This document shows, one piece after another, positions 1 to 64,000 of a DNA stretch of 64,000 nt. The position numbers and the translations under genes were made by a program. Origin of the DNA: Nocardioides sp. QY071 (lineage in GTDB: Bacteria > Actinomycetota > Actinomycetes > Propionibacteriales > Nocardioidaceae). Where the stretch lies: positions 1,550,001 to 1,614,000 of the forward strand of contig NZ_CP124681.1 in assembly GCF_029961765.1 (NCBI RefSeq), read 5' to 3'. Within the stretch, counting starts at the first letter, position 1, and the number at the start of each line of letters is the position of its first letter. The notes below the pieces were generated by a model. The model was not told where the DNA came from. It saw only the letters and a program-made list of their open reading frames with translations, and did not search any database.

Positions 1-476
1 GCGCGCACGACCCGGTTGTCGTCGTCGGTGCAGACGTAGAAGTAGACGAGCCCGTCGGAGGCGAAGGCGGGGGAGACGGCCACGCCGAGCAGGCCGGCCT
101 CGCCGCCGGGCGCCGTCTCGGGGATGGTGCCGACCTCGACGACCTTGCCCTCCTCCTTCGTGGTCGCGCCGTTGCCGCCGACCTGTGGTGGGGTGATGAC
201 CAGGACCCGGCCGCTGTCGCGCTCGGTGACCACGGCGCGGCCGTCGGGCAGGAAGTCGATGCCCCACGGCGTCGCCAGCCCGCTGGCGACGGTGGCGACG
301 ACGTCCGGGACGCCGTCGATCGTGAAGATGACCTTGCCGTCGATGACCGAGCCGGTGGGGGCTGCGGTCGCGGTGCCCATCACCTCGACCTCGCTCACGT
401 TGCCGCCCTGGCCGCAGCCGGCCGCGACGAGGGCGAGTACGGCGAGCCCGGCCGCGGCGCGGGAGCGGCGCCTCAC
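1..476 (-). CDS. PQQ-dependent sugar dehydrogenase-like lipoprotein, 3' part outside window
   Basis: Partial gene running off the left edge. The N-terminus is a lipoprotein signal (basic start, hydrophobic stretch, lipobox LVAAGC around residue 20), so the protein is predicted to be anchored on the outer face of the membrane. After a linker come the first segments of the glucose/sorbosone dehydrogenase beta-propeller family: ASGLATPWGIDFLPDGRAVV and then GGEAGLLGVAVSPAFASDG. This family oxidises sugars or other alcohols with PQQ, or is structurally related to such enzymes; the substrate cannot be told. The GTG start overlaps the stop of the upstream hydrolase by 4 nt (GTGA), so the two genes are probably co-translated. 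The catalytic part lies outside the window. Confidence 0.85.
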   Translation of the reverse strand, partial: MRRRSRAAAGLAVLALVAAGCGQGGNVSEVEVMGTATAAPTGSVIDGKVIFTIDGVPDVVATVASGLATPWGIDFLPDGRAVVTERDSGRVLVITPPQVGGNGATTKEEGKVVEVGTIPETAPGGEAGLLGVAVSPAFASDGLVYFYVCTDDDNRVVR

Positions 477-1408
477 GACAGCTGCTCCAGGAACTCCAGC
501 AGCAGGCCGTGGACCCGCTCGGGCTGCTCGAGCTGGACGAAGTGGGAGCCGCGCAGCTCGACGTAGGTGCTGTCCTTGCCGGTCTCGCTGAGTCGTCGGG
601 AGGCGCTGGCCATGTCGCGGGCGCCGGCCAGGATGTCCCAGGTCGCCGAGACGAACATGGTCGGCACGGTGATCTGGCTCAGCCGCACCCGCGGGTGCTT
701 CGAGGTGCTGATCGCCAGGTGGGCGTACCAGTCGACCGGGGTCGTTGCGAACTCCTGCAGGCCGATCGCGGCCGCCTCGGGGTCGGCGACCGGGAACATG
801 AACCCGGTCCGGCCGAGCAGCCGGACCGTGCTCGCGTTGATCGGGAGGTGCCGGACCAGCGGGTTGACCGCCCGGCCGGCGTACTGCGCCACGCGGCAGG
901 CGTTGACGGTGACCGCGCGGGCGACCAGCCGCGGCAGGTGCAGCGGGCCGAGCATGGTGGCGAAGGTGTCGCCCGGGACGCCGCACATCGCGAAGATGCC
1001 GCGCACCCGCTCGGGATGGCGGTAGGTCATCTCGAAGGCGGTGTTGACGCCCATCGACCAGCCCATCAGGACCGCGCTGTCGATGCCGAAGTGGTCCATG
1101 ACGGACAGGCCGTCCTGCACGAAGTGCTCGATCTCGACGTGCTTCGGGTCGGCCGGGCGCTCCGAGCCGCCGACGCCGCGGTGGTTCCACGACACCACGC
1201 GTACGCCGCAGTCGGGCTCGAGCAGCCACGGCCACAGGTACGGGTTCGTGCCCAGTCCGTTGCAGAGCACGACGGTGGGCCCGTCGATCTCGCCGTCGGG
1301 GTCGTTCGTCCAGGCACGGACATGGGTCCCGTCGTCGGACAGGATGTCGCGGAAGGCGATCGACGCGGACCGGACGCGCTGTCCGGGCCGGGGAGCGGAG
1401 GTCGACAT
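473..1408 (-). CDS. alpha/beta hydrolase
   Basis: A 311-residue alpha/beta-hydrolase-fold protein. The first strand and oxyanion region read VVLCNGLGTNPYLWPWL, the HRGVG turn follows, and the nucleophile elbow is GWSMG. A late Asp (TWDILAG) and His (RGSHFVQLEQPE) complete a plausible Ser-Asp-His triad. No signal peptide is visible, so it is probably cytoplasmic. I chose the ATG at 1408 (MSTSAPRPGQ) because the 50 codons upstream are Arg-rich and do not look like protein. It is followed with a 4-nt overlap by the secreted sugar-dehydrogenase-like gene. The substrate is unknown; ester hydrolases, haloperoxidase-like and epoxide hydrolases share this pattern. Confidence 0.85.
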   Translation of the reverse strand: MSTSAPRPGQRVRSASIAFRDILSDDGTHVRAWTNDPDGEIDGPTVVLCNGLGTNPYLWPWLLEPDCGVRVVSWNHRGVGGSERPADPKHVEIEHFVQDGLSVMDHFGIDSAVLMGWSMGVNTAFEMTYRHPERVRGIFAMCGVPGDTFATMLGPLHLPRLVARAVTVNACRVAQYAGRAVNPLVRHLPINASTVRLLGRTGFMFPVADPEAAAIGLQEFATTPVDWYAHLAISTSKHPRVRLSQITVPTMFVSATWDILAGARDMASASRRLSETGKDSTYVELRGSHFVQLEQPERVHGLLLEFLEQLS

Positions 1409-1449
1409 GGCGTCGATTCTGCCGGACCCCGGGCCGTGGGGAGTGAACG

Positions 1450-1653
1450 TCAGGCGTGCAGCGAGACGGTGCCCTCGATCACAGGGGTACGACGGGCGTC
1501 TGCTCGGGCGGCGAGGAAGGCCTCGACGTCCTCGCGCTCGGCGCGGCGCTGGGTGCACGCGGTGAGCGCGATCATGGCGTTGCGGCGGGCCCGCTGCTGG
1601 AGTGCGACGGACCAGGTGTGGGCGAGACGGGACACGGACTCAGGCAGTGACAT
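1450..1653 (-). CDS. small conserved-looking hypothetical protein (67 aa)
   Basis: A 67-residue product beginning MSLPESVSRLAHTWSVALQQ and continuing with a helical, Arg/Ala-rich sequence that contains CTQRRAEREDVEAFLAARA. The composition is protein-like and the frame has a GGAG-type ribosome site upstream of the ATG. It lies between the hydrolase and the EamA exporter, all on the minus strand. I recognise no domain. The regular helix suggests a small cytoplasmic protein or regulator. Confidence 0.5.
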   Translation of the reverse strand: MSLPESVSRLAHTWSVALQQRARRNAMIALTACTQRRAEREDVEAFLAARADARRTPVIEGTVSLHA

Positions 1654-1719
1654 GGGGGTGTCAGCTCCGGATGGGGGAGGGCGGAGTACCGACACTACGA
1701 CCGGCGTGGGCGCCCCAGG

Positions 1720-2598
1720 TCACGTCGGAGTGACATCTGGGTGAACCTCAGCCCGGGTCGCCCGCGTGGCGCCCACGCTGGCGACCACCACACAGCCGAT
1801 CGCCGCCCACTGGACGGGTGCCAACGACTCGCCGACGACGGCCAGGCCGGCCAGGGCCGCGGCCGCCGGCTCGAGGCTCATCAGCACCCCGAACGTCGCC
1901 GCGGGCAGGGTCCGCAGCGCCGCCAGCTCGGCGCTGTAGGGCACCACCGAGCTGAGCAGGCCGACGGCGGCGCCGAGCAGCAGCACCCGCTGGTCGGCCA
2001 GGTCGGCGGTGTCCACGGTCAGCAGCAGCGGGGTCAGCAGGGCCACGGCGACCAGGCTGGCGAGCGCCAGCCCGTCGATGCCCTCCCACCGCCGGCCGGT
2101 GGCCGCACTGGAGAGGATGTAGCCGGACCACGCCGCCCCGGCGAGGACGGCGTACAGGATGCCGAGGGGGTCGAGGTGCCCGCGCTCGAAGCCCAGCAGC
2201 AGCACCCCGAGTCCGGCCAGGACCACCCAGCCCAGATCGCGGGGACGCCGGAAGCCGACCGCCGCGAGGACCAGCGGGCCGATGAACTCGATGGTGACCG
2301 CGACGCCGATCGGGATCCGCGAGAACGACTGGTAGATGCCCCAGTTCATCGCGCCGAGGCAGGCGCCGTACCGCGCCGCGACCAGCCAGTCCTCGCGGCT
2401 GCGACCACGCAGCCGGGGCCGCGCCCACAGCATCAGCACCAGCGAGCTGGTCGCCAGCCGCAGCCACACCACGCCGTTGGGAGCGATGTCGTCGAAGAGC
2501 AGCTTCGCGAAGCCGGCACCGAGCTGGACCGAGCCGATCCCGAGCAGGACCAGCCCGATCGCCACCCCGAGGGGCGGGCCGTGGCGGGGTGTGGTCAC
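1720..2598 (-). CDS. EamA/DMT-family transporter (RhtA-like)
   Basis: A 292-residue integral membrane protein with about ten hydrophobic segments arranged as two EamA halves. The first half includes GAGFAKLLFDDIAPNGVVWLRLA and the second PYSAELAALRTLPAATFGVLMSLEPA, separated by short basic loops. These are hallmarks of drug/metabolite transporters of the threonine/homoserine exporter RhtA group, which export amino acids or small metabolites. I chose the GTG at 2598 (VTTPRHGPPLG), directly before the first membrane segment; the open frame upstream comes from the antisense of a neighbouring gene. Substrate unknown. Confidence 0.85.
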   Translation of the reverse strand: MTTPRHGPPLGVAIGLVLLGIGSVQLGAGFAKLLFDDIAPNGVVWLRLATSSLVLMLWARPRLRGRSREDWLVAARYGACLGAMNWGIYQSFSRIPIGVAVTIEFIGPLVLAAVGFRRPRDLGWVVLAGLGVLLLGFERGHLDPLGILYAVLAGAAWSGYILSSAATGRRWEGIDGLALASLVAVALLTPLLLTVDTADLADQRVLLLGAAVGLLSSVVPYSAELAALRTLPAATFGVLMSLEPAAAALAGLAVVGESLAPVQWAAIGCVVVASVGATRATRAEVHPDVTPT

Positions 2599-2627
2599 CC
2601 GCAGAAGGTAGGACGTCTCGGTGGAAA

Positions 2628-2668
2628 GCGACGAACCGCCGGCCCCCCACGGGCCGGCGGTTCGTCGC
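2628..2668 (-). terminator. 18-bp perfect hairpin terminator
   Basis: Arms 2628-2645 and 2651-2668 pair perfectly around the 5-nt loop CCCAC. It sits just after the stop of the secreted protein gene at 2715. The core (CGAACCGCCGGCCC, loop CCCAC) is repeated after the second paralogue at 4782-4816. Confidence 0.8.
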
Positions 2669-2714
2669 CCCCTCGGGGCGTGGTGGACTGCCTGGACTGT
2701 CTGGACTACCTGGA

Positions 2715-4655
2715 CTACTTGGCGGCGACGATGCCGTCGACGGTGACCTTGCGGCCGTCCTTGCTGACGACCTTGATCTTGAGAGTGCCGGTCTGGACGC
2801 TGCCGAGGTCGAGGACCGGGACGGTGACCTGGCCGGCCTTGCCCTTGAGGTTGATGGTCTTGACGACGGTGCCGTTCCAGTAGACCTTGACCTTGCCGCC
2901 CTTCTTGGCCTTCGCGACGATCAGGTCGACGTGACGGGCCTGGACGCCGGCGAGCGTCAGCTTGCGGTTCTTCTTCTTGGTGACGGTGGCGGTGTTGTTG
3001 AAAGCGCCGGCCTTGGCGATGCGCTTCCACTTCTTGCCGCTCAGGGCGGTGTCGTCGAGCGGGACGGTGGTGCAGCGCTCGGTGGAGCGGAAGCCGAGGT
3101 TGCCCGCCTTGTCGGTGCCCTGGGCCTGGAAGCAGTAGGTGCTGCCGAAGGCGCCGGCGAAGGGCTGGGAGGTGGTGGTGACGTTGTTGGCGATCACCTG
3201 CTGGGCTCCGAAGCCGGTGTTCCAGGCCGCGGAGCGGACCATGACGTCGGTGCTCTTGACACCCGAGAGGGAGTCGGTGACGTTCCAGGCGACGTCGAAG
3301 CCCGGCGCGCTGACCGGTCCGCCGGGGGCGGTGATCGTGGCGATGGGGCCGGCGATGTCGAGGAAGTCGGCCTGGACGTAGGAGTTGAAGCCGTTCGAGA
3401 CGATTCCGACGGCGACAGCGTTGCCCTCGCGGTCCATGTCGGCGGCGAACGAGCCGTTGGCGGCGCCGGCGTCGTACTGGCCCCACGGGAGCACCGGGTT
3501 GGTGTGGTGGCGCACCGTGAGCTGGTCGGCGTCGTTGTGGACGACGACCTGGTCGGCACCGTCGGAGACCAGGCTCACGTGTGCCTGGCTGGTGATCGTC
3601 TTGGGCTCGGCGATGGCGGCGGTGCCGAAGCCCTGGCCGGGCTTGGCCACGGCGGCGCGGATCACGTAGGTGTTCCCGTTCTCGAAGGCGGTCCAGGTGG
3701 CCTGCAGGGTGCCGTTCGGGCTGACCGCCAGGTCGCGGTACGACGTGCCGACGCCGGTCGGGGAGACCAGCTCGACGTTGCCGAGCGTGCCGTTGGGGCT
3801 GACCCGGACCACCAGGGCCCGGGTCTTGGCGGCCTCGATGCCGCCGAACATCACGGCTCCGCTCCCGTCGTCGGCCAGCTCCGCCTCGGTCTCGTTCTGG
3901 GTGTCGCCGAGCCAGACGATCGGCTTCGGGCCGAGCCAGCCCACCGCTGCGTTGCGCCGGGTGACCATGATCGTGTCCTCGCCGCTCTCGTTGTCGTAGT
4001 ACGACAGCAGGACGTCACCCGCCGGGTTCACGTCGAGCGACGGGTCGAAGGTGTGGTAGCCGAAGTTGTCGACGACAGGGGTGCCGCCCTTGGCCCACAC
4101 CGAGGTCTGGATCCGGTCCGCGCCGCTGTGCTCGGTGTCGAAGGCGGCGTGCACGCGTCCGGTCGCGTCCATCCCGGCGTCGATGGAGTCGATCGTCGTG
4201 ATGTCGGTGCTCGCGCTGAGCAGCGTGGAGCCGTCCCAGGTGCCATTGGGGAGGTAGCGCGACGCGCGCACCTTCTGCTCGCCGCCGGTCGTCTGGTTCC
4301 ACACGACGGCGAGGTCGCCGTTGTCGTTGGCGACGGCGTGGGCGTCGTGGGCGTCGGTGACCGGTGCGGCCGTCACCTGCTTCGGCGGGCCCCAGACACC
4401 GTCGTTGGCGACGGCGGCGTACACCTTGGTGCCGCCGACGACCGGCCGGGTCCACGCGGCGAGCGCGTCACCGGAGCCGAAGGCCACGACGTCGACCGAG
4501 CTCGGAACGTCGCCGAAGTTGCTGATGTTGCCGCTGTCGATGCCGCCCACTGCCTGGGCGGGGCTTCCGGTGAGGCCGAGGGTGCCGACGGCGATGGCCG
4601 CGGTCGTCAGGCCGAGGATCCGCGTGCGGATCGAGGTGCTCTTCGTGGTGTTCAT
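2715..4655 (-). CDS. secreted beta-propeller-like protein with conserved C-terminal basic domain (paralogue 1)
   Basis: A 646-residue exported protein. The N-terminus has a Sec signal (TRILGLTTAAIAVGTLGLTG, cleavage near AQA-VGG). Residues about 45-430 hold repeated 45-60-residue blocks with AxW/DxxG patterns (VVWNQTTGG, LLSYYDNESGE, QATWTAFENG), suggesting a beta-propeller. An Ig-like segment follows (GPVSAPGFDVAWNVTDSLSG...YCFQAQGTDKAGN) with a likely disulfide pair. The last ~110 residues from ALSGKKWKRIAKAG onward are Lys-rich and nearly identical to the neighbour at 4842-6743. RBS AGGAGA precedes the ATG. Function unknown; adhesion or a cell-wall role is possible but is inference. Confidence 0.8.
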   Translation of the reverse strand: MNTTKSTSIRTRILGLTTAAIAVGTLGLTGSPAQAVGGIDSGNISNFGDVPSSVDVVAFGSGDALAAWTRPVVGGTKVYAAVANDGVWGPPKQVTAAPVTDAHDAHAVANDNGDLAVVWNQTTGGEQKVRASRYLPNGTWDGSTLLSASTDITTIDSIDAGMDATGRVHAAFDTEHSGADRIQTSVWAKGGTPVVDNFGYHTFDPSLDVNPAGDVLLSYYDNESGEDTIMVTRRNAAVGWLGPKPIVWLGDTQNETEAELADDGSGAVMFGGIEAAKTRALVVRVSPNGTLGNVELVSPTGVGTSYRDLAVSPNGTLQATWTAFENGNTYVIRAAVAKPGQGFGTAAIAEPKTITSQAHVSLVSDGADQVVVHNDADQLTVRHHTNPVLPWGQYDAGAANGSFAADMDREGNAVAVGIVSNGFNSYVQADFLDIAGPIATITAPGGPVSAPGFDVAWNVTDSLSGVKSTDVMVRSAAWNTGFGAQQVIANNVTTTSQPFAGAFGSTYCFQAQGTDKAGNLGFRSTERCTTVPLDDTALSGKKWKRIAKAGAFNNTATVTKKKNRKLTLAGVQARHVDLIVAKAKKGGKVKVYWNGTVVKTINLKGKAGQVTVPVLDLGSVQTGTLKIKVVSKDGRKVTVDGIVAAK

Positions 4656-4700
4656 GGTCTTCTCCTGTGAGTGGCGGGCGGGCCCGGTTCGTGGTGCGTT

Positions 4701-4735
4701 GGGAGTAGGAGCAGGCGGCGGGCGAGACCTTGCAG
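4701..4735 (-). promoter_or_regulatory. shared upstream box of the secreted paralogue 1
   Basis: On the coding strand this reads CTGCAAGGT, 12 nt, CTGCTCCTACTCCC. The same two words with the same 12-nt spacing lie upstream of the second paralogue (6776-6810). Both lie 30-80 nt before the start codon. It is a promoter or regulator site common to both genes. Confidence 0.55.
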
Positions 4736-4781
4736 GTTTTCCGGCGAGTTCTCGGGCGGGACTGTCGTCGCCGGAGATGAC

Positions 4782-4816
4782 ACGAACCGCCGGCCCCCCA
4801 CGGGCCGGCGGTTCGT
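4782..4816 (-). terminator. 15-bp hairpin terminator, copy of the one at 2628
   Basis: Arms 4782-4796 and 4802-4816 pair perfectly around the loop CCCAC. The sequence is the same as the terminator of paralogue 1, so the duplication that made the two genes extended past the stop codon. Confidence 0.8.
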
Positions 4817-4841
4817 CGCCCCTCGGGGGCGGAAGGTGGAG

Positions 4842-6743
4842 CTACTTGGCGACGACGATGCCGTCGACGGTGACCTTGCGGCCGTTCTTGCTGACGACCT
4901 TGATCTTGAGGGTGCCGGTCTGGACGCTGCCGAGGTCGAGGACCGGGACGGTGACCTGGCCGGTGCCCTTGAGGCTGACCTTCTTGACCAGGTGGCCGTT
5001 CCAGAGGACCTTGACCTTGCCGCCCTTCTTCGCCTTGGTGAGCAGGAGCGAGAGGTGGCGGGCCTGGACGCCGGAGAGGGTGAGCGTGCGGCCCTTCTTC
5101 TTGGTCACGGTGGCGGTGTTGTTGAACGCGCCGGCCTTGGCGATCCGCTTCCACTTCTTGCCGCTCAGGGCGGTGTCGTCGAGCGGGACCGTGGTGCAGC
5201 GCTTCGGCGTGGTCGTCGCGTTCCCGGAGGTGTCGGTGGCCCGGGCCTGGAAGCAGTAGCTGGTGCCGAGAACGGCCGGGAAGGCGGCCGAGGTGCCCGG
5301 GGCGTTGTCGATCACGACCGCCGGAGCGCCGTGCTGCGCCTGGTTCCAGGCGGCCGTGGTCGCGTAGATGTCGGTCCCGGGCTGCAGGCCGGAGAGGGAG
5401 TCGGTGACCGACCACGCCAACGGGATCGACGTGGACATCGTGGTGGCGGCACCGGGCTGGCTGAGCGTGACCGCCGGACTGCCGGCGTCGAGGAAGCGGG
5501 CGAACGCGCCCTCGAGCGGCTTGAGGCCGATCGTGACCAGGTTGCCTCCGGCGTCGACGTCGGCGGCGGTGTCCGGCAGGTAGCCCTGCTCGGTGCTGAC
5601 CGGTGCGAACGGCTGGACCTGGGACGTGCGGTAGTGCGTCACCACTCGGCTGTTGCCGCTGTGCTGGATGGCGCGCAGACCGCCCTCGCCGGCGAGGGCG
5701 ATCGGCCGCTGGGCGTCAGGGAGGGTTCCGGTGAGCGTCGCCGGGGTGCCCGGGTAGGCGCCGTCAGCCGCGCTGGCGTAGCGGATCGACTTCGTGCCGT
5801 CCTTCGTCACGACGTAGGCGAACAGTGCCTTCCCCTCGTCGTCGATGTCGACGCTCGGCTCCGATGCGAAGTCCTCGTCGAGGGAGACGAGGTGACCGGG
5901 CAGCGCCGTACCGTCGGCGAGGACCGGGCTGGTCTCGGCCCGGTAGTAGGCGTTGGACACCACCGAGTAGATGACCTGGCCCTTGCCGTTCTCGCTGATC
6001 GCGACGTCGGCAGCCGAGGCGATGTTGCCGGAGTTGGAGGTGCTGTCGCCGAGGTTCCAGCCCTGACCGGGCGTACGGCGGCTCACCGTCATCACGTCGT
6101 TGATCAGGCCGGTGTAGTTGTAGGCGATCAGCGCCTCACCCTTGGAGTTCACGTCCAGGGCAGGGTTCCAGGCATCGCTCTCGGAGAGCGTCTTCGGCGC
6201 TCCCGGGCCGGCACCTTGCGGCCACTCCGTCACGAGCAGCTTGTTGTCGATGTTCTCGCCGTCGACCGTGGCGGCCGCAATGACCAGGCCGTCGCCGGCG
6301 ACCCCGAGCTGCGGCTGCCCGACGACTTCGGTGCCGGAGGGCGTCATCAGGTTCAGCCCGGTCCAGCTCGCCGGACCGACCTGTCGGCTGACCCGCAGGC
6401 GATCGACGCCGCCGACGTTCTCGACCCAGCCGACGGCAGCGGCGCCCTGGCCGTTGCTGGCCAGCACGAGCTTCGTCGCGTCGACGTCGCTGCGGACGAC
6501 GGCGTGCCCGGACCAGACGCCGTCGGTGGCCGTGTAGGCGTGGACCGCGCCGTCGATGATGGCGGCCGCGACGGCGTCGCCGTCGCCGGTCGACACCACG
6601 TCGACGTCGGTCATCGCCCCGTTGGGGAAGGGGACCTTCGTCGAGGTCTTCCACGCGTCGGCGTCGGCCGGGGTGGCGAGACCGAGGGTCAGGGTGCCGA
6701 CGGCGAGTGCTGCGGTGGTGAGTCCGAGAAGCTGGGTACGCAT
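4842..6743 (-). CDS. secreted beta-propeller-like protein with conserved C-terminal basic domain (paralogue 2)
   Basis: A 633-residue exported protein with a Sec signal (QLLGLTTAALAVGTLTLGLA, cleavage near ADA). The middle part has propeller-like repeats (GQGAAAVGWVENVGGVDRLR, GEALIAYNYTG, GKALFAYVVTKDG) and an Ig-like segment ending YCFQARATDTSGN. From VPLDDTALSGKKWKRIAKAG to the end it is nearly identical to paralogue 1, whereas the front parts have diverged strongly. The start is supported by GAAAGG upstream. The divergent LuxR/LAL gene at 7076 makes that regulator a candidate controller. Function unknown. Confidence 0.8.
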   Translation of the reverse strand: MRTQLLGLTTAALAVGTLTLGLATPADADAWKTSTKVPFPNGAMTDVDVVSTGDGDAVAAAIIDGAVHAYTATDGVWSGHAVVRSDVDATKLVLASNGQGAAAVGWVENVGGVDRLRVSRQVGPASWTGLNLMTPSGTEVVGQPQLGVAGDGLVIAAATVDGENIDNKLLVTEWPQGAGPGAPKTLSESDAWNPALDVNSKGEALIAYNYTGLINDVMTVSRRTPGQGWNLGDSTSNSGNIASAADVAISENGKGQVIYSVVSNAYYRAETSPVLADGTALPGHLVSLDEDFASEPSVDIDDEGKALFAYVVTKDGTKSIRYASAADGAYPGTPATLTGTLPDAQRPIALAGEGGLRAIQHSGNSRVVTHYRTSQVQPFAPVSTEQGYLPDTAADVDAGGNLVTIGLKPLEGAFARFLDAGSPAVTLSQPGAATTMSTSIPLAWSVTDSLSGLQPGTDIYATTAAWNQAQHGAPAVVIDNAPGTSAAFPAVLGTSYCFQARATDTSGNATTTPKRCTTVPLDDTALSGKKWKRIAKAGAFNNTATVTKKKGRTLTLSGVQARHLSLLLTKAKKGGKVKVLWNGHLVKKVSLKGTGQVTVPVLDLGSVQTGTLKIKVVSKNGRKVTVDGIVVAK

Positions 6744-6775
6744 GGTGCTGCCTTTCGCGGAGGGGGGTGTTCGAC

Positions 6776-6810
6776 GGGAGTAGGAGCAGCCCGCCGGCAG
6801 GACCTTGCAG
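6776..6810 (-). promoter_or_regulatory. shared upstream box of the secreted paralogue 2
   Basis: CTGCAAGGT, 12 nt, CTGCTCCTACTCCC on the coding strand, matching 4701-4735 in both words and spacing. It lies in the 332-nt gap (6744-7075) between the divergent secreted protein and LAL regulator genes. Besides this box the gap holds only the dispersed repeat at 6956-7015 and the regulator's -10 box. Confidence 0.55.
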
Positions 6811-6955
6811 ATTTCCGAGAACTTCCTTCAGCGGAGATCCGGTGCGGCCCGGTGACACCTACGTTCGTCCCGGCGGCGGTTCCGCCACATCCGCGCGCAC
6901 CACGCAACCAACGCCCCGCACCACGGAGCCAACACGGAGCCAAGACCTGGCGAGA

Positions 6956-7015
6956 GGTTTCGAGACGCGTCGCCCGCCCCTCGCAGGCTCGGGCCGAGCC
7001 GATCGCTCCTCAACC
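6956..7015. repeat. dispersed palindromic element, copy A
   Basis: Starts GGTTTCGAGACG and ends GCTCCTCAACC, with a variable GC-rich middle. Other copies are at 21779, 29692, 40724 and 58454. Here it lies between divergent genes, upstream of the LAL regulator. Confidence 0.6.
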
Positions 7016-7075
7016 CGCCGCCGTGTTGCACGCGTTCGCAGGCTCACGAGCGGCGGCGCCGCCTACGATGCCGAC

Positions 7076-9889
7076 GTGCGCTCCCCGGTGCTCGTCTCGC
7101 GGACCCTCGAGCGCGCGCGCCTGCGCGGTGCCCTGGAGGCGCTCGGGGAGGGCCGGGGCGGGCTCTGGGTGCTGCGCGGCGACCCCGGGATCGGGAAGTC
7201 CCGCCTCGCGACCGCGGTGGCGGCGGAGGCCGCCGACCGAGGGCTCGAGGTGCTGTCCGGTCGCGCCGTCCCCTCGGGTACGCCGACCCCGCTCCGCCCG
7301 CTCAGCGAGGCCCTGCTCGGCTGGCTGCGCACCCATGAGGTCCCGGACGACCGGCTGCTGGCGCCGTACCTGCCCACGCTCGCGCGGCTCGCGCCCCAGC
7401 TCGGCCCGGTCGCGCCGGACGGCGTCTCCTCGGTGATGCTGCTCGGCGAGGGGCTGCTGCGGCTGGCCCGGACGGTCGCGGCGCCGGGCATGGTGCTCGT
7501 CATCGAGGACCTGCACTGGGCGGACCCCGAGACTCTGGCGCTCGTGGAGTACCTCGGCGACAACACCGGTGAGGTGCCGCTCCTGGTGCTGGCCACCAGC
7601 CGGCTGCACGAGTCGCCGGTCGCCAACGAGCTGGTCAGCGCGCTGGAGCGGCGGCGCTCCGCCGAGACGGTCGACCTGCTCCCGATGGCCGACGACGACA
7701 TCGCCGCGATGGCGCGGGCCTGCCTGGACGCCGAGCCGTCCGGCGAGGTCGTGGCGTGGCTGCAGAAGTACAGCGCCGGATACCCGCTCTTCGTCGAGGA
7801 GATGCTCGCCGACCTGAGTGACGCCGGGCTCCTCGAGGGACCGCTTCCGGTGCTGGTCCCGCGGCCGTTCGCGCGCTCGGTCGAGGGCCGGCTCGCCGAG
7901 GTCGGGCCGGCGGCCCGCGAGGTCGCGACGGCCGCCGCGATGCTCGGCCCCGAGTTCGACTGGAGGCTGGTCGCCGAGGCCCTCGGGCTCTCGGACACCG
8001 ACGTCGCCGGCGCCCTGCGCGAGCTGCGCGACCAGCGGCTCGTGGTGGCCGTGCCGCCCGACCGGTTCGTGTTCCGGCACGCGCTCACTCGCGAGGCCGT
8101 GCCCGCCGGGCTGCTCGCTCCCGAGCGAGCCCGCCTCGCCGGCGTGCTCGCCGCCGCGCTGGCCGGCCGCTCGACCGACTCGGCCGACGACCACCACCAG
8201 CTCGCCGAGCTGTTCGAGGCCGCCGGCGACGACGCCCGCGCCGTCGAGCTGTGGCTGGCGACCGCGCGGGACGCGATCGACCGCGGCGCCCTGGTCAGCG
8301 CGCGCGAGGCGATCGGCCGCGCCCTGGAGCGCTGCACGCCGGGCAGCGAGCTCGAGAGCCGGGCGCGGGAGGCCGAGGTCGAGGTGCACGCGCTCGCGGG
8401 CGACGTACCCCGTGCACTGGAGGCCGGGGAGCGGCTGACCGAGGAGCTCGCCGACGATCCCGGCCGGCTGGCCGCCGTACGACTCCGGTTGGCGCGGGCG
8501 CTGCTCGCCGGCGGCCGGTGGGACGAGGCCGAGGCGATGCTGGACGCCGCCGCGGGGCACGACCCGGTGCAGGCGCACGTCCTCGCGGCCCGGCTCGCGC
8601 TCGGCCGGGAGGACGATCTCGCGGCCGCCGAGCGGGCCTCCGCCGCGCTGGCCGCGGTGGGGGAGGACCGACCGGAGATCGCGTGCGAGGCGTGGGAGGT
8701 GCTCGGCCGGGCGACCCGGGCGCGCGACCACGTCGCCGGCGAGGAGGCCTTCGAGGCCGGCTACCGGCTCGCCGAGGCCGAGGACCTGCCGCTGTGGCGC
8801 TGCCGGCTGCTCGCCGCCCTCGGCGGCCTCGACCTGGCCGCCCGCCGCCCGACGGAGGACCGTCTGATGGCCGCCCGCCGGGTCGCGCTCGACGTCGGCG
8901 CCATCGCGGTGGCCGCGCGGATCGAGATCGACCTCAACCTGGTGCGGATCCGCTATCTCGACCTCGACGACGCGATGGCCGCCGTCGACAACGCGATCAC
9001 GATGATGGACCGGCTCCGGCTGCCCGAGCTGCCGACGGCGTACCTCCTGCGCGCGGCGACCCACGGTCTCGCCGGCCGCACCGACGCGATGGAGGCCGAC
9101 GTCGCGACGGCCGGCACGATGCCGATGGACGAGGCGCTGAGACTGGTCGGGATCCCCGGGCACATCCGGTCGTTCGTCGCCCTCGGACACGGTCGGTACG
9201 ACGAGGCGCGGGCCCAGCTGGCGACGGCGATGGAGTACCACCGCCGCACGCCGAGCATGCCCTTCTCCCTGCGCGGGTTCTGGGCGCTGCTGGAGACGGC
9301 CGTCGGCGACGACGGTGGTGCGGCCGCGCGCGAGGAGGTGCGCACCGGCCCGCAGGCCAACAGCCCCCACAACGCCTTCGCGCTGAGGTACGCCGACGCG
9401 ATCGCCCTCGGTCGTGCCGGTGCGAGCGCCGAGGCCGAGCGGGTCTTCGCCGACGCGGAGTGGGGCCTGCCCGGCCGCGAGCCGTGGCCCGAGCTGCACG
9501 CCCGGCTGCTGGTCGCGACCGCGGCGGCCCGCGACGGCTGGGGCACGCCCGAGCCGTGGTTCCGGCACTGCCTCGACGGGCTGGTCGGCTACGGCCTCAC
9601 CGAGGCCGCATCCGGATGCCGGGTCGCGATGCGGGAGGCCGGGTTCGCCGTACCGAGGAAGGCGGCGGGCGCCCAGCGGGTCCCGACCCACCTGCAGCGC
9701 CTCGGCGTGACCGCGCGCGAGCACGACGTGCTGGGGCTGGTGGCCGAGGGTCTGCAGAACAAGCAGATCGCCGACCGGCTCTACCTCTCGGTGCGGACCG
9801 TGGAGACCCACGTCGCCCGGCTGCTGCAGCGCACCGGCTGCGCCGATCGCAGTGAGCTGGCGGCGCACCTGGAGGCGCCTACAGCGTGA
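7076..9889 (+). CDS. large ATP-binding LuxR-family regulator (LAL)
   Basis: A 937-residue transcriptional regulator. The N-terminal AAA/STAND ATPase shows Walker A GDPGIGKSR (about residue 36) and Walker B VLVIEDLHWADPE. A long helical TPR-like middle follows, then a C-terminal LuxR helix-turn-helix (LTAREHDVLGLVAEGLQNKQIADRL...VRTVETH). I chose GTG 7076 because the -10 box TACGAT lies exactly 6 nt upstream (7064-7069), the leaderless pattern, and Walker A then falls at the usual distance. It is divergent from the secreted paralogue gene and could control both paralogues. The inducer is unknown. It overlaps the convergent gene at 9879 by 11 nt. Confidence 0.88.
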   Translation: MRSPVLVSRTLERARLRGALEALGEGRGGLWVLRGDPGIGKSRLATAVAAEAADRGLEVLSGRAVPSGTPTPLRPLSEALLGWLRTHEVPDDRLLAPYLPTLARLAPQLGPVAPDGVSSVMLLGEGLLRLARTVAAPGMVLVIEDLHWADPETLALVEYLGDNTGEVPLLVLATSRLHESPVANELVSALERRRSAETVDLLPMADDDIAAMARACLDAEPSGEVVAWLQKYSAGYPLFVEEMLADLSDAGLLEGPLPVLVPRPFARSVEGRLAEVGPAAREVATAAAMLGPEFDWRLVAEALGLSDTDVAGALRELRDQRLVVAVPPDRFVFRHALTREAVPAGLLAPERARLAGVLAAALAGRSTDSADDHHQLAELFEAAGDDARAVELWLATARDAIDRGALVSAREAIGRALERCTPGSELESRAREAEVEVHALAGDVPRALEAGERLTEELADDPGRLAAVRLRLARALLAGGRWDEAEAMLDAAAGHDPVQAHVLAARLALGREDDLAAAERASAALAAVGEDRPEIACEAWEVLGRATRARDHVAGEEAFEAGYRLAEAEDLPLWRCRLLAALGGLDLAARRPTEDRLMAARRVALDVGAIAVAARIEIDLNLVRIRYLDLDDAMAAVDNAITMMDRLRLPELPTAYLLRAATHGLAGRTDAMEADVATAGTMPMDEALRLVGIPGHIRSFVALGHGRYDEARAQLATAMEYHRRTPSMPFSLRGFWALLETAVGDDGGAAAREEVRTGPQANSPHNAFALRYADAIALGRAGASAEAERVFADAEWGLPGREPWPELHARLLVATAAARDGWGTPEPWFRHCLDGLVGYGLTEAASGCRVAMREAGFAVPRKAAGAQRVPTHLQRLGVTAREHDVLGLVAEGLQNKQIADRLYLSVRTVETHVARLLQRTGCADRSELAAHLEAPTA

Positions 9890-10184
9890 TGCTCGGCCGG
9901 GTGGCCAGGCCGAGGTCCTCGACCGCCTCCAGCCGTTCGCACCACCACGACCGCGCGGTGCCGTGGGTGCCGGGCTCGAGCGCCGCCTCGAGATCGGGTA
10001 CGGCGCCCGCGTCGGCCAGCTCCACCACGACCGTGCACCGGTCGTGGTCGGCGGCCAGCAGCCAGCGACTGGTCACGAACCCCGGCAGCCGCCGCAGCCA
10101 CGGCGCCACCTCGTTGCGCAGCCGGGTCAGCACCTCGTCGCTGCGGTCGGGCACGAGGACCAGGGTGGCCAGCAGCGTCGTCAT
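9879..10184 (-). CDS. antibiotic-biosynthesis-monooxygenase-like (ABM-fold) protein
   Basis: A 101-residue single-domain protein. The pattern of a short beta strand (TTLLATLVLVPDR), a helix (VLTRLRNEVAPWLRRLPGFV), then TSRWLLAADHDRCTVVVELAD suggests the dimeric alpha/beta ferredoxin-like ABM or EthD fold. Members bind or oxidise small aromatic molecules or are simple stress proteins; no catalytic residue can be assigned. The ATG at 10184 faces the divergent Asp-box protein gene. Family assignment is by pattern only. Confidence 0.6.
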   Translation of the reverse strand: MTTLLATLVLVPDRSDEVLTRLRNEVAPWLRRLPGFVTSRWLLAADHDRCTVVVELADAGAVPDLEAALEPGTHGTARSWWCERLEAVEDLGLATRPSITL

Positions 10185-10329
10185 GGCTCCAGGGTCGCCG
10201 CCGGGCGCCGGGCGCTACATCCGTGGCGGGTACGGACTCAAGGAAATGACCGCCGGCAGCGATGACTTCTGTCGGTGGTCGGGGTCACAGTGGGGAGGAG
10301 CGGTCAGCGAACAGCCACGAGGAGGAGCG

Positions 10330-11409
10330 ATGACGACGATCCTGATGGTGGGCACCCGCAAGGGGCTCTGGGTCGGCCGGTCGGAGGACCGGGTCGAGTG
10401 GGACTTCACCGGTCCCCACCACGACATGGAGGAGGTCTACTCCTGCCTGGTCGACACCCGCATGTCCACCCCGAGGCTCTTCGCCGGCGCGTCCTCGAGC
10501 TGGCTGGGCCCCCAGCTGCGCTGGTCCGACGACCTCGGCGAGACCTGGCAGGAGACCCCCAACGGCGCGATCCGGTTCCCCGAGGGGGCCGGCGCGACGG
10601 TCGAGCGGATCTGGCAGGTCGTCCCCGGCGTCGGCGACGGCGTCCTGCACGCCGGCACCGAGCCCGGTGCGGTGTTCACCTCGCGCGACGGCGGTGCCAG
10701 CTTCGCGCTCGAGGAGGGGCTGTGGAACCACCCGCACCGCGAGCAGTGGGGTGCGGGCTTCGGCGGCCAGGCCTTCCACACCGTCCTTCCGCACCCCAGC
10801 GACCCGGCGTCCATGACGGTCGCCATCTCCACCGGTGGCGTCTACCGCACCACCGACGGCGGCGCCTCGTGGGAGCCGCGCAACAAGGGCATCCGCGCCG
10901 ACTTCCTCCCCGAGGACCAGCGCTATCCCGAGTTCGGGCAGTGCGTCCACAAGGTCACCCGCCATCCCTCGCGCCCCGAGCGGCTCTACGCCCAGAACCA
11001 CGGCGGCGTCTACCGCTCCGACGACGAGGGCGGCTCCTGGACCTCGATCGGCGACGACCTGCCCAGCGACTTCGGTTTCCCGATCGTCGTCCACCCGCAT
11101 CGCCCCGACACGATCTGGGTGTTCCCGCTCGGCGGCGGCGACCGCCGCTACCCGCCCGACGCCAAGGCGCGCGTGTGGCGCTCCGACGACGCGGGGGAGT
11201 CCTGGACGCCGTACGGCACCGGTCTGCCGGACGCCTTCTACGTCGGCGTCATGCGCGACGCCCTCTGCGCCGACTCCCACGACCCCGCCGGCCTCTACTT
11301 CGGCGCCCGCAACGGCTCGGTCTGGGCCTCGGCCGACGACGGCGAGGCCTGGCGCCAGGTCGCGGCCGACCTGCCCGACGTCATGTCGGTCAAGGCCGGG
11401 GTCTCCTAG
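10330..11409 (+). CDS. Asp-box (BNR/sialidase-like) beta-propeller protein
   Basis: A 359-residue protein with at least six Asp-box repeats of the form S-x-D-x-G-x-x-W: SDDLGETW, SRDGGASF, TTDGGASW, SDDEGGSW, SDDAGESW, SADDGEAW. This pattern marks the sialidase/VPS10-type beta-propeller. Catalytic Arg-triad residues of true sialidases are not obvious, so I do not call an enzyme. There is no signal peptide, which points to a cytoplasmic protein. The start has a strong GGAGGAG site 6 nt upstream. The SRPBCC gene follows 9 nt after the stop, on its own leaderless promoter. Confidence 0.8.
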   Translation: MTTILMVGTRKGLWVGRSEDRVEWDFTGPHHDMEEVYSCLVDTRMSTPRLFAGASSSWLGPQLRWSDDLGETWQETPNGAIRFPEGAGATVERIWQVVPGVGDGVLHAGTEPGAVFTSRDGGASFALEEGLWNHPHREQWGAGFGGQAFHTVLPHPSDPASMTVAISTGGVYRTTDGGASWEPRNKGIRADFLPEDQRYPEFGQCVHKVTRHPSRPERLYAQNHGGVYRSDDEGGSWTSIGDDLPSDFGFPIVVHPHRPDTIWVFPLGGGDRRYPPDAKARVWRSDDAGESWTPYGTGLPDAFYVGVMRDALCADSHDPAGLYFGARNGSVWASADDGEAWRQVAADLPDVMSVKAGVS

Positions 11410-11418
11410 GCTCGCGCC

Positions 11419-11868
11419 ATGCCTGCCTTCTCGCAGACCCACGAGACGATGGTCGCTGCCCCGGCCGCGACCGTCCACGCCCTCGTCGATGACTTCCACG
11501 AGTGGATCAAGTGGTCCCCGTGGGAGGGCCTCGACCCCGACCTCAAGCGGACGTACGACGGCGCCGGCGTGGGGGCGACGTACGCCTGGTCCGGCAACAA
11601 GCAGGCAGGCGAGGGCCGGATGACCTTCACCTCGATCACCCCGACCCAGGTGGTCGTCGACCTCGAGTTCCTCAAGCCGTTCAAGGCCCAGAACGTCGTC
11701 ACCTTCGACCTCACACCTGCCGGCACGGACACCCGGGTGGCCTGGACGATGAGCGGCCAGCGCAACCTCGCGTTCGCGGTGATGGGCAAGCTGTTCTTCG
11801 ACAAGGCGATCGCCAAGGACTTCCGGCGGGGGCTGGCCTCGCTGAAGGCAGCGGCCGAGGAGAAATGA
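11419..11868 (+). CDS. SRPBCC family protein
   Basis: A 149-residue START/Bet v1-fold protein. Typical features are THETMVAAPAATVHALVDDFHEWIKWSPWEGLDP at the front, a central GVGATYAWSGN strand, and a long C-terminal helix (DKAIAKDFRRGLASLKAAAEE). The fold makes a hydrophobic cavity for lipids, polyketides or other small molecules. The -10 box TAGGCT (11407-11412) lies exactly 6 nt before the ATG, so the mRNA is probably leaderless. Ligand unknown. Confidence 0.85.
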   Translation: MPAFSQTHETMVAAPAATVHALVDDFHEWIKWSPWEGLDPDLKRTYDGAGVGATYAWSGNKQAGEGRMTFTSITPTQVVVDLEFLKPFKAQNVVTFDLTPAGTDTRVAWTMSGQRNLAFAVMGKLFFDKAIAKDFRRGLASLKAAAEEK

Positions 11869-11982
11869 GTTTCACCGGTCGACCGGTGAAACTGGCGCTT
11901 GGACGAGGAAACTTCCTCGTCCAAGCGCCAGTTTCGTCGTCCAACCCCCGCCAGTTTCACCGGTCGACCGGTGAAACTGGCG
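11869..11982. repeat. cluster of three long palindromes
   Basis: Palindrome 1 (11869-11892) and palindrome 3 (11949-11982) are perfect and share the core TTTCACCGGTCGACCGGTGA. Between them 11888-11935 forms a 23-bp hairpin with loop AC (core GCGCTTGGACGAGGAA). The cluster fills the gap between the SRPBCC gene and ilvD. It probably ends transcription of the former; it could also bind a protein. Confidence 0.8.
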
Positions 11983-12009
11983 GCTGGCCCACAGGCGTAG
12001 CCTTGGCGC

Positions 12010-13857
12010 ATGCCCACCCTTCGTTCCGCGACGTCCACCTCGGGCCGCAACATGGCCGGCGCGCGCGCCCTCTGGCGCGCCACCGGCATGACGGACTCGG
12101 ACTTCGGCAAGCCGATCATCGCCATCGCGAACTCGTTCACCGAGTTCGTCCCCGGTCACGTCCACCTGCGTGACCTCGGCAAGATCGTCGCGGAGTCGGT
12201 CGTAGCGGCCGGCGGCGTCGCGAAGGAGTTCAACACGATCGCGGTCGACGACGGCATCGCGATGGGCCACGGCGGCATGCTCTACTCCCTGCCCAGCCGC
12301 GAGCTGATCGCCGACGCGGTCGAGTACATGGTCCAGGCCCACTGCGCCGACGCGATCGTGTGCATCTCCAACTGCGACAAGATCACCCCCGGCATGCTGC
12401 TGGCCGCGCTGCGGCTCAACATCCCGGTCGTGTTCGTGTCCGGCGGCCCGATGGAGGCCGGCAAGACCACGGCCATCGAGGGCATCGTCCACAGCAAGCT
12501 CGACCTGGTCGACGCGATGGTGGCCTCGGCCAACGAGGCCGTCTCCGACGACCAGCTCGACACCATCGAGCGCTCGGCCTGCCCGACCTGCGGCTCGTGC
12601 TCGGGCATGTTCACCGCCAACTCGATGAACTGTCTGACCGAGGCGATCGGCCTGTCCCTGCCGGGCAACGGCTCGACGTTGGCCACCCACGCCAAGCGCC
12701 GCGCGCTGTTCGAGGAGGCCGGGCGGGTCGTCATGGACCTGTGCCGCCGCTACTACGAGGACGACGACGAGTCGGTCCTGCCGCGCAACATCGCCAGCCG
12801 CGATGCGTTCGAGAACGCCGTGGCCCTCGACGTCGCGATGGGCGGTTCGACCAACACCGTGCTCCACCTGCTGGCTGCGGCCCGCGAGGCCGAGCTCGAC
12901 TTCGACGTCCACGACATCGACGCGATCTCGCGTCGCGTCCCGTGCCTCAGCAAGGTCGCGCCGAACTCCCCGAAGTTCCACATGGAGGATGTCCACCGCG
13001 CCGGCGGCATCCCCGCGCTCCTCGGCGAGCTGCGCCGCGGCGGCGCGCTCAAGGAAGGCGTCCACTCGGTCCACTCCCCGAACCTCGACGAGTGGCTCGG
13101 CGCGTGGGACATCCGCGGCGCGAGCCCCTCGCCCGAGGCGCTGGAGCTGTTCCAGGCCGCCCCCGGCGGCGTCCGGACGACGGAGCCGTTCTCGACCGAG
13201 AACCGATGGGGCACCCTCGACACCGATGCGGCCGAGGGCTGCATCCGCGACTTCGACCACGCCTACACCGCCGACGGTGGCCTGGCGATCCTCACCGGCA
13301 ACATCGCGGTCGACGGCTGCGTCGTGAAGTCGGCCGGCGTCCCCGAGGAGTCGCTGACCTTCCACGGCACCGCGATCGTCTTCGAGTCCCAGGACGCCGC
13401 GGTGGAGGGCATCCTCGGGAAGAAGGTGGAGGAAGGCCATGTCGTGGTCATCCGCTACGAGGGGCCCAAGGGCGGCCCCGGCATGCAGGAGATGCTCTAC
13501 CCGACGGCCTTCCTCAAGGGCCGCGGCCTGGGTCAGAAGTGCGCCCTCATCACCGACGGCCGGTTCTCCGGCGGCACCAGCGGCCTGTCCATCGGGCACA
13601 TCTCGCCCGAGGCGGCCGGCGGCGGCCTGATCGCGCTGATCGAGGACGGTGACCCGATCTCGATCGACATCCCCAACCGCAGCATCCACCTCGACGTCGA
13701 CGAGCACACGCTCGCCGAGCGCCGGGTGCTGCAGGAGAAGCGCGACAAGCCGTACACGCCCCTCGACCGCCAGCGCCCGGTCTCTGCCGCGCTGCGGGCC
13801 TACGCGTCGATGGCGACCGCGGCCTCCGACGGCGCGTACCGCCGCGTCCCCGAATGA
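12010..13857 (+). CDS. ilvD: dihydroxy-acid dehydratase
   Basis: A 615-residue enzyme dehydrating 2,3-dihydroxy-isovalerate and -methylvalerate to the 2-keto acids of valine and isoleucine. The Fe-S and Mg-site motifs are clear: [30 protein letters not shown], and [21 protein letters not shown] near the C-terminus. Length fits the family. -10 box TAGCCT ends 6 nt before the ATG, so the transcript is probably leaderless and there is no leader peptide, unlike ilvB, leuB and cimA in this window. It stands apart from ilvBNC at 19.5 kb but serves the same pathway. Confidence 0.97.
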
Positions 13858-13871
13858 TCGCGGGCTGAGCA

Positions 13872-14837
13872 TTGGGCAAGGTCCACGCCAGGGTCGAGGG
13901 TCGGCTCCGGGAATTCGTCGACGCGCAGCAGGTGTTCTTCGTCGCCACCGCGCCGCTCGCTGGCGACGGCCACCTGAACCTGTCGCCGCGCGGCATCCCG
14001 GGCACCTTCGGCATGGTCGACGAGACCACCTTCGCCTGGCTCGACGGCACCGGCAGCGGCAGCGAGACGATCGCGCACCTGCGTGAGAACGGCCGGATCA
14101 CGGTGATGTTCTGCGCCTTCGAGGGCGCCCCCAACATCGTGCGCTTCCACGGCCGCGGCCGGGTCGTCACGGTCTACGACGAGGAGTACGCCGGGCTCGC
14201 GGCCCGGTTCGCCGACCTGCCCGGTGCGCGGGCCGTGGTCGTGGTCGACATCGAGCGGATCTCCGACTCGTGCGGCTGGACGGTCCCGCTGATGGAGTAC
14301 GCCGGGGAGCGCGACCTGCTGGCGCCCTACTTCGAGCGCAAGGGGATCGACGGCTCGGCCGACTACCGGCGCCGCAAGAACCGCACCAGCATCGACGGGC
14401 TGCCCGCCTTCGACTTCGACCCGCTCGACGAGTGGTCGACGCTCGCCGGCCTCGGCCGGATCCGGGAGCGGCTCGCCAGCCAGATCGACGGCTGGACCGC
14501 GCCGTACTCCTGGGCGCTCGCCCACGACGGCGAGATCGGCCACGTCAACGCGCCGGGCGCCCAGCACGGTCTGCCGGCGGTGATCCTGGCGACCGTGCTC
14601 AAGCACGACGGCGCCACCGCGACCCTCGAGGTCAGCCGCCAGCAGCTGGACGAGGCGATCACCACCCTCGCGCCGGCCAGTGCCTGCACCGAGGTCGGGC
14701 ACCCCAACCTCGCCGCCTGGCGGGCGCTGCACGAGGCCCACGACGAGCGCGGCGGCACCATCACCGCCGTCTTCGTCCGCGACGCCGCCGACCCGGAGAC
14801 CTCCGCGACCGACGCGACCCTGCGCTCGCGCTGGTGA
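13872..14837 (+). CDS. pyridoxamine 5'-phosphate oxidase-family protein with extra C-terminal domain
   Basis: A 321-residue protein. Residues 1-180 match the FMN-binding PNPOx-like split-barrel family (FFVATAPLAGDGHLNLSPRG, then FAWLDGTGSGSETIAHLRENGRITVMFCAFEGAP). Most members end near residue 190, but here about 140 residues follow (DEWSTLAGLGRIRERLASQI...), with no domain I recognise. An in-frame TGA lies one codon before the TTG at 13872, so that TTG is the only plausible start. The stop overlaps the next start by 4 nt (GTGA), indicating co-translation. Substrate unknown. Confidence 0.75.
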   Translation: MGKVHARVEGRLREFVDAQQVFFVATAPLAGDGHLNLSPRGIPGTFGMVDETTFAWLDGTGSGSETIAHLRENGRITVMFCAFEGAPNIVRFHGRGRVVTVYDEEYAGLAARFADLPGARAVVVVDIERISDSCGWTVPLMEYAGERDLLAPYFERKGIDGSADYRRRKNRTSIDGLPAFDFDPLDEWSTLAGLGRIRERLASQIDGWTAPYSWALAHDGEIGHVNAPGAQHGLPAVILATVLKHDGATATLEVSRQQLDEAITTLAPASACTEVGHPNLAAWRALHEAHDERGGTITAVFVRDAADPETSATDATLRSRW

Positions 14838-15799
14838 CCGGCCCGCACCGCATCGCCGCGGTCGTCATCCTCGGCCTGGCCCTGCTGCTCGCCGCGTTCA
14901 CCGACCCCGGGCACACCGACCGCGGTGCCGTACGCCGGCCCGAGCCGATCGCCGTACCCGGAACCCCCGAGACCCCCGCGCCCGTCGCTCCCGCACCGCC
15001 GACCCTGCCCACCGGCACCCCGCGCTGGCAGAGCGAGCGGGTCCTGCCGGACCGCGGGATGCTCGTCGCCTACTACGGCACGCCCGGCACCGGCTCCCTC
15101 GGCGTGCTGGGGGAGACCTCGCCGAGGAAGGCCTTCCGCCGCCTGCAGCGCGCCGCCGCCCCGTTCGCGCGCCCGGGCCGACCGGTGCGCCCTGTGTTCG
15201 AGCTGATCGTCAGCGTCGCCGACGGCCACCCCGGCAAGGACCGCGACTTCAGCCACGACATCCGCAGGTCCGCCGTCCGGGCGTACGTCGACGCGGCCCG
15301 CGACCTCGGCGCCCTCCTCGTGCTCGACCTCCAGACCGGCCGCACCGACTTCCTCGAGGTCGCGAAGCGCTGGGAGTGGGCGCTCGAGCAGCCCCACGTC
15401 AGCCTGGCCATCGACCCCGAGTGGCGGGTCCGCCGCGGCCAGCGTCCCGCCCGGGTCATCGGCAGTGTCGGCGCCGGCGAGGTCAACCGCACCACCGCGT
15501 GGCTCTCGAGGCTGGTCGTCGAGCACGACCTGCCCGAGAAGCTGTTCGTCGTCCACCAGTTCCGCACGTCGATGGTGCGCCACATCGGCCGGGTCAAGCC
15601 CCGCGACGGACTCCAGCTTCTCCAGCACGTCGACGGGTTCGGCAACCGCGGCCAGAAGCTCGCCACCTACCGCACCGTCGCCCGGCCCGACATCTTCGCA
15701 ATGGGCTTCAAGCTGTTCTACGACGAGGACTTCAACCTGATGGGCGCCAAGGCGGTCCACCGGATCCGCCCCCGGGTCCGCTTCGTTTCCTACCAGTGA
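14834..15799 (+). CDS. exported hypothetical protein with TIM-barrel-like pattern
   Basis: A 321-residue protein with an N-terminal membrane/signal segment (IAAVVILGLALLLAAFTDPG), a Pro-rich linker and a globular part. The latter shows alternating strand/helix pieces (MLVAYYGTPG, PVFELIVSVAD, GALLVLDLQTGR, HVSLAIDPEWRV, KLFVVHQF, DIFAMGFKLFYDED), like an (alpha/beta)8 barrel with acidic residues at strand ends. A glycoside-hydrolase-like activity is possible but not shown. The GTG start overlaps the preceding stop by 4 nt. The GNAT gene starts 14 nt after its stop. Confidence 0.6.
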   Translation: MTGPHRIAAVVILGLALLLAAFTDPGHTDRGAVRRPEPIAVPGTPETPAPVAPAPPTLPTGTPRWQSERVLPDRGMLVAYYGTPGTGSLGVLGETSPRKAFRRLQRAAAPFARPGRPVRPVFELIVSVADGHPGKDRDFSHDIRRSAVRAYVDAARDLGALLVLDLQTGRTDFLEVAKRWEWALEQPHVSLAIDPEWRVRRGQRPARVIGSVGAGEVNRTTAWLSRLVVEHDLPEKLFVVHQFRTSMVRHIGRVKPRDGLQLLQHVDGFGNRGQKLATYRTVARPDIFAMGFKLFYDEDFNLMGAKAVHRIRPRVRFVSYQ

Positions 15800-15813
15800 G
15801 CGAGAGGGTGTCG

Positions 15814-16515
15814 ATGGAGACCAACGCGTACGGCCAGGGGCTCGGTGCCCCGGTCCCGGGCTGGGAGCCGCGGCCGTGGCCCGAGCCGGTCCTGCTGCAC
15901 GGCCGCTATGTCGCGGTCGAACCGCTGGGCTCGGCCCGCTACGCCGAGCTCTTCGCGGCGACCTGCGGCGACGACGACGCCGATCTGTGGACCTACCGGC
16001 CGATCCCGAGGCCGCGCAGCCTGCCCGAGCTGTGGATGCACCTCGCCGCCCACCTCGACGACCCCGCCATGGTGACCTTCGCGCTCGTCCCGCTGGAGGG
16101 CGAGGCCGCGGGTACGGCGGCCGGCATCGCGTCGTACATGCGGATCGAGCCGGGCCACGGCCAGGTCGAGGTCGCCGGCGTCCTCTTCGGCCGCGCGCTG
16201 CAGCGCACCCGTGCCGCCACCGAGGCGATCCACCTGCTGATGCGCAACGCCTTCGACCTCGGCTACCGGCGCTTCGAGTGGAAGTGCGACAGCCTCAACG
16301 AGCCGTCGCGGAAGGCCGCACTCCGCCTGGGCTTCGTCGAGGAGGGCCGCTTCCGCAACCACACGGTCACCCAGGGACGCAACCGCGACACCGACTGGTT
16401 CTCGGTCACCGACGACGAGTGGCCTGCGGTGTGCGCGGCCCACGAGCAGTGGCTCGACCCGGCGAACTTCGACGACGCGGGCCGGCAGCGCACTGCGCTC
16501 TCCGTCGCGCGCTAG
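15814..16515 (+). CDS. GNAT family N-acetyltransferase (RimJ-like)
   Basis: A 233-residue acetyltransferase of the RimJ/RimL type. The substrate-side start is LLHGRYVAVEPLGSARYAELF, the core strands are VTFALVPLEGEAAGTAAGIASYMRI, and the acetyl-CoA region is QRTRAATEAIHLLMRNAFDLGYRRFEWKCDSLNEPSRKAALRLGF. RimJ-type enzymes acetylate N-terminal amines or small molecules; the target is unknown. I chose ATG 15814, which has GAGAGGG upstream; a GTG at 15796 overlapping the previous stop is an alternative. It converges on the SGNH hydrolase gene. Confidence 0.87.
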   Translation: METNAYGQGLGAPVPGWEPRPWPEPVLLHGRYVAVEPLGSARYAELFAATCGDDDADLWTYRPIPRPRSLPELWMHLAAHLDDPAMVTFALVPLEGEAAGTAAGIASYMRIEPGHGQVEVAGVLFGRALQRTRAATEAIHLLMRNAFDLGYRRFEWKCDSLNEPSRKAALRLGFVEEGRFRNHTVTQGRNRDTDWFSVTDDEWPAVCAAHEQWLDPANFDDAGRQRTALSVAR

Positions 16516-16523
16516 GCAGGCCT

Positions 16524-17507
16524 CTAGCGTCCGAGCACCTGCAGCACGGACTGCGCCTGGGCCCGCGCGCCGGCGGAGTTCGGGTGCGCGGGTACGGCGA
16601 CGGCGAGGCCGTTGAGCGAGATCACGCCGAGCCCCTCGACGTACCGGGTCAGCGGGCCGGTGCACACGTGGTGCCCGGTGCTGAGCGGGTGCGTGTCGAC
16701 CAGCTCCGCGCCGCCGCGGCGGGCGGCCCGCACGAGCATCGCGTTGAGCTTGGCGAAGGTGTCGTGCAGGTAGGCCATGTCCGGGTTCGTGATCGGCACG
16801 ACCGGCCAGCAGCCGCGCTGCGGGATCGCGTCGAGGTAGTTGACCAGCAGCACCCGGGCCTCGGGCGAGCGGCGGTGGATCTCCTCGAGCGCGCCGACCA
16901 CCTTGTCCTCGGACGCCTCGATCGCGGCCGCGAGCTGGTCGACCCCGCCGGCGGTGAACCGCTCCTTGCAGGCCCCCAGCGGCGGCTGCGAGAGGTCGAC
17001 GAGGGGCAGCACCCCGGGCAGGGGCAGCGTGGGTGCCGGGAGGCCGATCGGCGACAGCGATATGCACGACATCGCCGCGCTCGCGATCCCTGCGTCGTTG
17101 CCGCCGATGCCGACCGTGACCAGGTCCGTGGTGGGCGTGAGGCGGTCGAACTGGGGTGGGTTCACGCCGCCGAGCGGCAGCTTCTGCGGCTGCGTGAAGT
17201 CGTCGGTCGTCGCGGAGCCGCAGGTCGCGTCGCGGAAGGTCGTGACGTCGAGCTGCCGGGCCACCAGCTTGGGGTAGTTGCGGTGCGACTGGGCGCAGTC
17301 GATCGGCGCGTACGTCGCGTCCGGCAGCCCGTCTTTGTCGAGGAGGACGACATCGGCCGACCACGAGTCGCCCAGCGCGACGTACTCGTCGTAGGCGGGC
17401 TGGTCCGCTGCCAGCGTGGGCGCGGGCGCCGCGACGGCGAGGACCGGGACCGCCAGGGCCAGGGACCCGAGCAGGACGCGCAGAGTGGTGGTACGACGCG
17501 GGAGCAT
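16524..17507 (-). CDS. secreted SGNH/GDSL esterase-lipase
   Basis: A 327-residue exported hydrolase. A Sec signal (LRVLLGSLALAVPVLAVAAP) is followed by block I YVALGDSWSA (nucleophile Ser), a Gly-containing oxyanion region, block III GIGGNDAG and the catalytic Asp-His block in VAVPAHPNSAGARAQA. Several cysteines suggest disulfides, as in Streptomyces scabies-type extracellular esterases. Predicted to cleave lipid or cell-wall esters outside the cell. I chose ATG 17507; a GTG three codons upstream is possible. It is divergent from the VOC gene. Confidence 0.88.
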   Translation of the reverse strand: MLPRRTTTLRVLLGSLALAVPVLAVAAPAPTLAADQPAYDEYVALGDSWSADVVLLDKDGLPDATYAPIDCAQSHRNYPKLVARQLDVTTFRDATCGSATTDDFTQPQKLPLGGVNPPQFDRLTPTTDLVTVGIGGNDAGIASAAMSCISLSPIGLPAPTLPLPGVLPLVDLSQPPLGACKERFTAGGVDQLAAAIEASEDKVVGALEEIHRRSPEARVLLVNYLDAIPQRGCWPVVPITNPDMAYLHDTFAKLNAMLVRAARRGGAELVDTHPLSTGHHVCTGPLTRYVEGLGVISLNGLAVAVPAHPNSAGARAQAQSVLQVLGR

Positions 17508-17569
17508 GTTCTCCACAACGAGTGGAGGTGACCGCGGTCACTGTCGGGGGCCGGTGCTTGGGTGGAGGC

Positions 17570-17986
17570 ATGGACCAGCGGATCAGCTTCATCACCCTCG
17601 CGGCCGACGACCTCGACGCCACCCGGCGCTTCTACCGCGACGGCCTGGGCTGGGTGCCCGAGCTCGACGTGCCCGGCGAGGTGCTCATGTTCAAGGCGGG
17701 CCAGCTGCTCGTCCTGTCCTTCTGGGGGCGCAGCCACTTCGAGGCCGAGGTGGGGGCGACCATGCGCGGGCCGGGCGTCGCCCCGATCACGATCTCCCAC
17801 AACATGCCGACGCCCGAGGGTGTCGACGAGGTGCTCGCGGCGGCGCGGGCGGCCGGCGCGCCCGAGGTGCACCCCGCCCGGGAGCGCGACTGGGGCGGCT
17901 ACTCCGGCTACTTCGCCGACCCCGACGGCTACCGGTGGGAAGTCGCCTACAACCCCGGACCCGTGGGGGAGGTGGTGCTGCCCTGA
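17570..17986 (+). CDS. VOC family (glyoxalase/bleomycin-resistance-like) protein
   Basis: A 138-residue vicinal-oxygen-chelate protein with paired beta-alpha-beta modules: ISFITLAADDLDATRRFYRDGLGWVP and YSGYFADPDGYRWEVAYNP. These small proteins bind metals or electrophilic compounds; ligand unknown. A TTGGGT hexamer ends 6 nt before the ATG, so a leaderless start is plausible. A decayed SurE-like gene follows. Confidence 0.85.
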   Translation: MDQRISFITLAADDLDATRRFYRDGLGWVPELDVPGEVLMFKAGQLLVLSFWGRSHFEAEVGATMRGPGVAPITISHNMPTPEGVDEVLAAARAAGAPEVHPARERDWGGYSGYFADPDGYRWEVAYNPGPVGEVVLP

Positions 17987-18018
17987 GCAGCCACAACTCA
18001 ACAGGGGAGCCGACGCAG

Positions 18019-18370
18019 GCGGCTGAGTTCACGGTCGAGCTGCTGGGCGGCGTGGTGCGCCGCGACCTGCTGGCCGACGACCTGGTGCTCAACGTGAACT
18101 TCCCGTTCGTCGGTCCGGGCGAGCGCCTCGGCCGCGCGGTCAAAGCCGACGTCGGCCGCAGCAGCGACCTCGGCCTGACCTACGCGGGGCGACGTGCCGG
18201 CCACGGGCGGCACCTACCTCCTCTCGGCGGGTGCGCCGGCGACAGAGACCCGGCCGAACGCCGACACCACGGCGCTGGCCATCAACAACATCCCGGTGAC
18301 CGCCCTCGACGGCGACTGGGGCAAGCCGATGCCGGTCGGGATCCGGCTGCTGCTGGGCTCGCTGCGCTGA
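18019..18370 (+). pseudogene. SurE-like 5'-nucleotidase remnant, truncated and frameshifted
   Basis: The first frame reads LADDLVLNVNFPFVGPGERL, which resembles the NVNxP strand of SurE phosphatases. Around 18185-18195 the homology moves to another frame: DVPATGGTYLLSAGAPATET, then IPVTALDGDWG, resembling the SurE C-terminus (VTPLDGDW), ending at the TGA at 18368. The N-terminal catalytic half (DDG.A motif) is absent. So I see a 5'-truncated, frameshifted remnant. Family identification is by memory of motifs and is only moderately sure. Confidence 0.5.
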
Positions 18371-18425
18371 GCTGGGCCTGCGGCGCTCCTGACCCCCGGA
18401 CGGGGTGTCCGCCAGAATGGGAGGC

Positions 18426-19223
18426 GTGGCGGACACCTCGGCAGGCGACCTGCTCTCGACGGTGATCTGCGACCTGGTCGCCGACATCCGTGACGGGCGG
18501 GAGCCGGCGTTGGCCGACGCACCCGACGCCGTCCACCGGCTGCGCACGTCGGTTCGCCGGTTGCGCAACGTGCTGGCCGGGTTCGAGCGGTACGTCGAGA
18601 GGCGGCCGGCGCGGGAGCTGCGCGGCCACCTGGCGTCGTACGGCACCCTGCTGGGGGCCGGACGCGATCTGGAGGTCCGGGCCGAGGACTGCCGGCGGGT
18701 CCTCGCGGCGCTCGGGCGGACCGATCTCGAGCCGACCCTGGTGGAGCCGCTCCTCGCCGCGCACGACGGTGCGCACGCGGTCCTCGTCGCGTGGCACGGG
18801 TCGCCGGACGCGGTGGCGCTGGACCACCTCCTCGCGACGTGGGGCGAGGAGGTTCCGGTGACCGACCGTGCCCGGCGTCGCGCCGACCGGGTGAGGGCGA
18901 GGGTGCTGCGCCGCGAGCTGGAGCGGGTGCTGGACCGCGCGGCCGTGGGGGAGGCCTCCCACGACGTCCGCAAGGCCGCGCGCCGGCTGCGCCACGTCGC
19001 CGAGGCGGTCGGTGCCGCCGATCTCGCCCGCGCGGGCAAGGACGTCCAGGGCCGCCTCGGCGACCACCGCGACGCCCTCCTGCTCGCCCGGTACCTGTGG
19101 TCGGCCGGTGCGCCGGCGGTCGTGGTCGCCCAGGTCGAGGCGGGGGCCAGCCGCGCCCTCGAGGGCCTGCCGGGGGACCTCGCCGTGCTCCGTTCGCTCG
19201 ACGGCGCGACGGACGAATCCTGA
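18426..19223 (+). CDS. CHAD domain protein
   Basis: A 265-residue all-helical protein rich in Arg and His with the CHAD signature: VHRLRTSVRRLRNVLAGFE near the N-terminus and ASHDVRKAARRLRHVAEAVG in the second half. CHAD domains bind inorganic polyphosphate through their conserved basic faces and often accompany CYTH triphosphatases, not seen here. I chose GTG 18426: CAGAAT at 18413-18418 is a -10-like box 7 nt upstream. Predicted cytoplasmic and possibly associated with polyphosphate granules. Confidence 0.85.
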   Translation: MADTSAGDLLSTVICDLVADIRDGREPALADAPDAVHRLRTSVRRLRNVLAGFERYVERRPARELRGHLASYGTLLGAGRDLEVRAEDCRRVLAALGRTDLEPTLVEPLLAAHDGAHAVLVAWHGSPDAVALDHLLATWGEEVPVTDRARRRADRVRARVLRRELERVLDRAAVGEASHDVRKAARRLRHVAEAVGAADLARAGKDVQGRLGDHRDALLLARYLWSAGAPAVVVAQVEAGASRALEGLPGDLAVLRSLDGATDES

Positions 19224-19297
19224 GACTGCTGTCTTGCCATCTGAGACGTGTGGGACACTGGTTCGACGGCACGACGTGCGGCGGCTACGGTGATTCC

Positions 19298-19339
19298 ATG
19301 CATGACCTGCTTCTCGTACGCACCGGACGCGCCGGCTGA
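19298..19339 (+). CDS. ilvB leader peptide (13 aa, Leu-Leu-Leu-Val)
   Basis: The peptide MHDLLLVRTGRAG contains a run of branched-chain codons and is followed by a hairpin with T-run 42 nt later. The -10 box TACGGT (19286-19291) ends 6 nt before the ATG, so it is at the very start of the transcript. This is the standard arrangement for ribosome-mediated attenuation of ilvBNC by charged leucine/valine tRNA in actinobacteria. Confidence 0.85.
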   Translation: MHDLLLVRTGRAG

Positions 19340-19380
19340 TCCTGACCAGGACAATCCGTCAGTCAATCGCCAGCGCGTCC

Positions 19381-19413
19381 ACCCCTCGTTGCCCAGCAAC
19401 CGAGGGGTTTTTT
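19381..19413 (+). terminator. ilvB attenuator terminator
   Basis: Stem ACCCCTCG/CGAGGGGT (19381-19388 with 19401-19408), extended by GTTG/CAAC inside, and followed by six T. It lies between leader peptide and ilvB, the position of a regulated terminator. Confidence 0.85.
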
Positions 19414-19466
19414 GTTGAGTTACGACCAGCAGTTCAGCCCACCACAGCAGACAAGGAACGACTCGG

Positions 19467-21242
19467 ATGAGTGAGCAGCAGGGCTCGGGCGCCAATCCCA
19501 AGGCAGACGGCATCACCGGCGCGCAGAGCCTGGTCCGGTCCCTCGAGGCGGCCGGTGTCACCGACATCTTCGGCATTCCGGGCGGCGCGATCCTCCCGGC
19601 CTACGACCCGCTGATGGACAGCAGCATCCGCCACATCCTCGTGCGCCACGAGCAGGGTGCGGGCCACGCCGCGCAGGGGTACGCCGCCGCGTCCGGCCGG
19701 GTCGGCGTCTGTATGGCGACGTCCGGACCCGGTGCGACCAACCTGGTCACACCGCTCGCCGACGCCCACATGGACTCCCTGCCGATGGTCGCGATCACCG
19801 GCCAGGTCGGCGCCTCGCTGATCGGCACGGACGCCTTCCAGGAGGCCGACATCCGCGGCATCACGATGCCGATCACCAAGCACAGCTTCCTGGTGACCGA
19901 CCCCGCGGAGATCCCGACCAAGATCGCCGAGGCCTTCCACATCGCTTCCACCGGCCGCCCGGGCCCGGTCCTGGTCGACGTCACCAAGTCGGCGCTGCAG
20001 TCCAGCACCACCTTCCAGTGGCCGACCGAGCTCAACCTGCCCGGCTACCGCCCGGTGACCCGCCCGCACGCCAAGCAGATCCGCGAGGCCGCGCGCCTCA
20101 TGCTCGAGGCCCGCAAGCCGGTCCTGTACGTCGGCGGCGGCACCATCCGCTCCGGCGCCTCCAAGGAGCTGCTCGCCCTCGCCGAGCTCACCGGGATCCC
20201 GGTGGTCACCACGCTGATGGCGCGCGGCGCCTTCCCCGACAGTCACCCGCAGCACCTCGGGATGCCCGGCATGCACGGCACCGTGGCGGCCGTCGCGGCG
20301 CTGCAGAAGAGTGACCTGATCATCAGCCTCGGCGCCCGCTTCGACGACCGGGTCACGGGCAACCTCGACTCGTTCGCGCCCGGCGCCAAGGTGATCCACG
20401 CCGACATCGACCCGGCCGAGATCGGCAAGAACCGCTACGCCGACGTCCCGATCGTGGGCGACGTCCGCGAGGTCCTGGTCGACCTGATCACCACCCTGCG
20501 CACCGAGCAGGAGGCCGGCAACACCGGCGACTACGAGGGCTGGGTCGCGTTCTGCGCCGGCGTGAAGAAGAAGTACCCGCTCGGCTACGACCGCCCGGCT
20601 GACGGCGGCCTCGCGCCGCAGTACGTCCTCGAGCGGCTCGGTGCCATCTCGGGCCCCGACACGATCTACACCGCGGGCGTCGGCCAGCACCAGATGTGGG
20701 CCGCCCACTTCGTCGGCTACGAGCGCCCCAACACCTGGATCAACTCCGGCGGCCTCGGCACCATGGGCTTCTCCGTGCCGGCCGCGATGGGCGCGAAGGT
20801 CGCGATGCCCGACCAGACCGTGTGGTCGGTCGACGGCGACGGCTGCTTCCAGATGACCAACCAGGAGCTCGCCACCTGCGCGATCAACAACATCCCGATC
20901 AAGGTCGCGGTCATCAACAACGAGTCGCTCGGCATGGTGCGCCAGTGGCAGACGCTGTTCTACAACTCGCGCTACTCCAACACCGACCTGCACTCCAAGC
21001 GGATCCCCGACTTCGTGAAGCTGGCCGACGCCTACGGCTGCGTGGGCCTGGCCTGCGAGTCGCCCGACGACGTCGACGCGACCATCGCGAAGGCGATGGA
21101 GATCAACGACGTGCCCGTGGTCGTCGACTTCCGGGTCCACCGTGACGCCATGGTGTGGCCGATGGTCGCCGCCGGCACCAGCAACGACGACATCAAGTAC
21201 GCGCGCGACCTCGCGCCCCAGTTCGACGAGGACGATCTCTGA
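19467..21242 (+). CDS. ilvB: acetolactate synthase, large subunit
   Basis: A 591-residue ThDP enzyme making acetolactate or acetohydroxybutyrate from pyruvate, the first common step for valine, leucine and isoleucine. Visible motifs: [15 protein letters not shown], the catalytic Glu region [33 protein letters not shown], and the ThDP/Mg motif [18 protein letters not shown]...[22 protein letters not shown] precedes the ATG. Its stop overlaps the ilvN start (TGATG). Expression is probably attenuated by the leader at 19298. Confidence 0.97.
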
Positions 21243-21784
21243 TGGCCAAGCACACCCTGTCCGTCCTCGTCGAGGACAAGCCCGGCGTGCTGGCACGGAT
21301 CTCCGCGCTGTTCAGCCGCCGCGGCTTCAACATCGAGTCGCTCGCGGTCGGCCCGACCGAGCACGACGAGATCTCGCGGATGACGATCGTGGTCAACGTC
21401 GAGTCCTCGCCGCTCGAGCAGGTCACCAAGCAGCTCAACAAGCTGGTCGAGGTCATCAAGATCGTCGAGCTCGACCCGACCGCGTCGGTCAACCGCGAGC
21501 TGGTGCTCGTCAAGGTCGCCGCCACGGCGGAGACCCGCGGTGAGGTCCTCGACGTCGTCCAGCTGTTCCGGGCGAAGGTCATCGACGTCGCCTCGGACGC
21601 GATCACCATGCAGATCGTCGGGAACGACGGCAAGATCGCCGACTTCCTGCGCGTGCTGGAGCCCTTCGGGATCCGCGAGCTCGTGCAGTCCGGCATGGTG
21701 GCCATCGGCCGCGGGCCGCGCTCCATCTCGGAGCGCAGCAAGCCCGTCGCCGTACCGGTGCCGCCTGCCGCATCCGGAGGTTGA
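21242..21784 (+). CDS. ilvN: acetolactate synthase, small (regulatory) subunit
   Basis: A 180-residue subunit with an N-terminal ACT domain ([20 protein letters not shown]...[10 protein letters not shown]) for valine feedback inhibition and the C-terminal ALS_ss domain. It starts within the ilvB stop. The last codons and the stop (GGA GGT TGA) lie inside the dispersed repeat at 21779-21813, so this repeat supplies the 3' end of the gene; the family normally ends about here, so function should not suffer. Confidence 0.95.
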
Positions 21785-21813
21785 GGAGGTCGCGCAGCGA
21801 CCGTCTCGAAACC
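21779..21813. repeat. dispersed palindromic element, copy B
   Basis: Begins GGTTGAGGAGGTCGCGCAGC and ends CGTCTCGAAACC. The 31 nt from TTGAGG to CGAAA are identical to copy E in the cimA leader (58456-58486). It contains the internal inverted repeat GGTCGC/GCGACC. Located across the ilvN stop and the ilvN-ilvC spacer. Confidence 0.75.
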
Positions 21814-21869
21814 CCGGGAACCAGCAGACCAACCCCATCACCACCCCAACCAGCAAGGAGAAGCCCGAC

Positions 21870-22895
21870 GTGGCTGAGATCTACTACGACGACGACGCCG
21901 ACCTGTCCCTCATCCAGGGCAAGCACGTCGCCGTCATCGGTTACGGCAGCCAGGGCCACGCGCACGCGCTGAACCTGCGCGACTCCGGTGTCGACGTCCG
22001 CGTCGGCCTCAAGGAGGGCTCGAAGAGCCGCGCCAAGGCCGAGGAGGAGGGCCTGCGTGTCCTCACCCCGCGCGAGGCCGCGGAGGAGGCCGACGTCATC
22101 GTCATCCTCGCCCCCGACCAGGTGCAGCGCCACCTGTACGCCGACGACATCGCGCCGGCGCTCGCCGAGGGCGACACCCTGGTCTTCGGCCACGGCTTCA
22201 ACATCCGCTTCGGCTACATCCAGCCCCCGGCCGGCGTCGACGTCATCCTGGTCGCCCCGAAGGCCCCGGGCCACACCGTGCGCCGCGAGTACGTCGCCGG
22301 CCGCGGCATCCCGGACATCATCGCCGTCGAGCAGGACGCCTCGGGCAAGGCCTGGGACCTCGCGAAGTCCTACGCGAAGGGCATCGGCGGCACCCGCGCC
22401 GGCGTCATCAAGACCACCTTCACCGAGGAGACCGAGACCGACCTGTTCGGTGAGCAGTCGGTCCTGTGCGGTGGTGTCTCGCAGCTGATCCAGTACGGCT
22501 ACGAGACCCTCACCGAGGCCGGCTACCAGGGCGAGATCGCCTACTTCGAGGTCCTCCACGAGCTCAAGCTCATCGTCGACCTGATGTGGGAGGGCGGCAT
22601 CGCCAAGCAGCGCTGGTCGGTCTCCGACACCGCCGAGTACGGCGACTACGTCTCGGGCCCGCGCGTCATCGACCCCCGGGTCAAGGAGAACATGCAGGCC
22701 GTCCTCGCCGACATCCAGAGCGGCGCGTTCGCCGAGCGCTTCATCGCCGACCAGGACGCCGGCGCGCCGGAGTTCACGGCGCTGCGCGAGAAGGGTGCCC
22801 AGCACCCGATCGAGGCCGTCGGCCGCACCCTGCGCTCGCACTTCTCGTGGGCGCACACCGACGACGACTACACCGAGGGCTCGGCCGCGCGCTGA
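21870..22895 (+). CDS. ilvC: ketol-acid reductoisomerase (NADP+), class I
   Basis: A 341-residue enzyme that isomerises and reduces acetolactate to dihydroxy-isovalerate. The Rossmann motif [20 protein letters not shown], the domain [20 protein letters not shown] and the metal-site Glu/Asp segments ([19 protein letters not shown]) are present; length is typical of class I. The GTG start at 21870 is fixed by AAGGAG 9 nt upstream. It is the last gene of ilvBNC and is followed at once by a strong terminator. Confidence 0.97.
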
Positions 22896-22905
22896 CCCAC
22901 GTGCC

Positions 22906-22941
22906 GAACGCCCCCGGATCCGCTCGGATCCGGGGGCGTTC
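22906..22941 (+). terminator. terminator of ilvBNC
   Basis: Perfect 17-bp arms 22906-22922 and 22925-22941 (GAACGCCCCCGGATCCG) with a 2-nt loop, 10 nt after the ilvC stop. Confidence 0.85.
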
Positions 22942-22962
22942 CGCGTCCGGTGCCCTCGCGGC

Positions 22963-23337
22963 TCAGCCCGCCTCGGCGTCGAGGCCGCGCAGCTGCTCCT
23001 GGAGGACATGGACGAGCCCACGGGCCGACGCGGCGGTGATCACCAGGTAGGGCCGGCCCTCGAGCGGCTCGACGACGAGCCAGGTGAGGTCGTCGTCGGC
23101 GTACCGGCCGGCGCGCGCGGCGAGGGTGGCCGGCAGTAGGGACGCGGTCACGGGGACGGCGTCGCCCGTCCCGGCGATCGCGGCGGCCAACGTCGGCTGG
23201 CTCTGGTGGTAGCGGTCCTCGGGATGGTCGTCCTCGGCGTGCTGCCGGGTGCACCACCCTGGGCAGGGGCCGGTCAGCCAGGACGGCCGCGGTGGGTCCG
23301 CCCCGGGCGTCCCCGTGGGGTCGTCGGCTGCCATCAT
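22963..23337 (-). CDS. DUF6907-like protein with CPxWCxxxH motif
   Basis: A 124-residue protein. The front has CPGWCTRQHAEDDHPEDRYHQS, a Cys/His pattern that could bind a metal, followed by VVEPLEGRPYLVITAASARGLVHVLQEQL. I recall this arrangement from the actinobacterial DUF6907 group, whose function is unknown. A -10 box TAGGCT lies at 23377-23382 on the minus strand, giving a 5' leader of about 33 nt with GGAG and a start at ATG 23337 (or the next ATG). It is divergent from the XRE-type regulator, and the two are candidates for a shared function. Confidence 0.6.
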   Translation of the reverse strand: MMAADDPTGTPGADPPRPSWLTGPCPGWCTRQHAEDDHPEDRYHQSQPTLAAAIAGTGDAVPVTASLLPATLAARAGRYADDDLTWLVVEPLEGRPYLVITAASARGLVHVLQEQLRGLDAEAG

Positions 23338-23450
23338 GCGCCTCACTCCCAAGATCTCCTGCCCTCGTCGCGATGGAGCCTAGGGCTCGCGTCCGACGCA
23401 ACGCGCCGTCGGCCGATCCCTTCTCCACAGCCCTCGGGGCGACGTGAATG

Positions 23451-23464
23451 CCATATCAGTATGG
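23451..23464. promoter_or_regulatory. inverted repeat near the XRE gene, putative operator
   Basis: CCATATCAGTATGG forms arms CCATA/TATGG around TCAG, and a further half site CCATAC lies at 23479-23484 next to the start codon. The position between divergent genes suits autoregulation by the XRE protein. Confidence 0.4.
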
Positions 23465-23488
23465 TCGCTGCGAGGTGGCCATACGGGG

Positions 23489-23782
23489 ATGATGGTGGGC
23501 GTGGCGAGCAGGCGCGCGGACATCAGCTGGCAGGCCTATGCGCGCGAGCTCGGCCTCAACCTCCAGCGGGCGCGGATGGCGAGCGGCTTCAGCCAGGAAC
23601 GGGTCGCCCATCTCGCCGGGATCGCCGGCTTCACCTACCAGAAGTACGAGAAGGGCGAGTCCCGGCCCGGTACGCCGATGAACCCGCAGCTGCTGACCCT
23701 GGTCTCGCTGAGCCAGGTCCTCGACGTACCCCTGGCCGGACTGCTTCCCGACTTCGACCCGGACCTGACCGACGCCCGCTGA
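23489..23782 (+). CDS. XRE-family helix-turn-helix regulator
   Basis: A 97-residue single-domain DNA-binding protein: LGLNLQRARMASGFSQERVAHLAGIAGFTYQKYEKGES is a clear XRE/Cro-C1 HTH, followed by LLTLVSLSQVLDVPLAGLLPDF. ATG 23489 and ATG 23492 are adjacent, and a GTG a few codons later is also possible. Likely autoregulated through the CCATA/TATGG repeat upstream. A hexanucleotide tandem repeat begins 14 nt after the stop. Confidence 0.8.
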   Translation: MMVGVASRRADISWQAYARELGLNLQRARMASGFSQERVAHLAGIAGFTYQKYEKGESRPGTPMNPQLLTLVSLSQVLDVPLAGLLPDFDPDLTDAR

Positions 23783-23796
23783 ACCTGGCCGGACCA

Positions 23797-23844
<48 letters not shown>

Positions 23845-23864
23845 TCCCGTGGCACGGTGGCTCC

Positions 23865-24257
23865 ATGGGCTACCCACGACTGCGCAGCACCGTCCTCGAC
23901 ACCACCGACGTCCCCACGCTGGCTGAGTTCTACCGCCGCCTCCTCGGTTGGTCCTATCCCGAGGGGTTCGAGATCGAGGAGTTCACCGACTGGCGCTCGA
24001 TCGTCGGTCCCGCCGGGGAGCGACTGTCCTTCCAGCAGGTCGACGAGCTCCCCGCCACGACCTGGCCGAGCGCCGAGGTGGCGCAGCAGCTGCACCTGGA
24101 CTTCCAGGTCGACGACCGCGCCGACCTCGAGGACAACCACCAGCGCGCCCTCGAGCTGGGCGCCGTCGTCCGCTTCGACCAGTCCGACGACCCCGACGAG
24201 CCGCTGCGGGTCTACGTCGACCCGGCGGGCCACACCTTCTGCCTGTTCAGTCGCTGA
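23865..24257 (+). CDS. VOC family protein
   Basis: A 130-residue glyoxalase/dioxygenase-fold protein: LRSTVLDTTDVPTLAEFYRRLLGWSYPEGF and a C-terminal strand LRVYVDPAGHTFCLFSR, with a conserved His in QQLHLDFQVDD. This pattern is common in actinobacterial antibiotic-resistance-like or glyoxalase-like proteins. CACGGT ends 6 nt before the ATG, a weak leaderless promoter. The tandem repeat lies just upstream and could affect expression. The stop abuts the convergent EamA gene. Confidence 0.82.
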   Translation: MGYPRLRSTVLDTTDVPTLAEFYRRLLGWSYPEGFEIEEFTDWRSIVGPAGERLSFQQVDELPATTWPSAEVAQQLHLDFQVDDRADLEDNHQRALELGAVVRFDQSDDPDEPLRVYVDPAGHTFCLFSR

Positions 24258-24692
24258 TCAGCCGCTGACCACCAGCAGCACCGCGCCCGCGCCGACCAGC
24301 GCGACCCCACCCCATTGCAGGAGCGAGAGCCGCTCGCCGAGCAGCGTCGCACCGAAGATCGCGACGAGCACGACGCTCAGCTTGTCGACCGGAGCGACGA
24401 GTGAGGCGTCGCCGACCTTGAGGGCGCGGAAGTAGCAGATCCAGGACGCGCCGGTGGCGAGGCCGGAGAGCACCAGGAACACCCAGGTCCGGGCGCCGAC
24501 CTCACCGGGGGAGTGGAACTTGCCCAGTGCCAGCAGGATCAGGCCGAGCGTCACGAGGATGACCACGGTGCGGACGAAGGTCGCGACGTCGGAGTCGATG
24601 TCCTTCACGCCCACCTTGGCGAAGACCGCCGTCAGGGCCGCGAAGACCGCCGACAGCAGTGCCCAGAACCACCAGGCCGAGGTCAGCTCCAT
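24258..24692 (-). CDS. single-domain EamA family membrane protein
   Basis: A 144-residue protein with five hydrophobic segments (WWFWALLSAVFAALTAVFAKVG, TVVILVTLGLILLALG, WVFLVLSGLATGASWICYFRAL, LSVVLVAIFGATLLGE, GVALVGAGAVLLVVSG). This is one EamA half, the YdcZ/small-DMT type that works as a dimer. Substrate unknown. Complete by length for this type. Confidence 0.8.
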   Translation of the reverse strand: MELTSAWWFWALLSAVFAALTAVFAKVGVKDIDSDVATFVRTVVILVTLGLILLALGKFHSPGEVGARTWVFLVLSGLATGASWICYFRALKVGDASLVAPVDKLSVVLVAIFGATLLGERLSLLQWGGVALVGAGAVLLVVSG

Positions 24693-24702
24693 GTGCGCTC
24701 CG

Positions 24703-24750
24703 TAACGTCATTCGTTCCGTGGGCGCGCGCCCACGGAACGAATGACGTTA
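24703..24750. terminator. perfect 48-nt palindrome
   Basis: Two 24-nt arms with no spacer: left arm TAACGTCATTCGTTCCGTGG then GCGC, right arm its exact complement. It lies 14 nt after the stop of the large secreted protein gene and 11 nt before the EamA start, and is probably a terminator for the former. Confidence 0.8.
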
Positions 24751-24763
24751 GCGCAGGGAGACG

Positions 24764-27640
24764 TCAGTGCAGCGCGATCGTGACGCTGGTCCCCTTCGCG
24801 GCCGCGTCGGCGGTCGCGACCTGGTCGCCGTACTGACCAGCGGCCACAGGTCCGCCGCTGTCGGCGACGAGCTGGTCGGTGTGGCCGCCGCCGGCGCCGA
24901 TCAGGCGCTGCCGCATCGACGAGCCCACGGGCTCGGCGAAGGCCGTGGTCGTCGAGGAGCGGTCGGCCCACACGGTCACCACCCAGTTGCCGGGCGTGGC
25001 GACCAGCGGACTGTGGTGGGTGGTCGTCGCGGCCGACTCGGCGAGCCCGGCGACGGCGGCGACGGGGCCGCCCGGGTCGGTGCCCGAGTAGGCCAGCACG
25101 CTCAGCGTCGCCTTCACCGCCGTGGCACCGAAGCCGACGGTGACGTTGCGCCCCGCGTCGTCGGCCGCGGCCACCCGCTGCCAGACCACCGTCGTCATCG
25201 CGTCGGTGGCGACCGGTGCTCCGACCTGGGTCCAGCCCGCCGGCGCCGTCGGTACGACGGTCGTGGCCGCCGAGACCACGGCGACCAGGCCGTCACCGGC
25301 CTGCGCGGTCGCGGGGATCGGCGAGACGATGCTCGTCGCGTTGGTGACCTTGCCGGTCGAGTCGCGGTACCCGACCTGGCTGGTGCCGCCCTGGATATCG
25401 ACGGACTGCGTCGTGGTGCCGGTGCCTCCGCTCTCGTCGGTCACGGTCAGCGTGACCGGGTAGCTGCCCGGCGCGGCGTACACGTGGTTGGGCTGGGCGC
25501 CGGTCGCGGTGCCGCCGTCGCCGAAGGTCCACGCCCACGAGGTGATCGTGCCGTCGGGGTCGGTCGAGCCGCTGCCGTCGAAGGAGCAGGACTGGCCCGA
25601 GCAGGACGGGGTGAACGCGGCGGTCGGCACCTGGTTGGCGAGCGGTCCGAGGAACATGGTGCCGCTCGACCACACCGGGCTGGTGTCGATGCCGCTGCCG
25701 CTGACCCGGGTCCAGGCGCCACTGGTGACGCCGTCCGCGACGGGCAGGCGCCACAGCTGGTTGGTCGACATGCCGGCCCAGAGCTGACCGTCGGCGTACA
25801 CCAGGTTGCGGACGTCCTGGAGCAGGGGGAAGTTCGACGACGGGACGGTGAACTCCGCCGCCCCGACGATCAGGCTCTGCGGCGAGAACCAGCGCCAGAA
25901 CACCTTTCCCTGCAGGCTGCGGGTGTAGTAGAGCCGGCCGTCGGCGTACGCCATGCCGGTCACGTTGGACAGCTGTGCGTACACGTTGGGGACCCGGCCG
26001 CGGTAGGTCTGCGTACCGCCGCTGGTCGTCACACTGCTCCAGTACGGGTCGTTGTAGGGGTCGATCACGTTGTCCGGCCCGAACGCCGTGCCGTCGAAGG
26101 TGCGGTAGTGCAGCTTGTTGTCGGTCGAGCCGTAGACCAGCTTGGAGCCGACCATGAACGCGCCCCGCACGTTGTTCCAGCTGGCCCCGCCCGTGGTCGT
26201 GACCGTGCTCGGCGCGGTGATCGAGCTGCCCGAGAACTGGCGGGTGGTGACCGTGCTCCCCGAGAGCCGGTAGAGGCTGCGCGGCAGTACCGGGTCGGCC
26301 TGGGAGACCGGGGCCGTCCCGCCTTCCACAGGGAAGAAGGCGAGGCGGGCCCGGCGGTACTCGCCGTTGCCGATGTACTCGGTGTCACTGCCGACGTAGA
26401 CGCCGTTGTCGGTCGCCAGCAGCTCCTCGGCACCGATGCCGCGCGGGTGCCGGCCCGGGTTCCAGGTCAGCGGGATGCCGTTCTGCGGGTCGAGCGCGGC
26501 GAGCCCGGGCCGCGGCACCTGGCCGGCCTGCTCGTCGGCGCCGCTCTGGATCGCGTTCATCCACTTCTGGTGCCCGCCGACGTAGACGACGTTGTCGGCG
26601 ATCGCGACCGAGAGCAGCGAGTCCTGACCGGTCGCGGCCTGCCACGTGGGTTGCACGTCCTGCCCGGTGACCGCGGTGTCGAAGCGCGCCGCGGAGTCGC
26701 ACAGGGTGCCGTTGTAGCCGGCGCCGCTGGAGGCGATCACGAAATAGGAGCCGTCGGGGGAGTAGTCGACGTCGCGCACGTAGGAGTCGAAGGAGTTCTT
26801 GCTGCAGGCGGGTGTGTAGCGCAGCGTCTTCCAGTCGGGATCGACGTACGCGTTGTCGGCGCCGAGCCGGATCAGCACGACCTGGTCTCGGTCGAGCCCG
26901 TCGGCGTGCTTGAAGTTGCCGATCGCGACCAGCCGGCTCCCGTCGGGGCTGGCGGCCAGCTTCCCGACGCCGACCGGCGCCTTCGCCGTACCGGAGGGCC
27001 AGTTGTGGTTGGTGTCGACGGCGATCTTCAGGTACTCGTCCACGTCGCCGGTGGCCGCGTTCAGCGAGGCCAGCCCTGCCCGGGGCAGGGTCGCGACCGT
27101 CGTGAACGTGCCGGCCAGCAGCAGCCGGTCGCCCACGAGGGCGAGGTCGAGGATGCTGCCGTTGGGGCTGGGGTTCTTGAACCCCGGCACGAGCGCTCCC
27201 GTAGCGGTGCTGACCTTGATGACGTTGCGGACCTTCGTCGTACCGGCGAGCTTGAAGGTGCCCGCCACGTAGAGCGCGCTGCCGTCCGGCGACGCGACGA
27301 TCGCGGTCACGCTGCCGTCGAGCGCCGGCGCGAACACCGGGTCGATGACGCCGGTGCCGCGGTCATAGGCGAACAGGTACGGCGTCGGCAGCTGCGCGCT
27401 CGTACCCGGGTTCTGCGCGAGGGTGAACGTGCCACCCACGAAGACCCTGCTCCCGACCTCGGCGATCGCAAGCGTCCTGCCGTCCAGGATGTTGGGCGTC
27501 GTGGCCGGCACCGCCGACGGGATCAGCCGCTGGTGCGCGGGCTGTGCCTGCGCGGGTGACTGTCCCGCGCCGGCGGCGCCGAGAAGGGCGGCCACCACGG
27601 CCGCGACGAGCAGGACGATGCGAACAGGACGACTGCGCAC
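24764..27640 (-). CDS. large secreted protein with beta-propeller, PKD domain and C-terminal beta domain
   Basis: A 958-residue exported protein. The start is a Sec signal (IVLLVAAVVAALLGAAGAG, cleavage near AQA). Residues about 40-450 carry repeats ending in the form VFVGGTFT, LYVAGTFK, LLLAGTFT, VYVGGHQK, as in kelch/SMP-like propellers. A PKD domain follows (PTAAFTPSCSGQSCSFDGSGS...WAWTFGDGGTATG...HVYAAPGSYPVTLTVTD). The last ~200 residues are a Thr/Val-rich beta domain. Start GTG 27640 is chosen because the signal peptide begins there. Probably a cell-surface or extracellular binding protein; no catalytic motif seen. Confidence 0.8.
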   Translation of the reverse strand: MRSRPVRIVLLVAAVVAALLGAAGAGQSPAQAQPAHQRLIPSAVPATTPNILDGRTLAIAEVGSRVFVGGTFTLAQNPGTSAQLPTPYLFAYDRGTGVIDPVFAPALDGSVTAIVASPDGSALYVAGTFKLAGTTKVRNVIKVSTATGALVPGFKNPSPNGSILDLALVGDRLLLAGTFTTVATLPRAGLASLNAATGDVDEYLKIAVDTNHNWPSGTAKAPVGVGKLAASPDGSRLVAIGNFKHADGLDRDQVVLIRLGADNAYVDPDWKTLRYTPACSKNSFDSYVRDVDYSPDGSYFVIASSGAGYNGTLCDSAARFDTAVTGQDVQPTWQAATGQDSLLSVAIADNVVYVGGHQKWMNAIQSGADEQAGQVPRPGLAALDPQNGIPLTWNPGRHPRGIGAEELLATDNGVYVGSDTEYIGNGEYRRARLAFFPVEGGTAPVSQADPVLPRSLYRLSGSTVTTRQFSGSSITAPSTVTTTGGASWNNVRGAFMVGSKLVYGSTDNKLHYRTFDGTAFGPDNVIDPYNDPYWSSVTTSGGTQTYRGRVPNVYAQLSNVTGMAYADGRLYYTRSLQGKVFWRWFSPQSLIVGAAEFTVPSSNFPLLQDVRNLVYADGQLWAGMSTNQLWRLPVADGVTSGAWTRVSGSGIDTSPVWSSGTMFLGPLANQVPTAAFTPSCSGQSCSFDGSGSTDPDGTITSWAWTFGDGGTATGAQPNHVYAAPGSYPVTLTVTDESGGTGTTTQSVDIQGGTSQVGYRDSTGKVTNATSIVSPIPATAQAGDGLVAVVSAATTVVPTAPAGWTQVGAPVATDAMTTVVWQRVAAADDAGRNVTVGFGATAVKATLSVLAYSGTDPGGPVAAVAGLAESAATTTHHSPLVATPGNWVVTVWADRSSTTTAFAEPVGSSMRQRLIGAGGGHTDQLVADSGGPVAAGQYGDQVATADAAAKGTSVTIALH

Positions 27641-27733
27641 GGTTGGCCCCCAAGTGAGTCTGTCGAGACCACACGACGCTCGCACGTTCGCGTTGATGGC
27701 GACTCACCCATGTTGGGCATCTGACTGCACGCT

Positions 27734-27844
27734 GACCCGGCGCGAAGTGGCTCGTAGACCGCGCCGACCCGGCAGAAAGTGTCTTTTCTTGCGAGACACT
27801 TTCTGCCGGGTCAGCGGAAATCCGGGACCACTTCGTGCCGGGTC
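27734..27844. repeat. nested inverted repeats of a GACCCGGCA-AAGTG element
   Basis: Four copies: 27734-27750 and 27766-27783 forward, 27795-27812 and 27828-27844 reversed. The inner pair makes a 19-bp hairpin (loop TTTCTTGCG); the outer pair matches with one mismatch. It starts just after the ABC permease stop and fills the gap to the secreted protein gene. Confidence 0.8.
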
Positions 27845-27847
27845 GCG

Positions 27848-28666
27848 CTACTTCACCTCGGAGCGCAGCACCAGCCGGGTTCCGATGAGGAGCGGGAGCA
27901 CGATCCACAGCACCGACGTGACGCCGAGCTGCGCCCAGTCGTGGCCGGTGAGGCCGCCGTCGAAGAGCAGGAAGCGGGTCTCGTTGAGGTCGAACCAGCC
28001 GGCGTTGTCCGCCCACCACTCCTGGACCGAGGCCAGCGCGCCGGACAGGCCGGGCAGCACCAGGATGGCCACGAAGTAGCCGACGATCGCCGCGGGGGAG
28101 TTGCGGAAGAGCAGGCCCAGGGTGAGGCCGAGCAGCATGCCGAGCTCGTTGGCGAGCACGATCTGGGCGAACGTCGCGACGGAGATGTTCCAGATCGGGT
28201 CGTTGCCGGTGATCAAGGAGGTCACCAGGTTGCCGAGGGCGCCGACGCCGAGGGCGACGAGCATCGAGACCGCGCCGATGAGCAGGGTGTTGACCACCTT
28301 GGCGGCGAGCACGCGGCGACGCTGCGGGACGAGCGTGAAGGTCGTCAGGGCGGTGCGCTGACTCCACTCGCTGGTGACCGCGAGGACGCCGATGATCGGC
28401 AGGATGATCGACATCGGCGAGCCGATCGAGGCGGCGAAGTCCTCGAAGTCGAGGGTGTCGCGGTCGCCGAGGATGACGGTGAGCGTGGTCGCGATCACCG
28501 AGGTGATCACGATGCTCGCCATCAGCCAGAAGCCGGAGCGGGTGTCGAACATCTTGCGCAGCTCGACACGCTGCACCCTGCTGAACGGGGTCCGGGCCGG
28601 CACGGGACGCGTCCGCTCGGTGGTCGGTACGACGCCCGGTGCGGCGTCGATGGTCGTGGCGGTCAT
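27848..28666 (-). CDS. ABC-2 type transporter permease
   Basis: A 272-residue integral membrane protein with about six hydrophobic segments (FWLMASIVITSVIATTLTVIL, MSIILPIIGVLAVTSEWSQRT, TLLIGAVSMLVALGVGAL, IVLANELGMLLGLTLGLLF, AAIVGYFVAILVLPGLSGAL, SVLWIVLPLLIGTRLVL). The E-W-S-x-R-T motif is typical of ABC-2 permeases exporting drugs, lipids or peptides. Its ATG overlaps the stop of the ATPase gene (ATGA), so the two form one exporter. Substrate unknown. Confidence 0.88.
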   Translation of the reverse strand: MTATTIDAAPGVVPTTERTRPVPARTPFSRVQRVELRKMFDTRSGFWLMASIVITSVIATTLTVILGDRDTLDFEDFAASIGSPMSIILPIIGVLAVTSEWSQRTALTTFTLVPQRRRVLAAKVVNTLLIGAVSMLVALGVGALGNLVTSLITGNDPIWNISVATFAQIVLANELGMLLGLTLGLLFRNSPAAIVGYFVAILVLPGLSGALASVQEWWADNAGWFDLNETRFLLFDGGLTGHDWAQLGVTSVLWIVLPLLIGTRLVLRSEVK

Positions 28667-29595
28667 GCCGCTGCTCCTTGCGTGGTGGTGGCCTGCTGGT
28701 TGGTGACGGTCTCGCGCTGGCTCTCGGCGGTGAGGGCCAGGAACATCTCCTCGAGCCCGGCGCCGTCGGCGGCGCGCAGCTCGGTCACGGCGATGCCGGC
28801 GGCGAAGGCGGCCTGGCCGACACGGGTCAGGTCGGCCTCGGCGAGCACGGCGCCGCCGGAGGTGGGCCGGGCGGTGATCCCGGCGGTGACGAGCGCGCCG
28901 GCGAGGGCGTTGCCGTCGGCCGCGCGGACCAGGGTGCCGGCGCCGGCGAGCAGCTCCTCCTTGGTGCCCTGGGCGACGATCCGGCCGTTGCCGATCACGA
29001 CCAGGTCGTCGGCGATGACCTCGATCTCGTGCAGTAGGTGCGAGGAGAGCAGCACGGTGCCGCCCTGGTCGGCGAAGTCGCGCAGCAGGTCGCGCATCCA
29101 GCGGATGCCGGCCGGGTCGAGGCCGTTGGCGGGCTCGTCGAGGATGAGGACCTCGGGGTTGCCGAGCAGCGCCGTACCGATGCCCAGCCGCTGCCGCATG
29201 CCGAGCGAGTAGTTGCGGACCCTGCGGCTGGCCTCGTCCGGCGTGAGGCTGACCCGCTCGAGCATCTCGTCGACGCGGGTGCGCGGCAGGCCCATGGTGA
29301 GGGCGGCGATGGTGAGGATCTCGCGGCCGGTCCGACCCGCGTGCTGGGCCGACGCGTCCAGCAGGACGCCGACCTCGCGGCCCGGGTCGGGCAGCTCGGC
29401 GAAGCGGCGCCCGAGGACCCGGACCTCGCCGCTGCCGGGCGCGGTCAGGCCGACCATCACCCGCATGGTGGTGGACTTTCCGGCGCCGTTGGGCCCGAGG
29501 AACCCGGTGACGCGGCCGGGCGCGGCGGTGAACGACACGTCGTCGACGGCGGTGAAGCTGCCGTACGACTTGCTGAGGGACTCGACTGTGATCAT
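28663..29595 (-). CDS. ABC transporter ATP-binding protein
   Basis: A 310-residue ABC ATPase: Walker A GPNGAGKST, signature YSLGMRQRLGIG, Walker B VLILDEPANGLDP, and switch His in LLSSHLLHEIE. The C-terminal extension (residues ~215-310) is typical of DrrA/CcmA-like exporters. It is the first gene of the exporter pair, translationally coupled to the permease. The ~210 nt upstream, to 29805, carry only repeats. Confidence 0.93.
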   Translation of the reverse strand: MITVESLSKSYGSFTAVDDVSFTAAPGRVTGFLGPNGAGKSTTMRVMVGLTAPGSGEVRVLGRRFAELPDPGREVGVLLDASAQHAGRTGREILTIAALTMGLPRTRVDEMLERVSLTPDEASRRVRNYSLGMRQRLGIGTALLGNPEVLILDEPANGLDPAGIRWMRDLLRDFADQGGTVLLSSHLLHEIEVIADDLVVIGNGRIVAQGTKEELLAGAGTLVRAADGNALAGALVTAGITARPTSGGAVLAEADLTRVGQAAFAAGIAVTELRAADGAGLEEMFLALTAESQRETVTNQQATTTQGAAA

Positions 29596-29691
29596 GTCCC
29601 GAAGCCTGTCGCCGCCCGGCCCCTCGGCGCTTCGGGCAGATCCCTTGACCCGCCCCTGACCTCGACCCCGGGGCCCCTAGGGGTCCGCCGG

Positions 29692-29732
29692 GGTTTCGAG
29701 GCGGCTTCGCAAGCTCAGCCGGCACCTCAACC
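29692..29732. repeat. dispersed palindromic element, copy C
   Basis: GGTTTCGAGGCGGCTTCGCA at the start and GGCACCTCAACC at the end. Lies between the divergent ABC ATPase and DsbA-like genes, next to the GACCCC/GGGGTC inverted repeat at 29664-29685. Confidence 0.6.
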
Positions 29733-29786
29733 ACCGACTTTTCCCAGGTCCGCGCTCCGCGCCGGCCCTGGGAAGCAATCAGGGGT

Positions 29787-29807
29787 ACGACGCGTTGCAC
29801 GCGTCGT
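29787..29807. promoter_or_regulatory. perfect 9-bp inverted repeat at the DsbA-like start codon
   Basis: ACGACGCGT, TGC, ACGCGTCGT. The right arm overlaps the GTG start (29806). It could be an operator, or a hairpin that hides the ribosome start. Confidence 0.45.
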
Positions 29808-30450
29808 GCGTATCGAGATCTGGGCCGACGTCGTGTGTCCGTGGTGCTACATCGGCAAGCGCCGCCTGGAGCGGGCGCTCGCCTCGTTCGAGCACCGTGA
29901 CGAGGTCGAGGTGGTCTACCGCTCCTACGAGCTGGACCCGTTCGCGCCCGAGGTCGGCACCGAGACCACGGTGCAGGTGCTCGGCCGCAAGTTCGGTGCG
30001 GACGAGGCGGGCACCCGCGCGATGATGGCCCGTGCCGACGAGGTCGCCGCAGGGGAGGGCCTGGAGTTCGCCCACGCCGACGCGCTGCACGCGCGCACGC
30101 TCACCGCGCACCGCCTGCTCCACCTGGCTGCGGCGGTCGGGCGCCAGCACGAGCTGATGGAGCAGGTCCTCGCGGCGTACTTCACCCGCGGCGAGTCCCT
30201 CGGCGACCACGACGTGCTGCGCCGTGCGGCCGCCGCGGCCGGGCTCCCCGCCGAGCGGGTCGAGCAGGTCCTCGACAGCGACGAGTACCGCGACGAGGTG
30301 ATGGCCGACGTCGCCCAGGCCCGGGCGTACGGCTCGAGCGGTGTCCCGTTCTTCGTCCTCGACGGCCGCTTCGGCATCTCCGGCGCGCAGCCGACCGAGC
30401 TGTTCGAGCAGGCGCTCACCCAGGCGTGGGAGTCGCGCGTCACGGCCTGA
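29806..30450 (+). CDS. DsbA family oxidoreductase (FrnE-like)
   Basis: A 214-residue thioredoxin-fold protein with active site CPWC at residues 11-14 (VVCPWCYIGKRRLERAL), the inserted helical domain, and the cis-Pro segment GSSGVPFFVLDGRFGISGAQ. FrnE-type members are cytoplasmic disulfide oxidoreductases or isomerases linked with redox stress; there is no signal peptide here. GTG 29806 is chosen because the first strand (RIEIWADVV) begins immediately; the open frame upstream runs through repeats. Confidence 0.9.
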   Translation: MRIEIWADVVCPWCYIGKRRLERALASFEHRDEVEVVYRSYELDPFAPEVGTETTVQVLGRKFGADEAGTRAMMARADEVAAGEGLEFAHADALHARTLTAHRLLHLAAAVGRQHELMEQVLAAYFTRGESLGDHDVLRRAAAAAGLPAERVEQVLDSDEYRDEVMADVAQARAYGSSGVPFFVLDGRFGISGAQPTELFEQALTQAWESRVTA

Positions 30451-30453
30451 CCG

Positions 30454-30906
30454 TCACGGCAGCAGCAGGACCACCGTCTCGGCGACGCAGGCCGGCTTGG
30501 CCTCGTCCTCGATCTCGATCGTGTGGTGCACGGTGAGCTGCTTGCCGCTGGGGATGTCGACGACCTCGCCCATCCTCACGTGAAGCCGGATCCGCTTGCC
30601 GACCAGCAGCGGTGCGGGGAAGCGGACCTTGTTGACGCCGTAGTTGAGCTTGGCGCCCGGCGTACGCAGCGTGAACACCTGGCTGCCGAGCCACGGCACG
30701 AGTGACAGGGTGAGGTAGCCGTGGGCGATCGTGCCGCCGAACGGTCCCTCCTTGGCCCGCTCCAGGTCGACGTGGATCCACTGGTGGTCGCCGGTCGCGT
30801 CGGCGAACTGGTTGACCCGGCGCTGGTCGATGGTGACCCAGTCGCTGGTCCCGAGATCGGTCCCGGCGGCCTCGGTGAGCTCCTCGAACGTCGTGAACAC
30901 GCGCAT
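30454..30906 (-). CDS. MaoC family dehydratase
   Basis: A 150-residue hot-dog-fold protein with the (R)-specific enoyl-CoA hydratase-2 motif: FADATGDHQWIHVDLERAKEGPFGGTIAHGYLTLSL, where the Asp and His are the catalytic pair. It should hydrate trans-2-enoyl-CoA or act on a related thioester. The ATG at 30906 is preceded by GAAGGAG. The gene is convergent with the DsbA-like gene, the stops 3 nt apart. Confidence 0.9.
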   Translation of the reverse strand: MRVFTTFEELTEAAGTDLGTSDWVTIDQRRVNQFADATGDHQWIHVDLERAKEGPFGGTIAHGYLTLSLVPWLGSQVFTLRTPGAKLNYGVNKVRFPAPLLVGKRIRLHVRMGEVVDIPSGKQLTVHHTIEIEDEAKPACVAETVVLLLP

Positions 30907-31048
30907 GGCCTTGACTCCTTCGTCGACGGCGAACCCTGGTGCCTCGACCTTAGGACGCAACAGGTACGACGGTCAGCCACCGCCGCGCCGTCGTCTCACG
31001 TCCTGGGGTGCCACCGTCGGCGGACGCGGCAGGTGAGGACAGCCTCCA

Positions 31049-31067
31049 TTAGGCAAGGCTAACCATG
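31049..31067 (+). promoter_or_regulatory. IdeR/DtxR-like iron box
   Basis: TTAGGCAAGGCTAACCATG agrees closely with the IdeR/DtxR consensus TTAGGTTAGGCTAACCTAA (15 of 19 positions). It lies just upstream of the probable -10 box TACCCT (31072-31077) of efeU, so Fe-loaded repressor would block the promoter. Confidence 0.8.
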
Positions 31068-31086
31068 CGGAGTACCCTCGACCTTC

Positions 31087-31950
31087 GTGCTCGCCAACCT
31101 CCTGATCGGACTACGCGAAGGCCTCGAGGCCGCGCTGGTCGTCAGCATCCTGGTGGCCTACCTCGTCAAGTCGGAGCGCCGTGAGCTGCTGCCGCGGATC
31201 TGGGCGGGCGTCGGCATCGCCGTCGCGGTCGCCCTCGCCTTCGGCGCCGCCCTGACCTTCGGGCCGCGCGGCCTGACCTTCGAGGCACAGGAGGCGATCG
31301 GCGGCACCCTGTCGATCGTCGCCGTCGCGTTCGTCACCTGGATGATCTTCTGGATGTCGACCGCGGCCCGCGGTCTCGGTGCCGAGCTCCGTGGCCAGAT
31401 CGACAAAGCCGCCGAGGGCGGGCGCTGGTCGCTGGTCGTCGTCGCGATGCTCGCCGTGGGCCGTGAGGGCCTCGAGACCGCGCTCTTCCTGTGGGCGGCC
31501 ACCCAGGCCGGCACCCGCGACACCGTCGGGTCGGTGACCCCGACCTGGGAGCCCCTGGTCGGCGCGATGCTCGGCATCCTGGTCGCCGTCGCCCTCGGCT
31601 ACCTCATCTACCGGGGCGCGATCCGCCTCAACCTCACCGTGTTCTTCACCTGGACCGGCGCCTTCCTCATCCTGGTCGCCGGTGGTGTCCTGGCCTACGG
31701 CCTGCACGACCTCCAGGAGGCGGGGATCCTCCCCGGCCTGCACAACCTGGCCTTCGACGTCTCCGACGCGATCCCGCCGTCGTCCTGGTACGGCACCCTG
31801 CTCAAGGGCGTCTTCAACTTCTCGCCCGCGACGACCTGGCTCGAGGCCACCGCCTGGGTGCTGTACGTCGTCCCCGTGGGCGCACTCTTCCTCCTCCGGA
31901 CCCGCAGCACGCGTCCGGCCCGTCCCTCCCGTCAGCTTCAGGAGCACTGA
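31087..31950 (+). CDS. efeU: FTR1-family iron permease
   Basis: A 287-residue membrane protein with seven hydrophobic segments and two REGLE iron-transport motifs: GLREGLEAALVVSIL at the N-terminus and GREGLETALFLWA in the middle. It moves ferric iron across the membrane as part of EfeUOB. The GTG at 31087 is the only start that keeps the first REGLE helix; the presumed TSS is near. The stop overlaps efeO by one base (TGATG). Control by iron through the box at 31049 is likely. Confidence 0.93.
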   Translation: MLANLLIGLREGLEAALVVSILVAYLVKSERRELLPRIWAGVGIAVAVALAFGAALTFGPRGLTFEAQEAIGGTLSIVAVAFVTWMIFWMSTAARGLGAELRGQIDKAAEGGRWSLVVVAMLAVGREGLETALFLWAATQAGTRDTVGSVTPTWEPLVGAMLGILVAVALGYLIYRGAIRLNLTVFFTWTGAFLILVAGGVLAYGLHDLQEAGILPGLHNLAFDVSDAIPPSSWYGTLLKGVFNFSPATTWLEATAWVLYVVPVGALFLLRTRSTRPARPSRQLQEH

Positions 31951-33167
31951 TGATGCGTAAGACCCCCATCGCGGCGAGGACCCTCGTTGCCTCGGTGACC
32001 GCCCTGGCCGTCGTGCCGATGCTCGCCGCCTGCACCGAGAACGCCTCCTCCGGGGAGGACGGGAAGAAGGGCGGTGACGCCCGCACGCTGAGCGTCGGCT
32101 CGAGCGCCGACGCCTGCGAGCTGTCGGCGACCAAGGCTCCGGCCGGCACGCTGAGCTTCGACGTCACCAACACCGGCTCCGACGTCACCGAGTTCTACCT
32201 GCTCGGCGCCGACGGCCTGCGCATCGTCGGCGAGGTCGAGAACATCGGGCCGAACCTGACCAAGAAGCTCACCGTGAACGCCCCCGAGGGCGACTACTTC
32301 ACCGCCTGCAAGCCGGGCATGGTCGGCGAGGGCATCCGGGCCCCGTTCACCGTCACCCACTCCGAGCAGGAGCAGCAGGTCAGCGCGTCCGACCAGGAGC
32401 TGATCGACCAGGCGCAGGCCAACTACCGCGCCTACGTGCAGGACCAGTCCGCCCAGCTGCTGGAGAAGACCAAGGAGTTCGTCCAGCTCTACGAGGGCGG
32501 AAAGGACGACGAGGCCCGGGGGCTCTACCCGGTCGCCCGCGAGCACTGGGAGCGGATCGAGACCGTCGCCGAGTCCTTCGGCGACCTCGACCCCAAGACC
32601 GACGCGCGCGAAGCCGACGTCGACTTCGCCGCCGGTGAGAAGTGGGCCGGCTGGCACCGCATCGAGAAGGACCTGTGGCCGCAGGGCGCCAAGGGCTACA
32701 CCGCCCTGAAGCCCGCCGAGCGCACGACGTACGGCGACGACCTGCTCGCCAACGTCACCGAGCTCGACAAGCGGATCCAGGCCACCGGCCCCGACGCGCT
32801 GACCTACCCGATCGACGCGATCGCCAACGGCTCGATCGGCCTGCTCGAGGAGGTCGCGAACGGCAAGATCACCGGCGAGGAGGAGGCCTGGTCGCACACC
32901 GATCTGTGGGACTTCCAGGCCAACGTCGACGGCGCGCGCGTGGCCTACGAGGGCGTCCAGGGGCTGCTCGAGGCCAAGGACCCGGCCCTCGCCGAGGAGC
33001 TGACCGCGAAGTTCGACGCGCTGCAGGCGGTGCTCGACCAGTACCGCGACGGCGACGGCTTCGTGCTCTACACCGCGCTGGAGCCGGCCGACACGAAGAA
33101 GATGACCGACGCCGTCAACGCGCTGTCCGAGCCGCTCTCGAAGCTCACCGCGGCGGTGACCTCCTGA
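31950..33167 (+). CDS. efeO: iron uptake lipoprotein EfeO, cupredoxin plus M75 domain
   Basis: A 405-residue lipoprotein (lipobox MLAAC, Cys about 28). Residues ~45-130 form a cupredoxin-like domain (LSVGSSADACELSATKAPAG...EFYLLGADGLRIVGEVENI). From ~150 on it is the imelysin/M75 domain, with the HxxE motif in AREHWERIE and GWHRIEKDLWP. EfeO binds iron outside the membrane and passes it to EfeU. It starts in the efeU stop with AGGAG upstream and is coupled to efeB. Confidence 0.93.
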   Translation: MMRKTPIAARTLVASVTALAVVPMLAACTENASSGEDGKKGGDARTLSVGSSADACELSATKAPAGTLSFDVTNTGSDVTEFYLLGADGLRIVGEVENIGPNLTKKLTVNAPEGDYFTACKPGMVGEGIRAPFTVTHSEQEQQVSASDQELIDQAQANYRAYVQDQSAQLLEKTKEFVQLYEGGKDDEARGLYPVAREHWERIETVAESFGDLDPKTDAREADVDFAAGEKWAGWHRIEKDLWPQGAKGYTALKPAERTTYGDDLLANVTELDKRIQATGPDALTYPIDAIANGSIGLLEEVANGKITGEEEAWSHTDLWDFQANVDGARVAYEGVQGLLEAKDPALAEELTAKFDALQAVLDQYRDGDGFVLYTALEPADTKKMTDAVNALSEPLSKLTAAVTS

Positions 33168-34429
33168 CCGCCAGGTCCCGCGTCAGCCGGCGCGGTCTCC
33201 TCGGCGGTGGCGCGGCCGCCGCCGGGGTGGCCGGCGCCTTCGCGGCCGGACGGATCGCGGCACCCGACCCCGCGAAGGTCGCGGCGCCGACGGCGTCGTA
33301 CCCCTTCCACGGCGAGCGCCAGGCGGGCATCGTCACACCCGCCCAGGACCGGCTGCACTTCGTCGCGCTCGACGTGACGACCGAGGACCGCGACGAGCTC
33401 ATCGCGCTGCTGAAGGCCTGGACCGAGGCCGCCGCCCGGATGACCTCGGGCGAGTCCGCCGGCCCGGTCGGTGCGGTCGACGGCCCGGGCAACGCGCCAC
33501 CGGACGACACCGGCGAGGCCCTGGACCTGCCGCCGAGCCGGCTCACGATCACCTTCGGGTTCGGCCCGGGACTGTTCGTCGACGCCGATGGCAAGGACCG
33601 GTTCGGCATCGCGGATCGCCGCCCGGAGGCGCTCGAGCAGCTGCCGAAGTTCTCCGCCGACGTGCTCGACCCGGCCCGCAGCGACGGCGACATCTGCATC
33701 CAGGCCTGCGCCGACGACCCGCAGGTCGCCGTGCACGCCATCCGCAACCTGGTCCGGATCGGGTTCGGTACGACGGCCGTGCGCTGGTCCCAGCTCGGAT
33801 TCGGCCGCACCTCGACCACCTCGACCAGCCAGTCCACGCCGCGCAACCTGTTCGGCTTCAAGGACGGCACCGCCAACATCAAGGCGGAGGAGCGCGAGGC
33901 CCTCGACGAGCACGTGTGGGTCGGGGCCGGCGACGACCCGAAGGCCGCCTGGCTGGCGGGCGGCTCGTACCTCGTGACCCGCCGGATCAACATGACCATC
34001 GAGGTCTGGGACCGGCAGTCGCTGGAGTCCCAGGAGCAGTTCGTCGGCCGCACCAAGGGCACGGGCGCGCCGCTGTCCGGTGGCGAGGAGATGTCCGACC
34101 CGGACTTCTCGATGCAGGGGAGTGCCGGGCCGATCATCCCGGTCGACTCCCACGTCCGCGTCGTGCATCCCGAGACGAACGACGGGGTGCGGATCCTGCG
34201 CCGCGGCTACAACTTCGTCGACGGCAGCAACGACGTCGGCGGCCTCGACGCGGGCCTGTTCTTCATCGCCTACCTCCGCGACCCGCGGACCCACTTCATC
34301 CCGCTACAGCGGGCGATGTCGAAGTCCGACGCGCTGATGGAGTACCTCCGCTTCACCGGCCAGGCGCTGTTCGCCGTACCTCCCGGCACCGGCAGGGGGG
34401 AGTACGTCGGACAGGCCCTCTTCGCCTGA
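33164..34429 (+). CDS. efeB: DyP-type peroxidase EfeB, Tat-exported; apparent CTG start
   Basis: A 421-residue heme peroxidase with a twin-arginine signal (RVSRRGLLGGGAAAAGVAG), the DyP motif GFKDG (about residues 231-235) and a later His region PVDSHVRVVHPE. It is thought to oxidise ferrous iron or act on heme at the cell surface. No ATG, GTG or TTG exists in this frame between a point well inside efeO and the Tat motif. The CTG at 33164 overlaps the efeO stop as CTGA, like the ATGA overlap usual between coupled genes, so CTG is the likely start. Confidence 0.88.
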   Translation: MTARSRVSRRGLLGGGAAAAGVAGAFAAGRIAAPDPAKVAAPTASYPFHGERQAGIVTPAQDRLHFVALDVTTEDRDELIALLKAWTEAAARMTSGESAGPVGAVDGPGNAPPDDTGEALDLPPSRLTITFGFGPGLFVDADGKDRFGIADRRPEALEQLPKFSADVLDPARSDGDICIQACADDPQVAVHAIRNLVRIGFGTTAVRWSQLGFGRTSTTSTSQSTPRNLFGFKDGTANIKAEEREALDEHVWVGAGDDPKAAWLAGGSYLVTRRINMTIEVWDRQSLESQEQFVGRTKGTGAPLSGGEEMSDPDFSMQGSAGPIIPVDSHVRVVHPETNDGVRILRRGYNFVDGSNDVGGLDAGLFFIAYLRDPRTHFIPLQRAMSKSDALMEYLRFTGQALFAVPPGTGRGEYVGQALFA

Positions 34430-34506
34430 GCGGAGCGGGTAGGCTGGCGGGGTCGCACAGCGTCGTGCCACGCCTTCTCCCGCACCACCTCGCGAAGGAC
34501 ATCGCT

Positions 34507-36096
34507 GTGACCGCTCGCCCCGTCGTACTCATCGCCGAAGAGCTGAGCCCCGCCACCGTCGAGGCGCTGGGGCCGGACTTCGAGATCCGCACCTGCAACG
34601 GGGCCGACCGCGCCGAGCTGCTGGCGGCGATCGCCGATGCCGACGCGATCCTGGTGCGGTCCGCGACCAGGGTCGACGCCGAGGCGCTGGCCGCCGCCGC
34701 CCGGCTCAAGGTCGTCGCGCGGGCCGGGGTCGGCCTCGACAACGTCGACGTGAAGGCCGCGACCCAGTCCGGCGTGATGGTCGTGAACGCCCCGACCTCC
34801 AATATCGTCTCGGCCGCCGAGCTCGCCGTCGCGCTGATGCTCGCCGCCGCCCGCCATGTCTCGCCGGCCCACGCCTCCCTGCGGGGCGGCGAGTGGAAGC
34901 GGTCGAAGTACACCGGCATCGAGCTGTTCGAGAAGACCGTCGGCATCGTCGGCCTCGGCCGGATCGGCGTCCTGGTCGCCCAGCGCCTCGCGGCGTTCGG
35001 CATGACCGTGATCGCCTACGACCCCTACGTCCAGGCCGGCCGCGCCGCCCAGGTCGGCGTGCGCCTCGTCGACCTCGACACCTTGATGACCGAGTCCGAC
35101 TTCATGTCGGTCCACCTGCCCAAGACCGCCGAGACCGTGGGCCTGATCGACGCCGACGCGCTCGCGAAGGCCAAGTCGTCGCTGGTCCTGGTCAACGCCG
35201 CGCGCGGCGGCATCGTCGACGAGGGCGCGCTGTACGACGCCCTCAAGACCGGTCGCATCGCGGCCGCCGGGCTCGACGTCTTCACTCAGGAGCCCTGCAC
35301 CGACAGCCCGCTCTTCGAGCTCGAGAACGTCGTCGCCACCCCCCACCTCGGTGCCTCCACCGACGAGGCCCAGGAGAAGGCCGGCATCGCCGTGGCGAGG
35401 TCGGTCCGCCTCGCCCTGTCCGGTGAGCTGGTCCCCGACGCGGTCAACGTCCAGGGCGGTGTCATCGCCGAGGACGTGCGCCCCGGCATCCCGCTGACGG
35501 AGAAGCTCGGCCAGATCTTCACCGCCGTCGCCGGCGAGGTCGCCCAGCAGCTGGACGTCGAGGTCCGCGGCGAGATCGCCGAGCACGACGTCAAGGTGCT
35601 CGAGCTCGCCGCACTCAAGGGCGTGTTCGCCCACGTCGTCGAGGAGCAGGTCTCCTTCGTCAACGCGCCGCTGCTCGCGGCCGAGCGCGGCATCGTCGTA
35701 CGCCTGGTGATGGACGGCGAGAGCGGCGACCACCGCAACCTGATCACCCTGCGCGGCACCCTCGCCGACGGCACCCAGGTCTCCGTGAGCGGCACCCTGG
35801 TCGGCATCGCCCAGAAGGAGCGGCTGGTCGAGGTCAACGGCTACCTCGTCGACATCGAGCCCACCGAGCATCTCGCGTTCTTCACGTACGTCGACCGGCC
35901 CGGCATGGTCGGCACGGTCGGCCAGATCCTCGGCGACGCCCTGGTCAACATCGCCGGCATGCAGGTCTCCCGCGAGACGAAGGGCGGCGAGGCGCTGGTC
36001 GCGCTGTCCGTCGACTCCGCCATCCCGGCCGACGCGCTCGCGCAGATCGAGACGGCCATCGAGGCCACGTCGATCCACGCGGTCGACCTGGCCTGA
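34507..36096 (+). CDS. serA: D-3-phosphoglycerate dehydrogenase, long form with ASB and ACT domains
   Basis: A 529-residue enzyme committing 3-phosphoglycerate to serine. It has the substrate-side first part, Rossmann motif VGIVGLGRIGVLVAQRLAAFG, catalytic segments RGGIVDEGALYDAL and ATPHLGASTDEAQEKA, an intervening (ASB) domain and a C-terminal ACT domain (FFTYVDRPGMVGTVGQILGD...) for serine feedback. This is the long type of M. tuberculosis. GTG 34507 has GAAGGA upstream. Runs toward a repeat-filled convergent gap. Confidence 0.96.
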   Translation: MTARPVVLIAEELSPATVEALGPDFEIRTCNGADRAELLAAIADADAILVRSATRVDAEALAAAARLKVVARAGVGLDNVDVKAATQSGVMVVNAPTSNIVSAAELAVALMLAAARHVSPAHASLRGGEWKRSKYTGIELFEKTVGIVGLGRIGVLVAQRLAAFGMTVIAYDPYVQAGRAAQVGVRLVDLDTLMTESDFMSVHLPKTAETVGLIDADALAKAKSSLVLVNAARGGIVDEGALYDALKTGRIAAAGLDVFTQEPCTDSPLFELENVVATPHLGASTDEAQEKAGIAVARSVRLALSGELVPDAVNVQGGVIAEDVRPGIPLTEKLGQIFTAVAGEVAQQLDVEVRGEIAEHDVKVLELAALKGVFAHVVEEQVSFVNAPLLAAERGIVVRLVMDGESGDHRNLITLRGTLADGTQVSVSGTLVGIAQKERLVEVNGYLVDIEPTEHLAFFTYVDRPGMVGTVGQILGDALVNIAGMQVSRETKGGEALVALSVDSAIPADALAQIETAIEATSIHAVDLA

Positions 36097-36106
36097 TCCG
36101 CCCGTC

Positions 36107-36245
36107 CTCCCCGTTGAGTTGCCCCGTCCTCACCGTTGAGTTGCCCCGTCCTCACCGTTGAGTTGCCGAACTCGACGGTGAGTCTGCGGCAAGTCAACGG
36201 TGAGTCTGCGGCAACTCGACGGTGAGGTTTGCGGCAACTCGACGG
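36107..36245. repeat. seven-unit 22-bp repeat with dyad symmetry
   Basis: The 12-mer CTCRACGGTGAG occurs seven times: reversed at 36107, 36129 and 36151, forward at 36171, 36193, 36215 and 36238, with 22-23 nt between successive units on each side. The set is symmetric about 36166. It occupies nearly the whole gap between the convergent serA and MocR-like genes. Confidence 0.85.
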
Positions 36246-36250
36246 AGGGG

Positions 36251-37705
36251 TCAGGCCACCAGGAACGGCTCGGACCCGACGGGCGGGGCAGCCGCACCGA
36301 CCCGGCCCGAGGTGACCACGGCCCAGGCGTCCGCGATGCGTCGTACGGCCTCGACCAGCTGGGGCGCCGCGATCGCGTAGGGCAGCCGGATGTAGCGGTC
36401 CAGGCCGCCCTCGGGCGCGAACGACGGGCCGGGCGCGAGGAGTACGCCGTGCCGCTCCGCCTCGGTCGACAGCGCGGTCGCGCCGGCGACGGGCAGATGG
36501 CACCACAGGGCCATCCCGCCGGCCGGAGTGCGGAACTCCCAGTCGGGCAGGTGCTCGGCGAGCGCGCCGGCCATCGCGTCGCGCTGCTCACGCAGCCGCG
36601 CCCGCTGGCCGCGCAGCACCGGCTCGAGGTCGCCGGTCAGCAGTCGGGTCAGCACCAGCTGCTCGAGCACGGGTACGCCGAGGTCGAGCCCGACCCGGGC
36701 CCGGGTCAGGCGGTCCACGAGCGCGTGCGGCGCGCGGATCCAGCCCAGCCGCAGGCCGCCCCAGATGCTCTTGCTCGCGCTGCCCACGCAGACGGCGTCC
36801 TTCGTCAGCGCCGCGAACGGCGTGCCCGCGTGGTCGTCGTCGAGCGCCAGCAGGTGGTGCGCCTCGTCGACGACGGGGACGGCGTCATGGCCGGCGAGCA
36901 GCCGCGCGTACCGCTCCCGGTCGGGCTCGGACATCACCAGCCCGGTCGGGTTGTGGAAGTCCGGCATCAGGTGGACCAGCCGCGGCTTGTGCCGGGTCAC
37001 GGTCGCGGTGACCGCGTCGAGGTCCCAGCCCGACGGGTCCAGCGCGATCGTCGTCAGCCGCCCGCCGCCGGTGCGCAGCGCCTGCACGGCGTTGGGGTAC
37101 GTCGGCGACTCCATCAGCACCCGGTCCCGCGGGCCCGCCAGCGCGCTGCCGATCACCGCGGTCGCCGCAAGCGCACCCGGGGTGACGATGATCTGCTCGG
37201 GTGCGGTCGGCAGCCCGCGGGCGTCGTACGTCGCCGCGACGGCGGCCTGCAGGTCGGGCATCCCGGCGGGGAAGTAGCCGTGTCCGCCCAGGTGCGCGGG
37301 CAGGTCGGCCGCCGCGTCGGCGTACACCGCCGCGATGCCCGGGGGAGCGGTCGCCGCCGCGCAGACCAGGTCGATGACGCCGTTGCCGACGTCGCTGGGC
37401 CACAGCGCCCGGTCGAGTGCGCGGGTGCGGCCGCCGGGCAGCCGGGTGAAGGTGCCCGCACCCTGCCGCGCCTCGGCGTACTGCGAGTCGCGCAGCACCG
37501 CATAGGCCCGGGTCACCGTCGTCCGGGAGACCCCGAGCGCGTCGGTCAGGTCGCGCTCGCTCGGCAGCCGGGTGCCGTAGCCGATCCGGCCGTCGCCGAT
37601 CAGCTCGCGCAGCGCGTCGGCCAGTCCGACGTACGCCGGCGACCGGTCGAAGCCCTCGACGAGCGAGGCCAGGCGCGTGGCTGACAGCGAAGTGGACTGC
37701 TCCAT
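36251..37705 (-). CDS. MocR-family regulator: GntR HTH fused to class I aminotransferase domain (YczR-like)
   Basis: A 484-residue regulator. Residues ~20-90 are a GntR winged helix (YVGLADALRELIGDGRIGYGTRLPSERDLTDALGVSRTTVTRAY); ~110-470 are a fold-type I aminotransferase domain with PLP lysine in SASKSIWGGLRLGW. Such proteins sense PLP or an amino compound instead of catalysing. It is divergent from a YczE-like membrane protein gene, the pairing that defines the YczR subgroup, so that gene is its likely target. ATG 37705 has GGAG 7 nt upstream. Confidence 0.9.
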   Translation of the reverse strand: MEQSTSLSATRLASLVEGFDRSPAYVGLADALRELIGDGRIGYGTRLPSERDLTDALGVSRTTVTRAYAVLRDSQYAEARQGAGTFTRLPGGRTRALDRALWPSDVGNGVIDLVCAAATAPPGIAAVYADAAADLPAHLGGHGYFPAGMPDLQAAVAATYDARGLPTAPEQIIVTPGALAATAVIGSALAGPRDRVLMESPTYPNAVQALRTGGGRLTTIALDPSGWDLDAVTATVTRHKPRLVHLMPDFHNPTGLVMSEPDRERYARLLAGHDAVPVVDEAHHLLALDDDHAGTPFAALTKDAVCVGSASKSIWGGLRLGWIRAPHALVDRLTRARVGLDLGVPVLEQLVLTRLLTGDLEPVLRGQRARLREQRDAMAGALAEHLPDWEFRTPAGGMALWCHLPVAGATALSTEAERHGVLLAPGPSFAPEGGLDRYIRLPYAIAAPQLVEAVRRIADAWAVVTSGRVGAAAPPVGSEPFLVA

Positions 37706-37757
37706 GCACTGCTCCGTGGTTCGTGTTGGTTCTGCACAGTACAGGCCATTCGTGCGT

Positions 37758-37784
37758 GATTGGCTATTTCAGAACAGTCCAATC
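37758..37784. promoter_or_regulatory. putative operator between the MocR- and YczE-like genes
   Basis: Inverted half sites GATTGG (37758-37763) and CCAATC (37779-37784), 21 bp from start to start (two helix turns). Near them ACAGT occurs twice (37735 region and 37774). The 96-bp divergent gap is the expected place for regulator sites. Confidence 0.45.
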
Positions 37785-37801
37785 CCCCTCACGCTGGTGT
37801 C

Positions 37802-38464
37802 ATGTCGATCGCCGCCCCTGCCCCTCGGGCCGCCGTCCAGCTCGCCGACCTCGGCCCCGTCGCCCAGCTCCGCGCGGGACGGCTGCCGCGCCGCCTCGTC
37901 CAGCTGTACGTCGGGCTGTACCTCTACGGCGTCAGCCTGGCCCTCATGGTGCTCGGCGACATCGGCCTGGCGCCGTGGGACGTGCTGCACTCCGGATTCA
38001 TCCGCCACGTCCCGATCACGCTGGGCCAGGCCGTCGTGCTGTTCAGCTTCGTGGTCCTCGTGCTGTGGATCCCGCTGCGCGAGAAGCCCGGCCTCGGCAC
38101 CATCTCCAACGCGATCGTGGTCGGCCTGTCCGCCGACCTCACACTGGCGATGTTCGACGCCCCCGACAACCTCGCAGTCCGGATCGCCTTCATGGTCGGC
38201 GGCATCGTCCTGTGTGGCCTCGCCACCGCCCTCTACATCGGCGCCCAGCTGGGCCGCGGCCCCCGCGACGGCCTGATGACCGGCCTGCACCGCCGTACCG
38301 GACTCTCGATCCGGCTGGTCCGCACCTGCATCGAGGTCGCCGTGGTCCTGATCGGCCTGGTCCTCGGCGGCACCCTCGGTCTCGGCACGGTCGCGTACGC
38401 GCTCACCATCGGGCCGATCGCGCAGTGGATGATGCCGTGGTTCCTGGTGGAGCTGGACTCCTGA
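37802..38464 (+). CDS. YczE/YyaS/YitT-like membrane protein
   Basis: A 220-residue protein with about six membrane segments (QLYVGLYLYGVSLALMVLGDIG, AVVLFSFVVLVLWIPL, TISNAIVVGLSADLTLAMF, IAFMVGGIVLCGLATALYIGA, CIEVAVVLIGLVLGG, YALTIGPIAQWMMPWFL). Motifs GDIGLAPWDVLH and GAQLGRGPRDGLMTGL match the YczE family. Its function is unknown; linkage with a MocR/YczR regulator suggests transport tied to B6 or amine metabolism. Confidence 0.85.
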   Translation: MSIAAPAPRAAVQLADLGPVAQLRAGRLPRRLVQLYVGLYLYGVSLALMVLGDIGLAPWDVLHSGFIRHVPITLGQAVVLFSFVVLVLWIPLREKPGLGTISNAIVVGLSADLTLAMFDAPDNLAVRIAFMVGGIVLCGLATALYIGAQLGRGPRDGLMTGLHRRTGLSIRLVRTCIEVAVVLIGLVLGGTLGLGTVAYALTIGPIAQWMMPWFLVELDS

Positions 38465-38568
38465 CCCGCAGCCGCGGCGCCCGGGAAGTCGGTGGGATCC
38501 CTGAACCGGACCCTGATTTGCCCGCCTGACCCTGCATGAGGAGAGGGTTCGCTGGATAGGCTCGGGCC

Positions 38569-39798
38569 ATGACCACCGACGGTTCCCAGGCCGCTGCCCC
38601 CGAGCCCGCCCCGCTCGCCCCTCCCGAGCCGGCCATCACGCTGACGGCACCGGAGGCGCCGGCTCCGGTCGTGGAGACCCAGGCGCCCAAGATGGCGCCG
38701 CAGGTCGAGGCGGCGATGGTGCCCGAGCTCGACGCGAAGGTCGACAACTTCCTGGCCTCGCTCGCGGCGGCCAAGGCGGGCAGCCCGGAGTTCGCGGCGC
38801 AGGCCGAGAACGTGCGCACGATGGGCGACGCCGACATCCGCAAGGCGGCCGAGACGTCCAACCGGATGCTCGACAAGCCGGTCACCGCGCTCAAGTCGGG
38901 CGGCATCGCGCAGGGCTCGACGGTCGGCAAGACGCTCCTCGAGTTGCGCCGCACGGTCGAGGACCTCGACCCCGGTCAGGCGACCGGCGTGAAGAAGTGG
39001 TGGGACAAGCTGCCCTTCAACGACAAGATCGAGGACTACTTCCGCAAGTACCAGTCCTCGCAGAGCCAGCTCAACGGCATCCTCCACTCGCTGCGCAGCG
39101 GGCAGGACGAGCTGACCCGCGACAACGTCGCGCTCAACCTGGAGAAGACCAACCTCTGGGGCGTGATGGGCCGGCTCAACCAGTACATCTACGTCGCCGA
39201 GAAGCTCGACGCGAAGCTGTCGGCCAAGATCGCCGAGCTCGAGCTGAGCGACCCCGAGACGGCCAAGACCCTGTCGCAGGACGTCCTGTTCTACGTCCGC
39301 CAGAAGCACCAGGACCTGCTGACCCAGCTGGCGGTGTCGATCCAGGCGTACCTCGCCATCGACATCATCATCAAGAACAACATCGAGCTGATCAAGGGCG
39401 TCGACCGGGCGACCACGACGACCATCTCCGCCCTGCGTACGGCGGTCATCGTCGCCCAGGCGCTGAGCAACCAGAAGCTGGTCCTCGACCAGATCACGGC
39501 GCTCAACACCACTACGTCCGCGATGATCCAGCGCACCTCGGAGATGCTCAAGGAGAACTCCGCCGCGATCCAGGAGCAGGCCGCGTCCTCGACCATCGGC
39601 ATCGAGCAGCTGCAGGCCGCGTTCGCCAACATCTACGCGACGATGGACTCGATCGACGAGTTCAAGCTCAAGGCGCTCGACAATATGTCGACCACGATCG
39701 GCGTGCTCGAGAACGAGGTGCAGAAGTCGAAGGCCTACCTCGACCGCGTCCAGCAGCACGACGCCCGCAACGCGGCCGGCACGCTGGACATCGGCTGA
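38569..39798 (+). CDS. TelA/KlaA family (toxic anion resistance) protein
   Basis: A 409-residue, mostly helical cytoplasmic protein. After a Pro/Ala-rich N-terminal ~50 residues comes the TelA domain (LDKPVTALKSGG...LLELRRTVEDLDPGQ..WWDKLPFNDKIEDYFRKYQSSQSQLNGILHSL...LTRDNVALNLEKTNLWGVMGRLNQYIYVAEKLDAKL). TelA proteins are associated with tellurite and anion resistance and envelope stress; mechanism unsettled. It is the first gene of the ten-gene operon ending at 50933; -10 box TAGGCT (38557-38562) ends exactly 6 nt before the ATG, so the operon mRNA probably starts at this codon. Confidence 0.9.
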   Translation: MTTDGSQAAAPEPAPLAPPEPAITLTAPEAPAPVVETQAPKMAPQVEAAMVPELDAKVDNFLASLAAAKAGSPEFAAQAENVRTMGDADIRKAAETSNRMLDKPVTALKSGGIAQGSTVGKTLLELRRTVEDLDPGQATGVKKWWDKLPFNDKIEDYFRKYQSSQSQLNGILHSLRSGQDELTRDNVALNLEKTNLWGVMGRLNQYIYVAEKLDAKLSAKIAELELSDPETAKTLSQDVLFYVRQKHQDLLTQLAVSIQAYLAIDIIIKNNIELIKGVDRATTTTISALRTAVIVAQALSNQKLVLDQITALNTTTSAMIQRTSEMLKENSAAIQEQAASSTIGIEQLQAAFANIYATMDSIDEFKLKALDNMSTTIGVLENEVQKSKAYLDRVQQHDARNAAGTLDIG

Positions 39799-39830
39799 GC
39801 TGACAGCACAGGGGACAGGACAGTTTTCGG

Positions 39831-40346
39831 GTGGGGCTGAAGTCGTGGTGGCGGCGGTCTCGGAGTGCTGCGCAGGAGCCGGCGTACGTCGTACCGCCGG
39901 CGCCGACCGAGCAGGACATCCGTGCCGCGCTCAACCAGGTGTACGCGATGCTCACCGACAACAACGCGCCGCCGGTGGTCATCTCGCGGGTGCAGCGGAT
40001 CGCGCGCACGATCAACCAGACGCTGCCGCGGCTCAGCCAGCTCGGCCTGGGCAGCGAGGAGTCCTACTCGGTGGTGGCGACGGCGACCGACTACCTCCCT
40101 GAGGCGCTGCAGTCCTACCTCCGGCTGCCGCGTGATTGGGCCGACACCCGGCCGATCGACGGGCCGAAGACGGCGCTGCTGATCCTCATCGAGGCGCTCG
40201 AGCTGCTCGGGGTCACGATGGACCAGATCCTCGACGCCGCCAACCGCGCCGACGCGCAGGCGCTGATCGCCCACAGCCGCTTCCTCGACGCCAAGTTCGG
40301 CCACTCCTCCTCGGGCGGCCCCGACCTCACGCTGGGAACCCCATGA
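39831..40346 (+). CDS. unknown helical protein next to TelA (171 aa)
   Basis: A 171-residue protein with an N-terminal basic/Trp patch (GLKSWWRRSRSAA) and then predicted helices: DIRAALNQVYAMLTDNNAPPVVISRVQRIARTI, ESYSVVATATDYLPEALQSYLRLP, KTALLILIEALELLGVTMDQIL. The patch may touch the membrane. The position after TelA recalls XpaC-TelA pairs in other bacteria, but I cannot show homology. It begins 33 nt after telA and its stop overlaps the AAA gene start (ATGA). I recognise no domain. Confidence 0.75.
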   Translation: MGLKSWWRRSRSAAQEPAYVVPPAPTEQDIRAALNQVYAMLTDNNAPPVVISRVQRIARTINQTLPRLSQLGLGSEESYSVVATATDYLPEALQSYLRLPRDWADTRPIDGPKTALLILIEALELLGVTMDQILDAANRADAQALIAHSRFLDAKFGHSSSGGPDLTLGTP

Positions 40347-41953
40347 CGACGCTCACCGAAGCCCTCGACGCCCTCGTCGCCGCGGCCCGCACCGCCGGGC
40401 TCGACGAGGCCGCCGCCCGTGCCGAGGGCGAGGCCGTCGCCGCCACCGTCTCCGAGCGCTCCCGTGGCGCCTTCGTCGACTGGTGCGCGCAGACCGGGCG
40501 TGAGCGCTCGGCCGAGGAGCACATGCTCGCGGCCAAGCGGGGCAACCGGTTCCGCGCCGGCCCGACGCCGCTGATGTCCCAGCTGCTGCTGGAGAAGTCC
40601 GCCGCGTCGGCCGACTACGCCGGCGCGCTCGCCGACGTCGCGCTGGCCGGCTCCGCGCTCGGCGAGCCCGGTCCCGATGCGGTCGGCGCCGCCACCACGG
40701 TCACCACCGCGCAGATGGGCGGCGGTTTCGAGGCTCGGTCGCTGGGCGACCTCGCACCTCAACCACCGCGGGGCGCCTTCGACCTTCCCACGCGCCAGCC
40801 GGTGCCCGGGCTCGGCGACCAGATGCTCGACCAGGTACGCCGCGTCGGCGAGCAGGTGCGCCGCCAGCTCGGCGCGCTCAACGAGGCGACCCCGACGGCG
40901 TCCACCGACGCGCCCGTGGTGCCGTCCGCGGACGGCGTACAGACCCAGACGGCGGAGCCGGAGCAGCCCGTCGAGAAGCCGGCCGAGGACCCCGAGCCCA
41001 CCAAGAGCGTCGAGGAGCTGCTCACCGAGCTCGACGGGCTGATCGGCCTGGCCAACGTCAAGGGCGAGATCCACCGCCAGGCCGCCGTGCTCCGCGTCGA
41101 GGGCCTGCGCAAGAAGGCCGGGCTGGAGAGCCCGACGATCACCCGCCACCTCGTCTTCAACGGCAACCCCGGCACCGGCAAGACCACGGTCGCGCGCCTG
41201 GTCGCCGGCATCTACCGCGCACTCGGCCTGCTCACCAAGGGCCAGTTGGTCGAGGTGGACCGATCCGAGCTGGTGGCCGGCTATCTCGGCCAGACCGCCG
41301 CGAAGACCGCCGAGGTCGTGAAGTCGGCCGAGGGCGGCGTGCTGTTCATCGACGAGGCGTACTCCCTCTCCGGTGACCAGTACGGCAAGGAGGCGATCGA
41401 CACCCTGGTCAAGGAGATGGAGGACAAGCGCGAGGACCTCGTGGTCATCGTCGCCGGGTACCCGCTCCCGATGGCGATCTTCATCTCCGAGAACCCGGGC
41501 CTGGAGAGCCGGTTCCGGACCACGATCGACTTCTCCGACTACACCGACGACGAGCTGGTCGCGATCTTCGCGTCGATGGTCGAAGGTGCCGACTACGACG
41601 CCGGCGAGCCGGTGCTGGCGCGGTTGCGCGAGATCCTCGGCGGCACCGAGCGCGGGCCGTCGTTCGGCAACGCGCGGTTCGTGCGCAACCTGATGGAGGC
41701 CGCGATCGGCCGCCACGCCTGGCGTCTGCGCGACATCGCGGCCCCCACCCTGGAGCAGCTGCGCGCCCTCGAGCCCGAGGACCTCGTAGTCGACCCCAAC
41801 GACGAGAACGACGTCGCCGCGCCCACCGACGGTGCGGTGGCCGCGCCAGCGGACGCTCCGCCCGCCGAGCCGGTCGACCCGTTCGGTGACGACGCCACGG
41901 TCGCCCGGAAGCCGAAGGACCCCCAGGCCGAGACCCCCGAGGAGGAGTCGTGA
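40343..41953 (+). CDS. CbbX/EccA-like AAA+ ATPase
   Basis: A 536-residue ATPase. Residues 1-230 are a poorly conserved helical and then linker region; 235-500 are the AAA+ domain: LDGLIGLANVKGEIHRQA, Walker A GNPGTGKTT (about 274-282), Walker B VLFIDEAY (333-340), sensor segments VIVAGYP and GLESRFRTTIDFSDYTDDEL, arginine-finger region FGNARFVRNLMEAAI. Relatives (CbbX, SpoVK, EccA) remodel protein complexes. Codons ~127-141 come from the dispersed repeat at 40724-40764. Coupled by 4-nt overlaps on both sides, so it is co-made with the GlnX-like sensor. Substrate unknown. Confidence 0.9.
   Translation: MTTLTEALDALVAAARTAGLDEAAARAEGEAVAATVSERSRGAFVDWCAQTGRERSAEEHMLAAKRGNRFRAGPTPLMSQLLLEKSAASADYAGALADVALAGSALGEPGPDAVGAATTVTTAQMGGGFEARSLGDLAPQPPRGAFDLPTRQPVPGLGDQMLDQVRRVGEQVRRQLGALNEATPTASTDAPVVPSADGVQTQTAEPEQPVEKPAEDPEPTKSVEELLTELDGLIGLANVKGEIHRQAAVLRVEGLRKKAGLESPTITRHLVFNGNPGTGKTTVARLVAGIYRALGLLTKGQLVEVDRSELVAGYLGQTAAKTAEVVKSAEGGVLFIDEAYSLSGDQYGKEAIDTLVKEMEDKREDLVVIVAGYPLPMAIFISENPGLESRFRTTIDFSDYTDDELVAIFASMVEGADYDAGEPVLARLREILGGTERGPSFGNARFVRNLMEAAIGRHAWRLRDIAAPTLEQLRALEPEDLVVDPNDENDVAAPTDGAVAAPADAPPAEPVDPFGDDATVARKPKDPQAETPEEES
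40724..40764. repeat. dispersed palindromic element, copy D, inside a coding sequence
   Basis: GGTTTCGAGGCTCGGTCGCT at the start and CGCACCTCAACC at the end. It is read in frame through the linker of the AAA ATPase as GFEARSLGDLAPQPP. Confidence 0.6.
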
Positions 41954-43218
41954 GCCAGACCGCCACCCCCGCGGCCGCCCCGCCACCCCCCGCCGCCGCA
42001 CCCGCGCCCGCCGCGGCGGCACCCGCACCCGCGGCCCAGCCCGCGTCGTCGTACGTCGACACGCCGGCGTTGCTCAACCGCTGGCAGCTGATCGGCATGA
42101 GCGTGGCCATCGTCTTCGGCATCGTCAGCGCGCTCGTGCAGTTCGTGGGCTGGCAGTCCGACGGTCGCGCGGCCGGCGACACCGAGCAGCTGCTGCGGGT
42201 CCAGGAGGTCAAGACCTCGCTGCTGCGCGCCGACGCGCTCGCGACCAACGCCTTCCTCAAGGGCGGCCTGGAGGACCCGGCCCAGCGCAAGGAGTACGAC
42301 GCCGCGATCGACGGTGTCCTCAAGGACATCGCCGACGCGGCCGAGGCCCAGCCCGCCGACCGCAAGGCCCTCGCCGCGCTCAATGTCGAGGTGACCGAGT
42401 ACGCCACGGGGGTCGCGCAGGGACGCGACAACAACCGGCAGAACTTCCCGATCGGCGCGGAGTACCTCAGCACGTCCAGCGTCGAGCTGCGCGCCAGCGC
42501 ACTGCCGATCCTCGACGAGCTGATCAAGGCCAACCAGCAGCGCGCCGAGGACGCCATGAACGGGCAGCACCCGATCTGGCTGTTCCTCTTCGGCGTCGTG
42601 ATCCTGGGGGCGCTGGTGTGGCTCAACCGGGAGCTGGCCAAGCACTTCCGGCGGCGGATCAACAAGGGGCTCGCGATCGCGGCCGTCATCGTGCTGGCGG
42701 TCACCTTGGTCACGGTGGCCGGTGCCTGGATCCGGGACAGCTCCAACGACAGCCTGCGCGACGGCGAGTTCGCGACGGCGGTCCACGAGGCCAACGCCCG
42801 CACCGCCGGCAACGACGCGAAGGCCAACGAGAGCCTGCGGCTGATCAAGCGCGGCTCCGGTGCGACCTACGAGGACAACTGGAAGACCTCGGCCGAGGCG
42901 GTCGACGCGTCGGACACCGGGGCGGCCGGTGACTGGGACGCCTACACGAAGGTGCACGACGAGATCGTGAAGCTCGACAACGACGGCGAGTGGGAGCAGG
43001 CGCGCACGAAGGCGATCGAGGAGAGCGGCAAGGCCTTCCAACCCTTCGACGACGCCACCCGCGCCGCGGTCGAGAAGAACGGCGCCGTGGCGACCGACGA
43101 CCTGCGCAGCGGCCGCTGGTTCGCCCTGCTCATGAGCGGGCTGACGCTGCTCCTCGGTGTCGCGGCCGCGCTGTCGGTCGCGCGAGGTATCGGCGAGCGA
43201 CGAAGGGAGTTCTCATGA
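41950..43218 (+). CDS. GlnX-like transmembrane sensor with two helical extracytoplasmic domains
   Basis: A 422-residue protein with a Pro/Ala-rich cytoplasmic N-terminus and four membrane segments: ~47-67 (LIGMSVAIVFGIVSALVQFV), ~210-228 (IWLFLFGVVILGALVWL), ~242-260 (IAAVIVLAVTLVTVAGAWI), ~396-415 (FALLMSGLTLLLGVAAALSV). Two helical domains lie outside, each like a four-helix-bundle sensor. This matches mycobacterial GlnX, which passes amino-acid signals from GlnH to PknG. Gene order GlnX-GlnH-(unknown)-PknG supports the call. 4-nt overlaps on both sides. Confidence 0.85.
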   Translation: MSQTATPAAAPPPPAAAPAPAAAAPAPAAQPASSYVDTPALLNRWQLIGMSVAIVFGIVSALVQFVGWQSDGRAAGDTEQLLRVQEVKTSLLRADALATNAFLKGGLEDPAQRKEYDAAIDGVLKDIADAAEAQPADRKALAALNVEVTEYATGVAQGRDNNRQNFPIGAEYLSTSSVELRASALPILDELIKANQQRAEDAMNGQHPIWLFLFGVVILGALVWLNRELAKHFRRRINKGLAIAAVIVLAVTLVTVAGAWIRDSSNDSLRDGEFATAVHEANARTAGNDAKANESLRLIKRGSGATYEDNWKTSAEAVDASDTGAAGDWDAYTKVHDEIVKLDNDGEWEQARTKAIEESGKAFQPFDDATRAAVEKNGAVATDDLRSGRWFALLMSGLTLLLGVAAALSVARGIGERRREFS

Positions 43219-44144
43219 CCAGGGTCCGAGTCCTGGCGGTCGCGCTGACCGCGACGGCGGCACTGCTCGCGGGCTGCGGGTACGACGCCACGCCGCTGCC
43301 GAAGCCGAAGGGCGACGCGGGGTCCTCGCCGGCACCGGCCGCGACCCCGGTCGAGTGCACGAACCCCACCCAGTCCTACGACCCGAGCAACGACAAGGCG
43401 GCCGCGGTCAAGCAGCTGACCAACAAGGGGCGCCTGGTCGTCGGCGTGTCCGGTGACACCTACAAGATGGGCTTCACCGACCCGACCGACGGCCAGCTCA
43501 AGGGCTTCGACATCGCCTTCGCCCAGGCCATCGCCAAGGCGCTCGACGTCACCCTCGACCTCCGGGTGATCTCGGCGGCGCAGCGCATCGACATGCTGAA
43601 GAACGGCGAGATCGACATGGTCGCGCGCAACATGACGGTCAACTGCGACCGCTGGGCGCAGGTCGGCTTCTCGGCCGTCTACTACAACGCGACCCAGAAG
43701 GTGCTGGTCGGCAGCGACGAGGCCGAGAAGTACACCGGTCCGGCCAGCCTGGCCGGAAAGCGGGTGTGTGCTCCGACCGCGACGACCAGCGTCGCCAACA
43801 TCAAGAAGATCGAGCCCGACGTGATCCCGGTCGAGGCGGCCAACCACACGGGCTGCCTGATCAAGTTCCAGAACAGCGAGGTCGACGCGATCACCGGCGA
43901 CGACACCGTGCTCGCCGGGCTCGCTGCGCAGGATCCCTACACCGCGGTGCCGCAGCAGGAGAAGCTGACCGACGAGCCGTACGGCCTGGCGTTCAACAAG
44001 GACGACGTGGCGCTGGTCCGCTTCGTCAACTCGGTGCTCGACCAGATGCGCGCCGACGGTCGCTGGACCGGGATCTACGACGAGTGGCTCAAGCCGACCC
44101 TCAAGGTTGCCGCCACGCCGCCCGCCCCCGTCTACGGCCGGTGA
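43215..44144 (+). CDS. GlnH-like amino-acid-binding lipoprotein
   Basis: A 309-residue type 2 periplasmic-binding protein with lipobox LLAGC (Cys21). The ligand domain reads GRLVVGVSGDTYKMGFTDPTDGQLKGFDIAFAQAIAKAL, ...MLKNGEIDMVARNMTVNCDRW, ...VCAPTATTSVANIKKI, ...FQNSEVDAITGDDTVLAGLA. It should bind Glu, Asp or Gln at the outer surface. No ABC permease or ATPase is near, so it is a signalling receptor rather than part of an importer, as GlnH is for PknG in M. tuberculosis. Overlaps both neighbours by 4 nt. Confidence 0.9.
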   Translation: MTRVRVLAVALTATAALLAGCGYDATPLPKPKGDAGSSPAPAATPVECTNPTQSYDPSNDKAAAVKQLTNKGRLVVGVSGDTYKMGFTDPTDGQLKGFDIAFAQAIAKALDVTLDLRVISAAQRIDMLKNGEIDMVARNMTVNCDRWAQVGFSAVYYNATQKVLVGSDEAEKYTGPASLAGKRVCAPTATTSVANIKKIEPDVIPVEAANHTGCLIKFQNSEVDAITGDDTVLAGLAAQDPYTAVPQQEKLTDEPYGLAFNKDDVALVRFVNSVLDQMRADGRWTGIYDEWLKPTLKVAATPPAPVYGR

Positions 44145-45271
44145 GCGTGCAGACCACCATGACCACCACGGCACCCACCGCCCCCGGCAGGCTCGGGGAC
44201 GCGCTGGACCCTGCCGCGATTCAGGCCTACCTGGGCGAGCTCGACACCTGGCTGCGCGTACGACGCTCCGAGCTCGGCGAGCTCGACCAGGCCGCCCTGG
44301 CGGTGGGACGCGGGGGAGAGCTGGCGGGCGACATGTCGCTGGCGCTGGCGCTGTGGAAGGCGATCTCCGACCGCTACCAGCTGGTCTTCGCGACCTGGGA
44401 CGGCGGCCGGGTCCTGCAGCAGGAGCGGGAGCGGATCTCGGCCCTGATCTGGGGCCGGCTCGACGGTGCGACCGAGCTGCCAGGCGGGCTGGCGGTGTCG
44501 CTGCCCGAGGCCGGGCGGCTGTGTGACGCGCTGACCGGCCAGCTGCGCAGCAGGCTGGCGCTGGTGCCGGGCGCCGACGCGCAGGCCGCGCGGATCCGCG
44601 AGCTGCGAGCGCAGCTGGAGCGGATCCGCGACCAGGTCGGGCTGGAGCCTGCGCTGACCCGCGACGTCGCGGTCAACCGGCTGGCCGAGCTGATGTCGCG
44701 GCTCGAGGGCATCACCGCGAAGGCCGAGCGCGGCGGCGACGCCGGCGGCATGCTCGGTCCGCTCGAGGTCGAGGCGACCACCTTCGAGCGCGACCTGATC
44801 GTCGGCAACGCCCGGCGCCGCGACGCCCGCGACCAGGTGATCTCCGCGCGCGAGCTGCGCGCCGACCTGGAGGCGCGTGAGGCGGCGCTGCACAAGCTCG
44901 CCGAGACCTGTGTGGCGACCGTCGACCCCGCGCCGCGGTACGCCGTCCCCGACGTCGGCCTGCTCGGCCCGGTGCCGGTGACCCCCGACGCGATCGGCCC
45001 CTACCTCGAGCGCCTCGACCGGGTCTCGCAGGCGCTCGAGATCGCCCAGCACGCCTACGCCGCGGCGCTCGAGGAGCACACCCAGCTCGCCGCGCTGCTC
45101 GACGCGTACGTCGCCAAGGCGCGCGCGTCCGCGGTCGCCGAGCACCCCGACCTCGTCGCGAGCGAGAAGTCCGCCCGCGACCTCCTCGAGCGCCGGCCGA
45201 CCCCGATGGCGGTCGCGAAGCAGCTCGTCACGACGTACCAGACCTGGCTGACCAAGGAGACGACGCCATGA
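44141..45271 (+). CDS. unknown helical/coiled-coil protein between GlnH-like and PknG-like genes (376 aa)
   Basis: A 376-residue cytoplasmic protein, mostly helical: IQAYLGELDTWLRVRRSELGELDQAALAVG, IRELRAQLERIRDQVGLEPALTRDVAVNRLAEL, ISARELRADLEAREAALHKLAETC, QALEIAQHAYAAALEEHTQLAALLDAYVAKARA. The heptad-like patterns suggest long coiled-coil arms. There is no signal peptide or enzyme motif. The place between receptor and kinase genes, with GTGA and ATGA overlaps, suggests an adaptor linking the sensor to the kinase; this is inference only. Confidence 0.8.
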   Translation: MSVQTTMTTTAPTAPGRLGDALDPAAIQAYLGELDTWLRVRRSELGELDQAALAVGRGGELAGDMSLALALWKAISDRYQLVFATWDGGRVLQQERERISALIWGRLDGATELPGGLAVSLPEAGRLCDALTGQLRSRLALVPGADAQAARIRELRAQLERIRDQVGLEPALTRDVAVNRLAELMSRLEGITAKAERGGDAGGMLGPLEVEATTFERDLIVGNARRRDARDQVISARELRADLEAREAALHKLAETCVATVDPAPRYAVPDVGLLGPVPVTPDAIGPYLERLDRVSQALEIAQHAYAAALEEHTQLAALLDAYVAKARASAVAEHPDLVASEKSARDLLERRPTPMAVAKQLVTTYQTWLTKETTP

Positions 45272-47694
45272 GCGCAGGTGCCTGCACCCAACCCGGCTGC
45301 ACGGGCAGCATCGTCGACGGCTACTGCGACGTGTGCGGCATGCCCGGCGACGGCGGCACGTCGACTCCCGCCGCGGCGCCCGCCGCCGCCTCGCCGATCG
45401 GCGACTCCGGCACGGTCAAGGCCCCCATCGCCGCGGCCGTCGCGGGCAACCCGGCCAGCGTGGCCGCCTCGACCTGCCAGCAGCCCGGCTGCACGGGCAC
45501 GATCCTCGACGGCTACTGCGACGTCTGCGGCACCCCGGCCGTTCCCGGTGCGAAGGTCGCCGAGGCGACGGCGATGGCCGAGTCCCAGCCCCTCTCGGGA
45601 CGCGAGGGCACCTCCGCCACCGCCGCCAGCCGGGTCCAGTCCGCGGCGATCGGCTCCAAGCGCGCCGGCGCGACGGGCAGCACGTCCACGCGGCGTACCC
45701 GCACCGGCTCGCAGCGGATGCGGGCGGCCCGGATCGGCGCCGGCCTCACCGTCGTGCCTCCCGCGCCGCCGGTCGACGCCGCCAAGGCGATCATGGCCAA
45801 CCCGCAGGTGCCCGAGGACAAGCGCAGCTGCGCCAAGTGCGGCAACGCCGTCGGTCGCAGCATCGACGGCCAGCCCGGGCGCAGCGAGGGGTTCTGCCCC
45901 AACTGCGGCCAGCAGTTCTCGTTCACGCCGAAGCTGAAGCAGGGCGACCTCGTTGCCGGGCAGTACGAGGTCGCGGGCGCGCTCGCCCACGGCGGCCTCG
46001 GCTGGATCTACCTCGCCCGCGACCGCAACGTCTCCAACCGGTGGGTCGTGCTCAAGGGCCTGCTCAACTCCGGCGACCCCGACGCGCTCGCCGCGGCGAT
46101 CGCCGAGCAGCAGTTCCTCGCGCAGGTCGAGCACCCGCTGATCGTCGAGATCTACAACTTCGTCACGCACGAGGGCGCCGGCTACATCGTGATGGAGTAC
46201 GTCGGCGGCAAGTCGCTCAAGCAGATCCTCAAGCAGCGGATGGTCGCCAACAACGGCGCCTACGACCCGCTGCCGGTCGACCAGGCCCTGGCCTACATCC
46301 TCGAGCTGCTGCCGGCGTTCCAGTACCTCCACGACCTCGGCCTGGTCTACTGCGACTTCAAGCCCGACAACATGATCCAGGTCGGCGACGCGATGAAGCT
46401 GATCGACCTAGGCGGCGTGCGGCGCATCGACGACGAGGAGTCGGCGATCTACGGCACGGTCGGCTACCAGGCGCCCGAGGTGGCCGAGGTCGGCCCTTCG
46501 GTGGCCTCCGACATCTACACGATCGGCCGCACCCTGGTCGTGCTGTGCATGGAGTTCCGCGGCTACCAGGGCACCTACCTGCACAGCCTGCCGCCGGTCG
46601 ACGCGACGCCGCTGTTCCAGGAGTACGACTCGCTCTACCAGCTGATCGCCAAGTGCTGCGCTCCCGACCCGGCCGACCGGTTCGCCTCCGTCGACGAGAT
46701 GCGTACCCAGGTCCTCGGCGTGCTGCGCGAGGTCGTGGCCCGCAAGCGGCAGGGTACGGCGACCACGTCGGCCGCCTCCGTGCTCTTCGAGTCGCCCGCG
46801 ACCGCTCGTCCGATCACCGAGTGGAGCCAGCTGCCCGACCTGCGCACCGACACCACCGACCCGCAGTACGGCTGGCTGAGCACGATCGGCGACGACGACC
46901 CCAAGCAGCGGCTCAAGGACCTCGAGTCCGCGCCCGAGGACACCGCCGAGGTGTGGCTGGCCAGGGCCCACGCGGCGCTCGCGCTCGGCGACCCGGTGCT
47001 GGCCAGGAACCACGCACAGAGGCTGCTCACCGACGACCCGTGGGAGTGGCGGGCGCTGTGGATCGAGGGCCTCGCCTCGGTCCAGGCCGGCGACTGGGAG
47101 ACGGCGAAGGCGTCGTTCAACGCCGTCTACCAGCAGGTTCCCGGCGAGCTCGCCCCCAAGCTGGCGCTCGCGTTCGCCTGCGAGCGCGGCGGGCTGCCGG
47201 AGGTGGCCGAGGGCCTCTACCTGGTGTGCGCCTCGACCGACGCCGCCTACGTCCCGCCGGCCGCGTTCGGCATGGCCCGGGTCCGGGCCGGTCGCCACGA
47301 CGTCGCCGGCGCCGTGGCCGCACTCGACCTGGTGCCGACGACCAGCCGGGGCTACACCGAGAGCCGGCAGCAGCGGGCCGAGGTGCTGCTGTCGGGCAGT
47401 GCGCAGGACATCACCGTGCTCGACCAGGCGATGCGCACCATCGACTCCTCGAGCGTCGACCAGGCGACCCGGCAGCGGTTCACGGTGCGGATCCTCAACG
47501 AGGCGCTGCCCGTGATCTCGGCCGGCAAGGTGCCGGCCGGTGCCCGGATCGGTGCCGTCGAGGCGACCGAGGCCGGTGTGCGTGACGGGATCGAGAACGC
47601 GCTGCGGCTGCTCGCGCGCGACGCCGTCGACCTCAAGGAGCGGGTCACCCTGGTCAACCAGGCCAACGCCGTCCGGAACTGGAGCCTCACGTGA
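45268..47694 (+). CDS. PknG-like Ser/Thr protein kinase with three zinc-ribbon/rubredoxin-like motifs and TPR domain
   Basis: An 808-residue cytoplasmic kinase. Two N-terminal ribbons (Cys 6, 11, 20, 23 and 70, 75, 84, 87, both ending DGYCDVCG) precede a rubredoxin-like motif (Cys 188, 191, 210, 213). The kinase domain (~233-500) shows AHGGLGWIYLARDRNV, catalytic Lys263, YCDFKPDN (Asp363) and IDLGGV (Asp380). A TPR-rich region ends with APKLALAFACERGG. This is the PknG layout; the rest matches M. tuberculosis PknG closely, but the two extra ribbons are not in that protein. PknG phosphorylates the FHA protein GarA to steer glutamate/2-oxoglutarate metabolism; here an FHA protein is encoded in the same operon. 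Overlaps both neighbours by 4 nt. Confidence 0.93.
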   Translation: MSAGACTQPGCTGSIVDGYCDVCGMPGDGGTSTPAAAPAAASPIGDSGTVKAPIAAAVAGNPASVAASTCQQPGCTGTILDGYCDVCGTPAVPGAKVAEATAMAESQPLSGREGTSATAASRVQSAAIGSKRAGATGSTSTRRTRTGSQRMRAARIGAGLTVVPPAPPVDAAKAIMANPQVPEDKRSCAKCGNAVGRSIDGQPGRSEGFCPNCGQQFSFTPKLKQGDLVAGQYEVAGALAHGGLGWIYLARDRNVSNRWVVLKGLLNSGDPDALAAAIAEQQFLAQVEHPLIVEIYNFVTHEGAGYIVMEYVGGKSLKQILKQRMVANNGAYDPLPVDQALAYILELLPAFQYLHDLGLVYCDFKPDNMIQVGDAMKLIDLGGVRRIDDEESAIYGTVGYQAPEVAEVGPSVASDIYTIGRTLVVLCMEFRGYQGTYLHSLPPVDATPLFQEYDSLYQLIAKCCAPDPADRFASVDEMRTQVLGVLREVVARKRQGTATTSAASVLFESPATARPITEWSQLPDLRTDTTDPQYGWLSTIGDDDPKQRLKDLESAPEDTAEVWLARAHAALALGDPVLARNHAQRLLTDDPWEWRALWIEGLASVQAGDWETAKASFNAVYQQVPGELAPKLALAFACERGGLPEVAEGLYLVCASTDAAYVPPAAFGMARVRAGRHDVAGAVAALDLVPTTSRGYTESRQQRAEVLLSGSAQDITVLDQAMRTIDSSSVDQATRQRFTVRILNEALPVISAGKVPAGARIGAVEATEAGVRDGIENALRLLARDAVDLKERVTLVNQANAVRNWSLT

Positions 47695-48836
47695 ACTGCC
47701 CCTCCTGCCAGGCCGCGATCGCGCCGGGCGCCCGCTTCTGCGAGAACTGCGGCGCCCAGGTCGGGGCGCCTGCCGCCGCTCCCGTGCCGGCCGCGGCGGC
47801 CGCCGCGGACCACCCGCTCGGCGACGCCCCGATCAGCGCGCCCACTCGCAAGCCCGCCTCGGCCCTGCCCGACCCGCCGGCCCCGGCCGGACGTCGGCCC
47901 TGCACCGAGTGCGGGGGAGAGGTCGGCCCCGACCTCTACTGCCTCGAGTGCGGCACCAAGGCACCCAGCGAGCGCGACCACTTCCAGGAGCAGCCCGCGC
48001 CCTGGGTCGCCGGCGTGTGCGACAAGGCGATCGGCAAGAACCGCAACGAGGACGCGATGGCGCTGCTCGCCGGCGCTCAGCCCGGTGGTCAGCCCGGCTC
48101 CCGCGCCGTGCTGATCGTGATGGACGGCGTCTCCAACTCGATCGACTCCGACGTCGCGTCCCTGGCCGGGGCGCGAGCGGCCCGCGAGGTGCTGCGGATG
48201 CCGCTGCCGGCGGGGATGGGGACCCCGGAGAGCCGCGACGCCGCCGTACGCAAGGTCTTCACCGACGCCGCGGCCGCCGCCAACACCGCGATCGTCGCCG
48301 TCACCGACCCCGACTCGCCCAACCCGGCGTCGGCGACCTTCACGACCGCGGTCCTCGAGGGCCGGCGGATCACCTGGGCCAACATCGGCGACTCGCGCTC
48401 CTACTGGCTGCCCGACGAGGGCACCCCCGTCCAACTCACCGTCGACGACTCCGTCGCCCAGGCCCAGATCGCGTCCGGCGTGGCCCGCGAGATCGCCGAG
48501 ACCGGGCCGCAGGCGCACGCGATCACCAAGTGGCTGGGGCGCGACTCCGAGGACCAGAAGCCCACCATCGGCGCGCTCGACGTCGACCGGAGCGGCTGGC
48601 TGCTCACCTGCTCCGACGGGCTGTGGAACTACGCCTCCGAGCCGGAGGCGCTGGCCGCGCAGGTCCGCGCCGCCGCCACCAGCGACCCGCTCGCCCTCGC
48701 CCTCGCGCTGGTCGCGTTCGCGAACGGCGCCGGCGGGCACGACAACATCACCGCCGCCCTGGCCCGGGTCGAGATTCCGGGCCTCGGGCACAATGACCAG
48801 ACGCCGACCCCAGGAGGAGAGCCGAGCGATGGCTGA
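47691..48836 (+). CDS. PP2C-family Ser/Thr phosphatase with two zinc ribbons
   Basis: A 381-residue protein. N-terminal ribbons: CPSC...CENCG (Cys 3, 6, 17, 20) and CTECG...CLECG (71, 74, 84, 87). The PP2C domain (~105-370) carries KNRNEDAMAL, VLIVMDGVSNS, ANIGDSRSYWL, LTCSDGLWNY and GGHDNITAAL, with the metal-binding Asp residues in place; the usual DGMGG is DGVSN. Should reverse phosphorylation by the kinase encoded directly upstream (4-nt overlap). The ribbon types resemble those in the kinase and FHA protein. Confidence 0.9.
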   Translation: MNCPSCQAAIAPGARFCENCGAQVGAPAAAPVPAAAAAADHPLGDAPISAPTRKPASALPDPPAPAGRRPCTECGGEVGPDLYCLECGTKAPSERDHFQEQPAPWVAGVCDKAIGKNRNEDAMALLAGAQPGGQPGSRAVLIVMDGVSNSIDSDVASLAGARAAREVLRMPLPAGMGTPESRDAAVRKVFTDAAAAANTAIVAVTDPDSPNPASATFTTAVLEGRRITWANIGDSRSYWLPDEGTPVQLTVDDSVAQAQIASGVAREIAETGPQAHAITKWLGRDSEDQKPTIGALDVDRSGWLLTCSDGLWNYASEPEALAAQVRAAATSDPLALALALVAFANGAGGHDNITAALARVEIPGLGHNDQTPTPGGEPSDG

Positions 48837-50118
48837 GTTCAGCGCCGCCGTCTACCAGAACGAGTTCCTGCCCGACGGCGGGACCGACGTCAACGCGATC
48901 GTCACGATCACCTGCAAGGGCGCCGGCACCGCCGGCCAGTCCGGCGCGGGCAGCGCGGGCGAGATCATCATCGTCGACACGTCCGGCTCGATGGGCCCGG
49001 CGACAATGGCCGCCGCCAAGGAGGGCGCCCAGGCCGCGCTCGCCGAGATCGTCGACGGCACCTACTTCGCCGTGATCGCCGGCGCCGACCGCGCGATGCT
49101 CGCCTACCCCCAGGTCTCCAGCGGCCCCGGCATGGTGCAGATGGACGCCCGCACCCGCCAGGAGGCGTCCTCGGCCATCGACCGCTTCGTCGGCAGCGGC
49201 GGTACGGCGATCAGCACCTGGCTCGACCTCGCCGGCCAGCTCTTCTCCTCGGTCAGCGCGGTCACCCAGCGCCACGTCCTGCTGCTCACCGACGGCGAGA
49301 ACCGCGAGCGCCCGGGCCGCCTCGACGAGGCGATCAACCGCGCGACCGGCTACTTCCAGGCCGACTGCCGCGGTGCCGGCACCGACTGGCAGGTCGCCGA
49401 GATCCGGCGGATCGCGCAGGCCCTGCTCGGCACCGTCGACATCATCCCGAGCCCGGCCCAGATGAAGGCGCAGTTCGAGGAGATCATGCGCAACGCCATG
49501 GCCCGCGGTGTCGCCGACGCGTCGCTGCGGGTGTGGACGCCGCAGGGTGCCGAGGTCCTCTTCGTGCGCCAGGTCTCGCCGACGGTCGAGGACCTGAGCA
49601 GCCGTCGTACGCCGGTCAACCCCCTCACCGGTGACTACCCGACCGGTGCGTGGGCCGACGAGTCGCGTGACTACCACGTCGCCGTCCGGGTGCCGGCCAA
49701 GGCGATCGGCCAGGAGCAGCTCGCCGCCCGGGTCCAGCTCGCGCTCGGCAGCGACGTCGTCGCGCAGGGCCTGGTGAAGGCGACCTGGTCCAACAACTCC
49801 GAGCTCACCACCCGGATCGACCAGCAGGTCGCCCACTACACCGGTCAGGCCGAGCTCGCGCAGGCGATCCAGGAGGGCCTCGCGGCCAAGGCCGCCGGCG
49901 ACGAGGCGACCGCGACCACCAAGCTCGGCCGCGCCGTCCAGCTCGCTGCCGAGACCGGCAACGACGAGGCCACCTCCAAGCTGCGCAAGGTCGTCGACGT
50001 CGACAACGAGGAGACGGGCACGGTCCGGCTCAAGCGGGCGGTCGAGAAGGCCGACGAGATGGCCCTCGACACCGCCTCGACCAAGACCACGCGGATCCGC
50101 AAGGAGCCCACGGCATGA
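48829..50118 (+). CDS. vWA-domain protein with a Thr-rich C-terminal tail (TerY-like context)
   Basis: A 429-residue cytoplasmic protein. The von Willebrand A domain has an intact MIDAS motif DTSGSM (residues 50-55), the second metal-ligand region SGGTAISTWL and LLLTDGEN. A middle beta-rich part is followed by a helical region and a charged tail holding EETGTVRLKR (~394-403) and STKTTRIRKE (~417-426), possible phospho-Thr sites for an FHA partner. vWA plus PP2C plus kinase is the composition of TerY-P triads. ATG 48829 overlaps the phosphatase by 8 nt and has AGGAGGAG upstream. Confidence 0.9.
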   Translation: MAEFSAAVYQNEFLPDGGTDVNAIVTITCKGAGTAGQSGAGSAGEIIIVDTSGSMGPATMAAAKEGAQAALAEIVDGTYFAVIAGADRAMLAYPQVSSGPGMVQMDARTRQEASSAIDRFVGSGGTAISTWLDLAGQLFSSVSAVTQRHVLLLTDGENRERPGRLDEAINRATGYFQADCRGAGTDWQVAEIRRIAQALLGTVDIIPSPAQMKAQFEEIMRNAMARGVADASLRVWTPQGAEVLFVRQVSPTVEDLSSRRTPVNPLTGDYPTGAWADESRDYHVAVRVPAKAIGQEQLAARVQLALGSDVVAQGLVKATWSNNSELTTRIDQQVAHYTGQAELAQAIQEGLAAKAAGDEATATTKLGRAVQLAAETGNDEATSKLRKVVDVDNEETGTVRLKRAVEKADEMALDTASTKTTRIRKEPTA

Positions 50119-50933
50119 GCACCTGCCCGTCCGGGCACGAGTCGGCCTCGGACGACTACTGCGACGTCTGCGGCCTGCCGATCCCGGCGGGCGGCGGTAC
50201 GCCGTCCCCGGACGGGTCAGGGGCGACGCCCGCTGTCGCAGAGCCGGCCGCCCCGGCCGCCCCGGCCGCACCGCCCGCTCCGGCCGCTCCCACGACGGCC
50301 GAGTGCCCGAACTGCCAGGCGGCCAACCCGCCGAACGCGCTGTTCTGCGAGGCCTGCGGCTACGACTTCACCACCGGCTCGATGCCGCGCCCGGTCACGC
50401 CGTCGGTGCTCGACCTCGGGGCTCCCGCCTCGGCCGCCTCACCCGCCGGTGCAGACGATGCCGGCACGGCCGAGGCCAAGAGGTCCGCCGCTGCCACCCC
50501 GCCGGACGCCTCGATCGCCCCGCCGCTCGCCGACGCATGGGTGGCCGAGGTCTGGATCGACCCGGACTGGTACGCCGACCAGGAGTCGAGCGACCCGCTG
50601 CCGTCCGCGGGCGTGCCGACCGTCGTACCGCTCCGGACGACGTCGATCCTCGTCGGCCGCACCTCCCGCAGCCGCGGAATCCACCCCGACATCGACCTCG
50701 CCGCCGACAACGGCATCAGCCGGCGCCACTGCCAGCTCACCACCGACGGAACCCGCTGGTGGGTCGAGGACCTCGGCTCGTCCAACGGCACCTATCTCGG
50801 CTCGGCCGTCGGCCCGTTGCCGAAGGATCCGGTGCCGGCGGGGGAGAAGCGTGAGATCGCGCCGGACGCGCGGGTCTACCTCGGCGCCTGGACCCGGATC
50901 GTCATCCGGCGGGCGCAGCCCGGCGAGGTGTGA
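50115..50933 (+). CDS. FHA-domain protein with two N-terminal zinc-binding motifs
   Basis: A 272-residue protein, the last of the operon. Front motifs: CPSGHESASDDYCDVCG (Cys 4, 16, 19 with His8 as fourth ligand candidate), whose YCDVCG end is the same as in the kinase, and CPNC...CEACG (64, 67, 78, 81). After a Pro/Ala linker, residues ~175-265 form an FHA domain with VGR (180-182), SRRHCQL (202-208) and SSNGTYLG (222-229), the phospho-Thr pocket. It could read PknG-type phosphorylation as GarA does, but GarA's N-terminal ETTS motif is not seen. Confidence 0.9.
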   Translation: MSTCPSGHESASDDYCDVCGLPIPAGGGTPSPDGSGATPAVAEPAAPAAPAAPPAPAAPTTAECPNCQAANPPNALFCEACGYDFTTGSMPRPVTPSVLDLGAPASAASPAGADDAGTAEAKRSAAATPPDASIAPPLADAWVAEVWIDPDWYADQESSDPLPSAGVPTVVPLRTTSILVGRTSRSRGIHPDIDLAADNGISRRHCQLTTDGTRWWVEDLGSSNGTYLGSAVGPLPKDPVPAGEKREIAPDARVYLGAWTRIVIRRAQPGEV

Positions 50934-50955
50934 GTCTCCGCGGCGTGGTGTCCTC

Positions 50956-51016
50956 GTCGTACCCGGCATCTGGGTCGCGGTCGAGTCCGAATCGCGACCC
51001 GAATGCCGGGTACGAC
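50956..51016 (+). terminator. long hairpin ending the ten-gene operon
   Basis: Arms 50956-50979 and 50993-51016, 24 bp with two mismatches (GTCGTACCCGGCAT...GGGTCGCG), loop 13 nt. It starts 23 nt after the FHA stop. Confidence 0.8.
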
Positions 51017-51054
51017 GCGTCGTCATCGACGAGGGTGTCTGCGACACTGCGTCC

Positions 51055-51942
51055 ATGGCGATCAGGGACCAGGTCATCCTCATCACCGGCGGCGCCCGCG
51101 GCATCGGGCTCGAGACCGCCAAGGCGCTGGCGGCCAAGGGGGCCCGGCTGGCCCTGACCGACCTCGACGCCCCGGCGCTGGCCGAGGCGGTCGCGGCGAT
51201 CGGTGCGGACCGGTGCGAGGGGATCGTGGCCGACGTGTGCGACCTGCCGGCGATGGAGGCGGCGGTCGCGACCACGCTGGAGCGCTTCGGGCGGCTCGAC
51301 ACCGTGCTCGCCAACGCGGGCATCGCCAGCTACGGCTCGGTGATGGCGATCGACCCGGCTGCGTTCCAGCGCACCGTCGACATCAACATCGTCGGCGTCT
51401 TCAACACCGCCCGGGCCGCGGTGCCGGCGCTCGCGGAGAGCAAGGGCTACCTGCTGGTGGTCTCGTCGCTGGCCGCCTTCGCGGCGGCACCCGGCCTGGC
51501 GGCGTACAACGCCAGCAAGGCAGGCGTCGAGCACTTCGCCAACGCGCTGCGCCTCGAGGTGGCCCACCAGGGGATCGCGGTCGGCTCGGCGCACATGTCG
51601 TGGATCGACACCCCGCTGGTGCAGGACGCGAAGAGCGACCTGCCGACCTTCCAGGAGCTGCTGAGCAAGCTGCCTGTGCCGCTCAACCGGACCACCGGTG
51701 TCGAGGCCTGCGTGAAGGCGTTCGTGAAGGGCGTCGAGAAGCGGTCGCGCCACGTCTACTGCCCGGGCTGGGTCCGCGGTGCCGGCCTGAACCGCAACGT
51801 CATCAACTCCGCGGCCGGCAACCGTCCGATCCTCAAGCTGGTCCCGGACCTGCTGCCGCGCATGGACGCCGAGGTGCGCGCGCTCGGTCGCTCGACCAGC
51901 GCCCGCAACATCGCCAACGACGAGCGGAAGGCGAACGGCTGA
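51055..51942 (+). CDS. short-chain dehydrogenase/reductase
   Basis: A 295-residue classical SDR. NAD(P) motif VILITGGARGIGLETAKALAA, strand LANAGIASYG, catalytic Ser region LLVVSSLAAFAAAPG, and YNASKAGVEHF (Tyr-x3-Lys). After the core a C-terminal extension (VYCPGWVRGAGLNRNVINS...RMDAEVRALGRS) follows, as in fatty-alcohol/mycolate-type SDRs. Substrate unknown. GACACT ends 6 nt before the ATG, so it has its own leaderless promoter after the operon terminator. Confidence 0.9.
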   Translation: MAIRDQVILITGGARGIGLETAKALAAKGARLALTDLDAPALAEAVAAIGADRCEGIVADVCDLPAMEAAVATTLERFGRLDTVLANAGIASYGSVMAIDPAAFQRTVDINIVGVFNTARAAVPALAESKGYLLVVSSLAAFAAAPGLAAYNASKAGVEHFANALRLEVAHQGIAVGSAHMSWIDTPLVQDAKSDLPTFQELLSKLPVPLNRTTGVEACVKAFVKGVEKRSRHVYCPGWVRGAGLNRNVINSAAGNRPILKLVPDLLPRMDAEVRALGRSTSARNIANDERKANG

Positions 51943-51945
51943 AGG

Positions 51946-52515
51946 TCAGCGCCGCGTCGCGATGAGCGCGGACGCGTCCGGGGCGACCATCACCTCGACC
52001 GTGGTGAACCGCTCGTCGGTGAGCCACTCCTCGCGCAGCGTGTCGACCCGGCCGCCGGTGATCGGCGGCCACATCTCGCAGGGGAAGAAGTCGTCGAGCA
52101 CGACGATGCCGCCGGGCTCGACCAGGTCGGCGATCTTGTCGACCCCGACGGCCGACCGGTCGCCCGAGTCGAGGAAGAGCAGCGAGAACGGGCCCTTGTC
52201 CATCAGCGTGGACCAGTCGGCCTCGAGGACGTCGACCAGCGGGTCCTCGTCGAAGATCTCGATGGCCGCGGCCGCGAGCTTCGGGTCGAGCTCGGCGGTG
52301 AGGATCCGCGCCTTGTCGTTGCGTACGCCGGAGCGCAGCCAGGCGGTGCCGACACCGCAGCCCGTGCCGAACTCGGCCATGGTGCCCTCGCGGGTCGCAG
52401 CCAGCGCGGCGAGCAGCCGGCCGGTCTCGTTGCGGCAGAACGACACGTAGCCCGCGCGCCGGGACACGTCGAACGCGCGGTGGACCACGTCAGGAAGCTC
52501 GGGGGGCGCGCTCAT
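51946..52515 (-). CDS. SAM-dependent O-methyltransferase-like protein
   Basis: A 189-residue class I methyltransferase-type protein: motif I MAEFGTGCGVGTAWL, acidic strand ILTAELDPKLAAAA, then VLEADW and FLDSGD, and IVVLDDFFP. The caffeoyl-CoA/catechol O-methyltransferase group is closest by pattern. It is convergent with the SDR, stops 3 nt apart. The substrate is unknown. Confidence 0.82.
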   Translation of the reverse strand: MSAPPELPDVVHRAFDVSRRAGYVSFCRNETGRLLAALAATREGTMAEFGTGCGVGTAWLRSGVRNDKARILTAELDPKLAAAAIEIFDEDPLVDVLEADWSTLMDKGPFSLLFLDSGDRSAVGVDKIADLVEPGGIVVLDDFFPCEMWPPITGGRVDTLREEWLTDERFTTVEVMVAPDASALIATRR

Positions 52516-52767
52516 GCCTTGAGTCTCGCCCGTGCGATCAAGGGGCGGGACGCGGATCTCGGATCGTGGTCGCGCCGAAGACCCGTTCCGAGGTCGTCAC
52601 ACCCGCACCTTCCGTCACGCCGGTCAGGGAACTCATGCGCCGGTCAGGTGTTGCAACCCCTGACAAGCGCATGGATCCCGGACATCCGGGGATTCATGCA
52701 GCTCGCCGCCCGCATGCTGGACGAAACCGGGACAGCGGCCGCCCGGCTCCTCTACAGTCGTCCCATC

Positions 52768-52812
52768 ATGCGGAGCGCTCTTCTCGTAATCGTGCGCCGC
52801 GGCGAGGCCTGA
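52768..52812 (+). CDS. leuB leader peptide (14 aa)
   Basis: MRSALLVIVRRGEA has five consecutive branched-chain codons (Leu-Leu-Val-Ile-Val). A -10 box TACAGT (52753-52758) lies 9 nt upstream and a strong hairpin begins within the last codons. This is the form of a leader peptide for ribosome-mediated attenuation. leuB begins 434 nt further on. Confidence 0.8.
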   Translation: MRSALLVIVRRGEA

Positions 52813-52832
52813 GAGAGGCCACCTCGCCGCGG
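52797..52832 (+). promoter_or_regulatory. hairpin overlapping the leuB leader peptide stop
   Basis: Arms CCGCGGCGAGG (52797-52807) and CCTCGCCGCGG (52822-52832), with inner GCCT/AGGC and the loop GAGAG. A ribosome on the leader would hinder it. No T-run follows, so it may be a pause or antiterminator hairpin. The following stretch to 53071 holds nothing else I can support; 52516-52752 is also empty. Confidence 0.6.
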
Positions 52833-53071
52833 TGACTGCGGCGTTCCCGATACCGCGTCGGGCTTCTCGATCCAACCGAAGAAGTCCTGGCGCATCTCCG
52901 ATCCGCACCGCGGCGGGCCCACCGGCCGGCAACGCGCGATCCGCACCCCCGTCGTAGTCGAGCTCCCGTGAGACCCACGAGCTGACGCCCACCCGCCGCG
53001 GTGGGAGAGGCACAGGACTGCAGTCGTCCAGCACGTCCTCAGCACCTACCAGCTCTCACGGAGACCCAGCG

Positions 53072-53236
53072 ATGTTCACCACCTCGACCCGCCCCGGCGC
53101 CCAGTACCGCGACTCCCGCGAGTGGGGACCGGCCAAGCACGACCCGGAGCACCCCTACCACCTGGCCCAGCTCGACACCCCGGCCGCGGGGACTGACCTG
53201 CGAGACGGTGACGCCGGGCTCCCCGACGACAACTAG
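53072..53236 (+). CDS. small ORF in the leuB leader region (54 aa)
   Basis: ATG with CACGGAG upstream. Product begins [20 protein letters not shown] and contains [17 protein letters not shown] and an acidic end. It is hydrophilic, without signal or membrane segment. The TAG stop forms part of the hexamer TAGGTT, the -10-like box of leuB. Codon use is like its neighbours. I do not recognise it; it could be a real small protein or translated leader. Confidence 0.5.
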
Positions 53237-53246
53237 GTTTTTCCCC

Positions 53247-54344
53247 ATGACCGACTCCTCTGCTGCAGCCCCCGTCACCACCGGCCAGGTCGCCCTCGGC
53301 GTCATCCCCGGTGACGGGATCGGCCCCGAGGTGACCGCCGAGGCCCTCAAGGTCCTCGAGGTCGCGGCGCCGGCCGACCTGAAGTTCGCGCAGACGCAGT
53401 ACGACCTCGGTGCCGAGCGCTACCTGCGCACCGGCGAGGTGCTGCCCGACAGCGTGCTCGAGGAGATCCGCAACCAGGACGCCCTGCTGCTGGGCGCGGT
53501 CGGCGGCAAGCCCAACGACCCGAACCTGCCCCCGGGCATCCTCGAGCGCGGCCTGCTGCTCAAGCTGCGCTTCGAGCTCGACCACTACGTCAACCTGCGC
53601 CCCTCGCGCATCTACCCGGGCTCGGTCTCGCCGCTGTCCGAGGAGGTGCTGGCCAAGGGCGAGGTCGACTTCGTGGTCGTCCGCGAGGGCACCGAGGGCC
53701 CCTACACCGGCAACGGCGGCGCCCTGCGTGTCGGCACCCCGGCCGAGGTCGCCACCGAGGTCTCGGTCAACACGGCGTACGGCGTCGAGCGGGTCGTCCG
53801 CGACGCCTTCGAGCGCGCCCGCAAGCGCCCCCGCAAGAAGCTCACCTTGGTCCACAAGACCAACGTGCTCGTCCACGCGGGCCAGGTGTGGTGGCGCCTG
53901 TTCCAGCAGGTGGCGCAGGAGTACCCCGACGTCACGACCGACTACAGCCACATCGACGCGGTGATGATCTACCTGACGACCGACCCGCAGCGCTTCGACG
54001 TCATCGTCACCGACAACCTGTTCGGCGACATCGTCACCGACCTCGCCGCTGCCATCAGCGGTGGCATCGGCCTCGCGGCCTCCGGCAACGTGAACCCGGA
54101 CCGTACCGCGCCGTCCATGTTCGAGCCCGTGCACGGCTCGGCCCCCGACATCGCGGGTCAGCTCATCGCCGACCCGACGGCTGCGATCCTGTCCGGTGCG
54201 CTCCTGCTCGACCACCTCGGCCACCCCGCCGCCGCGGCGAAGGTCGAGGCCGCGGTGCTCGCCGACCTCGAGGCCCGGGTGCCGGGCCAGCAGCGTCGTA
54301 CGCCCGAGGTGGGCGACGCGATCGCCGCGCGAGTAGCCGGCTGA
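53247..54344 (+). CDS. leuB: 3-isopropylmalate dehydrogenase
   Basis: A 365-residue decarboxylating dehydrogenase of leucine synthesis. Motifs: [40 protein letters not shown] with [45 protein letters not shown], and the metal/NAD site [44 protein letters not shown] lies 7 nt before the ATG, so a leaderless promoter close to the gene is possible in addition to the attenuated upstream one. A terminator follows. Confidence 0.96.
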
Positions 54345-54377
54345 GCCCGCGTCAGGGGAGTTCCCCTGGACGCGGGC
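54345..54377 (+). terminator. hairpin after leuB
   Basis: GCCCGCGTC/GACGCGGGC outer arms (54345-54353, 54369-54377) and AGGGGA/TCCCCT inner arms, loop 2 nt, one bulge. It begins at the leuB stop. Confidence 0.75.
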
Positions 54378-54418
54378 AGACGGCCCACTCCCGACCCGCG
54401 TTAACGAGGACTAACCTG

Positions 54419-55504
54419 ATGACCATGCAGATCACCACCACGCTCTCTGCGAACCCGACCGACGACGCCCGTCTGGCGGAGATCCTGGCCAACCCGGGCT
54501 TCGGGGTGCACTTCTCCGACCACATGTTCACCGTCGAGTGGACCCCGGAGCAGGGCTGGTACGACGCCCGCATCACGCCGTACGGCCCGATCACGCTCGA
54601 CCCCGCGGCCGCGGTCCTGCACTACGCGCAGGAGACCTTCGAGGGGATGAAGGCCTACCGCCACGACGACGACTCGCTGTGGCTGTTCCGCCCCGAGGCC
54701 AACGCGGAGCGGATGAAGCGCTCCAGCCACCGCCTGGCGCTGCCGGTGCTCGAGGTGCCCGACTTCCTCCAGGCCGTGGAGGAGCTGGTGAAGGTCGACG
54801 AGCGGTTCGTCCCGGGCAACCCCGACGGTGGCGAGAAGAGCCTCTACCTGCGCCCGTTCATGTTCGCCTCGGAGCAGTTCCTCGGCGTCCGCCCGGCCCA
54901 GCACGTCACCTTCATGGTGATCGCGAGCCCGGCCGGCGCCTACTTCAAGGGCGGCATCAAGCCGGTCACGCTGTGGCTGACCGAGGAGTACACCCGAGCC
55001 GGCCGCGGCGGCATGGGCGCGGCCAAGACCGGCGGCAACTACGCCTCGTCGCTGGTCGCGCAGCAGGAGGCCTACGCCCAGGGCTGCGACCAGGTCGTCT
55101 TCCTCGACGCCCAGGAGGGCAAGTACGTCGAGGAGCTCGGCGGGATGAACATGTACTTCGTCTTCGACGACGGCTCGATCGTCACCCCGGAGACCGGCAC
55201 CATCCTCGAGGGCATCACCCGCTCCTCGATCATCGAGCTCGCCGGCAAGATGGGCCACCAGGTCACCGAGCGGAAGTTCGGCATCGACGAGTGGCGCGAG
55301 GGCATCGCGAGCGGCCGGATCACCGAGGTCTTCGCCTGCGGCACCGCCGCCGTGGTCACCCCCGTCGGCTCGCTGAAGTACGCCGGTGGCGAGACCCCGG
55401 CGCCCGCCAGCCAGGACCTCACCATGCGGATCCGCGAGGCGCTCGTCGGCGTCCAGCTCGGGCGCGCCGAGGACACCTTCGGCTGGATGCGCCGCGTCGA
55501 CTGA
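54419..55504 (+). CDS. ilvE: branched-chain amino acid aminotransferase
   Basis: A 361-residue fold-type IV PLP aminotransferase, last step of Val, Leu and Ile synthesis. Motifs: GPITLDPAAAVLHYAQETFEGMKAYR, FRPEANAERMKRSSHRLALP, the PLP-lysine segment KTGGNYASSLVAQQEAYAQG, and the Glu region EELGGMNMYFVFDDG...GTILEGITRSSI. ATG 54419 has GAGG 9 nt upstream; a second in-frame ATG (54425) is 7 nt after a TAACCT -10 box and may be used by a leaderless mRNA. It lies directly after leuB but a hairpin separates them. Confidence 0.95.
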   Translation: MTMQITTTLSANPTDDARLAEILANPGFGVHFSDHMFTVEWTPEQGWYDARITPYGPITLDPAAAVLHYAQETFEGMKAYRHDDDSLWLFRPEANAERMKRSSHRLALPVLEVPDFLQAVEELVKVDERFVPGNPDGGEKSLYLRPFMFASEQFLGVRPAQHVTFMVIASPAGAYFKGGIKPVTLWLTEEYTRAGRGGMGAAKTGGNYASSLVAQQEAYAQGCDQVVFLDAQEGKYVEELGGMNMYFVFDDGSIVTPETGTILEGITRSSIIELAGKMGHQVTERKFGIDEWREGIASGRITEVFACGTAAVVTPVGSLKYAGGETPAPASQDLTMRIREALVGVQLGRAEDTFGWMRRVD

Positions 55505-55512
55505 CCCCGGTT

Positions 55513-55552
55513 GGGTGGGTGAGAGTGAGCCAGAGATCACTCCTACCCACCC
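55513..55552 (+). terminator. hairpin after ilvE
   Basis: GGGTGGGT (55513-55520) pairs with ACCCACCC (55545-55552); inside, AGTGA pairs with TCACT. Confidence 0.7.
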
Positions 55553-55597
55553 GACTCGTCCGGTTTCGTCGAGGACGCGCGGTGGCACGGTCGGTCC

Positions 55598-56068
55598 GTG
55601 CGTGATCGACTCGGCTCCATCGCCCTGGTGGCCTTCGTCCTCTTGTTCATGATCGGTGGTCCCGCGCTGATCGTCTGGGGCGCGGTCGCCGTCGACCGGC
55701 ATGACACCCTGGTGCGCGGGGGGCAGCGCGCGGAGGGCACCGTCGTCGAGTTCGTCGATGCGCACAAGGCCTCCAAGCGCAAGGTCGAGGTGGAGTTCGC
55801 GGCGCCCGACGGCAGCACCCACCGCGCCCGCGGCCTCGCCGGCCCCGACCAGTCACCGGAGGTCGGCTCGACCCTGCCCGTGGCCTACGACGAAGAGGAC
55901 CCCGGCCGCAATGCCGTCGTCGGGTACGACGACACCGGCAGCTCGCTGCTCGGCATGGGCGTGATCCTCACCGGCGTCTTCTGGGGGCTGCCGCTGCTCG
56001 TCCTCCTGGTCCGGCTGCCCGCCCGGCGTCGGCGCCGCCGCGAGGAGGCTCGAGCGGCGGCTGGCTGA
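55598..56068 (+). CDS. DUF3592-like membrane protein
   Basis: A 156-residue protein with two membrane segments (IALVAFVLLFMIGGPALIVWGAVAV at the start and MGVILTGVFWGLPLLVLLVRLP at the end) flanking an extracytoplasmic beta domain (RAEGTVVEFVDAHKASKRKVEVEFAAPDG...VAYDEEDPGRNAVVGYD). That layout is the DUF3592 family. Function unknown. GTG 55598 lies 6 nt after a CACGGT hexamer. Confidence 0.75.
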   Translation: MRDRLGSIALVAFVLLFMIGGPALIVWGAVAVDRHDTLVRGGQRAEGTVVEFVDAHKASKRKVEVEFAAPDGSTHRARGLAGPDQSPEVGSTLPVAYDEEDPGRNAVVGYDDTGSSLLGMGVILTGVFWGLPLLVLLVRLPARRRRRREEARAAAG

Positions 56069-56078
56069 TACTGGACCC

Positions 56079-56495
56079 ATGGCGCACCCGATCATGTTCT
56101 CCGACGACGACCCGGGCCTCGCCGAGCTGCGGGCGATCTGCCGAGTGCTGCCGGACGCGGTCGAGTTCGTCAGCCACGGCCGGCCGAGCTTCAAGGCGGG
56201 GGAGAAGGGCAAGGTCTTCGCGACCTTCGGCGCCGGGCTGAGGACGGGGCCGGGCACGCACCGGCGCATCGACAGCGCGCTGAGCGTGAAGGTCCCGCTG
56301 GAGGAGCTGCCCGCCCTCGACGAGGACGACCGCTTCTTCGTGCCGATGTACGCCGGCTCGGCTCCCTGGCGGGCGATCGACCTCGCCCGCCCGGAGGTCG
56401 ACTGGTCCGAGATCACCGAGCTCGTCGACGCGTCGTACCGTGCCGTCGCGCCCAAGCGCCTCGTGGACGAGCTGGACGCCCGTGACGAGGCGTAG
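56079..56495 (+). CDS. MmcQ/YjbR family protein
   Basis: A 138-residue protein of the MmcQ/YjbR-like (CyaY-like fold) family: LAELRAICRVLPDAVEFVSHGRPSFKAGEKGKVFATFG, then KVPLEELPALDEDDRFFVPMYAG and a helical end. DNA binding has been suggested for the family, but the function is open. GATACT ends 6 nt before the ATG, a leaderless arrangement. Confidence 0.8.
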   Translation: MAHPIMFSDDDPGLAELRAICRVLPDAVEFVSHGRPSFKAGEKGKVFATFGAGLRTGPGTHRRIDSALSVKVPLEELPALDEDDRFFVPMYAGSAPWRAIDLARPEVDWSEITELVDASYRAVAPKRLVDELDARDEA

Positions 56496-56592
56496 CGACC
56501 GATCGCGCCCGCTGCTGGTGCGGCTGGTCCTCGCCGTCGGTCGGCTGGTCAAGCGCATCGTCGTGACCGTCGTCGAGATCCTCTCCTCCTGA
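56482..56592 (+). CDS. possible 36-aa amphipathic/membrane peptide
   Basis: GTG start inside the end of the MmcQ-like gene; product starts MTRRSDRSRPLLVRLVLAVG and ends RLVKRIVVTVVEILSS. A basic front followed by a hydrophobic, Val/Leu-rich helix would fit a small membrane protein. Evidence is only the sequence character and the fact that it fills the otherwise short gap; it may be chance. Confidence 0.3.
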   Translation: MTRRSDRSRPLLVRLVLAVGRLVKRIVVTVVEILSS

Positions 56593-56651
56593 CGCAGCAC
56601 GGGTCGGTGTGCCCGGGCCTGAACCGCGGCGCCGCTGGGTAGCCTCGGGGT

Positions 56652-58376
56652 GTGACCCTCCGCCCGGACAGCAGCGCGCCCACGCGCGTGGGCCGCTACG
56701 CGCTGCTCACCAAGCTCGGCGAGGGCGGGATGGGCATCGTCCACCTCGCCCAGGGCCCCGACGGGCAGCGGGTCGCGCTCAAGGTGCTGCGCCCGCAGGT
56801 CGTCGGCGACCAGGAGGCGCGCAACCGGCTGGCGCGGGAGGTCGGCTCGCTGACCCGGGTGCGCAGCCCGTGGGTCGCGGAGATGATCGACGCCGACCCC
56901 TGGGCCGAGGTGCCCTATGTCGTCACCCGCTACGTCCCCGGCTTCTCCTTGCACGAGCACGTCGCCACCGAGGGCCCGGTCACCGGCCGTGACCTGCTTT
57001 GGCTCGCCGGCTGCCTCGCCGAGGGACTCGCCGCGGTCCACGCCGCGGGCGTGCTGCACCGCGACGTGAAGCCGGGCAACGTGCTCATGGAGGGCCGCAC
57101 CCCGATCCTCATCGACTTCGGCCTGGCCCGCGTCACTGACGACGTCCGGCTCACCCAGACCGGCTGGCTGCTCGGCACACCCGGCTACCTCGCGCCCGAG
57201 ATCCTGTACGGCGACGAGGCGACCCCCGCCGCCGACGTGCACGCGTGGGCGGCGACCGTGGCGTACGCCGCGAGCGGGCGGGCGCCGTACGGGCGCGGTC
57301 CGGCGATGGCTGTCATGGACCGCACCCGCCGCGGCCAGCACGACCTGTCCGGCATCGAGAGCCCGCTGGCCGAGGTGCTGGCCGCCGCCCTCGACCCCGA
57401 GCCGCTCGAGCGTCCGCTGCTCGAGGAGCTGCTCGCCTGGCTGCGCCCGCTCAGCACCCGTCCCGAGCTGTCGCCCGCGCCGGTGCCGGGCGGCCTGTTC
57501 ACGGCGTCGGGCCCCGTGCCCGACGACCTCACGCTGCCACTGGCCCTCGCCGCGCAGGCCGGTGCGCCGGTCGCGCCCGGTCCGGTCACGCCACCGACGG
57601 TGCCCGAGCCGGAGGCGCCCGGCACCCAGGTGCTGCCGACCGCCGTCGAGCCACCCGCCCCGCCGGTACCGCCCGCCCCGCCGACCACGGCCGGTCCGAC
57701 CGCGCCGGCGCTCCCGCCGGCCCCGCCGCCGGCGGCGGCGATGGCGCTGGCGCGGATGGAGGAGCAGTTCGACCAGGCGTGGGATCTCGAGCAGGCGTTC
57801 GTCGCGCAGCCGAGGCCGCCGCTCGCCGTGCGACTGCGCCGCTGGGTGGCCGTGGGCCTGGGCGCGGTCGCGCTCGGAGCCGGGTTCGCCGCGGCGCCGT
57901 GGGTCGCCACCGGCGTCGTCGTGCTCGCCGTGTGGCTGCTGCGGGCCGGGTCGCTGGCGGCCTCGGCGGTCGCCAGCCGTCGTACCGTCCGCGGCGTGAA
58001 GTGGTACGACGGCCTGCGTTGGGTCACCACGAGCCCGTGGCACCTCGTCCGCGCCACGACCGGCACCGTGGTGCTGGTGGCGTGGAGCGCCGGGCTGGGG
58101 ATCGCGGCCGGGCTACTGGGCTACGCGCTCGCGCTCGACGTCCCGACCACGCTGCTGGCGGGCGGCACGACCCTCGGTGTCGCGCTGTGGTCGGGGCCGG
58201 GCAGCAGCCGGTTCCGCTCGCCCGTCTCCCGGGTGCTCGACCCGCTCGCCCGCCGGCCGGTGCCGTGGCTGCTCGCCTGCGCGGTGCTGCTCGCGGTCGC
58301 CGCCGGGCTGGGCGTGCTCGTCGTCGGCAACGGCGTCGCGTGGTTCCCGTGGGCCACCGGTCCCTTCGGCCTCTGA
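56652..58376 (+). CDS. membrane Ser/Thr protein kinase with C-terminal multi-TM domain
   Basis: A 574-residue protein. The Hanks-type kinase domain (~15-260) has LGEGGMGIVHLA, catalytic Lys44 in VALKVL, HRDVKPGNVL, IDFGLARV and GTPGYLAPE. A Pro/Ala-rich linker (~275-370) leads to about five hydrophobic segments from AVGLGAVALGAGFAAAPWVA to WLLACAVLLAVAAGLGVLVVG. There are no PASTA repeats, so the signal input differs from PknB. TAGCCT (56640-56645) ends 6 nt before the GTG. Its target is unknown. It is separate from the PknG-like operon. Confidence 0.9.
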   Translation: MTLRPDSSAPTRVGRYALLTKLGEGGMGIVHLAQGPDGQRVALKVLRPQVVGDQEARNRLAREVGSLTRVRSPWVAEMIDADPWAEVPYVVTRYVPGFSLHEHVATEGPVTGRDLLWLAGCLAEGLAAVHAAGVLHRDVKPGNVLMEGRTPILIDFGLARVTDDVRLTQTGWLLGTPGYLAPEILYGDEATPAADVHAWAATVAYAASGRAPYGRGPAMAVMDRTRRGQHDLSGIESPLAEVLAAALDPEPLERPLLEELLAWLRPLSTRPELSPAPVPGGLFTASGPVPDDLTLPLALAAQAGAPVAPGPVTPPTVPEPEAPGTQVLPTAVEPPAPPVPPAPPTTAGPTAPALPPAPPPAAAMALARMEEQFDQAWDLEQAFVAQPRPPLAVRLRRWVAVGLGAVALGAGFAAAPWVATGVVVLAVWLLRAGSLAASAVASRRTVRGVKWYDGLRWVTTSPWHLVRATTGTVVLVAWSAGLGIAAGLLGYALALDVPTTLLAGGTTLGVALWSGPGSSRFRSPVSRVLDPLARRPVPWLLACAVLLAVAAGLGVLVVGNGVAWFPWATGPFGL

Positions 58377-58425
58377 GCCTTGGACTCCGAGCCGGCGGAC
58401 CGGGCGTCCGTGGCACACTGACCTC

Positions 58426-58497
58426 GTGAGCACCATCACCGTGACGATCCTTGGATTGAGGAGGTCGCGCAGCGACCGTCTCGAAATCATTAGTTAG
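58426..58497 (+). CDS. cimA leader peptide (23 aa)
   Basis: Starts VSTITVTILGL and ends SDRLEIIS. Nine of the first eleven codons after the start region are Thr, Val, Ile or Leu, matching the products and precursors of the pathway. CACACT ends 6 nt before the GTG, so the transcript may start at this codon. Most of the second half is encoded by dispersed repeat copy E. Two hairpins and a T-run follow, before cimA. Confidence 0.8.
   Translation: MSTITVTILGLRRSRSDRLEIIS
58454..58488. repeat. dispersed palindromic element, copy E, inside the cimA leader peptide
   Basis: Contains TTGAGGAGGTCGCGCAGCGA and continues to CGTCTCGAAA; 31 nt are the same as copy B at the ilvN-ilvC junction. Internal arms GGTCGC/GCGACC. 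Confidence 0.75.
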
Positions 58498-58523
58498 CGC
58501 GTCCGACGCCCCGTCGGACGCGC
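58497..58523 (+). promoter_or_regulatory. first hairpin of the cimA attenuator
   Basis: Arms GCGCGTCCGAC (58497-58507) and GTCGGACGCGC (58513-58523), loop GCCCC. It begins at the last base of the leader stop, so a ribosome at the stop codon would block it. Confidence 0.65.
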
Positions 58524-58524
58524 C

Positions 58525-58554
58525 AGCCTCTCGTTGTCGGGAGGCTTTTGTTTT
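58525..58554 (+). terminator. cimA attenuator terminator
   Basis: AGCCTC (58525-58530) pairs with GAGGCT (58541-58546), followed by TTTTGTTTT. It lies 31 nt before the cimA start codon. Confidence 0.75.
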
Positions 58555-58584
58555 GCCCAGGTGACACCCAGCGAGAGAACCCCG

Positions 58585-60192
58585 ATGACCCAGCAGCTCG
58601 ACCTCCACGGCTCGTTCCACGTCTACGACACCACCCTGCGCGACGGTATGCAGCAGGAGGGGCTCAACCCCACGGTGGCCGACAAGCTCGCCATCGCGCG
58701 GCACCTGGACGGGCTCGGCGTCGGGTACATCGAGGGTGGCTGGCCGGGCGCCAACCCGAAGGACACCGAGTTCTTCCGCCGGGCGGCGCTCGAGCTGGAC
58801 CTCGAGCACGCCCGCCTCGCGGCCTTCGGCTCGACCCGCCGCGCCGGCCTGCTCGCGGCCGACGACCCGCAGGTCGCCGCGCTGCGTGACAGTGGTGCAG
58901 GCGTTGTCACACTGGTCGCCAAGTCGCACGTCGGCCACGTCGAGAAGGCGCTGCGGACCACGCTCGAGGAGAACCTCGCGATGATCCGCGACACCGTCTC
59001 CCACCTGCGGGCCGAGGGCCAGCAGGTGTTCCTCGACGCCGAGCACTTCTTCGACGGCTACCGGCTCGACCGGGCCTACGCGCTCGAGGTGCTGCGCACG
59101 GCGTACGACGCCGGTGCGGAGGTGGTCGCCCTATGCGACACCAACGGCGGCATGCTGCCGGGCTGGGTCTCCGACGTCGTGCACGACGTGCTCGAGACGA
59201 CCCAGGTCCGGGTCGGCATCCACTGCCACAACGACACCGGCCTCGCCGTCGCCAACACGCTGGCGGCCGTCGAGGCGGGCGCCACCCACGTCCAGGGCTG
59301 CATCAACGGCTACGGCGAGCGCACCGGCAACGCCGACCTCGTCAACGTCGTCGCCAACCTCGAGCTCAAGCTCGACCAGCAGGTGCTGCCGCCGGGCCTG
59401 CTCACCGAGGCCACCCGGATCGCGCACGCCGTCGCCGAGGTGACCAACGTGCCGCCCGCCGCGCGCCAGCCGTACGTCGGTGCCTCGGCCTTCGCCCACA
59501 AGGCCGGCCTGCACGCCAGCGCGATCAAGGTCGACCCCGACCTCTACCAGCACATGGACCCGGCCGGCGTCGGCAACGACATGCGCCTGCTCGTCTCCGA
59601 CATGGCCGGCCGCGCGACCATCGAGCTCAAGGGCAAGGAGCTCGGCTTCGACCTCTCCGACAACCCCGAGCTGGTCACCCGGGTGACCAACCGGGTCAAG
59701 GAGCTCGAGCTGAGCGGCTACACCTTCGAGGCCGCCGACGCGTCCTTCGAGCTGCTCCTCGCCGAGGAGGTGGACGGCCACCGGCCGTCGTACTTCGACG
59801 TCGAGAGCTGGCGCGTGATCACCGAGACGCTCACCCACGCCGCGCCGGGCGAGGAGGCCGTGTCCGAGGCGACCGTGAAGCTCACCGCGGCCGGCGTGCG
59901 CTACGTCGTGACGGGGGAGGGCAACGGCCCGGTCAACGCGCTCGACCAGGCGCTGCGCTCGGCGATCGAGCAGGCGTACCCGGAGATCGCGAAGTTCGAG
60001 CTGATCGACTTCAAGGTCCGCATCCTCGACCAGGGGCACGGCACCGACGCCATCACCCGCGTGCTCATCGAGACCACCGACGGGGCGTCCTCGTGGGTGA
60101 CCGTCGGCGTCGGCGCGAACGTGATCGAGGCGTCGTGGGAGGCGCTCGCGGACAGCCTCACCTACGGGCTGCTGCGGCACCACCAGGACTGA
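58585..60192 (+). CDS. cimA: citramalate synthase
   Basis: A 535-residue enzyme of the LeuA/HCS family: VYDTTLRDGMQQEGLNPTVADKLAIARHLDGLGVGYIEGGWPG, then HCHNDTGLAVANTLAAVEAGATHVQGCINGYGERTGNADL and FAHKAGLHASAIKVDP, and a C-terminal LeuA-type regulatory domain. GGWPGANPKD is the CimA form; IPMS has a different motif. It condenses pyruvate with acetyl-CoA to citramalate, the threonine-independent route to isoleucine, and leuB could serve this route too. ATG 58585 has GCGAGAG upstream. Control by leader-peptide attenuation is likely. Confidence 0.93.
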   Translation: MTQQLDLHGSFHVYDTTLRDGMQQEGLNPTVADKLAIARHLDGLGVGYIEGGWPGANPKDTEFFRRAALELDLEHARLAAFGSTRRAGLLAADDPQVAALRDSGAGVVTLVAKSHVGHVEKALRTTLEENLAMIRDTVSHLRAEGQQVFLDAEHFFDGYRLDRAYALEVLRTAYDAGAEVVALCDTNGGMLPGWVSDVVHDVLETTQVRVGIHCHNDTGLAVANTLAAVEAGATHVQGCINGYGERTGNADLVNVVANLELKLDQQVLPPGLLTEATRIAHAVAEVTNVPPAARQPYVGASAFAHKAGLHASAIKVDPDLYQHMDPAGVGNDMRLLVSDMAGRATIELKGKELGFDLSDNPELVTRVTNRVKELELSGYTFEAADASFELLLAEEVDGHRPSYFDVESWRVITETLTHAAPGEEAVSEATVKLTAAGVRYVVTGEGNGPVNALDQALRSAIEQAYPEIAKFELIDFKVRILDQGHGTDAITRVLIETTDGASSWVTVGVGANVIEASWEALADSLTYGLLRHHQD

Positions 60193-60240
60193 GCACGACC
60201 GCGGGCGATGAGTCCCGCGCGCCCGGCCGGTCCCTCCTGC

Positions 60241-61062
60241 ATGGACATCCTCGTGAGCGGACTGGGCCTGGTGGAGTCGCCGCGGTGGCACGACGGCCGG
60301 ATCTGGTTCAGCGACTGGACCCACGGCCGGATCATCGCGGTCGACGAGCACGACTGCGTGGAGGTGGTCGTCGAGCACACGTCGCTCCCGCTGTGCTTCG
60401 ACTTCCTGCCCGACGGGCGCCTGGTCCTGGTCTCCAACCAGGCGAACGCGCTGCTCGTGCGAGAGCCTGACGGCACCCTGGCGCCGTACGCCGACCTGGC
60501 CGGGCTGTCGGCGTACGGCCACAACGACATCGTGGTCGACCGGCTCGGCCGGGCCTACGTCAACAGCTGCGCCTTCGACTTCGCCGTCGGGCCGCCGGCT
60601 GGTGACCGTGCGCCCGGCTTCGTGGCGCTCGTGCTGCCCGACGGCACGGCCCGCGTGGTCGCCGACGACCTCGCCTTCCCGAACGGGATGGCCGTCACCG
60701 CCGACGGGAGCACCCTGGTCGTCGCGGACTCGTACCGCTCGCAGCTGGTGGCCTTCGACATCGCCGCCGACGGCGCACTGTCGGGCCGCCGGGTCTGGGC
60801 CGACCTCGGTACCGACAACCCCGACGGCATCTGCCTCGACGCCGAGGGCGCCGTCTGGTACGCCGACGTCCCGCACCAGCACTGCGTCCGCGTCGCCGAG
60901 GGCGGCGAGGTGCTGCGCACCGTCGAGCTGGACCGCGGCGGCTTCGCCTGCGCGATCGACGGCGACACCCTCTACGTCGTCGCCGCGCACTGGCCCGGTC
61001 CGGCGGAGCTCCCGACCTTCCGGGACTGGGACGGTCAGCTGCTGCGGGTGTCGCTGGGCTGA
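60241..61062 (+). CDS. SMP-30/gluconolactonase-like protein
   Basis: A 273-residue six-bladed propeller of the SMP-30/gluconolactonase/LRE family: LGLVESPRWHDGRIWFSDWTHGRIIAVD holds the metal Glu, YGHNDIVVDRLGRAYV the Asn/Asp pair, and NPDGICLDAEGAVWYADV the catalytic Asp. It probably hydrolyses sugar lactones; substrate unknown. ATG 60241 is chosen because the first strand starts there. It overlaps the convergent TetR gene by 28 nt. Confidence 0.87.
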   Translation: MDILVSGLGLVESPRWHDGRIWFSDWTHGRIIAVDEHDCVEVVVEHTSLPLCFDFLPDGRLVLVSNQANALLVREPDGTLAPYADLAGLSAYGHNDIVVDRLGRAYVNSCAFDFAVGPPAGDRAPGFVALVLPDGTARVVADDLAFPNGMAVTADGSTLVVADSYRSQLVAFDIAADGALSGRRVWADLGTDNPDGICLDAEGAVWYADVPHQHCVRVAEGGEVLRTVELDRGGFACAIDGDTLYVVAAHWPGPAELPTFRDWDGQLLRVSLG

Positions 61063-61646
61063 GCGACGACCCGCGCCACCAGGTCGTTCCAGCCGGCGAC
61101 CACCTGCGCCTCGCTCATCCCGCCCGCGTCGATCTGCTGGCGCAGCACCGGCACGGCCAGTGGCGCGACGAGGGCGGTCGAGAGGTAGCCGAGGTCGCCT
61201 CGGACCCCGAGCTGGGAGAGCAGCATGCGCACGTGCAGCGACACGAACCCGAGCACGGCGTAGTTCTCGCCCCACGTGCTCCCCGCCGCCTCGATCAGGG
61301 CGGCCTGCTCGCGGTGGTGGCGCAGCCGGGACGCGCCGAACGCCAGCAGCCGCTCCATCGGCGGCGCCCCCGGACCCAACGGCGGCGGACCGCTGATCAC
61401 GCTGGCCTGCCACTCCTCCTCGCGGTGGTTGAGCAGCGAGGCCATCAGCCCCTCGCGGCTCCCGAACCGCCGGAACACCGTGCCCTTGCCGACGCCCGCC
61501 CGCGCCGCGACCGCCTCGGTCGTGAGGTCGTCGACCCCGCAGGTCTCGATCAGCTCGGCTGCGGCCTGCAGCAGCGCCTCCCGGTTGCGGGCGGCGTCGC
61601 GGCGCACGACGGGCGCGCTGGTCAGCACGGGGAGGTCCTTGGGCAT
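61035..61646 (-). CDS. TetR family regulator
   Basis: A 203-residue regulator with an N-terminal HTH (RNREALLQAAAELIETCGVDDLTTEAVAARAGVGKGTVFRRFGSREGLMASLL) and a helical ligand domain (MERLLAFGASRLRHHREQAALIEAAG...). It is convergent with the SMP-30-like gene and divergent from the 163-aa gene. The palindrome CGGACCACGGTCCG at 62217, before the FMN reductase gene, is a candidate site, since TetR/FMN reductase pairs are common in actinobacteria; that link is inference. Confidence 0.9.
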   Translation of the reverse strand: MPKDLPVLTSAPVVRRDAARNREALLQAAAELIETCGVDDLTTEAVAARAGVGKGTVFRRFGSREGLMASLLNHREEEWQASVISGPPPLGPGAPPMERLLAFGASRLRHHREQAALIEAAGSTWGENYAVLGFVSLHVRMLLSQLGVRGDLGYLSTALVAPLAVPVLRQQIDAGGMSEAQVVAGWNDLVARVVAQPSDTRSS

Positions 61647-61695
61647 GGTGAGGCCACCCTAGATCGGGTCGCCGACAGCCGCTTACGATCCGGCC

Positions 61696-62187
61696 ATGAG
61701 CGACCTCGCCGCCTGGGACCGGCTCGTGGACCTGCTGACCGACGACCCACGGGTCGCGCCGGAGGTGCGGCTCGCGCTGACCGACGCCGACGCCTATCTC
61801 GAGCGGCACGCCGAGCAGCTCGCGGACCGCGGCATCGACGAGGCGGGGGACGTGGAGGCGGTGCTGGCCCTGGTCGACGCGCTGGCCGCGGTCGGCGACC
61901 TGGCCCGTGTCGACTGGAAGGAGCCGTCGGAGTACCTGCTGGAGGTGGTGGGAGCGCTGCCGAGGGTGCGTGCCACCGGGATCGCGATCGACGGCGTGCT
62001 GCACCACGACGAAGTGTGCCCGGTGGTGGCGGCGGCGAACCGGCTGCTCGCACCGGCGGGTGTCGTCGTGGTCGTCGTCGAGGAGGGGACCGACGACTGC
62101 CCGCTGGTTGCGCTGCCGGTCGATCGCCACGCGGCAGTGGTGGCGGCAGGCGAGGCGGTCGACGTGTGGGTGAGGAAACCCGACTGA
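61696..62187 (+). CDS. hypothetical protein (163 aa, possibly DUF6630-like)
   Basis: An acidic 163-residue protein: helical first half (WDRLVDLLTDDPRVAPEVRLALTDADAYLERHAEQLADRG...VLALVDALAAVGDLARVDWKEP) and alpha/beta second half (CPVVAAANRLLAPAGVVVVVVEEGTDDCPLVALP). The WKEP segment recalls the DUF6630 family, function unknown. TACGAT (61684-61689) ends 6 nt before the ATG, so it is leaderless and divergent from TetR. Confidence 0.7.
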   Translation: MSDLAAWDRLVDLLTDDPRVAPEVRLALTDADAYLERHAEQLADRGIDEAGDVEAVLALVDALAAVGDLARVDWKEPSEYLLEVVGALPRVRATGIAIDGVLHHDEVCPVVAAANRLLAPAGVVVVVVEEGTDDCPLVALPVDRHAAVVAAGEAVDVWVRKPD

Positions 62188-62213
62188 AGAAACTTCTCTC
62201 ACCCCGGGAATGG

Positions 62214-62233
62214 AAGCGGACCACGGTCCGTTT
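62214..62233 (+). promoter_or_regulatory. putative TetR operator before the FMN reductase gene
   Basis: AAGCGGACCACGGTCCGTTT: perfect arms CGGACC/GGTCCG with 2 nt between and matching flanks. It lies 9-28 nt before the ATG. Confidence 0.5.
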
Positions 62234-62241
62234 AGACCTCC

Positions 62242-62799
62242 ATGACTGACACCCAGAGCACCCGCGTCGCCGTCCTCGTCGGATCCCTGCGGGCCGACTC
62301 CCTCAACCGCAAGCTCGCCGAGATCCTGCGCGACGAGGCGCCCGCCGGCGTCACGCTGGACATCGTCGAGGGTCTCGACCAGGTCCCGTTCTACAACGAG
62401 GACCTCGACGGCGCGACCGCGCCGGCCGCCGCCGTCGCGCTGCGCGAGCGCGTCGCCTCCGCCGACCGCGTCCTGGCCGTCACCCCCGAGTACAACGGCA
62501 CCATGCCGGCCGTCCTCAACAACGCCATCGACTGGATCTCGCGCCCCTACGGCGCCGGCGCCATGGTCGGCAAGCCGTTCGGCGTCATCGGCGCCACCCC
62601 CACGCCGTACGGCGGCAAGTGGGCCCACGGCGACACCGCCCGCTCCGCCGGCATCGCCGGTGCGATCGTGGTCGAGGACGTCACCGTCTCGCAGCCGGCC
62701 GTCGACGTCGACCCGACCACCGACCCCGAGGTCCGCGCCAAGCTGCTCGCCGCGCTCGGCACCCTGGTCGAGTTCGCCCCGGAGGTGAGCGCGGCCTGA
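62242..62799 (+). CDS. NAD(P)H-dependent FMN reductase
   Basis: A 185-residue flavodoxin-like reductase: FMN phosphate loop VGSLRADSLNRKLAE, then VTPEYNGTMPAVLNNAIDWISRP, the family signature, and GKPFGVIGATPTPYGGKWAHGD. It reduces FMN, quinones or azo compounds with NAD(P)H. The start is fixed by the sequence; a palindromic operator lies just upstream and a terminator follows. A role in response to electrophiles is inference. Confidence 0.92.
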   Translation: MTDTQSTRVAVLVGSLRADSLNRKLAEILRDEAPAGVTLDIVEGLDQVPFYNEDLDGATAPAAAVALRERVASADRVLAVTPEYNGTMPAVLNNAIDWISRPYGAGAMVGKPFGVIGATPTPYGGKWAHGDTARSAGIAGAIVVEDVTVSQPAVDVDPTTDPEVRAKLLAALGTLVEFAPEVSAA

Positions 62800-62814
62800 C
62801 CCCGCCCTCGCCCG

Positions 62815-62856
62815 ACGCCGCTGCCGCACGCCCTCTGCGTGCGGCAGCGGCGTTTT
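62815..62856 (+). terminator. terminator of the FMN reductase gene
   Basis: 17-bp arms ACGCCGCTGCCGCACGC (62815-62831) and its complement (62837-62853), loop CCTCT, then TTTT. Confidence 0.9.
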
Positions 62857-62987
62857 GGCGAGCCGTCTTAGCAGTAACAGCGTGTGACAACAAGAGTTGA
62901 TCTTCTGGTGACGCTTTGGCTGGATGGGACCGGCGGGAGGGCTCGGACCCCGTCGCATCCCCCCACCCCCTGCTCCCAGGAGAGAAC

Positions 62988-63830
62988 ATGACGCTGCTCC
63001 CGTGCCGTCGCTCCCGTGCCCGCCTCGCCGCCCTGGTCGCGGCGGTCGCCCTCCCCGCCGCCGCGCTGGTCCCGACCGCCCCGGTGGCCCACGCCGCCGA
63101 CGAGCCGCACCCGTTCGAGGTCTTCCGCAACTGCCCCGCAGCGCAGATGCTGGCCGAGGCCGACGACGCCTCGACGTCCTGCGTGACCGCCGTGGTCACG
63201 GGTGGCACCTTCGTGATCGGCAACGGCACCGTCCCCGTGACCGCGCAGTCGGTGCTCTCGCTCGGCATCGCGAGCGTCGGCGCGGGGGAGAAGACCTTCG
63301 GCACGCCCGGCAAGGTCTTCACCTCCGGCCCGATGCAGGTCCCCGGAGGGCTGCTCGGCGTGCCCGGCCTCGAGCGGCTGCTGCCCGGTCTCACCGACGT
63401 GACCGCGACCGTCGAGCTCGCCACGACCGAGCTCCCGCAGATCGACATCCTGGCCTCGATCTACGGCGGCGAGGTGGTCGCCCTGCCCGTGAAGATCCGG
63501 CTCAAGAACGCCCTGCTCGGCACAAACTGCTACATCGGCTCCAATGCGAACCCGATCGTGCTGCACCTGGCCATGGAGAAGGCCGGGTCCTTCGAGTTCG
63601 TGCCGGTCGGCGAGGCCGGCAGCCTGATCCACGCCCGTGGGGGTGTCGTCGTCGACAGGTCCTTCGCCGTCCCGGCGGCCACCGGGTGCGGGGTGGGCGG
63701 GCTCCTCAACGGGGTCGTCAACTCCCGCCAGGGCCTGCCGTCGCCGGCCGGCAAGAACAGTGCGGTCCTCGACCAGGACGCCTACCTGGGCGGGCCGGCC
63801 TCCCAGGTCCTGGCCTTCCAGCAGGGCTGA
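62988..63830 (+). CDS. secreted hypothetical protein
   Basis: A 280-residue exported protein: Sec signal (RLAALVAAVALPAAALVPTA, cleavage after AHA), then CPAAQMLAEADDASTSCVTAVVTGGTFVIGNGTVPVTAQ and beta-rich sequence with four to five Cys (NCYIGSNANPIVLHLAMEKAG, TGCGVGGLLNGVVNSRQGLPSPAG). I know similar exported proteins of unknown function from actinobacteria. AGGAGAG precedes the ATG. The 130 nt upstream hold only promoter-like AT-richer sequence. Confidence 0.75.
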   Translation: MTLLPCRRSRARLAALVAAVALPAAALVPTAPVAHAADEPHPFEVFRNCPAAQMLAEADDASTSCVTAVVTGGTFVIGNGTVPVTAQSVLSLGIASVGAGEKTFGTPGKVFTSGPMQVPGGLLGVPGLERLLPGLTDVTATVELATTELPQIDILASIYGGEVVALPVKIRLKNALLGTNCYIGSNANPIVLHLAMEKAGSFEFVPVGEAGSLIHARGGVVVDRSFAVPAATGCGVGGLLNGVVNSRQGLPSPAGKNSAVLDQDAYLGGPASQVLAFQQG

Positions 63831-63852
63831 GCACGATGGGTAGGGTCGGGTC

Positions 63853-64000
63853 GTGGCCGAACTCCACGACCTGACCGCCCTCGAGCAGGGGGCGCTGATC
63901 CGCTCCGGCGAGATCAGCCCCGTCGAGCTCACCGAGCACTACCTCGAACGCGCCGCGCGACTCCCGCAGGAGTACGTCGACGGCGCGTTCGTGCTCCGCG
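63853..64000 (+). CDS. amidase family protein, N-terminal fragment cut by window edge
   Basis: The first 49 residues (AELHDLTALEQGALIRSGEISPVELTEHYLERAARL) match the N-terminus of amidase-signature enzymes (GatA-like amidases), which use a Ser-cisSer-Lys triad found further on. TAGGGT (63841-63846) ends 6 nt before the GTG, which fixes the start. The catalytic part lies outside the window. Confidence 0.8.
   Translation, partial: MAELHDLTALEQGALIRSGEISPVELTEHYLERAARLPQEYVDGAFVLR

Follow-up and report, generated by a model that had tools for sequence, protein, structure and literature searches.

The window analysed here, a stretch of 64,000 nucleotides from Nocardioides sp. QY071, contains on its forward strand cimA (58585–60192), the product of which is assigned as citramalate synthase by the equivalog model TIGR00977 (631.5 bits, cut-off 450). 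Upstream of cimA, on the same strand, a -10-like box, CACACT (58414–58419), marks a putative promoter, as read from the sequence and from its agreement with a conserved G[GTC]CANNNT box. It is separated by 6 nt from the GTG start of a leaderless leader ORF of 23 codons plus TAG (58426–58497), the frame of which is conserved. Two candidate regulatory Ile codons, ATC ATT (58486–58491), at a position conserved in the genus leaders, are located 5 nt 5′ of a hairpin, P1 (58497–58523), which is GCGC-clamped, contains 12 bp in the window, and is called from folding and covariation; its pairing begins at the G of the leader stop codon. P1 is followed by a terminator-like hairpin, P2 (58525–58546), and a U-tract (58547–58554) reading TTTGTTTT, both called from a terminator scan and covariation, and the ATG of cimA lies 30 nt downstream. 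A preliminary description had listed a leaderless short ORF, a hairpin beginning at its stop codon, and a terminator-like hairpin before cimA; all of these parts are found in the sequence, at the coordinates given there.

The terminator scan upstream of cimA gave one terminator-like site against 0.2 expected, and the fold z-score of the leader region, -4.18, was equalled in none of 200 shuffles. A simple scan of the same region returned no sigma-70-type promoter; hence, the promoter is called from the -10-like box, which is conserved, and from its spacing of 6–7 nt. No Rfam family, T-box and other cis-regulatory families included, was matched at gathering thresholds in the window, and in six loci the only Rfam matches were far below the gathering scores.

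Conservation of the leader in the genus

The genus sample comprised 98 genomes, 91 with cimA at E ≤ 1e-100, and 90 upstream regions were read, with the exclusion of G031, in which only the C-terminal part of cimA matched, and of second copies in G004, G017, and G037. The seven genomes with no cimA match at this threshold are G018, G023, G036, G048, G062, G076, and G088, two of which are less than 90% complete. The preliminary description had proposed conservation of the leader in related genomes as its own check, and the element is present in 87 of the 90 regions, with two separate hairpins by folding in each of the 87. It is missing in L010, L013, and L164 (from G042, G035, and G027, respectively) though cimA is retained, from which it follows that the element is dispensable; these three are possibly natural deletions of the attenuator. 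A -10-like sequence persists, by eye, close to the cimA start in all three.

The leader stop is TAG in 86 of 87 genus elements, and the exception, L138, looks decayed. Among 86 leaders (the start was not found for L114), the length ranges from 7 to 23 aa, with 8–10 aa in 70. Counted back from the stop, codon -2 is Ile in 86/86 (ATT in 81, ATC in 5) and codon -3 in 81/86; the trailing Ile run consists of three codons in 57 leaders, two in 23, one in 5, and four in 1. ATT is rare, as the cimA ORFs that were read contain 854 Ile codons, only 10 of them ATT, and yet it is present within the last two Ile slots of 83/87 genus and 27/29 class elements. Rare regulatory codons occur in other attenuators as well. 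In a frame test, the start codon was placed from the -10 box alone and then checked against the Ile codons. Against one third expected, the two were in frame in 72 of the 74 genus elements and 19 of the 22 class elements that allowed the test, which 13 of 87 genus and 7 of 29 class elements did not. The G[GTC]CANNNT box with a start codon 6–7 nt downstream was likewise found in 72 of the 74 testable genus elements. Judged by sequence, a short leader ORF rich in codons of the end product, as in a trp-type attenuator, is present, and at this level the Ile-codon leader element before cimA is confirmed as real and strongly conserved.

Thr makes up 121 of 767 residues in the genus leaders but has no fixed place, and Thr sensing was rejected. 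The earlier proposal that the cimA leader also responds to Val and Leu, and perhaps Thr, is not supported, with none of these at a fixed position and Ile at -2 in 86 of 86; the places where Leu and Val codons do take the position of Ile are the leaders before ilvB, and, for Leu alone, before leuS. The description of the leader as rich in Thr, Ile, Val, and Leu stands for Ile, which is fixed and usually includes the rare ATT; the remaining composition is partly that of a repeat.

This repeat is a dispersed palindrome, an in-frame copy of which occupies 13 codons of the window leader on the forward strand (58450–58488, ends approximate), as judged from core matches and a consensus from the copies, approximately GGTGGTYGAGGAGGTCGCGCAGCGACCGTCTCGARACC. 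Its 27-base core (58458–58484) is found at 86 places in the genome at ≤3 mismatches, 21 of them exact and the leader copy included, while the reversed core pattern gave no place in the same search. Another copy in the window is located at 21783–21809. The leaders of close relatives are short, with 9 aa: MTTITGIIS (L004), MTTRTIIIS (L005), and MRTVTTIIS (L169). The 23-codon length of the window leader is therefore attributed to the in-frame repeat, and, as 13 of 23 codons belong to it, the Thr/Ile/Val/Leu composition is partly particular to this genome. The insertion preserves the leader frame, and Ile-Ile still adjoins P1. A 22-aa leader before cimA in L011, MTTITHPIGAPISAAITTGIIT, contains extra in-frame Ile codons and represents another in-frame expansion.

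Hairpin pairing and distribution of the element

The covariation alignment was derived from 50 non-redundant sequences of ≤95 nt, thinned by hand to 39 through removal of L034, L058, L024, L026, L029, L121, L128, L130, L144, L148, and L152. In these 39 sequences, pairing holds in 95.4% of cells and both partners vary in 12 of the 19 pairs, percentages that lean to regular stems because several of the removed sequences have long or irregular P1 tops. None of 500 shuffles reached either the pairing or the both-side-change value, and slid controls pair at 39–55%. The four basal pairs of P1 are invariant in 39/39. By its form and covariation, P2 would represent the intrinsic terminator before the structural gene that is expected of a trp-type system. 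Among 105 distinct elements, the P1 offset is constant at 5 nt past the last Ile codon in 98, and the gap between P1 and P2 is 0 nt in 36, 1 nt in 62, and 2 nt in 7, despite a P1 span that varies from 22 to 50 nt.

A covariance model of the element core, built on cimA elements and applied at E ≤ 0.001, matches 223 of 344 class genomes and 86 of 115 genera. From the best-scoring matches, 40 in the class and 20 in the phylum were picked by hand for variety, a selection that favours cimA since the model was built on it. The 40 class matches have cimA downstream in 37, spanning 22 family codes by our own count, and ilvB in 3; five of the 37 leaders before cimA contain a single Ile (L283, L296, L301, L308, and L316). 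The 57 loci from the model searches are followed by cimA in 44, ilvB in 8, and leuS in 4, with one (L227) lacking a gene call. A pattern scan of 51 of 80 loci found at least 29 elements, and missed L042, L046, and L062 though the element is visible there. Several families have their stop codon within the loop of P1, as in leaders reading MFYDLLIISRRAG and stop (L036) or MAQHLAIIIDERVG and stop (L078); the spacing from Ile to P1 is thus conserved, and the position of the stop is not. By eye, cimA lacks the element in L047, L049–L055, L057, L060, and L067, where coding sequence reaches the gene. In L081 and L082 (Nitriliruptoria), short ORFs with Ile runs upstream of cimA overlap a strong inverted repeat, and no U-tract terminator upstream of cimA was seen by eye; these are perhaps an older form without P2.

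In the phylum sample, 44 of 197 genomes match the model, 33 of them outside the class. The 20 out-of-class matches picked comprise 14 before ilvB and one before cimA (L362). L358 has the same layout, with a leader ending in SIVIIR and stop, before leuB (3-isopropylmalate dehydrogenase). Four further matches do not fit the reading: L365 before isocitrate lyase, without matching codons, L351 before a prephenate dehydratase ORF, and L368 and L369, which have no GCGC hairpin and are apparently spurious. L174 and L175, from the same genome as the window, contain two Ile codons and a TAGCGC pattern, and were discarded as no P1–P2 layout was seen.

Related leaders before ilvB and leuS

A related attenuator-like element precedes ilvB (acetolactate synthase; the ORF begins at 19467) in the same window, on the forward strand at 19298–19408, called from a weak match of the cimA-built model (E 0.067, 19362–19416) and from reading of the sequence. 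Its leader, read as MHDLLLVRTGRAG and stop, is located at 19298–19339, P1, assigned by eye, at 19326–19379, and the terminator-like hairpin at 19381–19408. Similar elements precede ilvB in 30 of 30 genus loci, and their leaders carry Ile or Leu, Leu, Val in 29 and Thr-Leu-Val in one, always ending in GTA. Before leuS, 28 of 30 leaders contain runs of Leu codons, 27 of them identified by script and L321 by eye, with L328 and L329 being the two without. The layout shared before cimA, ilvB, and leuS is a leaderless upstream ORF with branched-chain codons, hairpins, and a U-tract. One model finds all three, which may have a common ancestor or, as the features they share are short, may be convergent; in several genomes the cimA-built model retrieves the ilvB and leuS elements too. 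As the codons track the downstream gene, ribosome-mediated sensing of charged tRNA is supported, and this codon–gene match is the strongest sign that the reading of those codons plays a part.

The preliminary description held attenuation of cimA to be little described, and the literature searches agree: no report of a cimA attenuator was found in searches of open-licence literature, including under SCO5529, which we take to be cimA. Neither cimA nor citramalate occurs in PMC8079986, PMC11109978, or PMC13236596, and the available sections of PMC13158618 and PMC12452182 describe no cimA attenuator. The closest relatives are the Streptomyces leaders ilvL and leuL2, which precede ilvBHC and leuS (PMC8079986) and are likewise leaderless short ORFs with branched-chain codons, hairpins, and a U-rich stretch, ilvL reading MRTRILVLGKRVG and stop; Streptomyces ilvB and leuS leaders are also described in PMC1262725. 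The ilvB leader in L243 encodes the same peptide as Streptomyces ilvL, with a P1/P2 layout that is alike. The Streptomyces leaders target ilvB and leuS, whereas the cimA leaders carry Ile only and, in the genus, have the stop at the foot of P1. The ilvB-II motif, confined to Corynebacterium ilvB according to PMC10272879, resembles the cimA element in its upstream ORF with branched-chain codons, its stems P1 and P2, and the U-tract of P2. An antiterminator formed by the P1 loop and the P2 3′ side was proposed for it; the counterpart of this pairing in the cimA elements is without covariation. The LEU element before leuA, described in PMC1262725, contains leucine codons that pair with a downstream Shine–Dalgarno box in a pseudoknot, compared with the Ile codons and terminator of the cimA element.

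In M. tuberculosis, PMC13236596 describes an ilvB1 leader with a translated upstream ORF, an abundant short transcript, a terminator, and a drawn antiterminator. Its four branched-chain codons are needed for induction, which was abolished by the change of LVVI to AAAA; the gene is a different one and the likeness is by description. This leader is an experimental precedent for Ile-tRNA attenuation of cimA. Altering codons of the ilvB leader in S. coelicolor was without effect, according to work cited in PMC1262725, and this counts against such attenuation.

Folding tests, proposed mechanism, and alternatives

Folding at equilibrium, with a mask over the 5′ part to mimic a ribosome, at first suggested no antiterminator and was discarded, being uninformative since the E. 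coli controls were equally flat (0.94–0.99). In the replacement test, ribosome-masked folding is carried out before the P2 3′ arm is made; it is blind to pairing with that arm, which is covered by the swap test only. It was applied to 113 elements (85 genus and 28 class), with the exclusion of L138 (decayed), L058 (a same-genus genome in the other set), and L114. The E. coli leaders thrL, leuL, and trpL, which also have a short ORF with product codons before a terminator, served as controls. Sequestration of their terminator 5′ arm at the regulatory codons was 1.00, 0.85, and 0.62, respectively, against 0.01 at the stop, and antiterminators were recovered in 3/3 with a contrast of 0.61–0.98. 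Compared with this clear signal (0.62–1.00), the cimA elements gave none: in folding before the P2 3′ arm, 0 of 113 exceeded a contrast of 0.3, and the 5′-arm sequestration at the Ile codons versus the stop was 0.24 versus 0.30 in the 85 genus and 0.28 versus 0.40 in the 28 class elements. Single ilvB and leuS examples likewise showed no antiterminator in this test. The swap test covered 105 distinct of 114 elements (L138 and L058 excluded) and nine alternative pairings among the P1 loop, P1 arms, leader, and parts of P2. None was clearly better native than swapped, the lowest alternative being reached in 150 of 2000 permutations and the true P1 and P2 stems in 0 of 2000 each.

The pairing of P1, by contrast, is predicted to follow the ribosome. 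In the 85 genus elements, mean predicted P1 pairing falls from 0.99 when the A-site is 4 codons before the stop to 0.76 at 3 codons and 0.42 at 2 codons, and reaches 0.03 with the ribosome at the stop. Even with no ribosome on the leader, P1 is predicted to form.

We read the element as an attenuator of cimA transcription in which charged tRNA-Ile is sensed through the ribosome, with a probability of roughly 0.78 for Ile-tRNA-dependent attenuation as such. The leaderless transcript would start at or next to the GTG, and the ribosome would load on its 5′ end. With charged Ile-tRNA, the ribosome would clear the Ile codons, reach the UAG, and cover the 5′ arm of P1, and RNA polymerase would stop prematurely at P2. 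With scarce Ile-tRNA, the ribosome would stall on the Ile codons so that P1 can form directly behind the polymerase, termination at P2 would fall, and cimA would be made. How P1 lowers termination we infer from two properties: as its pairing changes with ribosome position, P1 would be the sensor hairpin, formed in starvation; as it abuts P2, it may act on termination directly. Because the search for a competing pairing gave none, our preferred last step, though held at less than even odds, is that P1 acts directly or sterically on the terminator it abuts. Since P1 forms without a ribosome too, such a step predicts read-through when the leader is untranslated, in which it differs from trp-type systems. 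Besides the ineffective codon changes in S. coelicolor, the single-Ile class leaders, the match before isocitrate lyase in L365, and the lack of a detected antiterminator count against Ile-tRNA attenuation.

The element may alternatively be a classical attenuator, with an antiterminator that escaped the tests, such as the weak pairing between P1 loop and P2 3′ arm proposed for ilvB-II. These parts show some complementarity, with a mean of -7.4 kcal/mol, P2 is weakened in 4 of 87 elements under some ribosome masks, and pairings of this kind are used in the ilvB-II model and in the C. glutamicum model, which posits competing hairpins (PMC11857589). However, the complementarity is no better native than swapped (917 of 2000 permutations are as low), its energy is about half of P2's own -14.65, and sequestration of the 5′ arm at the Ile codons was found in 0 of 113 elements against 3 of 3 E. 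coli controls, in a test blind to the 3′ arm; a missed antiterminator is accordingly unlikely. A less probable arrangement still is that P1 acts as a pause hairpin, where the ribosome catches up with RNA polymerase and its stalling or release alters termination through transcription–translation coupling. The gap of 0–2 nt would place P1 directly behind the polymerase as P2 is made, and the ribosome at the stop is predicted to melt it, but pausing alone does not explain the failure of P2 when the ribosome stalls. That no amino acid is sensed, and that the element is a partial terminator acting constitutively or a gene for a small RNA in which the ORF is incidental, is consistent with the three genus loci that dispense with it and keep cimA. 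Against this, the frame, the Ile codons, and the 5-nt distance to P1 are conserved across the class, and the codons differ according to the gene that follows, making a non-sensor very improbable.

Beyond cimA, the attenuation reading can be extended to an Actinomycetota-wide cassette shared by several branched-chain genes. Its exchangeable codons (Ile, Leu, or Ile/Leu/Val) would keep a constant, short spacing to a GC-clamped hairpin, which the ribosome position would form or melt; this hairpin, 0–2 nt from the terminator, would decide read-through at RNA polymerase with no competing antiterminator helix. Such generality is doubtful at present. If true, it could explain the puzzling results of codon changes in the Streptomyces ilvB leader. 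In addition, the lack of a detectable classical antiterminator makes the puzzle of Streptomyces leaders that resemble attenuators without behaving like them, as set out in PMC1262725, testable by reporters.

In the genome of Nocardioides sp. QY071, the threonine dehydratase model TIGR01127 gave no match over its cut-off (best 245 bits, cut-off 378.75). The same RNA layout with different codons before cimA, ilvB, and leuS provides a comparative series for the reading of charged tRNA in actinobacteria, and the cimA element is likely a control point of the threonine-independent isoleucine route in a large bacterial group.
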